NCBI RefSeq assembly: GCF_016767175.1
Contig: NZ_CP068564.1
Coordinates: forward strand, 1,674,001-1,738,000
DNA: 64,000 nucleotides
Direction: 5' to 3'
From: Keratinibaculum paraultunense
GTDB taxonomy: Bacteria; Bacillota; Clostridia; Tissierellales; Tepidimicrobiaceae
In this document: in pieces, positions 1 to 64,000 of the stretch
Layout: each line of letters opens with the position of its first letter
How positions within the stretch are numbered: position 1 is the stretch's first letter
The notes under the pieces: model-generated
What the model was told of the DNA's origin: nothing
What the model saw: only the letters and a program-made list of their open reading frames with translations
The model's database searches: none
Position numbers and translations under genes: made by a program

Positions 1-2176
<2,176 letters not shown>

Positions 2177-2203
2177 TTAATCCACCCCCAATTTTAGGGA
2201 ATA

Positions 2204-3724
<1,521 letters not shown>

Positions 3725-4267
3725 CTATAATGATACGTTCTTTATAACTTTTTCCATTGATTCTAACTGCCCTTTTATGGTTCCATCTATGATTTTGTTT
3801 TCTATTCTTAGTAGTACTCCTCCTATTATATCTTTATCTACAACATTTCTTAAGTTTATTGTTTTATTCATTTTGTTGCCAAGTATTACTTTTAATCTAT
3901 CTTGTGCCTTTTTGTCCATAGGTACCGCTGTTATAGCAGTAACTTCTAAAATATTTTCATGTTCATTAAACAACTTTTTAAACTCATTAGATATACTCAT
4001 AAAATAGCTTTCACGTCTTTTATCTATTATGACATATAAAAAGTTTATCATCTCTTGACATACCATTTTCCCAAATACATTTGATACAAAATCCTTTTTT
4101 TCATTCTTTGAAATTTTTGGATGGGATAATATATCTTGAATTTGTGGCTCCATATCCAATGTATGAACTATAATTTCAAGATCCTTTTTAAATTCATCCA
4201 ATTTATTTAATTCCAAACCAGCTTCAAATAGAGCATAGGCATATCTATTACTTATTAATTTTGCCAT
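3725..4267 (-). CDS. atpH: F1Fo ATP synthase subunit delta
   Basis: Peripheral-stalk subunit (OSCP/delta family) that ties the b subunits to the top of F1; 180 residues, normal length. It begins MAKLISNRYAYALFEAG, typical of the N-terminal helical domain, and its C-terminal part carries the DKDIIGGVLLRIENKIIDGTI block conserved in the family. Its start overlaps the end of atpF by 13 bases, indicating translational coupling. Confidence 0.96.
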   Translation of the reverse strand: MAKLISNRYAYALFEAGLELNKLDEFKKDLEIIVHTLDMEPQIQDILSHPKISKNEKKDFVSNVFGKMVCQEMINFLYVIIDKRRESYFMSISNEFKKLFNEHENILEVTAITAVPMDKKAQDRLKVILGNKMNKTINLRNVVDKDIIGGVLLRIENKIIDGTIKGQLESMEKVIKNVSL

Positions 4268-4767
4268 TCTTTTGTACCTACCTCATCTACAAATTTGTTT
4301 ATTAAATCCTGTTGTTTTGCCATATCTATATTCTCTTTTATTACTTTTGATGCAATTAAAACTGCCATATCTCCTGCCTTCATCTGTACATCCAAAATAG
4401 CTTTTTCTTTTTCTACTTGTATTTCCTTTTTTGCCTTCTCTATTATATTATTTGCTTCTTCTTTTGCTTCAATTATAATGCTTTCTCTAACTTCTTCTCC
4501 TCGTTTTCTGCCTTGCTCTATTATCTCTTGAGATTCCTTCTTAGCTTCTAGTATTTTAGTTTCATATTCTTTTTTTAAAGCTAATGCTTCTTCCTTAGAG
4601 GCTTTTGCATCATCTATATTTTTTTGTATATTTTCACGTCTTTTTTCCAATGCTTCTGAAACTGGTTTATATAATAATTTCCCAAGTATAAGTAATAGCA
4701 CTAAGAATGCTAACAGGACTAAGATCATAGAAACGAAATCTGGTATGACTCTTACTTGTATATCCAT
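4255..4767 (-). CDS. atpF: F1Fo ATP synthase subunit b
   Basis: Membrane-anchored stator stalk. One N-terminal transmembrane helix (about residues 10-32) precedes the GKLLYKPVSEALEKRR block and a long charged coiled coil rich in Glu, Lys and Ala to residue ~150. The length of 170 residues is usual. A GGAGG site precedes the ATG. A GC-rich imperfect hairpin lies upstream, between atpE and this gene (4797-4822). Confidence 0.96.
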   Translation of the reverse strand: MDIQVRVIPDFVSMILVLLAFLVLLLILGKLLYKPVSEALEKRRENIQKNIDDAKASKEEALALKKEYETKILEAKKESQEIIEQGRKRGEEVRESIIIEAKEEANNIIEKAKKEIQVEKEKAILDVQMKAGDMAVLIASKVIKENIDMAKQQDLINKFVDEVGTKEWQN

Positions 4768-4830
4768 TATGAAACCTCCTTTTCATAAGGCTTTTTTAAA
4801 TTAGGAGCCCTGAGGGCCCCTTGGATGTAA

Positions 4831-5136
<306 letters not shown>

Positions 5137-5144
5137 TTAAAAGA

Positions 5145-5819
5145 TTAATCTAAATTTCCACCTATAAACACCATGGTTAACATGGTGAATATAAAACTTT
5201 GTAATACACCTGAAAATATATCAAAATAAGCATGAGGTAGTGGTGCAACTAATGGTGCAAAAAATCCTACTGCATTATAAATTAATGTCATAAGTAGTGT
5301 TCCAGCCATTACATTTCCAAACAAACGGAAAGATAGAGATACAGGATTAGCTATTTCACCTATAACATTAAGTGGTGTTAAAAGAGCTATAGGTTCAGTA
5401 AATCCTTTTAAATACCCTACAAAACCATTGTTCTTAAGCCCAAAGAATTGGGTTAATGTAAATGTTATTAAAGCCAATGTAAGGGTTACACTATAATCTG
5501 ATGTTGGTGGTGTAAAACCTATTAAACCAATTAAATTAGCAAATAACAAAAATGTCATGAGGGTAAATATATAGGGTCCAAAACTTTTTATATGCTTCTT
5601 ACCCATAGTATCTTTAACTAAATTGTTTATAATCTCTACATACATCTCAATCACATTTAAGAAATTTGAAGGCTTTTCATCTACCTTTAATTTTTTCACT
5701 TTACTATTTACAATTAAAGCAAATATAAATAATACAATAACTATGAGCCATACATTTACAACAGTTTCTGGTATGACAAATGTTTTCCCAAACATATTTA
5801 CTACAAACTCAATTGTCAA
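5145..5819 (-). CDS. atpB: F1Fo ATP synthase subunit a
   Basis: Integral membrane stator subunit that forms the ion half-channels against the c ring; 224 residues with five or six predicted helices. The essential arginine lies in SLSFRLFGNVMAGTLL (about residues 160-175). It is the first of the structural Fo genes here, following the two small membrane genes upstream, and is separated from atpE by 29 bases. Confidence 0.96.
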   Translation of the reverse strand: MTIEFVVNMFGKTFVIPETVVNVWLIVIVLFIFALIVNSKVKKLKVDEKPSNFLNVIEMYVEIINNLVKDTMGKKHIKSFGPYIFTLMTFLLFANLIGLIGFTPPTSDYSVTLTLALITFTLTQFFGLKNNGFVGYLKGFTEPIALLTPLNVIGEIANPVSLSFRLFGNVMAGTLLMTLIYNAVGFFAPLVAPLPHAYFDIFSGVLQSFIFTMLTMVFIGGNLD

Positions 5820-5888
5820 ATTTTTCTCAACCTCCTTTCAAATTCCCATAATTAATATTATAACAAATTTCTTAAAAGTGATTAAGCA

Positions 5889-6275
5889 TTATTTAAATTT
5901 ATTTTTAAGTTGATCAACAACTGCCATAGACAAAATAACAATTTTTATCATAAAAAGCCCTAAAACTATTGTCAAAATACTTAAATAATCAGCCAATACA
6001 CCTACAGTTAAAACTATTGCATATATAAGATATCTTATCATATATTGTTTTACTGAATATCCATATGCCTTTGATGGTTCCATAGTTACAGCTTTTTCTA
6101 TAGATTTTTCCATAAGTTTAAAGGTTAGTATATTAACACTTACTCCAAATATATATCCTAATACAAAGGGCTCTGGATTCTTTATTCCAATAATTATTAT
6201 TCCAATAATTATAAAACTTAGTATAATAGTTCGTTTTATTATAGTATCTACTATATTTTCGTCGTTAAACATCAT
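5889..6275 (-). CDS. ATP synthase subunit I-like membrane protein
   Basis: Small protein of 128 residues with four hydrophobic segments (about 12-32, 35-52, 72-92, 96-118), consistent with the AtpI/subunit I family that precedes atpB in many Firmicutes. Family members are implicated in c-ring assembly or ion supply. No catalytic motif is visible. Assignment rests on topology and on the position immediately upstream of atpB; sequence similarity in this family is weak. Confidence 0.75.
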   Translation of the reverse strand: MMFNDENIVDTIIKRTIILSFIIIGIIIIGIKNPEPFVLGYIFGVSVNILTFKLMEKSIEKAVTMEPSKAYGYSVKQYMIRYLIYAIVLTVGVLADYLSILTIVLGLFMIKIVILSMAVVDQLKNKFK

Positions 6276-6291
6276 CTCACTTCCTGTGATA

Positions 6292-6504
6292 TTACTTTTT
6301 ATCTATAAGCTTAAATAAATTTAAAAAACCAGCTCCTGCACCTATAAGTATAAATATCAATTTAAATATCATATCCTTATTAAGCTTCTTATCCAATAAA
6401 TCACCTAAATAAACACCCAATAATATAGGAGCTATAATAGATAAACCTACTTGAGTTATAAAAACTAAATTTTTGTACATATTTTTGTTTTTCTTCTTGC
6501 TCAA
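6292..6504 (-). CDS. AtpZ/AtpI-type small membrane protein
   Basis: Two-helix protein of 70 residues that fits the AtpZ/ATPase gene 1 family: the segment GVYLGDLLDKKL between the helices matches the conserved G.Y.G..LD pattern. The start is placed at TTG 6504 because TAGGAG lies eight bases upstream; a longer frame from ATG 6588 would add an implausible Tyr/Ile-rich stretch. It is probably the first gene of the ATP synthase operon. The AtpZ-AtpI pair has been linked to Mg2+ or c-ring assembly in other bacteria. Confidence 0.78.
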   Translation of the reverse strand: MSKKKNKNMYKNLVFITQVGLSIIAPILLGVYLGDLLDKKLNKDMIFKLIFILIGAGAGFLNLFKLIDKK

Positions 6505-6637
6505 ATTAAACACTCCTACAATGTAATATAAATACAATAACATATTATAAAAACATACATAAATATAAATATATATAATAACATACAATATTGCAAATAT
6601 TTTTTATGCCTGTTGCATTTTAAGCATAATTTTAATT

Positions 6638-7765
6638 TTATTTACTATACTTATAATTTTGGGATATTATATCTACAATTCTCTCTGATGCTTTCCCATC
6701 TCCATAGGGATTTACTGCATTAGCCATTTTATGGTATTCTTCTTCATTGGATAATAAAATATCTAATTCCCTATAAACATTATCATATTGAGTACCTACT
6801 AATTTTGCAGTACCTGCTTCTATTCCCTCAGGTCTTTCAGTCTCTTCCCTTATTACCAGTACTGGTTTTCCTAAGCTAGGGGCTTCCTCTTGAAGTCCTC
6901 CTGAATCTGTAACTACTAAATAGGATCTAGCCATTAGGTTTGTAAACGGTTCATAGTCCAAGGGTTCTATTATATGTACTCTCTCTTGATTATCAAATAC
7001 TCTATGTGCTATATCTCTAACTTTAGGATTTAAATGAATGGGAAATATCAATTCCACATCAGAATATTTGTTAACTATATCCCTTACAGCAGAAAATATA
7101 TCTTCCATAGGCTTTCCAATATTTTCCCTTCTATGGGAGGTTAAAAGTATCACCCTTTTATTTTTATAATCTATACTGTTTAATTTTGAATCTTTAAATT
7201 CATAGTCCTCTTTTACTACATAGTTAAGGGCATCTATAACAGTATTTCCTGTGATAAATATCCTATCATCAGGATAACCTTCCCTTAATAAATTTTGTCT
7301 ATTGTTCTCTGTAGGTGCGAAATGAAAATCAGTTAGAACACCTGTAAGTCTTCTATTAGCTTCTTCAGGGTAGGGGGAATATAGATTTCCTGATCGAAGT
7401 CCTGCTTCCACATGCCCTATTTTTACCTTTTGATAAAAAGCTGCCAAAGCTCCAGAAAACACCGTAGTGGTATCTCCTTGAACCAGTAATACATCAGGAT
7501 TTGTTTCTATTATTACCCTTTCTAATCCTTCCAATGCTCTTGTCGTTATTTCCGTTAAAGTTTGTCCTGGTTTAAATATATTTAAATCATAATCTGGCTC
7601 TATATCAAATATATTTAACACTTGATCTAACATCTCTCTGTGTTGAGCTGTTATACATATGATATTTTCAATCCCTTCAGTTTTCTCCATTACTTTTATT
7701 ATAGGAGCCATCTTAATTCCTTCAGGTCTTGTCCCAAATACAGTCAATACTTTAATATTGCTCAT
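6638..7765 (-). CDS. wecB: UDP-N-acetylglucosamine 2-epimerase (non-hydrolysing)
   Basis: Interconverts UDP-GlcNAc and UDP-ManNAc for wall polymer synthesis. At 375 residues it has the standard length. Visible family blocks are VFGTRPEGIKMAPI at the N-terminus, GHVEAGLRSGN, LLTSHRREN and DSGGLQEEAPSLGKPVL. It starts one base after the stop of tagO, so the two are translationally linked and probably supply the same teichoic acid or surface polysaccharide pathway. Confidence 0.96.
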   Translation of the reverse strand: MSNIKVLTVFGTRPEGIKMAPIIKVMEKTEGIENIICITAQHREMLDQVLNIFDIEPDYDLNIFKPGQTLTEITTRALEGLERVIIETNPDVLLVQGDTTTVFSGALAAFYQKVKIGHVEAGLRSGNLYSPYPEEANRRLTGVLTDFHFAPTENNRQNLLREGYPDDRIFITGNTVIDALNYVVKEDYEFKDSKLNSIDYKNKRVILLTSHRRENIGKPMEDIFSAVRDIVNKYSDVELIFPIHLNPKVRDIAHRVFDNQERVHIIEPLDYEPFTNLMARSYLVVTDSGGLQEEAPSLGKPVLVIREETERPEGIEAGTAKLVGTQYDNVYRELDILLSNEEEYHKMANAVNPYGDGKASERIVDIISQNYKYSK

Positions 7766-7766
7766 C

Positions 7767-8798
7767 TTATTCCTCCTTTTTAGAATTATAAAGTCCCATT
7801 TTTCCTGCTAATAATATTGTTATAATAAACACTACTATGGACATTATAACAGCCCTTTTACTATTGGTCTTAGCTATTAATCCTGCACATATTCCAAATA
7901 TGGCACTAATTCCATATAATATAAGCACAGTTTTTTTCTGAGAATATCCCATTTTAAGCAGTCTATGATGAAGATGCCCCTTGTCTGCTTCTGCTATTGA
8001 TTTACCATTTAATAATCTTCTAAATATGGCAAAGGTAGTATCAAATATAGGAACTCCTAAAATTATAATAGGAACTACTACTGCAATGGTAGCTACCGAT
8101 TTCATAACTCCTTCTATAGATAAACTTGCCAACATAAATCCTAAAAACAATGCCCCTGTATCACCCATAAATATACTAGCTGGGTTAAAATTATAAGGTA
8201 AAAATCCTAAACAACTGCCAGCTATTATGGAAGAAATTATCATTACCGGTACATAATTAAACTTTCCAGCTACAAACAAAAAGGATAAACTAGCTATCAT
8301 AGCTACTCCTGCAGCTAATCCATCTAATCCATCTATTAAATTTAATGTGTTGGTAATTCCTACTACCCAAAATATAGTTATGGGTATGGAAAAAACACCT
8401 AGTTCTATCAATTTAGTAGTTTTGGTGAATGGATTAGTTATTGCATCTATTTTAACATCTCCAATAATCAATACAATAGCTGCCACTATTTGAAATACCA
8501 ATTTCATCTTAGGACTTAAATCCTTTATATCATCTATTATTCCTGAAACACATATAATACTTCCTCCAATTAAAATAGAGATGAGAGTCTTATTTAAGGG
8601 AAGGAATATCAGCGAAGTGATAATAACCGATATATATATAGCTAAGCCTCCCATTAAAGGCATAGGCTTTTTATGTACTCTTCTTTCATCTTTAGGAACA
8701 TCCATTGCACCAAGTTTTACTGCTATTTTTTTGACTACTGGAGTCATGGATAATGATAAAGCTAATGATATAATAAATGGCATAATAATATACTCCAT
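7767..8798 (-). CDS. tagO: Undecaprenyl-phosphate N-acetylglucosaminyl 1-phosphate transferase (TagO/WecA family)
   Basis: Polytopic membrane enzyme of 343 residues that loads GlcNAc-1-phosphate onto undecaprenyl phosphate. About ten hydrophobic segments are present. Diagnostic motifs are GGLAIY (near residue 50), GIIDDIKDLSPKMKL (Mg2+-binding Asp pair), NLIDGLDGLAAG, FMGDTGALFLG and the ADKGHLHHRLL loop typical of the WecA/TagO branch as opposed to MraY. It is paired with wecB immediately downstream. Confidence 0.95.
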   Translation of the reverse strand: MEYIIMPFIISLALSLSMTPVVKKIAVKLGAMDVPKDERRVHKKPMPLMGGLAIYISVIITSLIFLPLNKTLISILIGGSIICVSGIIDDIKDLSPKMKLVFQIVAAIVLIIGDVKIDAITNPFTKTTKLIELGVFSIPITIFWVVGITNTLNLIDGLDGLAAGVAMIASLSFLFVAGKFNYVPVMIISSIIAGSCLGFLPYNFNPASIFMGDTGALFLGFMLASLSIEGVMKSVATIAVVVPIIILGVPIFDTTFAIFRRLLNGKSIAEADKGHLHHRLLKMGYSQKKTVLILYGISAIFGICAGLIAKTNSKRAVIMSIVVFIITILLAGKMGLYNSKKEE

Positions 8799-8873
8799 TC
8801 TATTTCGCTCCTTTTATAGTATTCTTATAAAATTTTATATTAGAATAGCGAATAAGTCAATAATTTATGAATA

Positions 8874-8902
8874 CTAAAAATAGAGCGACCTATAGCCGCC
8901 CT
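8874..8902 (-). terminator. Intrinsic terminator after upp
   Basis: On the minus strand GGCGGCTATAGGTCGC forms a stem with one G-T wobble and is followed by TATTTTTAG. It begins four bases after the upp stop and separates upp from tagO. Confidence 0.75.
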
Positions 8903-8905
8903 AAT

Positions 8906-9580
<675 letters not shown>

Positions 9581-9627
9581 TTATTCTATTTCAATTGTTT
9601 CTACATCCTGTGTGATTATATCATAAA

Positions 9628-10065
9628 TTAAGATTCTATATTAGAAATTTTATTTATTCTTCTTTCATGCCTTCCCCCTTGAAATTCTGCCTTTAGCCAA
9701 GTGGACACTATTTCAAGGGCTAAATCCTTTCCTATAACTCTTCCGCCTAATGCTAAAATGTTTGCATCATTATGTTCTCTGCTCATTCTTGCTGAGTAAG
9801 TATCGCTACATAAAGCACATCTAATTCCAGCTACTTTATTACATGTGATAGATATTCCTATTCCAGTGCCACATATGGCTATACCTCTATCTACTTCTCC
9901 TGATACTACTCCTTTAGCTAATTTAAGACCATAATCAGGATAATCAACTGAATCTAGAGAATTAGTGCCATAATCTATATACTCAATGTTTTTTTTATCC
10001 AAATATTCCTTTATATACTCTTTAAGTTCATAACCCCCATGATCACTACTTATGCCTATTTTCAT
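9628..10065 (-). CDS. rpiB: Ribose-5-phosphate isomerase B
   Basis: Pentose phosphate enzyme interconverting ribose 5-phosphate and ribulose 5-phosphate; 145 residues. It has the SSDHGGYELK N-terminus, the catalytic cysteine in ICGTGIGISI and the SREHNDANILALGGR segment. The start overlaps the end of the phosphatase gene upstream by 20 bases, a common clostridial arrangement. Confidence 0.96.
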   Translation of the reverse strand: MKIGISSDHGGYELKEYIKEYLDKKNIEYIDYGTNSLDSVDYPDYGLKLAKGVVSGEVDRGIAICGTGIGISITCNKVAGIRCALCSDTYSARMSREHNDANILALGGRVIGKDLALEIVSTWLKAEFQGGRHERRINKISNIES

Positions 10066-10513
10066 TGGTAAATCCTCCCTTTTTTATTATTTCTTCTAAT
10101 GCCTTTTTAATATCCTCCTTGGTCTTTCTATATACATCTACACTTTTCCCAAAGGGATCTAATACATCCTCTTCTATTCCATAGGCATATTCCTTCAATG
10201 TAAATACCTTTCCTTTTAAAAAATCATATTTAGAAAGCAGTGTTTCCTTATGAGATTTAGTCATAGTAAGAATTAAATCTGCATCTTCAACCAAATCTTC
10301 ATAAATTATATTAGCTTTATGATTACTTATATCTATACCTTCTTCTTTTAATACCTCTACAGCTTCCTCTGAGGCTCTTTGACCATCTAATGTAAATATT
10401 CCTGCTGATTTTACCTCTAAATTTAAGCCTTTTTTCTTAGCCATATCATCCAATAGACCTTGAGCCATTGGACTTCTACATGTATTACCAGTACAAACAA
10501 AAAGTATATTCAT
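10046..10513 (-). CDS. ywlE: Low-molecular-weight protein (arginine or tyrosine) phosphatase
   Basis: Family I low-molecular-weight phosphatase, 155 residues. The P-loop CTGNTCR (CX5R) is at residues 7-13 and the general-acid aspartate is in LDPFG near residue 118. The Thr after the Gly in the loop, together with its place between sua5 and rpiB, fits the YwlE arginine phosphatase branch rather than classical tyrosine phosphatases; this substrate choice is an inference. Confidence 0.9.
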   Translation of the reverse strand: MNILFVCTGNTCRSPMAQGLLDDMAKKKGLNLEVKSAGIFTLDGQRASEEAVEVLKEEGIDISNHKANIIYEDLVEDADLILTMTKSHKETLLSKYDFLKGKVFTLKEYAYGIEEDVLDPFGKSVDVYRKTKEDIKKALEEIIKKGGFTNENRHK

Positions 10514-10523
10514 ATCTCTCTCC

Positions 10524-11582
10524 TCATACCCTTATAATATTTCCCCCAGCAGCTTTTTTCATCCTATTCATAATAGCCTTACCTATCCCTTGAGAGTCTA
10601 CACCTTCTGCTAATATTATATCCACCCCTTTTTCATCAAATTTCCTCAAGGTACTAAATAAATTTCTAGCTATAGCCTCTTTGTTCTTTCTAGTGCCTAA
10701 AGACAATATAATACCTTTATTATACTTAGATTTAGTTTCGTCTGTAGCCATAATTCCTACTTTTTTCCCTAATTCTATATATTTATTGGCATATTCATCT
10801 ATTGCATTAACTATATTATCTAAATTGCCTATAAATAAGTACATTTCTCCCTTTGGTGCATAATGTTTATATTTTTGTCCTGGAGATTTAGGCACAATAT
10901 TTTCATCATCCTTTATAATACTTAAATCCTCCTCTACATAAGGAAGTATCTCTCTCAATTGTTCTAATGTTACCCCACCTGGTCTAAGTATTAAAGGTTT
11001 ATCTCCTGACATATCTAGTACTGTAGATTCTACTCCTATGCCTGTTTTTCCTCCATCTATTATCATATGGATTTTCCCATATAAATCCTCTTTCACATGA
11101 CTTGCTAATGTAGGACTAGGCTTTCCAGAAGTATTAGCACTAGGAGCAGCTATAGGCACATCACTAGCTTTAATTAATGCTAAAGCTACTGGGTGATTGG
11201 GCATCCTTATAGCCACTGTATCCAATCCTGCAGTAATACAATCAGGAACCAATTTACTTCTTTTAAACAATAAAGTTAGTGGTCCTGGCCAAAATTTTTC
11301 CATCAATTCTTCAGCTTCTTTGGAAATAAATTCTACCAATGGAGACACTTGATCTTTTTCTGCTACATGAAGTATCAAAGGATTATCCTGAGGTCGTCCT
11401 TTTGCTATAAATATTTTTTTAACTGCTTTTTCATCTAATCCATTGGCTCCTAATCCATATACAGTCTCCGTTGGAAAGGCCACTAAACCACCAGATTTAA
11501 TTATATCAGCTCCTTTTTTTATTAAAGCTTTTTCTGGATTCTGTTTATTTACTTTGATTATAATAGTTTCTATCTTGTCCAT
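10524..11582 (-). CDS. sua5: L-threonylcarbamoyladenylate synthase (Sua5 type)
   Basis: Makes threonylcarbamoyl-AMP from threonine, bicarbonate and ATP for the t6A modification of tRNA position 37. The 352-residue protein has the YrdC-like catalytic domain (about 15-205; FPTETVYGLG, KGRPQDNPL, APSANTSGKPSPT) and the extra C-terminal Sua5 domain (about 235-350) that separates it from the short TsaC form. It is adjacent to ywlE and rpiB, as in many Firmicutes. Confidence 0.96.
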   Translation of the reverse strand: MDKIETIIIKVNKQNPEKALIKKGADIIKSGGLVAFPTETVYGLGANGLDEKAVKKIFIAKGRPQDNPLILHVAEKDQVSPLVEFISKEAEELMEKFWPGPLTLLFKRSKLVPDCITAGLDTVAIRMPNHPVALALIKASDVPIAAPSANTSGKPSPTLASHVKEDLYGKIHMIIDGGKTGIGVESTVLDMSGDKPLILRPGGVTLEQLREILPYVEEDLSIIKDDENIVPKSPGQKYKHYAPKGEMYLFIGNLDNIVNAIDEYANKYIELGKKVGIMATDETKSKYNKGIILSLGTRKNKEAIARNLFSTLRKFDEKGVDIILAEGVDSQGIGKAIMNRMKKAAGGNIIRV

Positions 11583-11642
11583 AATTATCCTTCTTTTCTA
11601 CTTTTATTTTCTCCTTATTATTATACATTACTTTGACTGTTT

Positions 11643-12353
11643 TTAAAAATATAATATCATTCCCACAATAAACCCCAATACAAATCCTATAGAGGAACCT
11701 CTCCCCTTGTGATAACTTTTTGCATTGGGTATTATTTCATCACATATTATATAAAGCATAGTACCTCCTGCAAAAGCTAAACAAATAGAAATAAGCATAT
11801 TGGAAAACATTCCCACCCAAGCCCCTATAAAAGCTCCTATCCCTGTAGGAATTCCAATAAGCATGGTATATAGCATAAGTTTATTAGGAGTAACTTTGTT
11901 TATCTTAAGAGGAATAGCTAGTGCTAATCCTTCTGGTATATTATGTAAAAGCATTGCAACGGAAAGCATTGGTGCTAAATCTGACATAGTTAGAAAACTA
12001 GAACCTAATGCTAGTCCTTCTGGAAAATTATGAACCGCTATACTTATAGCTAAAATAAAACTAGATTTCATATTAGGGCTTTTAAATAACCTATTTATAT
12101 TATTTTCAACCAATATTATAAGCCCTATACCTAACGCTATTCCCAATATGCTAAAATACAATCCTCCTAAAATAAATGATTCAGGCAGTAGATGAAATGT
12201 TACTATAAATAACATGAATCCACCAGTTAATCCTAATAAAAAACTTAATACTCTATGGCTTTCCTTTATAAATACAGAGATTAAACCTCCTATACCTGTT
12301 CCTACCATGCCTACAATAATTCCACACATTGTTATAATTCCTATCTCTTTCAT
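11643..12353 (-). CDS. ZIP family metal transporter
   Basis: Divalent metal (typically zinc) importer or permease of 236 residues with about eight hydrophobic helices. The metal-site helices carry the family motifs HNFPEGLALG and HNIPEGLALA. Its length and the short variable loop fit the bacterial ZupT/GufA-like group. It stands between prfA and sua5 on the same strand, with a terminator separating it from prfA. Confidence 0.9.
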   Translation of the reverse strand: MKEIGIITMCGIIVGMVGTGIGGLISVFIKESHRVLSFLLGLTGGFMLFIVTFHLLPESFILGGLYFSILGIALGIGLIILVENNINRLFKSPNMKSSFILAISIAVHNFPEGLALGSSFLTMSDLAPMLSVAMLLHNIPEGLALAIPLKINKVTPNKLMLYTMLIGIPTGIGAFIGAWVGMFSNMLISICLAFAGGTMLYIICDEIIPNAKSYHKGRGSSIGFVLGFIVGMILYF

Positions 12354-12414
12354 ATCCTCACCCTTTCTAATTTATTATTATTCCAAGGGTGAAGATATAA
12401 GAACTAGCATGAAA

Positions 12415-12440
12415 TAAGACAAGGAAATTATCCTTGCCTT
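12415..12440 (-). terminator. Hairpin after prfA
   Basis: GGCAAGGA-TAAT-TTCCTTGTC begins eight bases beyond the prfA stop on the minus strand; the following T-rich stretch is short (TTATTTC), so termination may be partial. The other strand has a TTTT tract after the same stem. Confidence 0.6.
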
Positions 12441-12445
12441 TTATA

Positions 12446-13513
12446 TTAACCTACTTGTTTTAGTTTTTCAGCTTGATCAACAGTTATTAAAGCGTCTATT
12501 ATTTCATCCAAATCTCCGTCTAAGAAATTTTCCAATCTATGAATTGTTTTATTAATTCTGTGATCTGTAACTCTCCCTTGAGGGAAATTATAAGTTCTAA
12601 TTCTTTCAGATCTATCTCCAGTTCCTACTTGAGATCTTCTTGCCTCGGCTATTTCATCATGTTGTTCACTTAATACTTTGTCATATAATCTAGTTTTTAA
12701 TATCTTCATTGCCTTATCCTTATTTTTATGTTGTGATTTTTCGTCTTGGCAAGATACCACTATCCCTGTAGGAATATGAGTTATCCTTACAGCAGAGTCA
12801 GTGGTATTTACATGCTGCCCACCTTTTCCTGAGGAACGGAATACATCTATCCTTAAATCATTAGGATTTATCTCTATGTCTATATCTTCTGCTTCAGGCA
12901 ATACTGCTACTGTAGCTGTAGAAGTGTGAATTCTACCTCCAGATTCAGTAGTAGGCACTCTTTGAACCCTATGAACTCCTGATTCATATTTTAATCTACT
13001 ATAAGCACCTTTACCCTTTATCATAAATATAACTTCTTTAAATCCTCCCACTTCCTGTTCATTACTACTCATAATCTCTATTTTCCAACCTCGTTTTTCT
13101 GCATACATGCTATACATTCTAAATAAATCTCCTGCAAATAATCCTGCTTCATCTCCTCCTGCACCAGCTCGTATTTCAACTATAACATTCTTCTCATCAT
13201 TTGGATCTTTAGGTATAAGGAGTACCTTAAGTTCTTCTTCTAATTTTAATGTAGTTTCTTCTAATTCTGATATTTCATTTTTTAAAAGTTCTTTCATCTC
13301 ATCATCTGCAGTTTCCTGTAGCATCTCCTTATCCTCTTTAAGGATCTTTTGTGCCTTTGTATATTCTCTATACTTAAATACTATAGGTTCTATTTCTGCA
13401 TGTTCTTTTACCAATCTCTGCCATTCTTCTGTATTTTCTATTATTTTGGGATTTATTATCTTAAGACTTAATTCCTTATATTTATTTTCTAAAAAAGATA
13501 ATTTTTCTAACAT
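12446..13513 (-). CDS. prfA: Peptide chain release factor 1
   Basis: Class I release factor reading UAA and UAG; 355 residues from ATG 13513, which sits behind AAAGGAGG; an upstream in-frame ATG overlaps that site. The GGQ peptidyl-tRNA hydrolysis motif is in [17 protein letters not shown] near residue 230, and the PxT-type stop-codon recognition loop reads VPTTESGG. Its methyltransferase prmC is three genes upstream on the same strand. Confidence 0.97.
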
Positions 13514-13541
13514 CCATATGCCTCCTTTCATCGTCTAATAA

Positions 13542-14063
13542 TTAATATATTATCATACCCACTATACCAGCAGCAACTATTGCAATAATAGGATGCAAAT
13601 TTTTAAATGAAACTAAACAAAATATTACAATTCCTATAATTAATCCTTTTATATCTATTATAGCATCTCTAAACACAGTTAAAGCTGCAGCAGTTACCAA
13701 ACCTAATACTACTGGTCTTATTCCTCTAAAAGCATAATCCACATATGGAGATTTTCTAAATTTTGATAAGAAATGAGCTATTATAAGAATTATAATAACT
13801 GATGGTAGCACCACTCCCACTGTAGCTGCAATTGATCCTAATACTCCTGCCACCTTATATCCTACAAAAGTAGCAGAATTTACAGCTACTGGTCCTGGAG
13901 TCATCTCCACTATTGCTAATATATCTATAAATTCTTTTACTGTAAACCATCCATGAACCTCTATTATTTCTTTTTTTATCAATGGTAGCATTGCATACCC
14001 GCCACCAAATGTAAAAGCACCAATTTTGAAAAATGATAAAAATAATTTTAATATATTATTCAT
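13542..14063 (-). CDS. Chromate transporter family protein, half 2
   Basis: Single-domain CHR (ChrA) protein of 173 residues with about six helices. The FGGGYAMLPLI motif follows the first helix and EMTPGPVAVNSATFVGY is the second family motif. Short CHR proteins work as pairs. This one overlaps the preceding paralogue by four bases (ATGA), so a heterodimer is likely. The natural substrate is unknown; chromate is only the name-giving substrate. Confidence 0.9.
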   Translation of the reverse strand: MNNILKLFLSFFKIGAFTFGGGYAMLPLIKKEIIEVHGWFTVKEFIDILAIVEMTPGPVAVNSATFVGYKVAGVLGSIAATVGVVLPSVIIILIIAHFLSKFRKSPYVDYAFRGIRPVVLGLVTAAALTVFRDAIIDIKGLIIGIVIFCLVSFKNLHPIIAIVAAGIVGMIIY

Positions 14064-14602
14064 ATGTTTTTCTCCTTATGGTTAAAGTAAAAAATAGCAC
14101 CAATGGCTGATACCAATATTACAATTATAGGACTTATATCAAATACCACTATGGCTAAAACTGTAATAGCAGCTATTATCAATTTATATATATCCAACTT
14201 AGTACTTTTCCCTAATTTATATACTGCAGAAAATATCAAAGCAGCTACTGCAGGTCTTATCCCTAAAAACATCTTATCTATTATGGGGTTTTCTCTATAT
14301 TGCCAAAAGAATTTGACTATGAGTAATATAATTGTAAAAGAAGGTAAAACTGTACCCAATGTGGAAATTATAGCTCCTTTTATTCCACAAAGCTTATAAC
14401 CTACATAAGTGCTAGTATTAACTGCCACTGGTCCAGGAGTAACTTCTGCAACTGCCAATATATCCATAAACTCCTCTGGATCTAACCAATTATTTTTTTC
14501 CACTACTTCATCCTGTATAAGGGGGAGCATTGCATATCCACCACCAATGGTGAACGCACCAATTTTAAAAAAAGTGATAAAAAGTTTAAACAATAGTTTC
14601 AC
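14060..14602 (-). CDS. Chromate transporter family protein, half 1
   Basis: Single-domain CHR protein of 180 residues, paralogous to the next gene. Motifs are IGGGYAMLPLIQDEV near residue 20 and EVTPGPVAVNTSTYVGYK near residue 53. It begins 18 bases after prmC and overlaps its partner by four bases. The pair interrupts the usual prmC-prfA adjacency. Confidence 0.9.
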   Translation of the reverse strand: MKLLFKLFITFFKIGAFTIGGGYAMLPLIQDEVVEKNNWLDPEEFMDILAVAEVTPGPVAVNTSTYVGYKLCGIKGAIISTLGTVLPSFTIILLIVKFFWQYRENPIIDKMFLGIRPAVAALIFSAVYKLGKSTKLDIYKLIIAAITVLAIVVFDISPIIVILVSAIGAIFYFNHKEKNI

Positions 14603-14620
14603 AAGGGGTCCCCTCCTCTA

Positions 14621-15481
14621 CTATTTAGTCCCTAATACTACCCTATCTAATCCTTGTAAATCCTTCAATATCTCAATATCCTTAAATTCTTCTTTAACAA
14701 ACATATCCTTTACTGCTTTTTCTTGATTGTACCCTATTTCAAGTATCAATAAGCCTTGGGGACATAGATAATCCTTTGATTTTGGAATTATCTTTCTAAA
14801 ATAATCCAGTCCATCTTCTCCTCCAGATAGGGCTTCTATAGGTTCATATTCTTTTACTTCCCTTTGCAGCTTTTTTATTTCTTCATCAGAAATATATGGA
14901 GGATTGGAAGCAATTATATGAAATTTTCCTTCCATTCCCAATCCCTCTATTCCATGAAACAAATCTCCTTTATACAATTTCACATTGTTAAGATTAAATC
15001 TATCTTTATTTATACAAGCTACTTTCATTGGAATATCCCCTACATCTACTCCATATACATTTACATTTTTGCGATAATATGCCACAGAAAGTGCTATAGC
15101 ACCACTTCCAAAGCCTAAATCCAGTAAATTTATAGGCCTTTTATCATATTTTTCATCAATAAATGTAAGGAGGTATTCCACTAAAATTTCTGTATCTGGT
15201 CTAGGAATTAAAACCCCTTCCTCTATATAAAAATCCAGCCCCATAAATTCCTTTTCATTAAGTATATATTGAATAGGATATCCTGTGGCCCTTTTTTCCA
15301 TCAATTTTATAAATTCCTGTTCAATTTCAGGTTCAACTTCCTTTTCTCCATGGATATATATATAAACTTTATCAACTTTTAACAGTTTAGCAAGTACCAA
15401 TACAGCTTCTAGATGGGGATTTCCATATTCCATTTCTCCTATTATATTTACCCCTTTTTTCAATAGACTATTTATGTCCAT
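14621..15481 (-). CDS. prmC: Release factor glutamine methyltransferase
   Basis: Methylates the glutamine of the GGQ motif in release factors using S-adenosylmethionine. The 286-residue protein has the N-terminal helical domain (about 1-80), the SAM-binding motif LLDLGFGSGAIALS and the catalytic SNPPYI near residue 190. Its start overlaps yqhQ by ten bases. Confidence 0.95.
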   Translation of the reverse strand: MDINSLLKKGVNIIGEMEYGNPHLEAVLVLAKLLKVDKVYIYIHGEKEVEPEIEQEFIKLMEKRATGYPIQYILNEKEFMGLDFYIEEGVLIPRPDTEILVEYLLTFIDEKYDKRPINLLDLGFGSGAIALSVAYYRKNVNVYGVDVGDIPMKVACINKDRFNLNNVKLYKGDLFHGIEGLGMEGKFHIIASNPPYISDEEIKKLQREVKEYEPIEALSGGEDGLDYFRKIIPKSKDYLCPQGLLILEIGYNQEKAVKDMFVKEEFKDIEILKDLQGLDRVVLGTK

Positions 15482-16392
15482 AAGTCATCTTCCTTGTTCT
15501 CCGTAAGCACTGCCTTCAATGCTTCAATGGCTACTTCAATTTGCACTTCATCAGGTTCCTTAGTAGTGGCTATCTTTTGTAATATAAGACCAGGATAGGA
15601 TATATAATAAGCTAACTTAGAATTACTCTTTCCAATTAATCTGTTTATTTCATAGGAAATACCTGCAACTACAGGTAACATGAGTATTCTAATTAAAATC
15701 CTCTTTAAAGGATTAGGCCATCCAAAAAATGAAAACACAAATATACTAACTATCATTACCATAAACAAAAAACTAGTGCCACATCTAGGATGAAGGGTAG
15801 GATATTTTTTTACATTTTCTACTGTTAGCTCTTCTCCATTTTCATAACAATGGATGGTTTTATGTTCAGCTCCATGGTATTCAAATACTCTACCTACATC
15901 TTCCATTTTAGATACACTTATTACATATATGAGAAATATACCTATGCGAACCAATCCCTCTAACAAATTCATTGCAAAAGAGGATTTAACAGTTTTACTA
16001 AATATATTGGTAATTAAACTAGGTAAAAGTACAAATAATACAATAGTTAAAATCAATGCAATTAACAAAGTGAAAACTATTTCTGCATCTTTCTTTTTTT
16101 CTTCCTCTTCAAAGGACTCGTCAAAAAACTCAGCAGAATACATTAAGGCTTCAATTCCAAATATCAATGATTCAATTAAACTTACTATTCCCCTTATAAA
16201 AGGAAGTCTAAAAAACTTATACCTCATCCCTAATGTATTTAACTTTTCCTTTTTAAGCACTATCTCGCCATTTTCTTGTCTTACTGCAATGGCTACATCC
16301 TCTGGTCCACGCATCAATATTCCTTCAATTAAAGCTTGCCCACCAATGGTAGTTATATGTTTGGGGACCCTTTTTATATCCTTTATTTTCAT
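15472..16392 (-). CDS. DUF1385 family membrane protein (YqhQ-like)
   Basis: Conserved membrane protein of 306 residues. It has the family start TTIGGQALIEGILMRGP, two or three helices around residues 105-165, the segment YHGAEHKTIHCYENGEELT near residue 170 and HPRCGTSFLF. Its biochemical role is not established. The rpmE-yqhQ-prmC-prfA order is widespread in Clostridia and argues for a link to translation or envelope housekeeping without proving it. Confidence 0.9.
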   Translation of the reverse strand: MKIKDIKRVPKHITTIGGQALIEGILMRGPEDVAIAVRQENGEIVLKKEKLNTLGMRYKFFRLPFIRGIVSLIESLIFGIEALMYSAEFFDESFEEEEKKKDAEIVFTLLIALILTIVLFVLLPSLITNIFSKTVKSSFAMNLLEGLVRIGIFLIYVISVSKMEDVGRVFEYHGAEHKTIHCYENGEELTVENVKKYPTLHPRCGTSFLFMVMIVSIFVFSFFGWPNPLKRILIRILMLPVVAGISYEINRLIGKSNSKLAYYISYPGLILQKIATTKEPDEVQIEVAIEALKAVLTENKEDDLWT

Positions 16393-16432
16393 ATTTAAAA
16401 CCCCTTTCTAGGATAGTGAGATTCTATCCCAC

Positions 16433-16475
16433 ACAAAAATAAAGGTTAGATGCCCCTTTCGCAACTAACCTAATT
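16433..16475 (-). terminator. Terminator after rpmE
   Basis: AGGTTAG and CTAACCT pair across a 15-base loop on the minus strand and run into TTATTTTTG. It lies between the rpmE stop and yqhQ. A second small hairpin (GGATAG/CTATCC, 16411-16430) follows before the yqhQ start. Confidence 0.7.
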
Positions 16476-16486
16476 TTATAAAGAAA

Positions 16487-16699
16487 TTAGTCTTCAATAC
16501 CATATTTCTTCTTGAATTTTTCTACACGACCACCACGTTCAGCAAATTTTTGACGTCCTGTAAAAAATGGATGACATTTAGAGCATATTTCTACCCTTAA
16601 TTCCTTCTTAGTTGAACCTGTTGTAAAAGTATTTCCACACGCACAATGCACTACAGCTTCATAATATTCTGGATGAATTCCTTTTTTCATTTCTTTCAC
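16487..16699 (-). CDS. rpmE: Ribosomal protein L31, zinc-binding form
   Basis: Large-subunit protein of 70 residues. Cysteines in CACGNTF and CSKCHPF form the zinc site of the type A (C+) L31. It lies directly downstream of rho, the usual order in Firmicutes. Confidence 0.97.
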
Positions 16700-16782
16700 C
16701 TCTCTTTACTACAAATATATAAAATACACTAATATACATATTTTGACTAACTAATTATAGCATAAAGCAAAAATTTTTTCAA

Positions 16783-18144
16783 CTAAATCCAAATTTTATC
16801 TCTCATTTCTTCTATGAAAATTTGGTTGTTTTTGGTTCTCATTAAATTTTCAATTAAAATTTCTGTTACCTCTTGAGTAGGTGCATTACTTAGTGCTTTT
16901 CTTATACTCCAAATAGTTTCTAATTCTTTTTGAGTAAGGAGTAGCTCTTCCTTTCTAGTTCCTGAACGATTTATGTCCACAGCAGGGAATATCCTTTTTT
17001 CCGATAATTTCCTATCCAAATGAATTTCCATATTTCCTGTACCCTTAAATTCTTCAAATATAACTTCGTCCATTCTACTACCAGTTTCCACTAAAGCTGT
17101 AGCCAAAATAGTAAGGCTTCCTCCCTCTTCTAAATTTCTAGCTGCACCAAAGAATCTTTTAGGTCTATGAAGGGCACCTGGATCTAAACCACCAGATAAA
17201 GTTCTCCCTGTGGCAGGAATAGTCAAATTATAAGCTCTAGCTAGACGAGTAATACTATCTAAAAGCACCACAACATCCTTTCCATGTTCCACTAACCTTT
17301 TAGCTCTTTCTAGTACTATCTCAGCTACCTTAGTATGATGAATAGGAAGTTCATCAAATGTAGAATAAACCACATCACCTTTTACAGATCTTTGCATATC
17401 CGTTACCTCTTCAGGTCTTTCATCTATCAAAAGCACTATTATCTCAATCTCTGGATGATTTTCGGATATAGCATTGGCAATATTTTTAAGAAGAGTGGTT
17501 TTGCCCGCTTTAGGTGGGGACACTATCATTCCCCTCTGTCCTTTACCAATCGGTGCTATTAAATCAATAATTCTAGTTGAAAGATTTGTAGGAACTGTCT
17601 CTAGTTTTATCCTCTCCCGAGGATATATAGGAGTTAAACTATCAAAATCTGGTCTATCAACACAAGTTTCTGGATCAAGATCGTTTACTTTTTTCACATA
17701 AAGAAGAGCTCTATACTTTTCACCAGATTTAGGCTCCCTAGTTATACCAAATACCTTATCTCCTGTCTTAAGCCTAAACCTACGTATCTGGGAAGGGGAT
17801 ACATAGATGTCATTATCTCCTGATAAATAATTATCACATCTTAAGAAACCATATCCATCTTGATGAACATCTAAAATCCCTTCAGCACCATTTATATTAT
17901 CCATCTGTTCAATTTCTTCGCTTACCTTTTCAGGTAATTTATCCATATCTATATCTTCAATATCTATCGTTTGATTATTCTGTTCATTAACTTCTACATC
18001 CTCTTTTTCTCCTCTTTTAGCTTCTTGTAAAATCAAATCTATTAATTCTTTTTTTCTATATTTAGTAATTGATTTTATCCCTAAGGTCTTAGCAATAACT
18101 CTTAGATCAGCTAATTTCTTGTTTTCTAAAATACTCGGGTCCAA
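16783..18144 (-). CDS. rho: Transcription termination factor Rho
   Basis: Hexameric RNA helicase ending transcription; 453 residues. It has an N-terminal SAP-like helical part (about 8-40), a short acidic linker (45-75), the cold-shock-like RNA-binding domain ([13 protein letters not shown]...[10 protein letters not shown]) and the ATPase core with Walker A PPKAGKT, Walker [10 protein letters not shown] and the Q-loop/R-loop region. The start is TTG 18144, seven bases after GGAGGTG. Confidence 0.96.
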
Positions 18145-18283
18145 ATATTGTCACCTCCAAAAAATTAAAATTTATCTTATGTTTTTATTTCCTTATTATA
18201 GGTATGGTATTTAAAGATAGGCTTAAGCGGATTAGTAATTTAAATAAAATAATATCATTATAGTATTAAATAGTCAAATCTTA

Positions 18284-19255
18284 TTATTTTGCATACTCAG
18301 GTTTTTTATCCAATCTATGTATAGCCTCTATAAATCTAATGGTACCTGTTTCTGCTCTCATTACAACAGAACTAGTTTTTGCCCTATTGTTTTCATAATA
18401 TACTACTCCTTTTAAAAGCTCCCCATTGGAAATTCCTGTGGCAGCAAACAATATTTCATTTCCTTTAGCCAAATCGTCTATGGTTAATATTCTTTTTATA
18501 TCATTAAGCCCCATATCCTTACATCTAATTTTTTCCTCATCATTCATAGGGTATAGCCTTCCTTGGAACTCCCCTTCCATACATTTTAAAGCTGCTGCTG
18601 CCAATACCCCTTCTGGAGCTCCACCTATTCCCAAAAGCATATCCACTCCTAAATCTTCGAAACAAGTGGCTATAGCTGCTGCTACATCACCATCTTGAAA
18701 TAATTTAATTCTTGCCCCAACTCTTCTTACTTCACGAATCAATTCTTCGTGTCTCGGTCTATCTAGCATAGTTACAGTAATATCAGATATGGGCTTATTC
18801 AATGCCTCTGAAAGATTATGTAGATTTTCTTCCACAGATAAATCCAAGCTCACTTTTCCTTTAGCCTTAGGTCCTACTGCAATCTTATTCATATACATAT
18901 CTGGTGCATGTAGAAGGCAACCTCTAGGTGCTACTGCTACGACAGAAATAGCATTGGGTAATCCTTTCGCTACAGCATTAGTTCCATCTAAAGGATCTAC
19001 TGCTATATCTACTTTTATGGAATTTTCTGTTGCTTTCCCAATTTGTTCTCCAATATATAACATAGGTGCTTCATCCATTTCTCCTTCACCTATAACCACT
19101 ACTCCATCAATGGTCAAAGTGTCAAACATTCTTCTCATACCATTCACTGCTGCTTGATCTGCCATGTTTTTATCCCCTCGTCCAAGATAACGAGCGGATT
19201 GTAAAGCTGCAGCCTCTGTCACCCGAACTAAATTTAATGCTAAATTTCTATCCAT
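18284..19255 (-). CDS. glpX: Fructose-1,6-bisphosphatase class II, copy 1
   Basis: Gluconeogenic phosphatase of the GlpX family, 323 residues. The metal and substrate motifs GEGEMDEAPMLYIGE, AVDPLDGTNAVAKGLPNA and GIGGAPEGVLAAAALK are intact. It is a tandem paralogue of the next gene upstream, 78 bases away; the two differ at many positions, so this is an old duplication. The neighbours fba and transaldolase fit a sugar-phosphate cluster. Confidence 0.95.
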   Translation of the reverse strand: MDRNLALNLVRVTEAAALQSARYLGRGDKNMADQAAVNGMRRMFDTLTIDGVVVIGEGEMDEAPMLYIGEQIGKATENSIKVDIAVDPLDGTNAVAKGLPNAISVVAVAPRGCLLHAPDMYMNKIAVGPKAKGKVSLDLSVEENLHNLSEALNKPISDITVTMLDRPRHEELIREVRRVGARIKLFQDGDVAAAIATCFEDLGVDMLLGIGGAPEGVLAAAALKCMEGEFQGRLYPMNDEEKIRCKDMGLNDIKRILTIDDLAKGNEILFAATGISNGELLKGVVYYENNRAKTSSVVMRAETGTIRFIEAIHRLDKKPEYAK

Positions 19256-19333
19256 ATAAATCCCTCCATAATTAATATTTATTGTATATAGTATATGCTA
19301 TTGGGAATTTATATGTCAATTAGTATCACACAT

Positions 19334-20323
19334 TTAACTATGCTTTTTTAATAACTTTCTTAGTATATCATTTTTATCTAATTTATGTCTAGCTTCTATA
19401 AATCTTATAGTTCCTGTTTTAGATCTCATAACCACAGAATGAGTCTTTGCTAAATTATCGCCATAATATACTACACCCTTTAAAAGATCTCCATCGGATA
19501 TGCCAGTAGCTGCAAAGAATATATCATTTCCTTTAGCTAAATCATCCATTGTAAGTAGTTTATCCAATTTTTCCTCTGTCCATCCCATATCGGCACATCT
19601 TATTCTTTCCTTTTCACTCATAGGGTATAGTCTTCCTTGAAAATCTCCACCCATACATTTTAAAGCTGCTGCTGCAATAACTCCTTCTGGAGCTCCACCT
19701 ATTCCCATCAATATATCTACTCCTGTATCCTCAAAAGCTGTAGCAATGGCTGCAGCCACATCTCCCTCGCCAAACATTTTAATCCTTGCTCCTACTCTTC
19801 TAACTTCCTCTATAATACCTTTATGTCTTTCTCTATCCTGTATTATAACTGTTAAATCTGATATGTTTTTATTAAGTGCATTGGCTACATTTTTAAGATT
19901 TTGTTCAATTGGTGCATCTATGTCTATTTTTCCTGCTGCTTTAGGTCCTACAGCTATTTTTTTCATATAAGTGTCAGGAGCGTTTAAAAGGCATCCTTTA
20001 GGTGCCATAGCTATAACTGAAATAGCATTGGGAAGTCCCTTTGCTACCAATTCAGTGCCATCTAAAGGATCCACTGCTATATCTGCTTCCACATTCATTC
20101 CTCTACCTATCTCTTCTCCAATATATAACATAGGAGCTTCGTCTAGTTCTCCTTCTCCTATAACTACTCTACCTTTAGTATTGACTAAAGCAAATGCAGA
20201 CCTCATACCGTCTACTGCTGCTTGATCTGCTCCTACTGCATCACCTCTACCCATATATCTACCTGAAGCTAACGCAGCAATTTCTGTTACTCTCACTAAT
20301 GACAAAGCTAAGTCTCTATCCAT
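19334..20323 (-). CDS. glpX: Fructose-1,6-bisphosphatase class II, copy 2
   Basis: Second GlpX-type phosphatase, 329 residues, with GEGELDEAPMLYIGE, AVDPLDGTELVAKGLPNA and GIGGAPEGVIAAAALK. The Asn-Ala of copy 1 is Glu-Leu here after DPLDGT, and the C-terminus is a few residues longer. One copy could act on sedoheptulose bisphosphate or be regulated differently; the sequence alone does not decide. Confidence 0.95.
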   Translation of the reverse strand: MDRDLALSLVRVTEIAALASGRYMGRGDAVGADQAAVDGMRSAFALVNTKGRVVIGEGELDEAPMLYIGEEIGRGMNVEADIAVDPLDGTELVAKGLPNAISVIAMAPKGCLLNAPDTYMKKIAVGPKAAGKIDIDAPIEQNLKNVANALNKNISDLTVIIQDRERHKGIIEEVRRVGARIKMFGEGDVAAAIATAFEDTGVDILMGIGGAPEGVIAAAALKCMGGDFQGRLYPMSEKERIRCADMGWTEEKLDKLLTMDDLAKGNDIFFAATGISDGDLLKGVVYYGDNLAKTHSVVMRSKTGTIRFIEARHKLDKNDILRKLLKKHS

Positions 20324-20363
20324 AGTATCTCTCCTTCATTTGTAAATTATAACATGAACACTT

Positions 20364-21008
20364 TTATTTATTCAATTCTTCCCAATCCTTCAAAAATTTA
20401 TCAATACCTATATCTGTCAATGGATGGGATAACATTTGAACAAATACATTATAGGGTATAGTGGCTATATGAGCCCCTGCTTTGGCTGCCTCTATTACAT
20501 GAACAGGATGTCTTATACTGGCAGCAATTACATTAGTATTTATACCATGTAAAGTAAATATATCTACAATATCCTTAACTACATATATGCCCTCATTTCC
20601 TATATCATCTAATCTCCCTATAAATGGGCTCACATAATCAGCCCCTGCTCTAGCAGCTAATAGAGCTTGATTTGGTGAAAATATCAAAGTTACATTGGTT
20701 TTTATTCCTTCCTTTGACAGTATCTTAACAGCTTTTAAGCCATCTTTAGTCATAGGAATTTTTATAACTATATTAGGATGAATACTTGCTAATGCTCTAG
20801 CTTCTTCTAACATTCCTTCCCATTTTAAAGATATAACTTCTGCACTTATAGGTCCATCTACTATACCTGTTATTTCCTTCAACACTTCTTTAAAGTCTCT
20901 ACCTTCTTTGGCTATCAGTGATGGATTAGTAGTTACACCACATATAACTCCCCATTGGTTTATTTCCTTTATTTCATCAATATTTGCTGTATCAATGAAT
21001 AGTTTCAA
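20364..21008 (-). CDS. tal: Transaldolase / fructose-6-phosphate aldolase-like protein
   Basis: Short single-domain transaldolase (TalC/FSA type) of 214 residues. The Schiff-base lysine is in NIVIKIPMT near residue 83. The start is set at TTG 21008 (KLFIDTANI follows), nine bases after AAAGGAG; an in-frame upstream ATG at 21029 precedes the ribosome site. Transaldolase activity fits the company of fba and glpX and the lack of other pentose-cycle genes here, but FSA activity cannot be excluded. Confidence 0.92.
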
Positions 21009-21035
21009 TATATCAATCTCCTTTCTCAATGGAAT

Positions 21036-21056
21036 AGGCGACCTAGACGGTCGCCT
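21036..21056 (-). other. Intergenic hairpin between fba and tal
   Basis: AGGCGACC-GTCTA-GGTCGCCT is a perfect 8-bp stem seven bases after the fba stop. There is no T-run behind it (ATTCCATTG), so it more likely shields the fba mRNA end or tunes read-through into tal than terminates fully. Confidence 0.6.
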
Positions 21057-21063
21057 CTAAGTT

Positions 21064-21915
21064 CTAAGCTCTTCCTGCTGAACCAAACAACTTCATCTTC
21101 TCTACTACTGCTTCCTTCATAGCTTCTCTAGCTGGTCCTAGTATTTTTCTTGGATCAATATTATCTGGGTTTTTCTCTAAAAAGTCTTTAATAGCATTGG
21201 TAAAAGCTACCCTTAAATCAGTGTCAATATTTATCTTATTTATTCCAAGGGATACAGCTTTTTTAATGCTTTCATCTGGTACTCCACTGGAGCCATGTAA
21301 TACCAATGGAATATTTGTTATTTCCTTAATTTCTTTTATCCTATCAAAGTCCAGTTTTGGTTCCCCTTTGTATAATCCATGAGCTGTTCCCACTGCTATA
21401 GCCAATGAGTCTACATTGGTTTCCTCTACAAATTTTTTAGCTTCTTCTGGATCTGTAAAGGTTGCTTCCCTTTCATCAACAGTAACATTGTCCTCCGTTC
21501 CGCCAATTTTACCTAATTCTGCCTCTACAGATACTCCAACAGCATGAGCCACTTCTACTACTTTTTTAGTTATTGCAACATTTTCTTCAAATTCAAATCT
21601 AGAACCATCTATCATTACAGAAGTAAATCCATGTCTTATACACAGCATCACTTGATCAAAATCCGTACCATGATCTAGATGAAGAGCTACTGGAACTTTC
21701 GCATTTCGTGCTGCTACTTTGCCCAGTGCTGCTATGTATTCAATCCCTGCATATTTTAATCCTCCTTGACTAGCTTGAAGAATTACAGGGGAATTAGTTT
21801 CCTCTGCTGCTTCTATTATAGCTTGAACTATTTCCATATTATTTACATTAAATGCTCCTACTGCATAATTATTCTTATGAGCATCTTCTAATATCTCTTT
21901 ACCAGTAACTAACAT
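21064..21915 (-). CDS. fba: Fructose-bisphosphate aldolase class II
   Basis: Zinc-dependent glycolytic aldolase, 283 residues. Zinc and substrate residues are in ALHLDHGTDF, AVGTAHGLYKG, VLHGSSGVPDE and KINIDTDLR. The AAAGGAGG ribosome site is 8 bases ahead of ATG 21915. It leads the fba-tal-glpX-glpX run. Confidence 0.96.
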   Translation of the reverse strand: MLVTGKEILEDAHKNNYAVGAFNVNNMEIVQAIIEAAEETNSPVILQASQGGLKYAGIEYIAALGKVAARNAKVPVALHLDHGTDFDQVMLCIRHGFTSVMIDGSRFEFEENVAITKKVVEVAHAVGVSVEAELGKIGGTEDNVTVDEREATFTDPEEAKKFVEETNVDSLAIAVGTAHGLYKGEPKLDFDRIKEIKEITNIPLVLHGSSGVPDESIKKAVSLGINKINIDTDLRVAFTNAIKDFLEKNPDNIDPRKILGPAREAMKEAVVEKMKLFGSAGRA

Positions 21916-21956
21916 TTATAAGCCTCCTTTTATTAATACTTGCATATACTTATTTA

Positions 21957-22592
21957 TTACCTGCCCTGTTTCTTAATATTTCTGTTCTTTTCATTTATAG
22001 AGTCTAGACAGGTAATGTTATGCTCTCTAAGTTCTATTTTATCCCTTCTTAACAGAATACTCAAGTCCTCATCTGTTTCTGCAAATATAATATTTATGCT
22101 ATTGCAATTTTTACATTTTAACTCAATTCTATCTGAAAAAATTTCTATACTTATATTTGAATTTCCACAATTGCAATTTATTCTATTGTGCTTATCCAAA
22201 AAATATACTTGCTTCAATGCCTTTCCTAAAACTTCAAAATTACTAAAACAATCTTTACATAAATCTTGTTTTTCCAACAATATTTTTTTAGCAGATTCTT
22301 TATCTCCTATAAAGCATATTTGAGAACCTTGATAACAATGTATGTTGTTATTCCTCAATATATCCATAAGCCCTATATGATATATATGCTTATCACTGCA
22401 ATTAAAACAATTCAATTCTATCCTTATATCTTTATTATTTTCTCTACTAATATATACATTATTTGCTCCACATTCACATGTATATTTAATACCACTCTTT
22501 TTCATAGCTTGAAATAAATTTACTTCATATGTCCTTATTCTACCACAAAATTGACATCTGACAATTAAGGATTTTAAGCCACAAATAATCAT
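21957..22592 (-). CDS. Unrecognised multi-zinc-ribbon protein
   Basis: Not recognised as a named family. The 211-residue protein has repeated Cys-x-x-Cys or Cys-x-Cys pairs: CQFC (near 13), CECG (near 38), CFNC (near 59), CKDC (near 97), CNCG (near 119) and CKNC (near 138). They suggest two similar halves, each with three knuckles (repeat about 1-95 and 95-211). There is no transmembrane segment. It starts with ATG after AAGGAGGGG and ends 42 bases before fba; a role in regulation or nucleic-acid binding would be a guess. Confidence 0.8.
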   Translation of the reverse strand: MIICGLKSLIVRCQFCGRIRTYEVNLFQAMKKSGIKYTCECGANNVYISRENNKDIRIELNCFNCSDKHIYHIGLMDILRNNNIHCYQGSQICFIGDKESAKKILLEKQDLCKDCFSNFEVLGKALKQVYFLDKHNRINCNCGNSNISIEIFSDRIELKCKNCNSINIIFAETDEDLSILLRRDKIELREHNITCLDSINEKNRNIKKQGR

Positions 22593-22663
22593 ATATTTCC
22601 CCTCCTTGGTAAAATTATTCTACATAAAAACTTAAAATCCTTCTAGATGTCAAAAATTTATGT

Positions 22664-22703
22664 AAAAAATAATAGAAGATTGATTTTTTTTAATCAATCT
22701 TCT
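22664..22703 (-). terminator. Terminator after kce
   Basis: A near-perfect stem of AGAAGATTGATT and AATCAATCTTCT is followed on the minus strand by ATTATTTTTT; it ends the kal-kce transcript. Confidence 0.85.
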
Positions 22704-22716
22704 ATATAATCTACTT

Positions 22717-23535
22717 TTATTTCTTTTTAAGTCCTAATATTTCTCTTGCTTCGTCAGGAGTTGCTATTTCTCTACCTAATTCTTTTGCTATTCTAACTAC
22801 TTTTTCTACCAACTCTCCATTGGATTTAGCTAAAACCCCTTTAGATAGATAAACATTATCCTCAAATCCAACACGGACATGTCCTCCCATGGCTATGCCC
22901 ATAGCTGCCATTGGCATCTCATATCTTCCAACCCCAGCTACAGTCCATGTAGAGCCAGCAGGTATACTATCCACCATAAAAGCTAAGTCCCTTCCTGTTG
23001 CTGCCATTTGTACTCCTAACACAAAGTCAAAATGCATAGGCTCCAGTATGTAACCTTCTTTAGCATATCTAATAGCATAATCTATCATACCTTTATCAAA
23101 TACTTCTATTTCTGGTTTAACATTTTTTTCATTCATTACTTTAGCAAAATTCTTTATGGTGTTTTCAGTATTAACAAATATTTCATCTCCACCAAAATTT
23201 AAAGTTCCACAGTCTAATGTAGCCATTTCAGGAAGAAGTTCTACAGGTTGCAATCTTTCCTCATCAGACATTCCCACTGCTCCTCCAGTGGAAGGTTGTA
23301 TTATTACATCAGGGCATCTCTTTTTTATCTCTTCCATACAAACTCTAAATCTTTCCTTATCTTGAGTAGGAGTTCCATCATCTTCCCTTACATGAAGATG
23401 TATAATACTTGCTCCTGCTTTATAAGCAGCTTCTGCTTCCCTTCCTATCTCCTCTACTGTATAAGGTACATTTGGATTGTTTTCCTTTGTAACCTCAGCA
23501 CCACATATAGCTGCAGTAATAATTAATTTTTCCAT
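22717..23535 (-). CDS. kce: 3-keto-5-aminohexanoate cleavage enzyme (BKACE family)
   Basis: Zinc-dependent enzyme of lysine fermentation that converts 3-keto-5-aminohexanoate and acetyl-CoA to acetoacetate and 3-aminobutyryl-CoA. The 272-residue (beta/alpha)8 protein shows the metal-binding IHLHVREDDGTPTQD, the LDCGTLNFGG strand and LEPMHFDFVLG. It lies 10 bases behind kal, the next enzyme of the pathway, which favours Kce over other DUF849 activities. The remaining lysine genes are not in the window. Confidence 0.9.
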   Translation of the reverse strand: MEKLIITAAICGAEVTKENNPNVPYTVEEIGREAEAAYKAGASIIHLHVREDDGTPTQDKERFRVCMEEIKKRCPDVIIQPSTGGAVGMSDEERLQPVELLPEMATLDCGTLNFGGDEIFVNTENTIKNFAKVMNEKNVKPEIEVFDKGMIDYAIRYAKEGYILEPMHFDFVLGVQMAATGRDLAFMVDSIPAGSTWTVAGVGRYEMPMAAMGIAMGGHVRVGFEDNVYLSKGVLAKSNGELVEKVVRIAKELGREIATPDEAREILGLKKK

Positions 23536-23545
23536 GAAATCCCTC

Positions 23546-23929
23546 CTATTTCCTCATTTTATCCTTTGGAACAACACAAACTCCCTCAGCCCTACAGACT
23601 ACCACAGGTTCTTCTAACACATCACAAGCAGAATCATTAATATCTGGTCGTGGAGTTATAACCTTTCTTGCTTCAAATTTCATCTTTCTAGATGTATTAC
23701 CTACTTCTGTAATCTCACCTATTGCTTCTATAAAATCACCAGCATAAACAGGTGCTAAAAATTCCACATTATCATATGCTACAAATAAGCCCTCGTCCCC
23801 ATCATGACGTATGAGTAATTCTGTAGCCACATCTCCAAATAACTGTAGCATCTTCGCACCATCTACCAAATTTCCACCATAATGAGCATCGCTAGTACTC
23901 ATTCTAATTCTAATCATAGCTTTTTCCAT
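23546..23929 (-). CDS. kal: 3-aminobutyryl-CoA ammonia-lyase
   Basis: Hotdog-fold enzyme that removes ammonia from 3-aminobutyryl-CoA to give crotonyl-CoA in lysine fermentation. It has 127 residues from ATG 23929 behind GGAGGG. The [17 protein letters not shown] segment and the [15 protein letters not shown] hotdog strand are typical. The adjacency to kce supports this specific function over a generic thioesterase. Confidence 0.88.
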
Positions 23930-23996
23930 AAAATCCCTCCAATTCAAATTCGATCGTCTATATTATAACATATATAAATAGCTTAATCCATAAAAT

Positions 23997-24045
23997 ATAA
24001 TAAGTATAAAAAACGGTGCCAGGCACCGTTTTTTATACTTATTAT
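23997..24045. repeat. Odd-centred palindrome, family A copy 1
   Basis: A perfect 49-base palindrome around a single central base (24021). Its core is CGGTGCC-A-GGCACCG flanked by six A/T and ATACTTATT arms. It lies 20 bases beyond the protease stop, where it can also act as a terminator in either direction. Near-identical copies are at 26991 and 29971. Confidence 0.95.
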
Positions 24046-24064
24046 CCTCTATTTATAGTGTTTT

Positions 24065-25375
24065 TTATAAACCTGCAGCTGCTTTAACTGCTTCATAGGC
24101 ATTCACTATGCCATAACCATAATAGTAGCTATCACCTGCATATTGTGCAGTTCTTCTTATTATACTTCTTGCATTATTTACAGAAAGATATCTATTAGCT
24201 GACCTCATTAATCCTGCTACTCCTGCTACGTGAGGGCTTGCCATTGAAGTACCAGACATATATTGATATCTATTGCCAGGAACTGTACTATATACATTCA
24301 CTCCTGGTGCCATGACATCTAGGCCTGTCCCATAATTAGAAAAACTTGCTCTTCTACCATATGAATCTACAGCTCCTACTGCTATTACACCATCATATGC
24401 TGCAGGATAACTAATTCTAGATGCAGATTCATTACCGCTAGCTGCTACTATGATAACACCTTTTGACATTGCTGTTTGACATGCATTATCAAATGCTTGT
24501 ACATATCCTCCGCCACCTAATGACATATTAATTACATCAGCTCCTACATTAGCTGCATGTAATATACCTTCAATTATCCCATAAACTGATCCACTACCAT
24601 TATCGCCTAATACTTTTACTGGTATTAAAGTACCTTGTTTCATAACTCCTGATACTATACCATAACTAGCTATTGTTCCTGCTACGTGAGTACCATGACC
24701 AGCTCTATCCATAAAATCTGAACTATTAGAAGTTGTAAAGTTTTTCCCTAACCTTGTGTCAACATAGTTTCTTAAACTTTGGTGATTATAGTCAATTCCA
24801 GTATCTACTACAGCTATTTTTACACTCATACTACCTGGAGTAATAGTCCAAGCTTGTGGTACTTTAATCATTTCATACTGCCATCTTTGATTATTGTGAA
24901 TATCATAAATTTGAAGTTCCTCATCTTCTACTACTTCTTCTATTGCATGTACTACATAGTTTGGCTCAATCTGAGCTACTTCTAAACCATTATCTTCTAT
25001 TATTTCTTTTAAAGCTTCTATTGCTTCTTCTTGTGTTTCGTACTTATTCATTGGATATTCTACTAAATAAACATAACCCATTTCTTCAATTACAGTTTCT
25101 TTAAAATCATCGACACTTCTAAGTTGTAAACCTTCACTATCATCAAAATTTTCTAAAAGTGATTTTTTTACGATAAAATCTTCTTCATTAATAGCAGAAA
25201 TATGTTGATCTACAATGTCTTCTGCACTTTGAACCGTACAAATATCCCCCCGGATTGAAACAATTAATTCTCCTGGAACACATTCCATATCTTCTGTTTC
25301 TCCTTTTGCCATAACAGGAACGCCCATCAATACTACTAATACTAAAACCATCGTTAAACTTAATATTCTTTTCAT
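24065..25375 (-). CDS. Secreted subtilisin-like serine protease (S8)
   Basis: Extracellular protease of 436 residues. A signal peptide (about 1-23, cut after VMA) and a propeptide (about 30-160, starting with an I9-like VPGELIVSI) precede the catalytic domain. The triad is D191 (VVDTGID), H227 (GHGTHVAG) and S377 (GTSMASPH), with oxyanion N315. There is no C-terminal anchor. It is transcribed divergently from an HTH/TPR-like regulator 240 bases away, suggesting regulation by that protein. A palindromic hairpin follows the stop. Confidence 0.95.
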   Translation of the reverse strand: MKRILSLTMVLVLVVLMGVPVMAKGETEDMECVPGELIVSIRGDICTVQSAEDIVDQHISAINEEDFIVKKSLLENFDDSEGLQLRSVDDFKETVIEEMGYVYLVEYPMNKYETQEEAIEALKEIIEDNGLEVAQIEPNYVVHAIEEVVEDEELQIYDIHNNQRWQYEMIKVPQAWTITPGSMSVKIAVVDTGIDYNHQSLRNYVDTRLGKNFTTSNSSDFMDRAGHGTHVAGTIASYGIVSGVMKQGTLIPVKVLGDNGSGSVYGIIEGILHAANVGADVINMSLGGGGYVQAFDNACQTAMSKGVIIVAASGNESASRISYPAAYDGVIAVGAVDSYGRRASFSNYGTGLDVMAPGVNVYSTVPGNRYQYMSGTSMASPHVAGVAGLMRSANRYLSVNNARSIIRRTAQYAGDSYYYGYGIVNAYEAVKAAAGL

Positions 25376-25546
25376 TACTCCCTTTTCCCCCTTTTTTTAT
25401 TTTTTTATTCTCTGATAATATGCTAACAGTACTTCCCAAATTCACCTCCTTTCTTATTATGTATGTTTTTTAAAATATTCAATTAATATTTTATTTTTTG
25501 CTATTTTACTCATTTTACAATATATTTATATATATTTTACAAATAC

Positions 25547-25575
25547 TTTACATACTACTCGTCCAGTTATATAAT
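25547..25575 (+). promoter_or_regulatory. Sigma-A type promoter for the HTH regulator
   Basis: TTTACA and TATAAT are separated by exactly 17 bases, 78 bases ahead of the TTG start chosen for the regulator. The rest of the 25376-25652 gap is AT-rich and must also hold the divergent protease promoter, which was not pinned down. Confidence 0.65.
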
Positions 25576-25652
25576 AAAATTATAGTAAGATCGTTTTAAT
25601 CTAGTGACTTAAATTGAGTATGACAAATATTATTATTAAGGAGTTGAGATCT

Positions 25653-26576
25653 TTGTACTATGATCTTAAAAGCTTTGGAGCAGAAGTACGTAACATCAGA
25701 AATAATTTAGAACTTACTCAAAGTACTGTTAGTGAACTTTCTGATATTCATGTAGATACCATAAGAAAAATTGAAAATGGTAAAGTACTTCCTACACAGG
25801 AAACTTTAGATTTACTATCCCCTGTATTGAAAAAAGATTTAAATGCACTTCTTCTTGAACATAGATTGCATGATTATCATGCTTTTGAAGAAGTAAAAAA
25901 TAGATTAGAATCTAAGCTTGATAAAGGTGAATTTGAAACCTTATCTATAGAATTAGAGGACTTAAAGGCTCTGCTTGATAATACTCTGCACCCTTATTTT
26001 ATAAATTCAATATATCAACTAATATTAATGACAGAAGCTATAATATTTAGGCATAAGCATGAGGATCCTCTTACAGCTTTAAATAAACTAGTAGATGCTA
26101 TGAAAGTGACTACTCCTGATTTTACATTGGACAACTATTCAGATTTTGTATATAATTCCATGGAGTTAAGAATTTTAATGAATATGGCCTTAATGATAAA
26201 TGAATTACAATCTACAGATAAAAGTTTAGAAATTATGAAATACTGCATAGAATCAGCAAAATCAGCAGAGCCCAATGATAATATTTTCCCCAAAATATGC
26301 TACAATTTATCTTATACTTATCATAGATTAGGTAGAGATAAAGAAGCTTTAAAATATTCTAATTTAGGTATAGACTATTGCCTTAAAAATAGAAATTATA
26401 GTGGATTAAATCTTTTGTATTTTAGAAGAGGTATTGCTGAATATTTTCTTAAGCATGATAATTATAAAGATTCTTTAAAAAAAGCTGTATATTTTGCTGA
26501 AATGTTAGGGCATTATGAGTTAAGAGACTTATTTATATCTAATTGCAAAAAGTACTATAACATAGATATATTATGA
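25653..26576 (+). CDS. HTH_3 transcriptional regulator with TPR-like C-terminus (RNPP/Rgg-like)
   Basis: DNA-binding regulator of about 307 residues. A Xre-type helix-turn-helix (ELTQSTVSELSDIHVDTIRK and ENGKVLPTQETL) occupies roughly residues 10-60, followed by all-helical repeats with TPR-like spacing (for example CYNLSYTYHRLGRDKEALKY). This layout is that of peptide-sensing PlcR/Rgg/PrgX regulators. The start is TTG 25653 because AAGGAG sits nine bases upstream; TTG 25614 or ATG 25620 would add 11-13 residues. It is divergent from the protease and convergent with a tiny secreted-peptide gene. Confidence 0.8.
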   Translation: MYYDLKSFGAEVRNIRNNLELTQSTVSELSDIHVDTIRKIENGKVLPTQETLDLLSPVLKKDLNALLLEHRLHDYHAFEEVKNRLESKLDKGEFETLSIELEDLKALLDNTLHPYFINSIYQLILMTEAIIFRHKHEDPLTALNKLVDAMKVTTPDFTLDNYSDFVYNSMELRILMNMALMINELQSTDKSLEIMKYCIESAKSAEPNDNIFPKICYNLSYTYHRLGRDKEALKYSNLGIDYCLKNRNYSGLNLLYFRRGIAEYFLKHDNYKDSLKKAVYFAEMLGHYELRDLFISNCKKYYNIDIL

Positions 26577-26578
26577 TA

Positions 26579-26749
26579 TTATATTATATATTTCCCATCA
26601 TAGCTATACCACTCAATTGTATCATCATCATCTCTTACAGCACCTTTACCAACTGCTAGTTTATCATCTTGTACAATACCTTCTTGTATACTGTATCCTC
26701 CAAATAGTACTGCAGTAACAATTGCCATTACCAATAAAAATCTTTTCAT
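26579..26749 (-). CDS. Small secreted peptide, candidate signal pro-peptide
   Basis: A 56-residue product beginning MKRFLLVMAIVTAVLFGG (signal-peptide-like) followed by an acidic stretch DDDD and the aromatic tail IEWYSYDGKYII. ATG 26749 follows GAGGGG; a -10 box TATAAT lies about 38 bases upstream of it. Its stop codon is two bases from the stop of the convergent HTH/TPR-like regulator. That pairing is typical of pro-peptides sensed by RNPP regulators, but no similarity to a known peptide is claimed. Confidence 0.6.
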   Translation of the reverse strand: MKRFLLVMAIVTAVLFGGYSIQEGIVQDDKLAVGKGAVRDDDDTIEWYSYDGKYII

Positions 26750-26818
26750 CTTTTCCCCTCCTCTCAATTTCTTATCTTTATCTATTAGTATTATACAACA
26801 TAAATAAACATAAATAAA

Positions 26819-26834
26819 CCAGATTCAAATCTGG
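26819..26834. promoter_or_regulatory. Palindrome upstream of the small peptide gene
   Basis: CCAGATT-CA-AATCTGG has perfect 7-base arms and lies about 70 bases ahead of the peptide start. With no T-run on either side it looks more like an operator than a terminator. No second copy was seen near the protease promoter. Confidence 0.4.
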
Positions 26835-26939
26835 AAAATAAGTATAAAAAATTATAAAACCTTGTAATATAATTAATTGGAATAGATTTATTTCGTTTAA
26901 AAATTATAGCTGATGAAACCATTCTTTAATTTTTACAAT

Positions 26940-26969
26940 AATAAAAAAGAGCCTGGAACTCAGACTCTT
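26940..26969 (-). terminator. Terminator after the ABC transporter genes
   Basis: On the minus strand AGAGTCTG-AGTTC-CAGGCTCT (one G-T pair) is followed by TTTTTTATTATTG. It separates the transporter transcript from the peptide gene. Confidence 0.75.
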
Positions 26970-26990
26970 AAACATATATTATGATTTTAT

Positions 26991-27027
26991 TAAAAAACGG
27001 TGCCAAACACCGTTTTTTATACTTATT
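26991..27027. repeat. Palindrome family A copy 2 (degenerate)
   Basis: AAAAAACGGTG-CCAAA-CACCGTTTTTT keeps 11-base arms but has a changed centre, and the outer left arm has decayed while the right arm still reads TATACTTATT. It lies between the ABC ATPase stop and the terminator above. Confidence 0.85.
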
Positions 27028-27128
27028 CATTAATTCACTTATTGTTACTATTATAGTAATGATTAAACTTAAAAGTACAATCCTTTTTAGACAAATTTTT
27101 ACTAAACAATTTATATTAAACTATTTTT

Positions 27129-27752
27129 TTATATTTTTCCCATATTTATTACACTATTGCAAATCATTGATAGCCTTTCATCATGTGTGGCTAATATAAC
27201 AATAGCTCCTTCATTTACACAACTCTTTAATAAATCTATTATAATTTCTCTATTTTTTGCATCTAATGAAGCAGTTGGTTCATCTGCAAAAATAAATTTT
27301 GCCTTTTTATACAATGCTCTTGCAATTCCAAGCCTCTGTTTTTCTCCACCAGACAGTACAGACGCTTGTGTATCTATTTTATTTATTAATCCAACTTGTT
27401 TTAATATTTCACTTATTTCTTTATCATTCTTTTGCTTATTTGAAAATGTAATGTTATACCTAACATTTTCATCTTCAATGATTCCATAATCTTGATAAAT
27501 AAATGCTGCTTGCTTTTGCCAAAAATCTATTCTTTCTTTTTCGGTTAAATTCGAACAATCTTTCCCATTAATTAATATTGCTCCATTCGAAATTTTCTGT
27601 ATTAAACCCAGACAATTTAATAAAGAAGTTTTTCCACATCCTGATGGTCCTGTTATTGCTACCATTTGTGGACCTTCTATTGTAAAACTTATATTTTCAA
27701 ATATAACGTGACCTTTTATATTTAAAGATATTTCTTTAGCCTCTATTTTCAC
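27129..27752 (-). CDS. ABC transporter ATPase, bacteriocin-export type
   Basis: Nucleotide-binding subunit of 207 residues. Walker A is GPSGCGKT, the signature is LSGGEKQR, Walker B is FIFADEPTA, and a Q-loop (FIYQDYG) and H-loop (ATHDE) are present. The GTG start at 27752, nine bases after GGAGGT, removes the overlap with the permease gene. The size and the partner resemble the lactococcin-972-group export ATPases (a family assignment from memory of TIGR03608). It drives the 667-residue membrane partner. Confidence 0.85.
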   Translation of the reverse strand: MKIEAKEISLNIKGHVIFENISFTIEGPQMVAITGPSGCGKTSLLNCLGLIQKISNGAILINGKDCSNLTEKERIDFWQKQAAFIYQDYGIIEDENVRYNITFSNKQKNDKEISEILKQVGLINKIDTQASVLSGGEKQRLGIARALYKKAKFIFADEPTASLDAKNREIIIDLLKSCVNEGAIVILATHDERLSMICNSVINMGKI

Positions 27753-27769
27753 TAATATTCTACCTCCAA

Positions 27770-29773
27770 TCACTCTCTATGTACACTCTTTTCAAAAACT
27801 ACTTTTGAATGCAATCTATATGCTAAGCGAACAAATATTGTATATAAAATTAAAGTACTTAACCCAACTAAAGATGTTGTACGTATATCAACTCTCCTAA
27901 TCTGATAGCATATGACTGAACCAAGAAAAATAGCTAAACCTGTATATAAAAAATCTTTTCTAAGATCAGGCTTTGCTATGTCCATATATGATACTCCATT
28001 TGTGAGCATAACATATATTTTCTTTTTATTTTCATTTGCCCATAACTGTGCTCCAAAAATTCCTGTAAATATTACTGTAACTAAAAGTGTCAAGCTTGCT
28101 ACTATATAATCCACTACTTGAGTTTTAAATTTTTGTGCCGTTTGTAAAGCCAAATCAGCTATACCATCAACAGAAATTACCAAAGGTTTTAATGGACTAT
28201 TTTGTAAGTGTTTATCTAGTATTGATCTATTTGAAAAAACAATATTTCCAGTAGATAAAGCAGGTATTACAAAGCCTTTAATATTTAATTCATCAGCAGG
28301 ATTTTCTATTAATATTACTAAAGGATTTTCAGCTTGTAAGGTTGCATCCATTTTACCTGGATTGGGAGCTAATGCAAGAAATTTATCTCCTTCAAAAGTA
28401 TAATATTTTAAGTTTTGTGTATTTAATTTTTCTTCATTTATCAACAATGGCATTTGCCTTTCCACAAAATCTTTCAGTTCAAAATCAATATCATCAAGTT
28501 TAATCTCTCTTAACACACCATTCTCTTCTTTTTTTCCTATGCCAACTCCCATATTATCAATCCATGATTTATCTGTTATAATCAAGTGATCAAAACCTGA
28601 TTTCTGTAGTTCGCTAGATATTTCTATACTTTGATCAATTGCCATTGACACACTTAGACTATTTTCATTTTGCATATTTCTTAAAAACTCCTGAACTTGT
28701 ATAATATTTTCGTCAGTAAATAATTCATCAAGATTTGAAAATGTTAATCTAAAGCTTTTACTCATCTTGTCCCAAAAGAAATGTTCATTTGCCATTTTGC
28801 TTGTAATAACTGCAGATGTAACCGTCATTGGTATTACTATTAAAGCAAACAATACAGTTAATATTTTCAAAGTTGTTCCCAATGTTTTAAATCTCTTTAA
28901 AGGTATTTCTCTATTTGCTATATGACTTGCTTTTGGCTCCACAATAACTGAAATCAACGCACTTATACCAATTATAAACATTAGTTCAAAAATTACATTT
29001 AACATAGTAGGTTTTATGATTAAATTTATTTGCTCAACACCTCTTGTAAATGCATAGTAAAATGTCATTATTATACTTCCAATTATACTACCAATCAAGG
29101 AATTTTGTAATACAAATTTAACATCATCTCTTATAATATCAATTCGTTTAACTCCTGCTAATAACTTAATTGATCTTTCCTTGGATTTCATCAAAAAGTA
29201 TGATAATAACACTACTAATAAAAAAACATTAGCAATCAAAAAAGAATTTCCTATTGGGTTACTCATAAAATTACCATAAATTTTCTTTATTGTATTTTGT
29301 TTTTCAAAAAATGTTGCTTTTATTTGATTCTTTTCTGCCCATTCCTTTAATGACTCCAACAAATCATGATTATTAGAAACATGGTATGTTCCGGAAAGTG
29401 TCATTTCCTCCATTTTGGTAGAGTGTATCAATCTTCCATTTACTCCTTTAGATAGCCATCTAATCTCATCTTGATTTATAATGATATTATTAGATACTGG
29501 TTTTTTATCTCCAAACCAAATAATATTTTGATTATTATTAGCATTTTCTTTATCAACAACAATTTTATATATTTCGCCACCACTATTTTTACTAATATTA
29601 TTTAATTCTTCAATAAGAGTACGTTTAGGAGTTTTTGTATCAGCAGTATTTAAATTCATAACAATTTCAGCTTTAAAAGGCTCTCCTCTTTGATTGAATT
29701 CTAGTGATTTAACTGTTAAAGCAAAAACCAATGCAGTAATAAAAACAACACTCATACTAAACACTTTTTTCAT
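27770..29773 (-). CDS. Bacteriocin-associated integral membrane (putative immunity/export) protein
   Basis: A 667-residue membrane protein with an N-terminal helix, a long extracytoplasmic part, two central helices near residues 175-250, another pair near 295-330, a second large extracytoplasmic domain and three or four C-terminal helices. This resembles the permease/immunity partners of lactococcin-972-like ABC exporters (TIGR01654 type). The start is ATG 29773 after AGGTG. It lies 17 bases ahead of its ATPase. No bacteriocin precursor is found in the 200 bases upstream or between the transporter and the next gene. Confidence 0.75.
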   Translation of the reverse strand: MKKVFSMSVVFITALVFALTVKSLEFNQRGEPFKAEIVMNLNTADTKTPKRTLIEELNNISKNSGGEIYKIVVDKENANNNQNIIWFGDKKPVSNNIIINQDEIRWLSKGVNGRLIHSTKMEEMTLSGTYHVSNNHDLLESLKEWAEKNQIKATFFEKQNTIKKIYGNFMSNPIGNSFLIANVFLLVVLLSYFLMKSKERSIKLLAGVKRIDIIRDDVKFVLQNSLIGSIIGSIIMTFYYAFTRGVEQINLIIKPTMLNVIFELMFIIGISALISVIVEPKASHIANREIPLKRFKTLGTTLKILTVLFALIVIPMTVTSAVITSKMANEHFFWDKMSKSFRLTFSNLDELFTDENIIQVQEFLRNMQNENSLSVSMAIDQSIEISSELQKSGFDHLIITDKSWIDNMGVGIGKKEENGVLREIKLDDIDFELKDFVERQMPLLINEEKLNTQNLKYYTFEGDKFLALAPNPGKMDATLQAENPLVILIENPADELNIKGFVIPALSTGNIVFSNRSILDKHLQNSPLKPLVISVDGIADLALQTAQKFKTQVVDYIVASLTLLVTVIFTGIFGAQLWANENKKKIYVMLTNGVSYMDIAKPDLRKDFLYTGLAIFLGSVICYQIRRVDIRTTSLVGLSTLILYTIFVRLAYRLHSKVVFEKSVHRE

Positions 29774-29970
29774 AATATCACCTCTATCTTTCAATATGAT
29801 TTTAGAAGAGATAGACTAAAATGAAAACCTTATTCAATAATTTATATTTTTATCTAATCTAATAAAACAAACTCCCATTCTAGTTAGAATTTTTTTAAAA
29901 TTTATTCTATAATTAAACACATTTTATTCCATTTTTATCATAAAATCAACCTAACTTTGAATTTATAAGG

Positions 29971-30015
29971 AATAAGTATAAAAAACGGTGCCTGGCACCG
30001 TTTTTTATACTTATT
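29971..30015. repeat. Odd-centred palindrome, family A copy 3
   Basis: A perfect 45-base palindrome around base 29993 with core CGGTGCC-T-GGCACCG and the same A6/T6 and ATACTTATT arms as copy 1. The stop codon of the TetR gene (30011-30013) lies inside its right arm, so the element either supplied or captured that stop. Confidence 0.95.
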
Positions 30016-30583
30016 TCAATCCTCTTAGTATTGTATCTATTAACCCCTTGGGATCTATTTTATTTAATTTTTCTCTTCCATAGCAAATTTTCTCTCCATA
30101 AAATTTCCCTATGGAACCTATTATTATAATGGATGCCAAGTGAGGATCTAAATCATCCCTTAGTTCTCCTTTGCTAATAGCATTTTTTACAGCATTTTTC
30201 ACTCTATTAAATAGTCGAGTTTTTTCCTTTATGAGTTCTCTTACCAATTCCTTGGAAAACACTTCTCTTTCCATCACTATTATTTGAGTTATATCTATAT
30301 ATTTGCTTAAATACTTCCCATGAAATTGACATAATACATGTAATCTTTCCTCCAATGCCCCTTCTATATTTAATGCCTTGTCTAGTCCCTTTTCATATTC
30401 TTCTATTGCATGTTTTATCATCTCATAAAATAGTGCTTCTTTGCTATCAAAATAACTATATATAGTACCTTTCCCTATTCCTGCTTTTTTGGCAATATCC
30501 TCCATCTTAGCTCCATAATAACCATATCTTGAAAAAATCTCTGTGGCTGCATCTAATATTTCTTTTCTTCTTTTTTCTACCAT
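30011..30583 (-). CDS. TetR family transcriptional regulator
   Basis: Repressor of 190 residues with the N-terminal TetR helix-turn-helix (residues ~5-50: IFSRYGYYGAKMEDIAKKAG, then KGTIYSYFDSKEALF) and a helical ligand-binding part. Its ATG overlaps the RND pump stop by one base (TAATG), so it is co-transcribed with the pump. A 16-base near-palindrome at the pump promoter is the obvious target, giving autoregulation. Confidence 0.92.
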   Translation of the reverse strand: MVEKRRKEILDAATEIFSRYGYYGAKMEDIAKKAGIGKGTIYSYFDSKEALFYEMIKHAIEEYEKGLDKALNIEGALEERLHVLCQFHGKYLSKYIDITQIIVMEREVFSKELVRELIKEKTRLFNRVKNAVKNAISKGELRDDLDPHLASIIIIGSIGKFYGEKICYGREKLNKIDPKGLIDTILRGLK

Positions 30584-33500
30584 TAGTTCTCACCTTCTAC
30601 TGGAACAGGACCTCCATCTGGATCATCCTTGTTTAATAAGTGATACATTATTGGCACTACAAACAATGTAAGAACTGTAGCATATACTAGTCCTCCTATG
30701 GACACTATAGCAAGGGGCTGTAACATCTCTGAACCTGTTCCTACTCCTGCTGATAAAGTAGATAATCCAAATATAGTGGTAATAGCTGTCATAAGTATTG
30801 GTCTCATACGAGTTTTTCCTGCTAATACTAGAGCTTCTGTTTTATCATATCCTCTATCTCTCAACTGATTAGTATAGTCTATAAATACTATACCATTGTT
30901 TACTACTATACCACTTAATACCAAGAATCCTAACATAGCAATTAAACTAATTTCATATCCTGTAATGATTAATGCAAGCATTCCTCCAGTAAATGCTAAA
31001 GGTATGGTAAATAGTATTATAAATGGCGAAAGTAATGATTGAAATTGTGCTACCATTATAAGATATATAAGCACAATGGCTAAAAGTATCATCTTAGTTA
31101 AATCCCATAAAGATTCATCTATTCTTTCTTTTTCTCCTGTTAGTTCAACTGTATATCCTTCTGGTATGGAATAGTCCTTTAGTTTCTTTTCAAAATCACT
31201 ACTTACAAGACCTATATTATAGTCTACATCTAATTCTCCCTTAACAGTTATATATCTTTCTTGAGAATCCCTTCTTATGGATGATAAACCTTGAGCTTCA
31301 GTAATAGTTGCAATATCTTCTAATTTTACTTCTACTTCTTCTTCACCTTTTTTACCTTTAATGGTTAAATCCTTTAAGTCCTCTTTGGTAATATCTTCAT
31401 GTTTCTTATTCACCACTATTACTGGATAATCCTTATTTTTTGTAGATAAAGTAGTGGAAACTTCTTCCTTCCCTATTATGGAATTAATATGGGAAAATAC
31501 TTGGGCTACAGTTAATCCATTTTCCATAGACTTTTCCTTATCTACTACAATTCTAATCTCTTCTAAATCTTCCTCTATTCCATCATCTACTTCCACTATC
31601 CCTTCTGTTTCCTTAAGTAGCTTTGCTATATCCTTAGCTATATCCTGTAATGTATCCATGTCTTTACCTTTTATCATTACTTCTATTCCTGAACCAGCAA
31701 TTGATATATCCATTCCACTTGCACTTACAGTTACAGTACAATCTAAATCCTTAGTTGCATCAAGTATCTTTTTCTTCACTTCATCATTACTTATATCTTT
31801 ATCTTCATCTAATAATAGATAGAAGGATATGGAATCTCCATTGCTCTGTCCTCCTATTCCTCCCATGGCTTCACTATGAAATGCCCCTATGGTTTCAATT
31901 TCTTCTATTCCAAGTAGTTTCTCCGTTACAGCATCTGCCATATCTCTAGCTTCATTCGTGCTAACGCCCTTTGGCATCTCTACAGTCATACCCATTTGAG
32001 GTGCATCCATCTCTGGTATAAATGAGGTCCCCATGGAAAATCCTCCAAACATGCTACCTACAAATAAAACAGCTACAATAATCATTATAATCCCTCTATG
32101 ATTTAATGCACCTCTAAGCAATTTTTCATAGCCATTTTTAAAGTTTTCAAATTTATGCCTTTCTTTTCCATTAACTTCCTTTAGCATACCTGATGCCATA
32201 GTAGGTACCAGTGTGAGAGCCACTAATAAACTTGCTAGTAAAGAATAAGCTATAGTAAGCCCCATATCTACAAATAATTGACGGGATATGCCTTCAACAA
32301 ACACTATAGGTAAAAACACACATGCAGTGGTAAGAGTGGATATAGTAATAGCACCTGAAATCTCCCTTGCTCCTTCTATGGCAGCTTCTATTATTCCCAT
32401 ATTTTCTTCTTGTCTTAAACGATATATATTTTCTATTACTACTATAGAGTTATCTACCAGCATTCCCACGCCTAGAGCCAATCCAGCTAAAGAAATTACA
32501 TTTATTGAAACTCCAGTAAAGTACATCATTGCAATTGCAAATATTATACTTATAGGGATGGATACAGCTATTATAAATGTAGGTCTTATGTCCCTTAAGA
32601 ATAATATAAGGACTACTATGGCTAATATTCCGCCATATATTATGTTTTTAAGCACTGATTCTATGACCATATCTATATATATTCCTTGGTCCATTAGGTT
32701 AGTAAAGGTTACATCTTCATGCTCTTTAGTTAATTCATCCATTTTATCTCTAATAGCATTAGCTATATCTGATGTTAAAAATGTACTTTGCTTTTGTATT
32801 GACAATATTACTGCATCATTTCCATTTACTTTAGCATATACATCTTCTGCATTATCTTTCATATATACATCTGCTACATCTTTTAAATAAATTTTACCTA
32901 TTACATCTTCTCCTGTATCAAATAACAATAAATTCTCCATTTCAGATACATCTTCTATTTTATCCCCTACTTTAACCAACTTCTTTGTTCCTTCTTCATC
33001 AGTTATATAACCTGCTGGCATGGAAAAGTTTTGTGCTGATAATATTTTAGATATCATATCAGTAGTTAATGCACCTTCTAAGGAGGCTTTTTTAAATGCT
33101 TCTTCTTTTGCCTTTTCAAATTCTTCTAGCTTTTCATTTAATTCCTTCTCTCCACTTTCAAGCTTATTTCTTGCTTTATCCATTTCTACAGTTAGCTGAA
33201 TTTTCCCTGTCTTTATATCTTGTTCCTTGCTAGCCAATTCAGCTTTTTTAGATTTAAGGTTTTCTTCTTCTTTTTCTAATTCTATAAGTTTAGCTTGAAC
33301 TTGTTCTAGCCCTTTAGTAGTTTCAATTTTCTTTTGGGATATTATGTCTAAATTTTTCCTTATCTCCTCTAATTTTATTTTATCTTCTTCTCGCATTTTA
33401 TCCCCTAGAGATAATAAAGCTTCTTCCTGAGCTTTTAATGCTTTTTCTTTCTCCTCTATTTCCTTTAATCCTTTATTTAATTCATCTCTAGTTTTTATAA

Positions 33501-34302
33501 GTTCTCTTTTCCCAGAAGATATTTTAGATTCTGCCGATGCTATTTTTTGTTTGGCCGACTTTATTTGTTCTTCTCCTTGAGTTAGTTGACCCATATGCTT
33601 TGATTCTTCTGATTCTAATTTTCTTTTGCCTTCTTCAATTTCCCTTTGAGCTTTTGTTAATTGTTCTTCTGCTTGGGCTAATTCTGAGTCTACTGCTTCT
33701 AATATCTTTTTATTTATTTCCTCTATTTTTCCCTCATCTAATGCCACTTCAATTTTTTCTTCTAACAGTCCTATACCTGTTACAGATGCTACTCCATTTA
33801 TGCTTTCCAGTTCAGGAATTATTTCTTCATTTACCAATTGTGATATTTCTACTATATCTGAATCTTTTACATCTACTGCTGATATCATAACTGGTAGCAT
33901 TTCTGGATTTAGTTTCATTAACATAGGTGAACCTATATTATAATCATTCCATGCAGGTTTAACTAAATCCAACATGCTATTTATCTCTATTGTGGCTGAG
34001 TCCATATTGGTATCACTGTTAAACTCCAATATGACAACAGATGCATTTTCTTTAGATATAGAGCTTACATTCTTAATATTATTGACTGTAGCAACAGATT
34101 GCTCTATAGGTTTTGTTACTATCATCTCTACTTCTTCTGGACTTGCCCCAGGATATGTGGTCATTATAACTATGTAGGGCAAATCTATACTGGGAAGTAA
34201 ATCCGTATCCAAATTCATAAAGGACATAACTCCTAAAATCAATACAGCAATTACTGCAACGACAATTGTATAAGGTTTTTTTACGCTAAATTTTGATAAC
34301 AT
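30583..34302 (-). CDS. RND-type efflux pump with coiled-coil insertion
   Basis: Inner-membrane exporter of 1239 residues in the HAE/AcrB superfamily (SwrC-like branch in Firmicutes). The usual two repeats are visible: helix 1, a first extracytoplasmic domain, helices 2-6 with GVGMLVDNSIVVIENI, then a second half ending with GIVVNNGIVFIDY. Inserted in the first domain at about residues 196-405 is a charged heptad-rich coiled coil absent from E. coli AcrB. No adaptor (MFP) gene accompanies it. TetR control is indicated by the promoter and operator upstream. Confidence 0.93.
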   Translation of the reverse strand: MLSKFSVKKPYTIVVAVIAVLILGVMSFMNLDTDLLPSIDLPYIVIMTTYPGASPEEVEMIVTKPIEQSVATVNNIKNVSSISKENASVVILEFNSDTNMDSATIEINSMLDLVKPAWNDYNIGSPMLMKLNPEMLPVMISAVDVKDSDIVEISQLVNEEIIPELESINGVASVTGIGLLEEKIEVALDEGKIEEINKKILEAVDSELAQAEEQLTKAQREIEEGKRKLESEESKHMGQLTQGEEQIKSAKQKIASAESKISSGKRELIKTRDELNKGLKEIEEKEKALKAQEEALLSLGDKMREEDKIKLEEIRKNLDIISQKKIETTKGLEQVQAKLIELEKEEENLKSKKAELASKEQDIKTGKIQLTVEMDKARNKLESGEKELNEKLEEFEKAKEEAFKKASLEGALTTDMISKILSAQNFSMPAGYITDEEGTKKLVKVGDKIEDVSEMENLLLFDTGEDVIGKIYLKDVADVYMKDNAEDVYAKVNGNDAVILSIQKQSTFLTSDIANAIRDKMDELTKEHEDVTFTNLMDQGIYIDMVIESVLKNIIYGGILAIVVLILFLRDIRPTFIIAVSIPISIIFAIAMMYFTGVSINVISLAGLALGVGMLVDNSIVVIENIYRLRQEENMGIIEAAIEGAREISGAITISTLTTACVFLPIVFVEGISRQLFVDMGLTIAYSLLASLLVALTLVPTMASGMLKEVNGKERHKFENFKNGYEKLLRGALNHRGIIMIIVAVLFVGSMFGGFSMGTSFIPEMDAPQMGMTVEMPKGVSTNEARDMADAVTEKLLGIEEIETIGAFHSEAMGGIGGQSNGDSISFYLLLDEDKDISNDEVKKKILDATKDLDCTVTVSASGMDISIAGSGIEVMIKGKDMDTLQDIAKDIAKLLKETEGIVEVDDGIEEDLEEIRIVVDKEKSMENGLTVAQVFSHINSIIGKEEVSTTLSTKNKDYPVIVVNKKHEDITKEDLKDLTIKGKKGEEEVEVKLEDIATITEAQGLSSIRRDSQERYITVKGELDVDYNIGLVSSDFEKKLKDYSIPEGYTVELTGEKERIDESLWDLTKMILLAIVLIYLIMVAQFQSLLSPFIILFTIPLAFTGGMLALIITGYEISLIAMLGFLVLSGIVVNNGIVFIDYTNQLRDRGYDKTEALVLAGKTRMRPILMTAITTIFGLSTLSAGVGTGSEMLQPLAIVSIGGLVYATVLTLFVVPIMYHLLNKDDPDGGPVPVEGEN

Positions 34303-34330
34303 GTTTTCCCCTCTTTCCCATTTATATTTT

Positions 34331-34346
34331 GACTGACTGGTCAGTC
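34331..34346. promoter_or_regulatory. Probable TetR operator
   Basis: GACTGACTGGTCAGTC has perfect 7-base arms around a two-base centre and matches the GACTGACC-type sites bound by many TetR repressors. It lies about 14 bases downstream of the -10 box, across the expected transcription start of the pump-tetR operon. Confidence 0.75.
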
Positions 34347-34359
34347 GACCTACTTAGTA

Positions 34360-34388
34360 AGTATAAAACACCTTCATAATATTGTCAA
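34360..34388 (-). promoter_or_regulatory. Promoter of the RND pump operon
   Basis: TTGACA (34388-34383) and TATACT (34365-34360) are spaced by 17 bases on the minus strand, just after the purC terminator and before the palindromic operator. Confidence 0.8.
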
Positions 34389-34392
34389 TATG

Positions 34393-34421
34393 AAAAGGTA
34401 TGGTTACTGTTAACCATACCT
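34393..34421 (-). terminator. Terminator after purC
   Basis: AGGTATGGTTA-ACAG-TAACCATACCT is a perfect 11-bp stem followed by TTTTCAT on the minus strand, five bases from the purC stop. Confidence 0.85.
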
Positions 34422-34425
34422 AATA

Positions 34426-35106
34426 TTAATCATTGAGTATCAATTTTTCCAATTCTAAAGGTTCAATATATTTTCCATCTTTGTAAGCTCTCATGTTTCC
34501 TCCAGAAATCTCGTCTATTAATACAATTTCATCTCCAATTTTACCAAATTCCAGTTTAATATCATATAATTCTATACCTTTTTTAGCTAATTCCTCTTTA
34601 ACTATATTGCTAATTTTTATAGTCAATTCCTTTAAAGTTTCATACTCATCATGAGTCAATATTCCCAACATACATAAGGCATCTTCAGTAATGAGTGGAT
34701 CATTTCTTTCATCATCCTTAATAGTAACCTCCACTAATGCATCTAAGGGTTGCCCTTCCTTAGCATACATTCCATACCGGCGTAAAAAGCTTCCCACAGC
34801 TCTATACCGACAAATCATTTCTAATCCATTCCCAAATACCTTTGCTGGTTTTACAGTCATAGTTGCTTCTTCAACATCTGCATCTATATAATGAGTGGGA
34901 ATTCCTTTTTCTTCTAATAATTCAAAGAAATATTTAGATAATTTAAGGGCTGAACGTCCTGCTCCTTCAATAGTAAGTCCCACCTTGTTGGCTCCTGGAT
35001 CAAATACTCCATCCTCCCCTGTTACATCATCCTTAAATTTTAAAAGGTAATTTCCATTTTCTAATTTATAAACATCTTTTGTCTTACCCTTATTTACTAA
35101 TTCCAT
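34426..35106 (-). CDS. purC: Phosphoribosylaminoimidazole-succinocarboxamide synthase
   Basis: SAICAR synthetase of purine synthesis, 226 residues. It has the ATP-binding start [13 protein letters not shown], the [14 protein letters not shown] segment and the [16 protein letters not shown] block. It is separated from other pur genes here and follows pyrG by 14 bases, so both nucleotide genes share a transcript. Confidence 0.96.
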
Positions 35107-35120
35107 AAAACCATCTCCTT

Positions 35121-36755
<1,635 letters not shown>

Positions 36756-36907
36756 TCACTATAACTATAATATAATATCTTATTAATATGCATGTGTCAA
36801 TTATATTACACAAACCTTTATATATATTGTAATTATAATGTAACATTATATACCCATTATATGGTGTATAATTATATATGTACAATAAAAAAGAAAGGAG
36901 AATGATA

Positions 36908-39859
36908 ATGAAAAAACATATATCCTTCATTTTGGCATTAATCATGATACTATCCTCATTTACATCAGTATTTGCAACTAATACTGAAAAGGAGCTATAT
37001 GAGCAAGCTGGAGAAATACTTAAAAATGCAGGTGTATTACAAGGTTCAAAGTCAGGAGATTTAATGCTAAATGACAAACTTAAAAGACAGGATATGGTAG
37101 TTCTAATATCCAGACTATATAAACAAGAAGATACTGCAAAAAATTACAAAGGAAAGAATCCATTTAAAGATGTTACAAATCCATTTTATGTCCCCTATAT
37201 TGCTTGGGCAGTAGATAAAGGTTTGATTGCAGGTATGACTCCAAGCAAATTTGGATTTGGAGAACCTGTTACAGTACAACAACTTCAAACAGTATTACTA
37301 AGGGCATTAGGCTATGGGGAAGAAGCAAAGAATTGGGATAATGTCCCTAATTTTGCTGAAAGCCTAGGTATAATGAAAGGTTTGACTACTACTCCAAGGC
37401 AACAAGTTCAAAGGGGATTAATGGCAGCTATGACTGTAAATACTCTTCGACTTACTATGAAAGGCGAGAGTATAACATTAGCTGAACATTTAGGTTTAAA
37501 TATTCCCGATTCATTCAATGTAGATGTAAAAGCAACTGTAGATAAAAATACATTGAGATTAGAAGGGAAAGCCACCGGAGTTAAAAATTTAAAAGTAAAT
37601 TTAAAACCTTTATTTAATGATATAACAGTAAAGGAAAAAACATTAGATATCCCTTTAAGTGAGGATGGCACTTTTCTAATTGAAATACCAAATCTTAAAA
37701 CTGGAACATATGAGTATAAGTTTTTAAGTGGAAATTTAAGTACTGAACCTAAAACTATAAACATAAAAGACATACCTTTTGAAATATTAGAAGTAAAAGC
37801 ACCTAATTTAAAGGAAATACACATAAATTTTTCTAAACCTGTGGATAAGACTTGTACTCTTTTCCCAGGAAATTACTACACAGATGCAGGAGAAGTAAAA
37901 TCTGTTCGTACTGAAGATGATGATACTACTGTTATCCTTACACTAAAAGATACCATGAAAAATAACAAGGAATATAAACTATCCATAATTAAAGTAAAAT
38001 CTCAAGATAATAAAGAAGTAGAACTAAAGGATGAAAAATTTATTGCCTATGACAATGAACCACCTAAAGCTCGAGAAATAAAAGCTTTAGGGAACAAAGG
38101 AATAAGAGTATATCTATCAGAACCAGTTAAATCTTTAAAAACTTCCAATTTTAAAATTGATGGGAAAAATGTTTTAGGTCAAGTTGAACAAGATGAAAAT
38201 ATAATTACAATTAAATTCTTTTCCTCTTATACACCAAAAGAAGGAAATCATGAACTTACATTAACTGGCCTAGAAGATTTTGCTGGATATAAAGGGCTAG
38301 ACCAACATTTCACTTTTTCCATAGTAAAGGATAACGAAAAACCTAAAATAATAGATACAATAGCCACATTAGATGAAGTCATAATTCAATTTGATAAGGA
38401 AATAGATCCTGATTCCATATCTAAAAACAACTTCTATTGGAAATTAGGTTATTCTAAAAGATATGCTGATGAGGTAAAAGTTTTAAACGATAAACTTGTA
38501 TTGAAGTTTTCAAAAGATATCCTTCCAACTAATGAAGTAACTATATATATAGATAATGTCGCTGATTATTGGGGAAATAAATTGACCAATGAACAAATTG
38601 AGGTAAAACCAGAAGTAGATATGAATCCTCCAGAAGTATTAGGAATTAAAGTTTCTGAAGATGGAAAATCCATTAGTGTATACTTTACTAAAAATGTTGA
38701 TGCAAGTAATAGAGCTTTCTATTCAATAAAAGATGAAAAAAATAAAACGGTCAATATTAAAAACATAGAAGGCTCAGGGAGAAAATATACAATTCATCTA
38801 TATACTACACTGCCAGTAGGAATAAACACTATAACTATACAAGATATATGTGATACAACCCCTTTGAAAAACAAATTAATACCATTTACTCACGACATAT
38901 ATATGCAAGATGTAGAAAAGCCTGTAATAGAAAATTTTTCTGGAGAAAATAATCAAGTAATATTAATGTTTAATAAAGATATGGATCCAGAAACATTAGA
39001 AAAACATGAAAATTACCTTATAAAATTAGATGATAGATATACCTATATTCCAAAAGATACAGAATTTACATTAATAGACGGCAAAACTTTGATAATAAAT
39101 TTACCAGAAAAGATAAATGGTCAATTAGTTTCTGTAGGTTACAAAGGTAATATTAAAGAAATTCAAATTTCTGGACTCAAAAGTGCTAATGGTATTTTAA
39201 TGGAACCAGCATTTATTAAGTTTACTTCTTCTACTACAGGAACTGCTAAAATGGAAAAAGCAGAATTGATAGAACCGGATGTAATAAAAGTCACATTTAA
39301 TCAACCTATATTATATGCTCATCCCAATGATTTTAGTATATCTAGAAAAACCATAAATGATGTCAAATTTGATTTTAGTAATGAAGTATTGTTAATATTA
39401 TATGAAGATGATGAAACTACCATAAATAAAAATCTATATATTGAAAAAAATAACTCCATAGAAACAATATTAGGCACAAATGTACCATCCCAAACTATAT
39501 CTATAGAAGATAAGGTTGCACCAAAAATTAATTCAAAAACCAGAGAACTTAATGTAGTCGGTAATAAAATAGAATTACCTTTTACAGAACCTTTAGATGC
39601 TAGAGCACAATACTTATTTGGAGATGACTTAGAAATATTAAGACTTGAAGATGGACATGTGTTAGAATACAATGAATACTCCACTTATTTAAAACCTGGA
39701 GACAGCAGTATACTTATTATTGAAATCAAAAATCCCCCTATAACTTCTTCCTATAAGATAAGATTAAAACCTGAACCCATATATATTAGGGATGTAAATG
39801 GCAATATCATAGAAGAAGATATGGAAGATTACTTTACCAATTGGGAAATTATAAGATAA
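36908..39859 (+). CDS. S-layer homology domain surface protein with Ig-like repeats
   Basis: Secreted cell-surface protein of 983 residues from ATG 36908 (AAAGGAGAATG ribosome site). A signal peptide spans about 1-26 (cut after FA). SLH-type motifs follow at about residues 45-175 (KDVTNPFYVPYIAWAVDKGLI is the clearest) and anchor the protein to wall polymers. The rest (about 190-983) is a chain of beta-rich Ig-like modules, each starting near a D.. PP or EKP turn. An S-layer or wall-associated adhesive role is likely; no enzyme domain is seen. Confidence 0.88.
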   Translation: MKKHISFILALIMILSSFTSVFATNTEKELYEQAGEILKNAGVLQGSKSGDLMLNDKLKRQDMVVLISRLYKQEDTAKNYKGKNPFKDVTNPFYVPYIAWAVDKGLIAGMTPSKFGFGEPVTVQQLQTVLLRALGYGEEAKNWDNVPNFAESLGIMKGLTTTPRQQVQRGLMAAMTVNTLRLTMKGESITLAEHLGLNIPDSFNVDVKATVDKNTLRLEGKATGVKNLKVNLKPLFNDITVKEKTLDIPLSEDGTFLIEIPNLKTGTYEYKFLSGNLSTEPKTINIKDIPFEILEVKAPNLKEIHINFSKPVDKTCTLFPGNYYTDAGEVKSVRTEDDDTTVILTLKDTMKNNKEYKLSIIKVKSQDNKEVELKDEKFIAYDNEPPKAREIKALGNKGIRVYLSEPVKSLKTSNFKIDGKNVLGQVEQDENIITIKFFSSYTPKEGNHELTLTGLEDFAGYKGLDQHFTFSIVKDNEKPKIIDTIATLDEVIIQFDKEIDPDSISKNNFYWKLGYSKRYADEVKVLNDKLVLKFSKDILPTNEVTIYIDNVADYWGNKLTNEQIEVKPEVDMNPPEVLGIKVSEDGKSISVYFTKNVDASNRAFYSIKDEKNKTVNIKNIEGSGRKYTIHLYTTLPVGINTITIQDICDTTPLKNKLIPFTHDIYMQDVEKPVIENFSGENNQVILMFNKDMDPETLEKHENYLIKLDDRYTYIPKDTEFTLIDGKTLIINLPEKINGQLVSVGYKGNIKEIQISGLKSANGILMEPAFIKFTSSTTGTAKMEKAELIEPDVIKVTFNQPILYAHPNDFSISRKTINDVKFDFSNEVLLILYEDDETTINKNLYIEKNNSIETILGTNVPSQTISIEDKVAPKINSKTRELNVVGNKIELPFTEPLDARAQYLFGDDLEILRLEDGHVLEYNEYSTYLKPGDSSILIIEIKNPPITSSYKIRLKPEPIYIRDVNGNIIEEDMEDYFTNWEIIR

Positions 39860-39860
39860 A

Positions 39861-39890
39861 AGAAAGAGGTCTTAAGACCTCTTTCTTTTA
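39861..39890 (+). terminator. Terminator after the SLH protein
   Basis: AGAAAGAGGTC-TTAA-GACCTCTTTCT with T's behind it follows the stop directly; a perfect intrinsic terminator. Confidence 0.9.
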
Positions 39891-39960
39891 CTTATAACAT
39901 GATCATTATGTCTTAAACTATATTTTTATAATAACTATCTATAATACTTTACATATAGTA

Positions 39961-39989
39961 TTGATAAATTATTAACATAATAGTATACT
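39961..39989 (+). promoter_or_regulatory. Promoter of the hydrogenase gene
   Basis: TTGATA and TATACT are separated by 17 bases, 98 bases before the ATG. Confidence 0.65.
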
Positions 39990-40087
39990 TTATATGTACA
40001 TATTTCAGTAAAAACCTTTAAAAAATTAACTTTATCACATATTATACTGAAAAATATTTAACAATAAAAAGGAGGCTAGGGTAAAAA

Positions 40088-41551
40088 ATGAGAAAATTTG
40101 AAAATGATGTCCAGCTAATCAAACATGAGGTATTAAAATGGGTGGCAAAGTTTGCATTTGAGGGAACTTTGGAGGAAAAAAAGGATGATATTCAATATAT
40201 TATAGATCCTGGTCCAGAACCAAGAACTAGATGTTGTATATATAAAGAAAGAGAAATAACCAAAGAAAGAGTTAAACTAGCCATGGGTGGCAATAAAGAT
40301 AATAAAAATATTATTGAAGTTATAGATGTAGCTTGCGACGAATGTCCCATAGATAGATTCTTTGTAACAGAAGCTTGTAGAGGTTGCCTGGCTCACAGAT
40401 GTAGTGAAGCCTGCCCAAGGGGAGCAATATATCATGTGGGAGGAAGAGCCCATATAGATCAAGATAAATGTATTGAGTGCGGTAGATGTAGAGAAGCATG
40501 CCCTTACAACGCTATAGCAGATGTTAAAAGACCTTGCAGTAAAGCCTGTATTCCAGGAGCAATTTCAATGGATGAAAACAAAAAAACTAAAATAAACAAT
40601 GATAAATGTATCCAATGTGGTGCTTGTGTAGTACAATGTCCTTTTGGAGCTATAATGGATAAATCCTTTATTGTAGATGTAATAAATCTATTAAAAGAAT
40701 CAGAAAATAAAAAATCTGTACATGTTTATGCAGCAGTAGCCCCTTCTATTTTCGACCAATTTACCCATGTCAAAATTGAACAAGTAGTCTCGGGCATAAA
40801 AAAATTAGGTTTTTATGATGTAGTAGAAGTAGCTTTGGGTGCAGATATGGTATCTTTACATGAAGCAATAGAATATGTAGAGACTATTGATGAAAAGAAG
40901 GTTGTTACTACATCTTGTTGCCCAGCTTTTGTTAATTATATAAAAAAATATTATCCAAAACTTATAGATAAAGTATCTAATACAGTCTCACCAATGATAG
41001 CAACTGCAAGATTAATAAAGCATAAAGATCCATATGCAAAAGTTGTATTTATAGGTCCATGTATAGCAAAAAAAGCAGAGGCAATGGAAGAGGAATTGAA
41101 AGATGATATAGATTATGTTTTAACCTTTGAAGAATTAGCAGCTCTATTAGATGCAGCTGAAATTAATTTAGAAAATTGTAGTGATACTGAATTAAATGAT
41201 GCATCTTATTATGGAAGAATATTTGCTAGAAGCGGTGGAGTTACAGAGGCAGTTAACCATGTTATCGATATAAAAAATGTAGATATAGACTTTAAACCAG
41301 TTCGTTGTAATGGACTAAAAGAATGTGATAAAGCATTAAAACTTGCAAAATTTGGCAGGCTCAACGGAAACTTTATTGAAGGAATGGCATGTAAAGGTGG
41401 CTGTATATCAGGTCCAGCAAGTCTTCACATTGGTCCAAAGGATAAAACTGAAATTGAGAAATATGATAAACTTGTTTCAGAAAAAAGTACTAATAGTTCT
41501 TTGGATATATCTAAGATAGATATAGAGGATATAAATTTAAGTAGAACATAG
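40088..41551 (+). CDS. [FeFe] hydrogenase, monomeric with ferredoxin domains (group B-like)
   Basis: Cytosolic iron-sulfur enzyme of 487 residues that would couple reduced ferredoxin to H2. The N-terminal part has Cys-rich 4Fe-4S sites (CRGCLAHRC, CIECGRCREACP, CIQCGACVVQCP). The H-cluster domain (about 215-465) shows L1 TSCCPAF, L2 GPCIAKKAE and L3 EGMACKGGCISGP. L2 has Gly where the catalytic bidirectional enzymes carry Met (MPC), and L3 lacks the GGG ending, which fits the less-studied group B type rather than classical CpI. No maturases are in the window. Confidence 0.9.
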   Translation: MRKFENDVQLIKHEVLKWVAKFAFEGTLEEKKDDIQYIIDPGPEPRTRCCIYKEREITKERVKLAMGGNKDNKNIIEVIDVACDECPIDRFFVTEACRGCLAHRCSEACPRGAIYHVGGRAHIDQDKCIECGRCREACPYNAIADVKRPCSKACIPGAISMDENKKTKINNDKCIQCGACVVQCPFGAIMDKSFIVDVINLLKESENKKSVHVYAAVAPSIFDQFTHVKIEQVVSGIKKLGFYDVVEVALGADMVSLHEAIEYVETIDEKKVVTTSCCPAFVNYIKKYYPKLIDKVSNTVSPMIATARLIKHKDPYAKVVFIGPCIAKKAEAMEEELKDDIDYVLTFEELAALLDAAEINLENCSDTELNDASYYGRIFARSGGVTEAVNHVIDIKNVDIDFKPVRCNGLKECDKALKLAKFGRLNGNFIEGMACKGGCISGPASLHIGPKDKTEIEKYDKLVSEKSTNSSLDISKIDIEDINLSRT

Positions 41552-41569
41552 ACTATAAATCATATCAAT

Positions 41570-41601
41570 ATAAAAAAGGGAGGTCCTAGGGTCTCCCTTT
41601 T
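41570..41601 (+). terminator. Terminator after the hydrogenase
   Basis: AAAGGGAG...CTCCCTTTTA closes over a GTCCTAGGGT loop, 18 bases after the stop. Confidence 0.8.
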
Positions 41602-41905
41602 ACTTAATATCATAGCCATTTCTGCTCTAGTTATTTTTTCATTTGGTCTATTAGCATGCCAATCATCTTCTTCATCCTCTAAAGAATTTAATATGGATTC
41701 TTAGGAGGGAATATTAAAAAGTAAAGATGCTATAAAGTACAAGAAATTTAAATAACCTGGACCTAATAATAAATTACTAAATTTAGCCTTCCAATCCTTA
41801 TAAAACCATACTTAGTAGCAATGGATAAATCATGGAAATACTGGCATTTGTATAGCTTTATGATAAAGTAAAAATAATCATCATCAATACAATAGATAAA
41901 ACATT
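41591..41905 (+). pseudogene. Eroded lipoprotein gene
   Basis: The frame 41591-41704 reads as a lipoprotein signal sequence, VIFSFGLLACQSSSSSS, with a lipobox (LLAC), then stops after NMDS; there is no start codon or ribosome site. A second open stretch before 41905 ends LYDKVKIIIINTIDKTL, in a different frame. It looks like the two ends of a decayed lipoprotein gene; the identity is unknown. Confidence 0.45.
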
Positions 41906-41907
41906 AT

Positions 41908-41946
41908 AAAAAACACTTCACAGGTAAATTTACCTATGAAGTGTTT
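41908..41946. terminator. Bidirectional terminator
   Basis: AAAACACTTCA and TGAAGTGTTTT flank an inner AGGTAAATTTACCT palindrome. It ends the coiled-coil gene on the minus strand (T-run TTTTTTAT) and could end plus-strand transcription too. Confidence 0.85.
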
Positions 41947-41953
41947 TTAAATA

Positions 41954-42241
41954 TCATTTTGCTCCCTTGATTACCCTTATTTCAACATCTTGTTTTTCAA
42001 CTTTATTTTCTATTTCATCAACCTTTTTTTCAAGTGTAATCAACTTTTCATAAGTTAGTTTGTATCCATCATATAATGCCTTGTGGTTTGTATCCATTTT
42101 GTTTTCAAGTCTAACTACATTGTTTTCAAGTCTGACTATATCCTGTTTTACTTCTTTAAACCCTTCTTGCATTTCCCCGTACATCTTTGTCATAAATTCA
42201 AATAATTGTTCATTGGATATACCCTCACCCAATCCAATCAC
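41954..42241 (-). CDS. Small coiled-coil protein of unknown function
   Basis: A 95-residue protein, almost entirely heptad coiled coil (VRLENNVVRLENKMD; EKKVDEIENKVEKQ). GTG 42241 is the likely start, though the ribosome site is poor (GGGGTG overlaps it). Similar short proteins are common in Clostridia near mobile elements. It has its own terminator. Confidence 0.65.
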   Translation of the reverse strand: MIGLGEGISNEQLFEFMTKMYGEMQEGFKEVKQDIVRLENNVVRLENKMDTNHKALYDGYKLTYEKLITLEKKVDEIENKVEKQDVEIRVIKGAK

Positions 42242-42299
42242 CCCTATATATAAACTACATTTAGTATATCATTAATTTACACTCCTATTCAATATAAAA

Positions 42300-42560
42300 A
42301 TTATAGAAATTATAAAAGGAACTACAAGCCTAAAATATATTCTGTAAAAACTGTGCTACAACACCTGCTAAAATTGGAAGAAAAAAACTACTTATTATGT
42401 GAATTAAAGTAAATTGAGTACCCATAACAGCTATTTCAACACGATGATACTGCTAACGATGGATCTTTTAACCACAAAATAATAAATAAAACGATTGCAG
42501 CAACTAAAAAACCCAATGTAGTTGAATCAAAAGTTTTGTTCGTCAAATTAATAACCCCCT
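42300..42560 (-). pseudogene. Degenerate membrane-protein fragments
   Basis: Two short open pieces on the minus strand read LGFLVAAIVLFIILWLKD and GTQFTLIHIISSFFLPILAG, in different frames and interrupted by stops. They look like helices of a lost transporter; the family was not identified. Confidence 0.4.
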
Positions 42561-42589
42561 TGTTAATATTCTACACTATCAAACATCTA

Positions 42590-42905
42590 AATAACAGTAT
42601 CTCTATGCTTCCCAGTTCCTTTATTTAATCCATCTATATAATCCCAAAGAATCCATTGAAAACAAGGTTCCATATGAGCTGTTGCTATTCTTACATATTT
42701 ACTCTTATTTATAACCCCCTATCAGTGTAATATCCTGTAAAAAATCTTGGATTTTTTAGTTCATATCTACCTTTTGATACTAATCTCTTCCCTTCATGAA
42801 CATAAACTAATTTTATTTGCCTATTTGTACCTTCTTACATTGGTACATGATCTTCATCTGCTTCTATAAACAAAACATCTATTTCCTTATAAAATATTAA
42901 TGGAG
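42590..42905 (-). pseudogene. ISLre2-family (UPF0236) transposase remnant
   Basis: Reading from 42905 leftwards gives YKEIDVLFIEADEDHVP, a stop, then QIKLVYVHEGKRLVSKG and YELKNPRFFTGYY. The EADEDHV block and the VHEGKRLVS...ELKNPR..F.G.Y block are characteristic of ISLre2-type transposases. A TAA interrupts the frame and the ends are missing. The last stretch (42600-42715) is open in another frame and was not assigned. Confidence 0.65.
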
Positions 42906-42940
42906 TTCAAAAATGCAAAAAGAATCCGTCCCTGGTGCAT

Positions 42941-44146
42941 TTACATCCACATAAATTCGTCTACAAGCCTTACGTAATCTCCTCTGCAAATTAAATGATG
43001 ATTTCCCATAGGATTGGTTAAAAAATAGTCTACATTTTTATCCATATACGCTCTTATTTGAGTTCTACAGAGATTTTCATTGTACATATTTTCTTTTATA
43101 GTTATATTACTGACAAAATAGTCTTCTAAGTTACTGCTTAGTCTAAACAAGGTAGCTTGTCCTTCTGGAATTTCTCCGTGAATTGCAACTCCTATCCCTG
43201 ATTCAAAGTGAGTATCCAATACATATTCTCTTGTCATATTTAATGGAACAGTACAATGGGCAAGAATTACCTCATTTTTTTCCATATCTATACTAGATGG
43301 ATTAGCCATAAATACTGGATTATTTGATAATGCATTTAATATCAACATTGAGATCAATGCTGGTACATCCCCTTCACAAGAAGATATAATTCCCTCATCA
43401 TTTAATAAAGATAGAGCTATACAACCTGTATTATATACTGTGGATAGTAGGTCAAAACATCTAACAGTTATTCCTTTTAAATTATATTTATCCATTATGT
43501 TTTTTAATGCAATATATATTCTTAATGCTTCCTGTAGACTCTCATTATTAAAAGATTTTTGGTACAATTTTTCTATTTTTTTATTTCTCTTTAAAGTATC
43601 TAGCTTATTTATTTGTACTTTATCTATCTCCTCTATTAGTTCTTCAATACTTATTTCTATAGCATTTATTCCAAACCTTTTATTTAAATTTTCATAATCC
43701 ACATGAGAGGCTATAAGCCAATCGGAAGGTTTGCCTATCACTCCTATATTTATATTTTTCAGTATTTTCTTCGCTTTTATAATATCGTTGATATCTTTTA
43801 TTTTATTAGAAATATAATCTACACTTCCATGTAATATCTCACCTTTTAATCCTTCTTGTTTCAAAAATGTAAGTATCTCTAAAGAGGCTGCAAGGGAATT
43901 ATTTTCTCCATTGGTAAGTAGATAATATGGTTCCTGCATCTTCGTATAATTCTCTTTAAATTGATTTTCTACTCCTCCAGAAGCTACAAATATAATTCCT
44001 AATTGATTTCCAATTTGATCAAATGGAAGTATGTTAATTTTATCTCCTACTAACTTTTCTATACTAGAAAAAAACTTTTTTTCATTATGTTTTTTCTTTT
44101 CCTCATTATGAAAAGAGGAAGAAAGATAATATATATCTATGCTCAT
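42941..44146 (-). CDS. L-fucose/L-arabinose isomerase family protein
   Basis: A 401-residue protein fitting the fucose isomerase-like fold. The LKGITVRCFDLL, CEGDVPALISMLIL and FESGIGVAIHGEIPEGQATLFR segments and the C-terminal NHHLI match the metal/substrate end of the family. The family interconverts aldoses and ketoses, but many members have unknown substrates and no sugar genes stand beside it. It appears intact amid remnants. Confidence 0.75.
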   Translation of the reverse strand: MSIDIYYLSSSFHNEEKKKHNEKKFFSSIEKLVGDKINILPFDQIGNQLGIIFVASGGVENQFKENYTKMQEPYYLLTNGENNSLAASLEILTFLKQEGLKGEILHGSVDYISNKIKDINDIIKAKKILKNINIGVIGKPSDWLIASHVDYENLNKRFGINAIEISIEELIEEIDKVQINKLDTLKRNKKIEKLYQKSFNNESLQEALRIYIALKNIMDKYNLKGITVRCFDLLSTVYNTGCIALSLLNDEGIISSCEGDVPALISMLILNALSNNPVFMANPSSIDMEKNEVILAHCTVPLNMTREYVLDTHFESGIGVAIHGEIPEGQATLFRLSSNLEDYFVSNITIKENMYNENLCRTQIRAYMDKNVDYFLTNPMGNHHLICRGDYVRLVDEFMWM

Positions 44147-44193
44147 AATATTCTCCTTTCAGTTTTTTACACTCTATAGGCATTTGCGAAACG

Positions 44194-44224
44194 CCATAAC
44201 CTGCAGAAATGCAGGGAATTTTTT
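44194..44224 (+). other. Hairpin with T-run beside an IS remnant
   Basis: CCTGCA-GAAA-TGCAGG is followed by GAATTTTTTTTATA on the plus strand. No plus-strand gene lies upstream; it may be an IS end or a leftover terminator blocking read-in. Confidence 0.5.
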
Positions 44225-44254
44225 TTATAAAATAATATAACTCCTCACTGATTT

Positions 44255-44580
44255 ATGGTAAAATTGAAGTATCAAGCAACAAATCCACCAAAACCTGAAA
44301 GGAGTTATATAAATATGATACCACAAAAACAGCTTTCTTTGGCAGATATTTATTCAGATTGCAAAACTTTTTTTGAAAGTGATAAACCAAATACTTTTAA
44401 ATCATCGTTCTTCTTTAAAACATTTAAGTTTGTATGCCCTAAAATGAACTAAAAGAAAGCAAAACAGTATCATCCAGATTTAAACGATTCCCCAAATGCT
44501 ACAACTATGTTTCAAAAAATAAATAATGCTTATGAATTTTTAAATGAAAATAATATAAAAAGATACCAAAATATATATTA
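44255..44580 (+). pseudogene. Chimeric remnant: IS1182-like transposase start joined to a DnaJ J-domain
   Basis: The frame starting at 44255 contains MIPQKQLSLADIYSDC at 44315, typical of the N-terminus of IS1182-like transposases, preceded by GGAG. After residue ~45 it loses similarity and stops at 44450. The same frame resumes KKAKQYHPDLNDSPNATTMF and NNAYEFLNEN, a J-domain helix III with its HPD motif. Two unrelated gene fragments have been joined and inactivated. Confidence 0.6.
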
Positions 44581-44662
44581 GAAAAAGCCAAAATATGTTA
44601 GTTATTCTTAAAAATAAATTTATTAATTTTTAACAAATAAAGCTTTATAATATGATAAACAT

Positions 44663-44704
44663 AAAAAATTGCAGTAAATTTATTCTCTACTGCAATTTTT
44701 TATT
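44663..44704. terminator. Bidirectional terminator after the serine hydrolase
   Basis: TTGCAGTA and TACTGCAA pair across a 13-base loop with T-runs on both outer sides. It closes the serine hydrolase / type III effector transcript on the minus strand. Confidence 0.8.
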
Positions 44705-44717
44705 TAAAACTTTAAAA

Positions 44718-46328
44718 TTACCTCAATTTCATAAACCATAAATTAATAACACGACCAGTAGTTATATTAAAGCCAATAACCTGCATATCTTGATTTACTT
44801 TAAAAGTAATATCTCCAGATAGGGAATTACCATATTCTTCAGAAGTAAATTTATTTTTTTCATAAGGGAAAAGCTTTGAATCTTCATTTCTATTATGTTT
44901 AGCAACCAAAGTTTCATCTTCTAAAACAATTTTATAGAAAGTTTTTAATTCATCACTGTAATAAATTCCTTCATATTTTTTTAACATATCTGATGATATT
45001 TCTATCTTATTTAACTTCTTTGCAAAATTTTCATCATGAGGATACACAATTTTAAATCCTTCAATATTATTTTTTTCATCTATTTCCCATTTAATAAGCA
45101 TATCTGTGTCTTTAATAATATATGTATTTCCTGTTTTATACATTAATTTCAACTTGGGAGTTCCAGGCATTAAAATAAACATTTCATTATCTTCAACTTC
45201 AATTTTAAATGTTATTCCTGGTTCTGTCATATAAATACCTTCTAAATCTTTAATATTTTCATATCTTTCCTCTTCTATATAATAATTTGAAAAACTAAAA
45301 CTATCTTCACATTTAAATTCCTCTTCATCTATAAATATATCTGCTAATTTTTTAGCATAATACATAGGCTTAAATGTACTTAAATTACTCAAAACTGCAA
45401 TAGCAGCACCTTGCTCTGGGAAACACATAAGAGCACTTCTAAAACCTGCATCTGCCCCTGAATGTTCAACAGTTTTTAAACCTCTATAATCTCCAATTGT
45501 CACACCACCAGCATAATCAATAGTTTCTCCATTTTTAAGTGTATACATCTTCTTCATGTTTTCAATTACAGTTAAGCCTCCTATTTCCTTTGTCTTAAAA
45601 TTATATCCCCATTTTAGAAGATCTTCTGCTGTTGTAAATAAGCTAGTTGCACCTACTGTTGAATAATTCAAAACACTTTTTTTATATCCTTGTTCTAAAT
45701 CTAATTTATAAGAATATGCTCTATTTTTTACAATCATATCATTATCATCATGAAAATGTGTATTATCCATTTTTAAAGGATCAAATATATTTTCTTTTGC
45801 AAAAATAGCAATAGGTTTTCCTGAAACTCTTTTTACTATTTCAGCCATCAAAGTATATCCAGTGTTTGAGTAGAGAAACTTTGTTCCTGGTTCAAAGTTT
45901 AAAGCTTTTTGTCGCATAATTGCTTTTAATAAATGCTCTTGAGTTATAACATCATCACTTCTCCATCCAGCAAGAAAAAGCAATTCCCATTGATCCCTTA
46001 ATCCACTAGTATGATGCATTAAATGCTTAATAGTTATTACATGACCTAAATCAGGCATCTCTGGTATATATTTACGAATATCATCATTTATGTTCAATTT
46101 TCCTTCAGATTCCAATAATAAAATGCACATTGCAGTAAATTGCTTAGATACTGAAGCAACATGAAAAATTGTTGACGGAGTATTGGGAATATCATATTCC
46201 ATATTAGCAAGTCCAAACCCATTTTTGTAAACTACTTTACCATCAACTAGCACAGCTGCTGCAGCACCTGGTGAATTAGGCTTAATACACTGTTGAAATA
46301 ATCTATTAGCTTCATTTGTTTTTTTCAT
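44718..46328 (-). CDS. Beta-lactamase-fold serine hydrolase (class C/esterase-like), no signal peptide
   Basis: A 536-residue protein with an N-terminal beta-lactamase-related domain (about 15-330): nucleophile motif S59-V-S-K62, YSNTGY as second motif and HSGADAGF as third. A C-terminal beta-barrel-like domain (about 350-536) follows. The start is ATG 46328 after GGGAGG. No signal peptide is seen, so it probably works in the cytosol, unlike secreted penicillinases. It follows the last CRISPR effector gene by 34 bases without a terminator between them and may be co-transcribed. The substrate is unknown. Confidence 0.88.
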   Translation of the reverse strand: MKKTNEANRLFQQCIKPNSPGAAAAVLVDGKVVYKNGFGLANMEYDIPNTPSTIFHVASVSKQFTAMCILLLESEGKLNINDDIRKYIPEMPDLGHVITIKHLMHHTSGLRDQWELLFLAGWRSDDVITQEHLLKAIMRQKALNFEPGTKFLYSNTGYTLMAEIVKRVSGKPIAIFAKENIFDPLKMDNTHFHDDNDMIVKNRAYSYKLDLEQGYKKSVLNYSTVGATSLFTTAEDLLKWGYNFKTKEIGGLTVIENMKKMYTLKNGETIDYAGGVTIGDYRGLKTVEHSGADAGFRSALMCFPEQGAAIAVLSNLSTFKPMYYAKKLADIFIDEEEFKCEDSFSFSNYYIEEERYENIKDLEGIYMTEPGITFKIEVEDNEMFILMPGTPKLKLMYKTGNTYIIKDTDMLIKWEIDEKNNIEGFKIVYPHDENFAKKLNKIEISSDMLKKYEGIYYSDELKTFYKIVLEDETLVAKHNRNEDSKLFPYEKNKFTSEEYGNSLSGDITFKVNQDMQVIGFNITTGRVINLWFMKLR

Positions 46329-46362
46329 TATAAAACCTCCCAATAATATACTTATATTTTTG

Positions 46363-47226
46363 CTAAATTTCAACAAACACTCCTCTTTTTAATGTAAATT
46401 TTCTCTTTTCTTGATTATTTATATTAATTTCACTTCCTGGTGTAAAATAATATCCTTTTGTTTCTATACTAGGAATATCACTTGAAAAATCATACATTAC
46501 AATAAATTCTAAGCTTCCTTTTTTAAGTTCATAATTATTTTTAAATTCTACATAATTTTTAATAAAACAATTTTTATCATTTATGATGTTACCCGTTTCA
46601 TTTATTCCCCACTTTTTTAATTCATTTTTATCTACTAATAATTCTTCTAAACCTCCATGTATAAATTCCATTTTACCAAATCCATAAGTTAAATCTCCTC
46701 CAACATATATTTCTACTAACTGATTTATAAACTTTTTAAATTCTTCTTCTCTATCTTTTTCTATTCCAACTAATCCTACCCAATAAAGTTCTTTCTCTGT
46801 ATTTCCTTTTTCTCCAGGCAAAATAATCTCTATTTCATGAAGGGATTCTTCCATTGCTGCAAAATATGGAGCCTCTATTGCTGTAGAAACATATGTATCC
46901 GTATATCTCATCCTAAAATCTGTTTCCGAAATATTTCCCATATATAATTTACCATCTTTAAAATTAGGAAACATAACTTCTCCATCTAAAGGCTCAGGAT
47001 AAAAACAAGTAATGTTTTTAAATAAAGTTTTTCCTTCTTGAAAGGCTTCATCTATTTCACCATTTAATTTCCCATAACTATTAACCAATGATCCCCACAT
47101 AGTCCAACCAGGAATAAATAATCTAGTTTCAGATAATACTCCATAGTTCTTCTTTCCAATATGGATTGGATTTAATTGTTTGAACTTAAGTTTATACCAA
47201 GTTAATTTATCATCCAAATTACTCAT
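46363..47226 (-). CDS. Type III CRISPR RAMP protein, Cas5-like (Cmr3/Csm4 role)
   Basis: A 287-residue RAMP. The N-terminal segment with HIGKKNYGVLSETRLFIPGW resembles the HIG...ET..IP pattern of Cas5-type subunits (Csm4, Cmr3), and the C-terminal GGDLTYGFGKMEF resembles a RAMP glycine-rich loop. No other Cas5 candidate exists in the operon, so it probably caps the crRNA 5' end. It overlaps the small-subunit gene by eight bases. Exact orthology to Cmr3 is uncertain. Confidence 0.7.
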   Translation of the reverse strand: MSNLDDKLTWYKLKFKQLNPIHIGKKNYGVLSETRLFIPGWTMWGSLVNSYGKLNGEIDEAFQEGKTLFKNITCFYPEPLDGEVMFPNFKDGKLYMGNISETDFRMRYTDTYVSTAIEAPYFAAMEESLHEIEIILPGEKGNTEKELYWVGLVGIEKDREEEFKKFINQLVEIYVGGDLTYGFGKMEFIHGGLEELLVDKNELKKWGINETGNIINDKNCFIKNYVEFKNNYELKKGSLEFIVMYDFSSDIPSIETKGYYFTPGSEININNQEKRKFTLKRGVFVEI

Positions 47227-47635
47227 TTATATCATCCTCAGCTTTTGCATGATATCTAGCATAAGTTAATATCTTTTCTAATATATCTTTAAAAAATAAT
47301 AACTTATGAATGTTTTTAGACAAGTCACTAAAATATTCATCATATTCATATAAGCTTTTGAAAGATTTAATTTCTTTTTCACTACAAACTATATCATTAA
47401 ATTCTTTAACTATATTTGATATAAATTGGCTGAACATAGGACTTTTTATTTTTTCATCATTTTTACCATCTGCTCTTGACTTACAATATACATAATATCC
47501 ATATACTCCGTCATTGCATAAAACACCTAAAGCCTTATCTATTTCAACCAAATTTACCTTTCCGTCTTTAAGCTCTTTTACCATCTTGTAACTATATTCA
47601 TTTATCCTAGAATCAAGATTTTCAGCCTTAGTCAT
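47219..47635 (-). CDS. Type III CRISPR small subunit (Cas11/Cmr5-like)
   Basis: An all-helical protein of 138 residues between two RAMP genes, the usual place of Cmr5/Csm2, which line the filament and contact target RNA. A conserved-looking LGVLCNDGVYGYYVY and a C-terminal KILTYARYHAK helix are visible. The start is ATG 47635 (GGGGTG upstream), overlapping cmr4 by eight bases; an ATG at 47653 is inside cmr4. The role is assigned from position, size and helicity. Confidence 0.65.
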   Translation of the reverse strand: MTKAENLDSRINEYSYKMVKELKDGKVNLVEIDKALGVLCNDGVYGYYVYCKSRADGKNDEKIKSPMFSQFISNIVKEFNDIVCSEKEIKSFKSLYEYDEYFSDLSKNIHKLLFFKDILEKILTYARYHAKAEDDINE

Positions 47636-48701
47636 TCTTTTCACCCCAATCAAAAATCTTTAACCGTCCAAATCCTCTTGTAGTCATGCCACCTACACCT
47701 AATGTTTCAAAATATTTTTTACTATCTTTTAATGCTTCTGATACATAATCTAAAGAAAGTTCTTCATCTAAAGGATATTCTTCTATTCTTACATTTCCAT
47801 AGAATATTGTTCCTCTAGGAATAGCTTCACTTGTAAATAGTGCTCCTTCTTTAGCAGCACCAGTAATAGGATCTATGGATACAGAAGTTCTAGTTTCAAG
47901 ATTAGAATTGATTATTTGATGGATAATATTATCTGAAACAATAATAATTTTTTCTCCCAACAAATTTAATGCTGAATCATCTCCAATTTGTTTCTTTATG
48001 TTGCTAACATTTACTGTAGGTTCATCATTTTTTACTTTAAAATTTAACCATCCTAAATTTATTGAATCTTGTTTTCTATCATCTTTATCACATACTAATA
48101 CTTCATAATCTTCAAAATTTGGGACACTTTTTAGCTTAATCCCTGCAGATTTCAATATCCCCTTAGATGTTATCCATCTAGTACCTAATCTGGTATAGAC
48201 AGGGAACAATAATATATTTAAATCTGAAAAATATGCCATTCCTCTTTGAGATTTATCCTGCTTTGAAAATCCAAAAGTTTTACACACTATACAATTTCCA
48301 CAATGGCCAGCATCTTCATTTATGGATAGCATTTTAGATTCTTCCACTGAAAGATTTGGCTTATCATCTTGTCCAGCACATTTTATAGCCGCATATCGAT
48401 TACCTTTGAAACCTGATACCCAATCTTTTACATTATTTTTAAAAAGTACTTCTATTCCTTCCTTTTCAAATATTCTCTCACGAGCTTTTCTGTTAATTTT
48501 AAAATTTTCTTTAAAATAAGAGTGTATAGTAAGAGCCATATAATATCTCCAAGTGCCTGCTAAGCTTGTACCAGGAATTTTAGGAATTCTAGTTATAGGA
48601 TCTCTCACAATAGTGTTATCAACTCTCCCTATAGTAAATCCTCCTGTTCCTATATATATAGGATCACAAGATATTGCAGTTATTTTTATCTCTTTACTCA
48701 T
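47628..48701 (-). CDS. cmr4: Cmr4-like Cas7 RAMP, backbone and RNA-cleaving subunit
   Basis: A 357-residue RAMP. It shows the N-terminal repeat-associated pattern GTGGFTIGRVDNTIV then RIPKIPGTSLAGTWRYY, a cysteine cluster CGNCIVCKTFG, the FSDLNILLFPVYTR strand, the ISIDPITG-type stretch (SVSIDPITGAAKEGALF) and the C-terminal GVGGMTTRGFGRL glycine loop, all typical of Cmr4. D28 lies where Cmr4 carries its catalytic aspartate, so target RNA cutting may be retained. Confidence 0.88.
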   Translation of the reverse strand: MSKEIKITAISCDPIYIGTGGFTIGRVDNTIVRDPITRIPKIPGTSLAGTWRYYMALTIHSYFKENFKINRKARERIFEKEGIEVLFKNNVKDWVSGFKGNRYAAIKCAGQDDKPNLSVEESKMLSINEDAGHCGNCIVCKTFGFSKQDKSQRGMAYFSDLNILLFPVYTRLGTRWITSKGILKSAGIKLKSVPNFEDYEVLVCDKDDRKQDSINLGWLNFKVKNDEPTVNVSNIKKQIGDDSALNLLGEKIIIVSDNIIHQIINSNLETRTSVSIDPITGAAKEGALFTSEAIPRGTIFYGNVRIEEYPLDEELSLDYVSEALKDSKKYFETLGVGGMTTRGFGRLKIFDWGEKND

Positions 48702-48719
48702 TTTTTCTCTCCCCCTCTA

Positions 48720-51700
48720 TTAAATTTCCTTCAAACCATTATGCCAAAAATCATACATATCTAAAAACTTATGAAGCTTTATTCTAAATTTCTCATCACA
48801 TAAGCTTTCAATATCTTCCCACTTATTTTCTCCCAATATTCTAACAAATTCATTTTTAGATTCATCATCCTTTAATTCAAAAATGTTTATAAAAGCCGAT
48901 AATATAAAACATTTTAAACTGCTATCATTTTGCCAATCACTAAGTTTTGAATATATCAAATTTACCATAGTTTGAAGCTTAGTTTTTCTTTCTTTTCCCT
49001 TAAAATAATCATAAAACTTATTGAAAGTTTCCCACTCTTCCCAAGTATAGGGTCTGTTTTGTTTGTATTTAGCAACAATTTTATTTCTATTAGCCTTTTC
49101 AGTATCATAACAAATATCATTTCTTCGAGTGTTTACATCTAGATATTCAAAGTCTATTGTATTAGGATATATTAGATATTTTTCGGTATCTTTAGTTTTA
49201 TCAACAGATTTAAGTTCCATAGGCTGTTTGTTAGGTCTAATATAAAAACTATAATCACCTTTCCCACCATTATTTAATGGATATAGGCTATAGTATCTTT
49301 TTAATTCCGTTCTACTTTCACAATCTGAATTGCTATTATTTATAGCAGCATCTGACATTTGCTTTAATCTTTCTCCTGATATTTCTTTTTCTATACTATC
49401 CCAATTGTCTATATCCCTTCTGATATTTCTCAAAGCCTTTATTCCTATATAAAGAGGTTTTTTATAATTTTGGAAAACTATACCTATATGAAGAGGTAGT
49501 TTCCCTTTTACATACTTAAATTCTTCATCATATTTATGTTGAACTTTTTTTATAAGTTTTGGAACATATTCAGCTGGAACAATAAACTGCCAAGATATTG
49601 GTGTTGGATTAATAATAGAAAGATAAGGTTTATATGAAATATAGCTTGGATTTTCAAGTTTTACATTGCATTTATTATTGTTACTAACATCTGCCATTTC
49701 TATAATTTCATTTGTTATCCAACTCCCTTCATTATTGGTTATTTGAGAATATATTTCTTCGTTTTCCATCTTTTCTTTACTTATAATAGGAATTGCTTTT
49801 TCTATAGATGATATGAGATATAGATTGCCTTTAGCATCAGATAAAAAGTTTAAACCTTTATATTCAAATTCTCTTCCTTTGTATTTATCTTCTTCTATAA
49901 CTTTATTCCATTTTATCCTTACATTTCTCGATTTGGGTATTTCTAAAATATCCATCATGTGATTTTCAATATCCACAAAAAATCCTTCAGTAGTTTCCCA
50001 AATTCGTCTAAATCTTGCTGGAGATGGATTTTTTCTAGTTACAAATTGAAGAAGTATTTTGGATAAAAATTCAATTTGTTTTTCACTTTTTTTAACTTTA
50101 TCCCATTTTATTTTTCTATTTTCAAAATCAATATTATCCCCTAATTCATCTTTCAAAAGTTTTTCCCATCTATCTCCTATGGAACGTTCAAGGAGTATTG
50201 ATTCAATATATTCTCTTAATGGTATTGGTGGTAAATCAGTTTTAAAAAGAATACTCCCTATAGCAGATTCATTTGTTTTTGTTTTTGTTTTTGTTTCTTT
50301 ATTTTTTGAATTATTTTTTGAATCATTTTCTGAATCATTTTTTAAATCATTTTTTAAATTATTTTTTAAATTATTTGATATGTTTCTCATATTATAATCA
50401 CTAATTAACATCGTATTCACCATATTCCCATTCAACCATTCATCTAGTTCAAATTTCATAGTTACAAGGGCAATTCTTCTGTTTTTATCTTGGAGTTCTC
50501 CAGTCCAAATGGTCTCTTTATATTCATCATTTAATTTAGTTCGCTCTATTTCTTTTTTTCTTTCCTTACAAATACTGCATAAGTTTAACTTTTCGACTTT
50601 ATCATCTTCTGCTAATCTTACTTTACAAATATCACATATTACTTTAAACTCATTATTATCTTCTGTCTCTTGAAAATACTCTTCTACTAAATTATTAGAT
50701 TTTGGAAAAACTGGTTTTAAAAAATTTTCTTTGGCATTTTCAATTAAATAAGCTATATTCATAGTTCCCCTTGAAGGTTCTGTTATATATATAGATGGGA
50801 ATACTTCTCCATTAAAAAGTTTAAAGCATTCTATTATTTTTTCTTGTATATCACTTAAATTATCATTCATTCTATATAGTCCTACATCACCATCAACTTT
50901 TTTCCCATAAATATTCTCTGGTGCAATAAAGTATATTCCTGTTTCATCTCTATAGATTTCATTTCCCAATGCAAAATCTTCTTCTATCACCTTTTTTATC
51001 TTTTCATCTACTACATTTGTTCCATTTCTATACCAATCTATAAAAGATGGATTTAGTGCCTTTTCTGCAAGTCCTAGTTTATCATACTGCACACCAAGTA
51101 TACTCCACTTAATCTCACGTGGCCTATCTATATAATCTTGATACTTTTCTTCTTCCAAACACAAAGTTGCAACACTAGCTTTAAACATAGAGGCTGTCAT
51201 ATATGCTTGATCCCACAATGTTACATCATTAATTGGGAAACGAGAATCACTTAAAAGATGAGAATACCATTTTTTTATTTCTCCCAAAATAAACCTTCGC
51301 ATTTCATACACATCTATATTAGTTCTTCCCATAGAATCTATTTTCATCCACAAGTTCCTTAGAAAAATGATTCTTGACTCATCATATCTTGTCAAATCTA
51401 CAAAATTTTTTTTATTGTTTGCTATTTCTTCTTTAGTAGTTCCAAAAGCATTAGCTATCTTAAGATTATTCAACTGTTTTTTTGGTGCTCCTTTATCTAT
51501 TCCAGAATTTATATTTTCGCAACCTTTAAACATCACTTTATTTATAAATTCACTATCACCTGCATTGCCCTTTACTACATCTATTAATCTAAGGTTTATT
51601 TCTTTTTTATTCTTTTCCTTACTATTCTTTTTAAATTGAAAATTAATATCCGTTTCATTAAAAAAATCTTTAAGCTCCTTATTTATAGAATCCATATCTA

Positions 51701-51956
51701 TTGTAAAAGGACTTTTTGAATTAAATTTACTCTCTTTTATGTTGTTTTTTTTAAAATAATCTCTATAACCGCTAAATGGCTTATAACCATACTTTTCTTT
51801 AAATTTATCATCATCAATCTGGAAATAAACTTTCCCCCTTTTTTTCTTCCAAAATCCTACATGAGTTTTTCCTAAATTAAAAAGCAATGCTCCAACCTCT
51901 GCTTTTAGTATTTCCATTTTATATTTTTCAAGGTTTTTTAAATTTAAATCACTCAT
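48720..51956 (-). CDS. csx11: Csx11, Cas10-like large subunit of a type III CRISPR effector
   Basis: A 1078-residue protein. The opening AEVGALLFNLGKTH (19-32) occupies the place of the HD domain start but reads Phe-Asn instead of His-Asp. A zinc finger uses C441, C444, C460 and C463. RRIALVTMKFELDEWLNG follows. At about 780-815 the palm-like SWQFIVPAEYVPKLIKKVQ and KLPLHIGIVF match Csx11; no GGDD occurs anywhere. The linker near residues 523-562 is low-complexity. The ATG overlaps the preceding RAMP stop by four bases. Catalytic inactivity in DNA cutting and cyclic oligoadenylate synthesis is inferred from the missing residues. Confidence 0.88.
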   Translation of the reverse strand: MSDLNLKNLEKYKMEILKAEVGALLFNLGKTHVGFWKKKRGKVYFQIDDDKFKEKYGYKPFSGYRDYFKKNNIKESKFNSKSPFTIDMDSINKELKDFFNETDINFQFKKNSKEKNKKEINLRLIDVVKGNAGDSEFINKVMFKGCENINSGIDKGAPKKQLNNLKIANAFGTTKEEIANNKKNFVDLTRYDESRIIFLRNLWMKIDSMGRTNIDVYEMRRFILGEIKKWYSHLLSDSRFPINDVTLWDQAYMTASMFKASVATLCLEEEKYQDYIDRPREIKWSILGVQYDKLGLAEKALNPSFIDWYRNGTNVVDEKIKKVIEEDFALGNEIYRDETGIYFIAPENIYGKKVDGDVGLYRMNDNLSDIQEKIIECFKLFNGEVFPSIYITEPSRGTMNIAYLIENAKENFLKPVFPKSNNLVEEYFQETEDNNEFKVICDICKVRLAEDDKVEKLNLCSICKERKKEIERTKLNDEYKETIWTGELQDKNRRIALVTMKFELDEWLNGNMVNTMLISDYNMRNISNNLKNNLKNDLKNDSENDSKNNSKNKETKTKTKTNESAIGSILFKTDLPPIPLREYIESILLERSIGDRWEKLLKDELGDNIDFENRKIKWDKVKKSEKQIEFLSKILLQFVTRKNPSPARFRRIWETTEGFFVDIENHMMDILEIPKSRNVRIKWNKVIEEDKYKGREFEYKGLNFLSDAKGNLYLISSIEKAIPIISKEKMENEEIYSQITNNEGSWITNEIIEMADVSNNNKCNVKLENPSYISYKPYLSIINPTPISWQFIVPAEYVPKLIKKVQHKYDEEFKYVKGKLPLHIGIVFQNYKKPLYIGIKALRNIRRDIDNWDSIEKEISGERLKQMSDAAINNSNSDCESRTELKRYYSLYPLNNGGKGDYSFYIRPNKQPMELKSVDKTKDTEKYLIYPNTIDFEYLDVNTRRNDICYDTEKANRNKIVAKYKQNRPYTWEEWETFNKFYDYFKGKERKTKLQTMVNLIYSKLSDWQNDSSLKCFILSAFINIFELKDDESKNEFVRILGENKWEDIESLCDEKFRIKLHKFLDMYDFWHNGLKEI
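50272..50373 (-). repeat. In-frame short tandem repeats inside csx11
   Basis: Six 12-base units of the pattern TTTTTT(A/G)AATTA/TCA (50302-50373) follow a TTGTTTT-type hexamer run (50272-50296). They encode Asn-Asp/Asn-Leu/Ser-Lys and Lys-Thr repeats. Units of 12 and 6 bases keep the frame, so length can change without breaking the gene. Confidence 0.85.
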
Positions 51957-52999
51957 TTCACTCCCCCCACATTACTTTCAAAATATTTTATATCATTTTC
52001 TTTTATTTTTCCTCTACCCCATCCAAGTTTTGTTTTAGCACCTATTCCTACATTTTCTAATGCTTCTTTTAGTATTTTCCCTATAAATTCTTTATCAGAT
52101 TTCATTTCACTTTTAAGAACATTTTCTTCCAGTAATATTCCATTATGTGGAATATAGATAAGCTGAAATATTCCTATAGCTCCTTTAGGCACTACTTCAT
52201 AAAATATAGGATTAATACCTACTCTTTTTTCTCTATCATGTGGATTTATAACTTCATAATTTATTTTATTAAAATATGTAGGATAAAATATAGCTCTACC
52301 TTTATTAACAGAAAATATATTTTTTACTTTTTGTTCATTTTGTTTTTTAATTATTTCATCTATCAATTGCTTATTAACACTTGTCCCATCTTTTTTTATA
52401 TTAATATTTATGCCTAAATCAAATACACAATATTCAAATAATATTTCAGTTAATTTCGTAGAATTTTTTCTTTCCGCTTCACCAATTACTTTTTTTATTT
52501 CCCTTTCTAATTCTCTAAATGTTTCTGAACCTGTTCCAAATATTCGTACAAAACTTAAATAACAGTTTATTATACTTGGTATATCTTTAGATTCAACATT
52601 TTCTCTTAATTTATTCAAAGCTACAGATGAAAGGAATCCTTTCCAACTACTACCTTTAACCATGGGTATTTTAGAAATCGTCTCTTTAATTATTGGATTT
52701 TGAATTATATATAAATTATCATCATCATTTGAAAAATAAGGTGATTCAAGCTCAAATTTGCACCATATTCCAAATGAACCAGGAAGTAGATTTTTCACAT
52801 ATTCATCAATATCTTCGGGAGTATTAAATATACCTGATATTTTTTGAATTTGTTTAATATCTTCACTTTTTATATATTTATTATATTTATAATCATTTAT
52901 AAAATCAGATGGTTTTTCCCCTTTTATTTTATAAATTTTTGATTTAAAATAATAATCTTCTTTCTTAACTTTATTTTCTAAAATTATTTCATGAAACAA
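51953..52999 (-). CDS. Type III CRISPR RAMP protein (Cmr6-like Cas7)
   Basis: A 348-residue RAMP. It has the NLLPGSFGIWCKFEL strand, KIPMVKGSSWKGFLSS near residue 120 (the IPGSSLKG-type motif), IFGTGSETFRELE and the C-terminal GIGAKTKLGWGRGKI loop that is characteristic of Cmr6. It would sit at the head of the backbone next to Cmr1. It starts 16 bases after cmr1 and overlaps csx11 by four bases. The length is above that of typical Cmr6. Confidence 0.75.
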   Translation of the reverse strand: MFHEIILENKVKKEDYYFKSKIYKIKGEKPSDFINDYKYNKYIKSEDIKQIQKISGIFNTPEDIDEYVKNLLPGSFGIWCKFELESPYFSNDDDNLYIIQNPIIKETISKIPMVKGSSWKGFLSSVALNKLRENVESKDIPSIINCYLSFVRIFGTGSETFRELEREIKKVIGEAERKNSTKLTEILFEYCVFDLGININIKKDGTSVNKQLIDEIIKKQNEQKVKNIFSVNKGRAIFYPTYFNKINYEVINPHDREKRVGINPIFYEVVPKGAIGIFQLIYIPHNGILLEENVLKSEMKSDKEFIGKILKEALENVGIGAKTKLGWGRGKIKENDIKYFESNVGGVK

Positions 53000-53015
53000 T
53001 TAATTCACCTCCCTT

Positions 53016-54170
53016 TTAAACCTTTAATGAGTTATTCATATATTCCGTATAACTAATATTACAATGAATATTATTATCATTTTTATTTTCATTTTTATTT
53101 TTACACTTAGGTTTAAATAAATAGTTATTCAATTCATCATTTATCTTATTTTGGAGCTTGTTTACAAATTCTCTTTTATTTTCCCCAACCCCATAACCCC
53201 AAATTCTACATTCCACAGTATTACTGTTAATCTTATAACCGTGGGATACAAAAATTTTTGAACCTTTCTGTATCATTTTTTTGTTTTTCTTAGTTACTAC
53301 ACCAAATAACTCATGCCTTTTATCTTCATTCTCTTCAACCCTTCTGATAATATCTCTTATATGAAATCCTATTGGGATAAATTTATGATCATTCCATAGA
53401 TCTTTTAGTCCTTCGTGATCACTGTTTTTATCCTGATATTCATCTATCCAAAAAACATTTTTACTTATTATCTTCGATATATCTTCATTAAATTCTAATC
53501 TATATTTTACAAAGAAAAAATCAGTTAAGTCAGGAAAATTATAACTCGAAAAAGCAAGATCATTTAATTTGTTTTCTTCAAGAACATCTTCGTTTATTAT
53601 TTCTACTACTCCATTTCCCTGTGCAGTCCTTGCACCTAAAGCTGCCCATTTTAATATTAACTTTATAACAAATGCTAGAATTTTCCATTCTTCATCGGTA
53701 ATTTCTTTCACTGGATAAAACTCAAGAGTTAAAGGATTGCTTTCATTAAACATTTTCCCTTGTACCTTTCGTTTTGCCTTACCAAATTTTCTACCTCTTA
53801 CATATACTTTACCTGATATATCCTTGCAATCATCATATTTAACAACCAATTTTAATTTGCTTGACCATCCATTGCAACCAAATAATTTACAAACTGGGCA
53901 TATGTTTTGCTCATCTAATGCTGTATCTATTGTTTTCCCCTCTCGTATAGATCTAATAAATTGTTCACCATTTAATTTACATTTTTTGTCTTCTGACTGT
54001 AGTGTAGGGGTACAAACTTGTTTACCTAAACTTCTACTTACTATTTCATACCACCATCTTATAGTTCCAATAATGTTACTTTCTTTTATCTCACTACAAT
54101 CTCCATAAGCATCTCCCGTCCAAATAGGAGTTAAGGTTTTTAATTGAATAGTCATACTCTCTTTGTTCAC
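53016..54170 (-). CDS. cmr1: Cmr1-like RAMP protein
   Basis: A 384-residue protein that begins MTIQLKTLTPIWTGD and contains NIIGTIRWWYEIVSRSLG and CPVCKLFGCNGWSSKLKL, the hallmark Cmr1 blocks. It starts with GTG 54170 (GGAGGTG five bases upstream) and is the first gene of the effector operon. A Lys/Asn-rich low-complexity stretch lies at about residues 360-372. Confidence 0.9.
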   Translation of the reverse strand: MNKESMTIQLKTLTPIWTGDAYGDCSEIKESNIIGTIRWWYEIVSRSLGKQVCTPTLQSEDKKCKLNGEQFIRSIREGKTIDTALDEQNICPVCKLFGCNGWSSKLKLVVKYDDCKDISGKVYVRGRKFGKAKRKVQGKMFNESNPLTLEFYPVKEITDEEWKILAFVIKLILKWAALGARTAQGNGVVEIINEDVLEENKLNDLAFSSYNFPDLTDFFFVKYRLEFNEDISKIISKNVFWIDEYQDKNSDHEGLKDLWNDHKFIPIGFHIRDIIRRVEENEDKRHELFGVVTKKNKKMIQKGSKIFVSHGYKINSNTVECRIWGYGVGENKREFVNKLQNKINDELNNYLFKPKCKNKNENKNDNNIHCNISYTEYMNNSLKV

Positions 54171-54280
54171 ATTTACACCTCCTTCATAAAATAATAATCA
54201 ATGTTTTTAAACATTATATTTCTTATATTATATAACTTCTACAAATAAATACTTTTTCCTCTATTTATTTTCAAAATGTA

Positions 54281-54308
54281 TAAAAACAGGGGCAGTAAAT
54301 ACTGCCCC
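54281..54308 (-). terminator. Terminator after pepV
   Basis: GGGGCAGTA-TT-TACTGCCCC then TGTTTTTATA on the minus strand, directly after the pepV stop. The 54171-54280 gap ahead of cmr1 holds AT-rich DNA with likely promoter boxes but no CRISPR repeats. Confidence 0.9.
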
Positions 54309-54309
54309 A

Positions 54310-55707
54310 TTACTTTGATAATTCATACATTGCTTTTCCATATATTCTAGTTAAAAACAGTAGATGTTTTATAGATATAAATTCATTTGGCTGATGAAAT
54401 AATTCTTCTTGATTTGGAAGTACAGGCCCAAATGCTACTGCATTTTCCATAGCATTGGCATAGGTTCCGCAACTTATAACTAATGGTTCACTTTCTTTAT
54501 CTCCTGTTTCTTCTCTATATACTTTCATCAATTTTTGTACTAAAAAATGATCTTTTGGAATATATAAAGGTTTTACCTCTCCATCATCTTCAATTAGTTC
54601 AATCCCTGTACCCTTTAAATTTTCCCTTATTCCATCATATACTTGTTGAGCTGTAAATGTAATAGGGTATCTTACATTTATGGATAGCACTATTTTGTCA
54701 TCTTCCATGCGTATAACTCCTGGGTTGAAGTTTAATTTTCCAGATACTTCATCTTCAAATCCACATCCTATTCCTTCGCCATGATGTTTAAAGGCTATTT
54801 TCTCATTATACATATTTATGAATTTACATATATCACATTCACAATCTATTATGGTTCCTAAGAACTGCATTATATATGTTATAGCATTTTTACCTTTTTC
54901 AGGAGTGGATCCATGAGCTGAAACTCCCTTTGCTTTTATTATGAAAGTGAACCCTTTCCTTTCTAGAGTCATTTGATATTGACAATTTTCTACAAATTTA
55001 TCAAAGGCGTCTTCCACTTGTTTAGTATCTTTAGTTTCTAATGTAACTTCACAGTAGTCTGGAACCATGTTTACTGCACTTCCACCTTTTATATTTTTTA
55101 TTGTAATGTTATTTGTGCAATTTGTATTTATGTCTTTAACTAAATCAAATTTAATGATCCCTTTTTCGCCATGAATAACAGGGAAATTAGCATCGGGAGT
55201 AAATCCAATATCTGGAGATTTTTCGTGTTCAAAATAATATTTCATACATCCCCAATCTGTTTCTTCATTAGTGCCAAATATAATCCTGATCTTTTTACTC
55301 AACGGAACTTTGGATTCTTTTAAAGCCTTCATAGCATACATACAGGCAATAGCAGGTCCTTTATCATCTATAGAACCTCTACCATATATTTTACCATCAT
55401 GTATTTCTGCTCCATAGGGAGGATAAATCCATCCATCTCCTTCAGGTACCACATCTAGGTGAACTAATATTCCTAATGTTTCTTCACCTTCACCAAATTC
55501 TGCATATCCTACATATCCATCTAAATTTTTAGTTTTAAATCCCATTTGTTTTGCTAAATTTAGAGCATATTCTAATGCTTTATAAGGACCTTCTCCAAAA
55601 GGCATACCTTCTTTTGGTTCATCTTCAACACTTTTAATAGTTACTATTTCTTGCGTAGATTTTATAATATCATATTTGTAACTATCTATTAACTTAATAA
55701 AATCCAT
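54310..55707 (-). CDS. pepV: Dipeptidase PepV (M20 family)
   Basis: Di-zinc cytosolic peptidase of 465 residues that cleaves dipeptides. Metal and catalytic residues are in LVHLDVVPEGDGW, GSIDDKGPAIACMYA, GTNEETDWGC and the C-terminal NEFISIKHLL region. The GGSAVNMVPDYCEV segment marks the lid domain. It is closed by a strong terminator, so it is separate from the CRISPR operon. Confidence 0.94.
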   Translation of the reverse strand: MDFIKLIDSYKYDIIKSTQEIVTIKSVEDEPKEGMPFGEGPYKALEYALNLAKQMGFKTKNLDGYVGYAEFGEGEETLGILVHLDVVPEGDGWIYPPYGAEIHDGKIYGRGSIDDKGPAIACMYAMKALKESKVPLSKKIRIIFGTNEETDWGCMKYYFEHEKSPDIGFTPDANFPVIHGEKGIIKFDLVKDINTNCTNNITIKNIKGGSAVNMVPDYCEVTLETKDTKQVEDAFDKFVENCQYQMTLERKGFTFIIKAKGVSAHGSTPEKGKNAITYIMQFLGTIIDCECDICKFINMYNEKIAFKHHGEGIGCGFEDEVSGKLNFNPGVIRMEDDKIVLSINVRYPITFTAQQVYDGIRENLKGTGIELIEDDGEVKPLYIPKDHFLVQKLMKVYREETGDKESEPLVISCGTYANAMENAVAFGPVLPNQEELFHQPNEFISIKHLLFLTRIYGKAMYELSK

Positions 55708-55793
55708 ATAATCACCTCTATTATTTTTATTTCATACATCCTATATTATAACTCTTATTGAACAAAATTTTTCTATAATTTTATTTTTACAAT

Positions 55794-55826
55794 AGTGGGA
55801 CAGTGGGACTGTCCCACTGTCCCACT
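55794..55826. repeat. Odd-centred palindrome, family B
   Basis: A 33-base perfect palindrome around base 55810 made of 8-base units: two AGTGGGAC copies, a central T, then two GTCCCACT-type copies. It lies in the gap between pepV and the PTS regulator. Confidence 0.9.
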
Positions 55827-55953
55827 GTTAGAAAAATGTCATTTTATTTTGACAAATGTATTGTATCTTTTCCTTGTAAACTCAAGCTTTATGCTATATT
55901 ATTAATATTAAGAATATTAGATATTAAAGCTTTGTCAAAAGAGGTGCGCACAC

Positions 55954-58038
55954 ATGTTAAATTTGACCATTAGGCAAAAGGATATCCTAAAAGATATATT
56001 GGACAATGAAATTATAGATATTGAAAATATTGCAAAAAGAAATAATGTATCGGTTCGAACCATATATAGGGATATAGAAAAAATAACAGAGGAACTATCT
56101 TGTTTGAATTTACAATTAAATAAAGAAAAGGATAAATACATTATAGAAGGAAGTCAAGACAATTTACTTGAATTAAAACATATTATTGCTAATACCTACT
56201 ATGAGCTTACTCCATTGGAAAGAAAAAAGATAATATTAAAAGAACTATTGACTTCTAAAGAACCAATTAAATTAGAATACTTTGCAAAGGTATTTGATTT
56301 AACACCACCTACTATAAGCTATTATCTAAAAGATATAGAAAAGTGGCTTGAAAAAAACAATATACTTTTAATTTCCAAGCCAGGTGTAGGTATAAAAATA
56401 GAAGGCAGTGAAGAAAATATTAGAAAAGCAACTGTCAACTTCATATATGAAAATATGGACTTAAATTCCCTAATGGAGTATATTAACATAGATAATGTAA
56501 GTGGATTTATGCCTAAGGATAGTAAAGTATTTGATCTACTGGATATAGAGATTGTATCTCAAATAGAAGAATCCATAATAAAACTACAACAGATATACAA
56601 TTATCCTATTTTAGACAAGGTATATATAAATCTTACTATACACATAGCATTGGCTATAAAAAGAATAGAAAAAGGCGAAGAAATTAAACTAGATCCAAAT
56701 ACATTAAAGGAATTAAAAAAATATAAAGAATTTGAAATGGCAAACACATTAACTCAATTTTTAAAAGAAACAACAGGGATAGAACTTCCAGAAGATGAAG
56801 TAGGATATATAACTATGCATCTATTGGGATTTGATTATAAATCTACTCTCGATGCTGAGTATAAAACTTATGCCAATGAAATGGTCAATATAATCATAAA
56901 GGAAGCCAATAAAAAATTTCATGTGGATTTTTCTAAGGATAATTTATTAATAGATGGCCTAACAAACCATCTAATGTATACCATAACAAGGATTAAATCC
57001 AATTTAAATATTAGAAATCCTATGTTAAAGGAAATAAAGGAAAAATATAGTCTATTGTTTAACAAAACTCAAGAAATAATGAATGTAATAATACAAAAAT
57101 ATAATATTAATATTCCAGAAGATGAAGTAGGCTATATAGCTATTCATCTAGGAGCTGCTATTGAAAGGATTGGTGATAAAGAAAACCTTTATAATGTTGT
57201 TGTGGTATGTTCCAGTGGTATAGGTTCATCACAGATGCTACTTTCAAAATTAAATAAGTTTCCCCGGTTAAACATATTAGGATGTTGTTCCCTAGAAGAA
57301 CTAAAATATGCACTTAACAAAAATCATGTGGATTTGGTCATATCCACTGTACCTATATACAATTTAAATGTCAAAACTGTTGTAGTTACACCTCTTTTGT
57401 TAGATGAGGACATTAAAAAAATAGAGGAAAGCTTAAATATTAAAAATCTATATATTGCTGAAACAAAAAAATCTCAAAATCCAATATTAAAGCGAAAAAA
57501 ACAAATCAAAAATATTGCAATATATGGCTCAAATATAGTGGATATACTAAAAAATACTCACATGATAATACACAGGGAACAAAATATAGAAAATATAATA
57601 GATGAACTATTAAAAGTCCATCTTAAAAATAAAAAAATTGATAAAATTGGGAAGGATAAAATACTTGAAAAACTTATAGATAGAAACACTTTAGCACCTA
57701 TAATACTCCCCAATAAAAAATTTGTACTATATCACATAGCTACTAATTATGTTGATGAGATACTAATAACCATTGGAAAATTTAAAAATCCCATTACTAT
57801 GAAAAATATATTGGGGAAAAAAGAGCTAGTACACACATCCTTTTTGTTAGTAGCTCCTAAGGATAAAAAGAGCATTGAAACATTGGGAGATCTTTCCGCA
57901 GCACTAATAGAAGATGATAAATTGGTAGAGGAATTAAATAATTCTACAGATGAAAAACAAGTAGTTAAATCTTTGGAAGATGCCCTACTGTTAAACTACT
58001 ATAAGGAAATAAGGAAGATATATGATGAATGGGCATAA
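55954..58038 (+). CDS. PRD-domain PTS regulator (MtlR/LicR type)
   Basis: A 694-residue transcriptional activator. An N-terminal HTH_11 (about 5-60) and a second HTH (about 85-135) precede two PRDs (about 185-290 and 300-405; DEVGYITMHLLG and DEVGYIAIHLGAA). An EIIB-like domain with VVVCSSGIGSSQM (near 425) and an EIIA-like domain (about 545-690) follow. The usual EIIA active site PH reads LPNKKF here, so that His may be lost. It heads the cellobiose-type PTS operon. Confidence 0.9.
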   Translation: MLNLTIRQKDILKDILDNEIIDIENIAKRNNVSVRTIYRDIEKITEELSCLNLQLNKEKDKYIIEGSQDNLLELKHIIANTYYELTPLERKKIILKELLTSKEPIKLEYFAKVFDLTPPTISYYLKDIEKWLEKNNILLISKPGVGIKIEGSEENIRKATVNFIYENMDLNSLMEYINIDNVSGFMPKDSKVFDLLDIEIVSQIEESIIKLQQIYNYPILDKVYINLTIHIALAIKRIEKGEEIKLDPNTLKELKKYKEFEMANTLTQFLKETTGIELPEDEVGYITMHLLGFDYKSTLDAEYKTYANEMVNIIIKEANKKFHVDFSKDNLLIDGLTNHLMYTITRIKSNLNIRNPMLKEIKEKYSLLFNKTQEIMNVIIQKYNINIPEDEVGYIAIHLGAAIERIGDKENLYNVVVVCSSGIGSSQMLLSKLNKFPRLNILGCCSLEELKYALNKNHVDLVISTVPIYNLNVKTVVVTPLLLDEDIKKIEESLNIKNLYIAETKKSQNPILKRKKQIKNIAIYGSNIVDILKNTHMIIHREQNIENIIDELLKVHLKNKKIDKIGKDKILEKLIDRNTLAPIILPNKKFVLYHIATNYVDEILITIGKFKNPITMKNILGKKELVHTSFLLVAPKDKKSIETLGDLSAALIEDDKLVEELNNSTDEKQVVKSLEDALLLNYYKEIRKIYDEWA

Positions 58039-58258
58039 AAATATTAAAAATTCCCATATAAAACTATTTACAATACTATTAACAGCTATATGGCTAATAT
58101 CAGGCATATATTATGGATTTAAGTATGATTTAAAAATTGGAATATCTGTTATAATATTTGGCTTGGCATTTTTAGTAGTATTTAAATTGGTTCAACAATA
58201 TTCTTTAAAAATGCTTAGAGAATATGATGAAAATTTAAATAATAGAGGAGGTAAATAA
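58022..58258 (+). CDS. Small two-helix membrane protein in the PTS operon
   Basis: A 78-residue protein with two transmembrane helices (about 14-31 and 37-58) and a charged C-terminal tail. Its ATG overlaps the regulator's end by 17 bases and its stop is one base from the EIIB start. It belongs to the operon, but its function is not recognised. Confidence 0.7.
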   Translation: MMNGHKNIKNSHIKLFTILLTAIWLISGIYYGFKYDLKIGISVIIFGLAFLVVFKLVQQYSLKMLREYDENLNNRGGK

Positions 58259-58259
58259 A

Positions 58260-58565
58260 ATGAAAGCTATAATACTTTGTAGCTGGGGTGCTACATCTAG
58301 CAGTTTAGCTAAAAATGTGAATGATGCTGCTAAGAAAAGAAATATAGATTTAGAGGTAGATGCTGGAAGCACAATAGATTTTAAGAAAAAAGCTAGTGAA
58401 TATGATGTTGCTTTATTGGAACCTCAAGTAAGACATTTAAAAAATGAAATTGAAGAAATAGGCAAAAAACATAATGTAAAAGTAGACATAATTGATATGC
58501 AAGCTTTTGCTACTTTTGATGGTGAAAAAGTACTTGATCAGATATTAAGTCTAATAGATAAATAA
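58260..58565 (+). CDS. PTS cellobiose-class EIIB
   Basis: Cytosolic phosphocarrier of 101 residues. C7 in LCSWGATSSSLAKN is the phospho-acceptor cysteine. It passes phosphate from EIIA to sugar during transport by the EIIC encoded next. Confidence 0.93.
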   Translation: MKAIILCSWGATSSSLAKNVNDAAKKRNIDLEVDAGSTIDFKKKASEYDVALLEPQVRHLKNEIEEIGKKHNVKVDIIDMQAFATFDGEKVLDQILSLIDK

Positions 58566-58581
58566 TTTGGAGGTGGATAGA

Positions 58582-59886
58582 ATGAAAAATAATTCTTTGA
58601 TGGATTGGATGGAAAATAAGCTTATGCCTGTATTGGCTAAAATTGCACAAAATGTCTATTTACAATCTATAAGAGATGCATTTGCTATATTTGCTTTACC
58701 AGTGATAGTAACTGGAGCTCTTTTCTTGATTGTAGCTAATCCCCCTGTTTCAATAGAATGGGGATTTATACAAGCGTGGGCTAGAGCTATAGAACCTATA
58801 CAAGGACAAATACTAATACCATTTCAGCTAACCTTTGGATTAATGTCCCTTATGGTAGCCTTTGGTACTGCATATAGTTTAGCATCTAGATGGGACTTGG
58901 ACGATACCATTGCAGGAATTATATCCATGTTATCCTTTTTAATAGTTAGTTTCCCAGCAACAGATATTACTCAAGTTCCCTTTGGTGATGTATTGGATTA
59001 TTTAGGTGGGCAAGGGCTATTTGTTGCCATAATAGTGGGAATTGTAACTGCTTGGATTATGAGATTGTTTACTCAAAAAGGATTAGTACTTGAGATGCCT
59101 GCAGGAGTTCCCCCATATGTAACTAGGACATTTAGATCTTTAGTACCTTTTTTCGTAACTACAATATTATTCTGGGCTATAGAATGGATAGTATGGTCTA
59201 ACTTTAATGTTACACTACCTCAATTGGTATTGGATTTATTTAAACCATTAGTTGCTGTATCTGATAGCTATCCTGCTGCATTAGCTCAAATTGTGTTGAT
59301 GATGCTTCTATGGTCTGTGGGAATTCACGGTATGAATGTAGTATCATCAGTTGCTTATCCTTTTTGGATGACTCAATTAGCAGCTAATGCTAAAGCAGCA
59401 GTTGCAGGAGAAGCACTACCAGGTATAGTTACAGAACCTTTCTTCCATATGTTTGTCCACATAGGAGGGTCTGGAATTACTTGGCCTTTGGTTATAATGT
59501 TTTTGATGTCTAAATCTCAGCAATTGAAAAATATAGGTAAAACCTCATTAATTCCAGCAGTATTTAATATTAATGAACCAGTAATATTTGGTGCACCATT
59601 GGTATTAAATCCAATAATGTTTATACCATTTATATTAGCACCAGCTGTAACCACTACCATAACATATATTGCATTTGCAACAAATTTTGTACCTAGAACT
59701 ATAATACAACCTCCCTTTACAGTTCCAGTATTTTTAGGAGGTATAATATCTACAGGCAGCTGGAGAGGTGCATTACTACAATTAATCAACTTAATAGTGG
59801 CTGCAATAATATACTATCCATTCTTTAAAACCTATGAAAAACAATTGGTTAAAAATGAAATGGAAGCATTAAAGGACAATAAATAA
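58582..59886 (+). CDS. PTS cellobiose/lichenan-class EIIC permease
   Basis: Membrane permease of 434 residues with about ten helices. GIHGMNVVSS and NINEPVIFGAPLVLNPIMF are the substrate-pocket motifs of the lactose/cellobiose EIIC family. The start is ATG 58582 after GGAGGTGG; an in-frame upstream start at 58567 overlaps the ribosome site. The sugar is probably a beta-glucoside disaccharide, but no hydrolase is present to confirm it. Confidence 0.93.
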   Translation: MKNNSLMDWMENKLMPVLAKIAQNVYLQSIRDAFAIFALPVIVTGALFLIVANPPVSIEWGFIQAWARAIEPIQGQILIPFQLTFGLMSLMVAFGTAYSLASRWDLDDTIAGIISMLSFLIVSFPATDITQVPFGDVLDYLGGQGLFVAIIVGIVTAWIMRLFTQKGLVLEMPAGVPPYVTRTFRSLVPFFVTTILFWAIEWIVWSNFNVTLPQLVLDLFKPLVAVSDSYPAALAQIVLMMLLWSVGIHGMNVVSSVAYPFWMTQLAANAKAAVAGEALPGIVTEPFFHMFVHIGGSGITWPLVIMFLMSKSQQLKNIGKTSLIPAVFNINEPVIFGAPLVLNPIMFIPFILAPAVTTTITYIAFATNFVPRTIIQPPFTVPVFLGGIISTGSWRGALLQLINLIVAAIIYYPFFKTYEKQLVKNEMEALKDNK

Positions 59887-59910
59887 TTTGACTGTATTGG
59901 AGGTAAAAAT

Positions 59911-60231
59911 ATGACTGAACAAACTTTAGAACTGGAAAAGATTGTATTCAACCTAGTCCTTCATGCTGGCAATGCAAGGGCTAAAGCCTATGAAGCATTA
60001 GATGCAGCTGAAGAAGGAAATTTTGAAGAAGCAGAAAAATTATTAGATGAAGCAGATGAAGAATTTGTCGAAGGTCATAAGTATCAAAATATGCTAATTC
60101 AAGGAAAGGTAAGTGAACAACCAAACTTTTTGGTAATTCACTCTCAAGATCATCTAATGACAGCCATGGCAGAAAAAAATCTAATAAAAAGATTTATTAA
60201 ACTATATAAAAGATTAGAGGATAAAAAATAA
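59911..60231 (+). CDS. PTS cellobiose-class EIIA
   Basis: Trimeric helical phosphocarrier of 106 residues. The LVLHAGNARAKAYEAL helix and the active histidine in HSQDHLMTAM (about residue 75-80) are present. It completes the regulator-IIB-IIC-IIA operon. Confidence 0.93.
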   Translation: MTEQTLELEKIVFNLVLHAGNARAKAYEALDAAEEGNFEEAEKLLDEADEEFVEGHKYQNMLIQGKVSEQPNFLVIHSQDHLMTAMAEKNLIKRFIKLYKRLEDKK

Positions 60232-60242
60232 AATAAACTTAC

Positions 60243-60277
60243 AAAAGCCAGGTTATTGATATTAATAGCCTGGCTTT
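60243..60277 (+). terminator. Hairpin at the end of the PTS operon
   Basis: AAAGCCAGGTTATT and AATAGCCTGGCTTT form a 14-bp stem with one wobble, 12 bases after the EIIA stop. The T-tract is poor, so termination may be weak. Confidence 0.65.
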
Positions 60278-60279
60278 GT

Positions 60280-60608
60280 GAATCATAAAATCTCTTTCAT
60301 TTTATCCCCATACTCTTATGCTGTTTATGATACTTTAAAAGTAGGCCACCATAATAATTGAAAATCAAGCCACCTTAAAATATAATTCCCCTTCTTCTTT
60401 TTCTGATACTATATATTTGACCCAATGATTTATCCTCCTTTGTATTTGTGGTTATTTACATTGTATAGGATATTTCATTGGGTTTCATTTTTTGATTTTC
60501 TTTCACTTCATTTTACAACTTGCCACTTTCCCTCTTGTTTTAGAGGTTGACCTAATATACTTTGGGTATTATATAGATAAATAATCTATATTTGGAGGTG
60601 GTAAGGAT
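60280..60608. other. Gene-free stretch, possible IS21-like end
   Basis: No gene is supported here. On the minus strand there is a ribosome-site-like AAGGAGG, a short open piece and two GGTGGC boxes 25 bases apart (GGTGGCTTGA, GGTGGCCTAC), reminiscent of the repeated ends of IS21-type elements. The VOC promoter probably lies near 60560. Confidence 0.35.
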
Positions 60609-61463
60609 ATGTCTAGGTTTCACAAAAGTCCTAATATATACGTTAATCAAATAGCCTTAAAGGTAAATAATTTAGATGCTTCTATTGAATTTTATGAAAA
60701 AATAATTGGATTTAGGACTATTGATAGAATTAAAAAAAAAGCTACATTATCTGTTGACGGAATAACTCCTATAATAATCTTAGAACAACCAGAGAATATA
60801 AAACCAAAACAGTTAAGAAGAACAGGTTTGTATCACTTTGCAATATTGTTACCTAGTCGGAAGGATTTGGGTGTGTTTTTAAATCATATAAAAGATGTAG
60901 GCTATCCTCTTATGGGTGCTTCCCATCATGGGGTAAGTGAAGCAATCTATCTTCAAGATATTGATGATAATGGCATTGAAGTATATGCTGATACCCCTAT
61001 TAATAAATGGAAATGGGAAAATGACACATTAGAAATGTATACTATAAGACTGGATTTAGATAGCCTTATGGAGGAAGGAAAAGGTGAAAAATGGCAAGGT
61101 ATACCTAAAAATACTATTATAGGTCATATACATCTTCATGTATCCAATTTGGAAGAATCGGAAAAATTCTATATAGATGGATTAGGATTTCAAGTAGTTA
61201 CAAGAATACCTGGACAAGCTACTTTCATCTCTACAGGTGGATATCATCATCATATAGCCTTTAATATTTGGAATGGAAAAGGTATACCATCTCCTGATGA
61301 AAACAGCGTAGGTATGAAATACTTTGAAATAAAATTCCCTAATGAAGATTCTAGAGATAAAACCATAGATAATTTAAAAAATTTAGGTTATGAAATAAAA
61401 AATGAATATAAAACTATTGTCACATTAGACCCTTCTAACAATAAAATACATTTAGTTTTATAA
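60609..61463 (+). CDS. Two-domain VOC family protein (CatE-like)
   Basis: A 284-residue protein of the vicinal oxygen chelate superfamily. Two glyoxalase-like modules (about 8-130 and 170-283) are seen, each beginning with an I.HLHV or N.IALKV strand and SIEFYEKIIGF or SEKFYIDGLGF helix. Metal ligands are likely His in YHFAIL, HIHLHV and HHIAFN and the Glu of NGIEVYAD. It resembles the catechol-2,3-dioxygenase-like proteins of Bacilli, but in an anaerobe a non-oxygen reaction is more plausible. Confidence 0.85.
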   Translation: MSRFHKSPNIYVNQIALKVNNLDASIEFYEKIIGFRTIDRIKKKATLSVDGITPIIILEQPENIKPKQLRRTGLYHFAILLPSRKDLGVFLNHIKDVGYPLMGASHHGVSEAIYLQDIDDNGIEVYADTPINKWKWENDTLEMYTIRLDLDSLMEEGKGEKWQGIPKNTIIGHIHLHVSNLEESEKFYIDGLGFQVVTRIPGQATFISTGGYHHHIAFNIWNGKGIPSPDENSVGMKYFEIKFPNEDSRDKTIDNLKNLGYEIKNEYKTIVTLDPSNNKIHLVL

Positions 61464-61467
61464 ATAT

Positions 61468-61566
61468 TTAAAATGAGAATCTTTCAGATGGACTTATTTT
61501 TATCAATTCCACTTCAGTTACCTCTAATTTCCTTATTGCCTGTTTTAACATTCCCAATGACGAGTG
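61468..61566 (-). pseudogene. C-terminal gene fragment cut by the IS3 element
   Basis: Thirty-two codons on the minus strand read GMLKQAIRKLEVTEVELIKI and end SPSERFSF-stop. The frame runs straight into the IS3 left end at ~61567, so it may be the tail of a gene truncated by that insertion. It is too short to identify. Confidence 0.4.
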
Positions 61567-61568
61567 AT

Positions 61569-62003
61569 ATGCTCCCCTTAAGATAGACAGATTAAAAAAT
61601 AAAAATCTGATACCTTAGGGGGAGTATTATTATGTCTAAAGAGAAACAGCATACAGCAGAAGAAAAACTAAAAATTTTAATGACACTTACTGCTATGCAA
61701 AGTTGCCAATATTGCTCGTTCTTCATATTACAAATGACTAAATAGAGTGAAAACAGAGAGAAAAAAAGAGAATGAAATTCTAATAAAAGAAATAATGGAT
61801 TTATATGAAGAAGTAAACGGAATCTACGGCTATAGAAAAATAACTATGAATCTTAATCATAGATTGAATAAAAACTATAATCATAAAAGAATATATCGTT
61901 TAATGAAACTAGCAGGACTAAAATCTGTAATTCGTAAGAAGAAGAAAAGATATATAAAATCAACCCCACAATTTGTTTCAGAAAACATATTAAATCAAGA
62001 ATT
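61569..62003 (+). mobile_element. Eroded IS3-family element (IS150-like)
   Basis: A terminal-repeat-like GCTCCCCTTAAGATAGACAG is at 61570. An orfA start (MSKEKQHTAEEKLKILM) at 61632 joins by an internal deletion to orfB (KVANIARSSYYK, then stop TGA in place of TGG, LNRVKTERKKENE). OrfB continues EEVNGIYGYRKITMNLNH and KRIYRLMKLAGL, then ends at 62003 where a palindrome begins. The DDE core is gone, so it cannot transpose. Confidence 0.85.
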
Positions 62004-62051
62004 TTGGGACAAAGGGTCAGACCCTTTGTCCCAAATTGACCCTTTGTCCCA
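62004..62051. repeat. Odd-centred palindrome, family C, with an extra half-site
   Basis: TTTGGGACAAAGGGTC, a central A (62020), then its exact complement to 62036; a third half-site TTGACCCTTTGTCCC follows to 62051. It truncates the IS3 orfB on one side and touches the 3' end of the sulfur-redox pseudogene on the other. Confidence 0.92.
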
Positions 62052-62055
62052 TCCA

Positions 62056-64000
62056 TTATATAAACAAACTCATATTAGATTCATCTGATGCATCTAACAT
62101 TGTTGCTACTCCACCAATTTCTACTCCATCTAATAGTTCTTCTGCTGCTACCCCCATTACATCCATTGACATTTGACATGCTACCATTCTAACGCCAGAT
62201 TTCATAGCTTCATCTATTAATTCTTCTAAAGATTGAATGTTCTTATCTTTCATTACTTTTCTAATTAATTTTGGTCCAATCCCAGCCATGTTCATCTTGG
62301 ATAAGCCTAATTTTTTACTATTTTTAGCCATCATTTTGCTAAACATTTTAGCCATAAAATCTTTCTTAGTTTTAACATGGGTTTCTTTTTTAATTATATT
62401 TAATCCCCAAAAGGTGAAAAACATAGTTACTTCTTTACCCATAGCTCTAGCTCCATTGGCAATTATAAAGGAAGCAATTGCTTTATCTAAATCACCGCTA
62501 AATATTATTAAATTTTTGCCATCTTTTATTGGAGCCATCTCTTCCATTGATTCTTTCTTAAATTTATTACCTTTTTCAATAATGGCTACATACTTATCAT
62601 CTATTTTTTCTGCACTTATCAATGTATTCCCAGTATTTTTACACCAGGATTTTATATCATTCATAAATCCAGGATCTGTAGATATAACTTCAAGCCTATC
62701 TCCTTCATTTAATGTTTTCAATTTTTCACTAACTTTAATTATAGGTCCAGGACAGGAAAGTCCACATGCATTTAGTTTATATACTTCACCAGTTCTTTTA
62801 TGTTGTATTTTAGAAACCCCAGAATCATTAAACTCTATAATATCATCTGAACTAGATATAATTTCATCATGCTTAAAATGAAACTTCTTATACATATTGA
62901 ATCCTCCTGCTAAATTTTTAACTTTAAATCCATGTTGCATGAGAATTCTTGCAGCAATATATCCCCTTAATCCAACAGCACAATATGTTATATATAGTTT
63001 TTCTTTATCTAATTCATCAAGTCTATCCCTTAGTTTTTCCAATGGTATATTTATGCTTCCTTCAATAGATCCAATTTGAAGTTCTTCTTCAGACAATACC
63101 CCTAATATAACTGTATTTTCTCTGTCCAATTCCTCTAGCTCTCTACAAAGTACTACATCTATCAAACCTTCTAATTGATTTTCAGCTACAAATCCTATCA
63201 TATTTACTGGATCCTTTGCTGAAGAATAAGGTGGGGCATATGCTAATTCTAATTCTGTTAAATCATATACTGTTCCATTAAGTCTTATAACTGATGCTAT
63301 TACATCAATCCTTTTGTCTACTCCTTTATATCCGACTATCTGAGAACCTAGTATTCTACCTTCTAAATCATATATTAATTTTATAGTCATTGGCATTGCC
63401 CCTGGATAATATCCAACACTAGAATTAACTTGAATAATAGAAATCAAATAATCTTTTTTATATTTCTTTTCCAATCTATTCAAAGTTTTTTCATTTACTC
63501 CAGTATTAGCTACAGTTAAATCAAAAACTTTAGCAATGCTCGTCCCCTGAGTCCCCTTATATTCTTTAACTTTCCCTGCAATATTATTGGCTACTATTCT
63601 ACCTTGTTTATTGGCTGGTCCTGCCAAAGGCACCATGGTTTTTTCTCCAGTTATATAATCTACTACTTCAATTACATCTCCTATGGCATATATATTCATC
63701 AGAGGTTTTGAGGGTTTTATCTACTATTATTCCACCTTTTTCGTTTACATCCAAACCTGCATCTCTAGCTAATTCCCCATTAGGTCTAACGCCAATGGAT
63801 AATATGACCAAATCCCCCTCAATTTCAGTACCTGACTGCAAAGTAACTTTAGTTCTTCCATCCTTATCATCATACTGAAAACTTTTTACACCATCTTTTA
63901 AATGTAACTCTACTCCTTTAGTTACTAAATGTTCATGGACTATTTGAGCCATTTCATAATCCAAAGGTGCCATCACTTGATCTAGCATTTCCACTAGGGT
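62056..64000 (-). pseudogene. CoA-disulfide reductase-rhodanese-TusA-DsrE fusion, frameshifted (N-terminus beyond right edge)
   Basis: FAD/NAD(P)-dependent reductase of the CoADR/polysulfide reductase type. The part from 64000 shows LDQVMAPLDYEMAQIV and the GVRPNGELA segment up to SDEYI, where the frame is lost at a TA repeat (63688-63695) that is two bases too short. It resumes as YAIGDVIEVVD. Downstream come a dimerisation domain, a rhodanese domain (about 180-275 of the second frame, Cys in YCAVGLRGY), a TusA domain (NACGLSCPGPIIKV) and a DsrE-like domain (LIIFSGDLDKAIASFIIANG). Without the shift the product would be one multidomain persulfide enzyme. Confidence 0.88.

Follow-up and report, generated by a model that had tools for sequence, protein, structure and literature searches.

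The question raised by this locus is whether two convergent genes in the DNA analysed here (the window, 64,000 nucleotides of the Keratinibaculum paraultunense genome), one encoding a regulator and the other a protein of only 56 residues, constitute a peptide-signalling pair of the RNPP type, in which the regulator is the receptor and the small protein the secreted pro-peptide. Such a pair had been proposed in an earlier note, which also pointed to a secreted subtilisin encoded divergently from the regulator as a possible target. The subtilisin is located as that note had described; its coordinates and those of the other features are collected in Table 1.

Table 1. Features of the regulator–peptide locus and of related loci (positions are those of the window unless a locus or contig is named).
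Feature	Positions	Strand	Basis or remark
Secreted S8 subtilisin, 436 aa, divergent from the regulator	24065–25375	−	Pfam Peptidase_S8, 4.7e-58
Regulator promoter, TTTACA-17-TATAAT	25547–25575	+	Sequence; architecture shared by divergent relatives
Regulator promoter hexamers	TTTACA 25547–25552; 17 nt; TATAAT 25570–25575	+	Sequence
RNPP-type receptor/regulator, HTH_3 + RNPP_C/TPR	25653–26576	+	Pfam; relatedness to PlcR; AlphaFold2 model
Secreted pro-peptide, 56 aa, candidate pheromone precursor; core around DDTIEWYSY	26579–26749	−	Sequence; relatives; profile matches
Stretches of the pro-peptide, DDDDTIEWYSY and TIEWYSYDGKYII	Within residues 36–56		
Pro-peptide Shine-Dalgarno sequence, AGGAGG	26757–26762	−	Sequence; strong site; spacing 7 nt
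Pro-peptide -10, TATAAT	26790–26795	−	Exactly 23 nt from the box
Pro-peptide weak -35, TTTATT	26813–26818	−	Abuts the box; TTGAAA in many relatives
Operator palindrome (the box), 16 bp, CCAGATTTGAATCTGG, candidate binding site of the regulator	26819–26834	.	Conserved spacing; composite promoter matches
ABC ATPase resembling a bacteriocin-export family	27129–27755	−	TIGR03608, 200 bits, below the cut-off of 254.85; no box
Multi-spanning permease partner, DUF6619 region	27770–29773	−	Next to the ABC ATPase
Secreted subtilisin, 918 aa	L122 1173–3929 (C1:2168172–2170928 of the same genome)		Boxed promoter
Tandem-repeat precursors of the candidate pheromone	L079 1–281; L082 about 5670–5888		Repeated core

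A regulator with the predicted fold of PlcR

The probable start codon of the regulator is TTG at 25653, preceded by a Shine-Dalgarno sequence, AAGGAG (25638–25643), at a spacing of 9 nt, so that the product has 307 aa rather than 320. Its stop codon, TGA, occupies 26574–26576 and the opposite gene ends at 26579, leaving the two-base gap between the convergent stops that the earlier note had reported. The HTH plus TPR-like architecture described in that note was also recovered, because both HTH_3 (PF01381; 37.4 bits, E 2.7e-9) and RNPP_C (PF18768; 35.8 bits, E 7.9e-9) pass the curated Pfam cut-offs of 23 and 26.5 bits, respectively, and the predicted structure has the PlcR fold. PlcR was the best full-length relative of solved structure in a single-sequence search (E 0.0012) and again with a 16-sequence profile (E 1.8e-9). 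AlphaFold2 gave a confident model (pLDDT 90.7), for which the PlcR–PapR7–DNA complex ranked first in Foldseek, ahead of Rgg2 and then ComR, while PrgX and Rap came further down; against that complex (3u3w) the VIA comparison gave Z 23.4 over 275 residues with an rmsd of 7.3.

Two features of RNPP (RRNPP) systems were examined: an N-terminal HTH combined with a C-terminal TPR domain (RNPP_C), which is present according to Pfam, the model and the fold match, and an adjoining small secreted pro-peptide gene conserved with the receptor, which is likewise present, as set out below. By these features the regulator is a member of RNPP.

A probable secreted pro-peptide that accompanies the regulator

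The small gene starts with ATG at 26747–26749 on the minus strand and gives the product MKRFLLVMAIVTAVLFGGYSIQEGIVQDDKLAVGKGAVRDDDDTIEWYSYDGKYII, whose N-terminus, K/R followed by hydrophobic residues, is Sec-like as assessed from composition, and whose C-terminus is EWYSYDGKYII. When this peptide alone (P0002) was used as a BLAST query, no significant match was obtained in 60 relatives, as might be the case if an orphan regulator merely adjoined an open reading frame that is in decay or due to chance. That explanation, to which we give next to no credence, is contradicted by profile matches, by co-location, by silent-only changes in a repeated relative and by conservation of the promoter (next section). 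Examination of the small frames adjoining regulator homologues brought to light short genes whose products begin in a Sec-like manner and share the tail motif, of the type [DE]D-x-I-[ED]-[W/L]-x-[S/N]-Y. A profile of seven such sequences gave nine matches with E<1e-5 in 61 whole genomes, all nine lying no more than 3 kb away from a regulator homologue. In the 249 genomes of the order, a profile of 15 sequences gave 14 matches with E≤1e-6, and 13 of these were within 3 kb of a regulator homologue, the remaining one being about 5 kb away. Loci outside the profile training (L137, L138 and G243:C94) were also positive, and relatives beside regulator homologues are spread over Tissierellales and Thermoanaerobacterales.

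Two precursors contain the core in tandem: that of L079 has at least six exact units of GEDDLIRLH, and that of L082 has three copies of GEEDMIWLHS plus a partial one. The nucleotide sequences of the L079 units differ at eight columns, in every case silently, so selection acts on the encoded peptide. The tandem repeats pin the pheromone core and, judging from these sequence comparisons, the 56-aa gene is real. The earlier note had named lack of conservation of the small frame as an argument against the pair, and had proposed conservation of the pair in related genomes as a check; on both points the outcome favours the pair, as does the recurrence of the motif in small genes with signal-peptide-like starts. 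The conserved core (..DDTIEWYSY..) is set back from the very C-terminus of the window precursor, and because of this position a synthetic peptide made of the last five residues only may be the wrong choice for pheromone tests.

A candidate operator at a fixed distance from the -10 of the peptide gene

The exact 16-bp box sequence of the window occurs once in the whole genome, and no other site matches it with one mismatch or fewer. By the core of the palindrome the loci form two sets, one with GATTTRAATC and the other with a GACTTTRAWGTC-like sequence. A palindrome that passes a GC filter stands exactly 23 nt before the -10 in 12 of 17 peptide genes, and no spacing exceeded a count of three in 300 shuffles, a control that preserves base composition only and counts related loci as independent. 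Most of the other five genes have a degenerate or variant palindrome. Since 23 is the sum of 6 and 17, there is no gap between the box and the -35 hexamer, and this promoter geometry, with the box centre near -43, suggests a site of the class II activator type. From its proximity and conservation, the box is probably bound by the regulator. At divergent loci it lies between the regulator's -10 and start codon, where it would suit autorepression.

The last arrangement is pertinent to the question of whether the regulator acts instead as a repressor that the peptide releases, within the same circuit. TprA is generally described as a repressor released by its peptide, and TprA2, which is PlcR-like, acts with PhrA2 beside lantibiotic-type genes; together with the suitability of the divergent-locus box for self-repression, these precedents give repression a real though minor share of the probability. 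The single fixed spacing at which the box abuts the -35 of the peptide gene, as for a class II activator, and the poor -35 of the window's own promoter (TTTATT) argue for activation, which we prefer.

Two further observations concern the distribution of boxes. Two distant RNPP-like regulators (L147, 5120; L146, 4240) have a palindrome with a different core 23 nt before a nearby -10; the 23-nt rule may predate this peptide family, or the two cases may be due to chance. In Thermoanaerobacter, two neighbourhoods (L087 and L100) have three to four box-promoters each, which suggests expanded arrays of regulator, peptide and secreted-protein units.

Predicted targets

A composite search for the box, 23 nt and the -10 with at most one mismatch found only three sites in the 2.3-Mb genome: before the window peptide, before a paralogous peptide and before the 918-aa secreted subtilisin. 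No such site was found in eight genomes of the same family that lack the regulator, and one genome that has the regulator (G017) gave a single match in which a proper -10 is missing. In the sister genome (G001), the search found the box-promoter of the peptide only and no boxed subtilisin. The genome of the window encodes three S8 proteases in all, and the 918-aa enzyme, which has an odd domain mix including a rhodanese domain and repeated MG2/Ig-like domains, is 75% identical to the window subtilisin over 442 aligned columns. No recognisable box was found upstream of the latter; a degenerate GATCGTTTTAATCTAG there was considered and rejected, as the -10 at the right distance is absent. The suggestion that a protease is a target is supported for the boxed 918-aa paralogue and is less certain for the neighbouring subtilisin to which it had been applied, which has no recognisable operator. 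An additional AGGAGGTGA is present in each of the two subtilisin genes far upstream of the start codon (about 25440–25460 on the minus strand in the window; 3985–4005 in L122), reminiscent of a stabilising Shine-Dalgarno sequence (STAB-SD) within a leader.

In relatives, boxes precede genes of several other kinds. At L062 a box stands before a radical-SAM/S41/ABC operon whose last gene is the peptide, and at L064 and L078 boxes precede radical-SAM genes; these three loci are candidate quorum-regulated RiPP clusters. The radical-SAM genes under the box in these Tissierellales loci (L062 9525–14701, L064 and L078) are of the SPASM type. In Clostridium ultunense (L063) a box precedes the gene for an SBP_bac_5 oligopeptide-binding protein, a hint that the peptide may be re-imported by an oligopeptide permease. 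Boxes also precede secreted-protein genes (L080 and L089), and at L068 and L086 a subtilisin gene follows the peptide within 300 nt on the same strand. A LanC-like gene adjoins the pair in one relative (L088) and radical-SAM genes in others; no lantibiotic or radical-SAM gene was recognised within the window.

Such neighbours make it necessary to ask whether the small gene encodes not a ligand but a bacteriocin- or RiPP-like cargo of the adjoining bacteriocin-type ABC transporter, with the regulator controlling that cargo. The TIGR03608-like ABC ATPase and permease, which are possibly associated with the pair, lie upstream on the same strand as the small gene, and RiPP machinery adjoins some relatives. 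Nevertheless, we consider a cargo improbable: the peptide tracks the regulator and box through unrelated neighbourhoods (LanC-like, radical SAM, subtilisin, ABC or none), its Sec-like start and short, sometimes repeated core are typical of RNPP pheromones (PMC9765709), and the box of the window sits between the peptide and the ABC genes. A signalling peptide accordingly remains the preferred identity of the small product.

Layout of the pair and regulators lacking the peptide

The convergent pairing stressed in the earlier note holds in the window, but it is not the usual layout: in most relatives the peptide gene is divergent from the regulator, and convergence is limited to the window and L061, L062 and L063, which form one supported clade (97/94). 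The genome of the window itself has a paralogous pair (L002/L060), in which the regulator is 45% identical and has its own divergent gene for a 50-aa peptide. The pheromone gene would have moved once, from divergent to convergent, taking its box-promoter along, a proposal that we somewhat favour jointly with the whole new-family reading given below. The hairpin between the convergent stops was no better than those of shuffles, and for this reason we do not claim a shared terminator.

Wide occurrence of the regulator without the small gene had been named in advance as evidence against the pair. Among 20 close regulator homologues (E≤1e-100 or just above, in the 249 genomes of the order), 12 have the peptide and eight do not, so that the regulator is in part found without it. 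Three of the eight (G005, G015 and G017) form one clade, with radical-SAM genes adjoining the regulator in the latter two; one (G045:C16) is cut by a contig edge; three (G055, G234 and G244) show decayed genes, relics or transposase fragments; and at one (G221:815732) the box is present and no peptide gene was found. No member of this peptide family was found with more distant regulator homologues.

Comparison with known systems

One close counterpart is PlcR–PapR of the Bacillus cereus group, which likewise combines an HTH plus TPR receptor, comparable in length and fold, with a small secreted precursor and a palindromic operator, and whose regulon includes its own peptide along with secreted proteases (PMC2464732), as in the circuit proposed here. 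The present operator, CCxGATTTRAATCxGG or GACTTTRAWGTC-like, differs from the PlcR box, TATGnAnnnnTnCATA; the core is acidic-aromatic, DDxIEWxSY, in contrast to the ADLPFEF stated for PapR (PMC6568020); and the precursor gene is divergent or convergent, whereas papR lies downstream on the same strand. The PlcR box had 11 matches with one mismatch or fewer in the window, against 7.9 expected, and the sole exact one is inside the regulator gene. The marks of the PlcR subfamily that were tested are absent, namely a PlcR box upstream of the peptide gene, the PapR gene layout and a PapR-type C-terminal heptapeptide. Repeated propeptides are known in PlcR-type systems (PMC9765709).

TprA–PhrA and TprA2–PhrA2 of Streptococcus pneumoniae have, as here, a PlcR-like regulator and a peptide on the opposite strand, and they are linked to lantibiotic-type genes (PMC5436883); the bacterial order is different, as is the peptide, compared with the C-terminal heptapeptide VDLGLAD of PhrA2. 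In the Rgg–SHP systems of streptococci, an RNPP receptor likewise controls radical-SAM peptide operons (PMC8092268; PMC13361665), but SHPs are shorter and exported by PptAB (PMC9765709), whereas the present precursor has a Sec-like start and its receptor is nearer to PlcR. RNPP systems are already known in Clostridia, according to a report on Qsr of solventogenic Clostridium (PMC10075063); QssR is placed with the nine-TPR receptors, clan B, in an account that links five-TPR RNPP receptors mostly to biosynthetic gene clusters (PMC12700828), and the present regulator has the shorter length of PlcR.

The proposed circuit and its probable novelty

The pairing of an RNPP regulator with a secreted pro-peptide passes the tests of conservation, co-occurrence, operator and fold, and it is highly likely that the locus encodes an RNPP quorum-sensing circuit of the PlcR/TprA type. 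The 56-aa precursor would leave the cell through Sec and be processed extracellularly to a short peptide with the core DD-x-I-E-W-x-S-Y, which would re-enter the cell and bind the regulator at its TPR domain. The peptide-loaded regulator would then bind the 16-bp palindrome abutting the -35 and activate the promoter of the peptide gene, in a positive feedback loop, as well as that of the secreted subtilisin elsewhere in the genome.

The best reading is a new PlcR/TprA-like RNPP subfamily with positive autoregulation, very probably undescribed. In its fullest form, to which we incline with moderate confidence, the pair represents an undescribed pheromone–receptor–operator family across Tissierellales and Thermoanaerobacterales, with a class II activator acting on a box fused to the -35, a portable device that switches RiPP operons, the genes of exported proteases and peptide uptake, and with the one change of layout described above. 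In the literature searched, no description was found of the pair in Tissierella or Thermoanaerobacter, of RNPP signalling in Thermoanaerobacter, or of comparable peptide signalling in these genera, in Caldanaerobacter or in Clostridium ultunense; the main text of RRNPP_detector mentions one Tissierellaceae candidate, and some loci may already be in automatic survey listings.

The result is a full testable circuit, comprising receptor, pheromone core, operator and predicted targets, for anaerobes such as Tissierella, Thermoanaerobacter, Caldanaerobacter and Clostridium ultunense. The rule of a box and 23 nt permits regulon prediction by sequence alone, and synthetic core peptides might induce secreted proteases and otherwise silent RiPP clusters in such bacteria.

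A separate observation concerns a palindromic repeat, AAAAACGGTGCC[A/T]GGCACCGTTTTT within ATAAGTATA..., which has three copies in the window, against 0.01 expected by chance: past the end of the subtilisin gene (24013–24029), upstream of the peptide gene (26997–27013) and upstream of the permease gene (29985–30001). The sister genome (L061) also has this repeat in front of its peptide gene; it resembles a small dispersed repeat and could serve as a bidirectional terminator.
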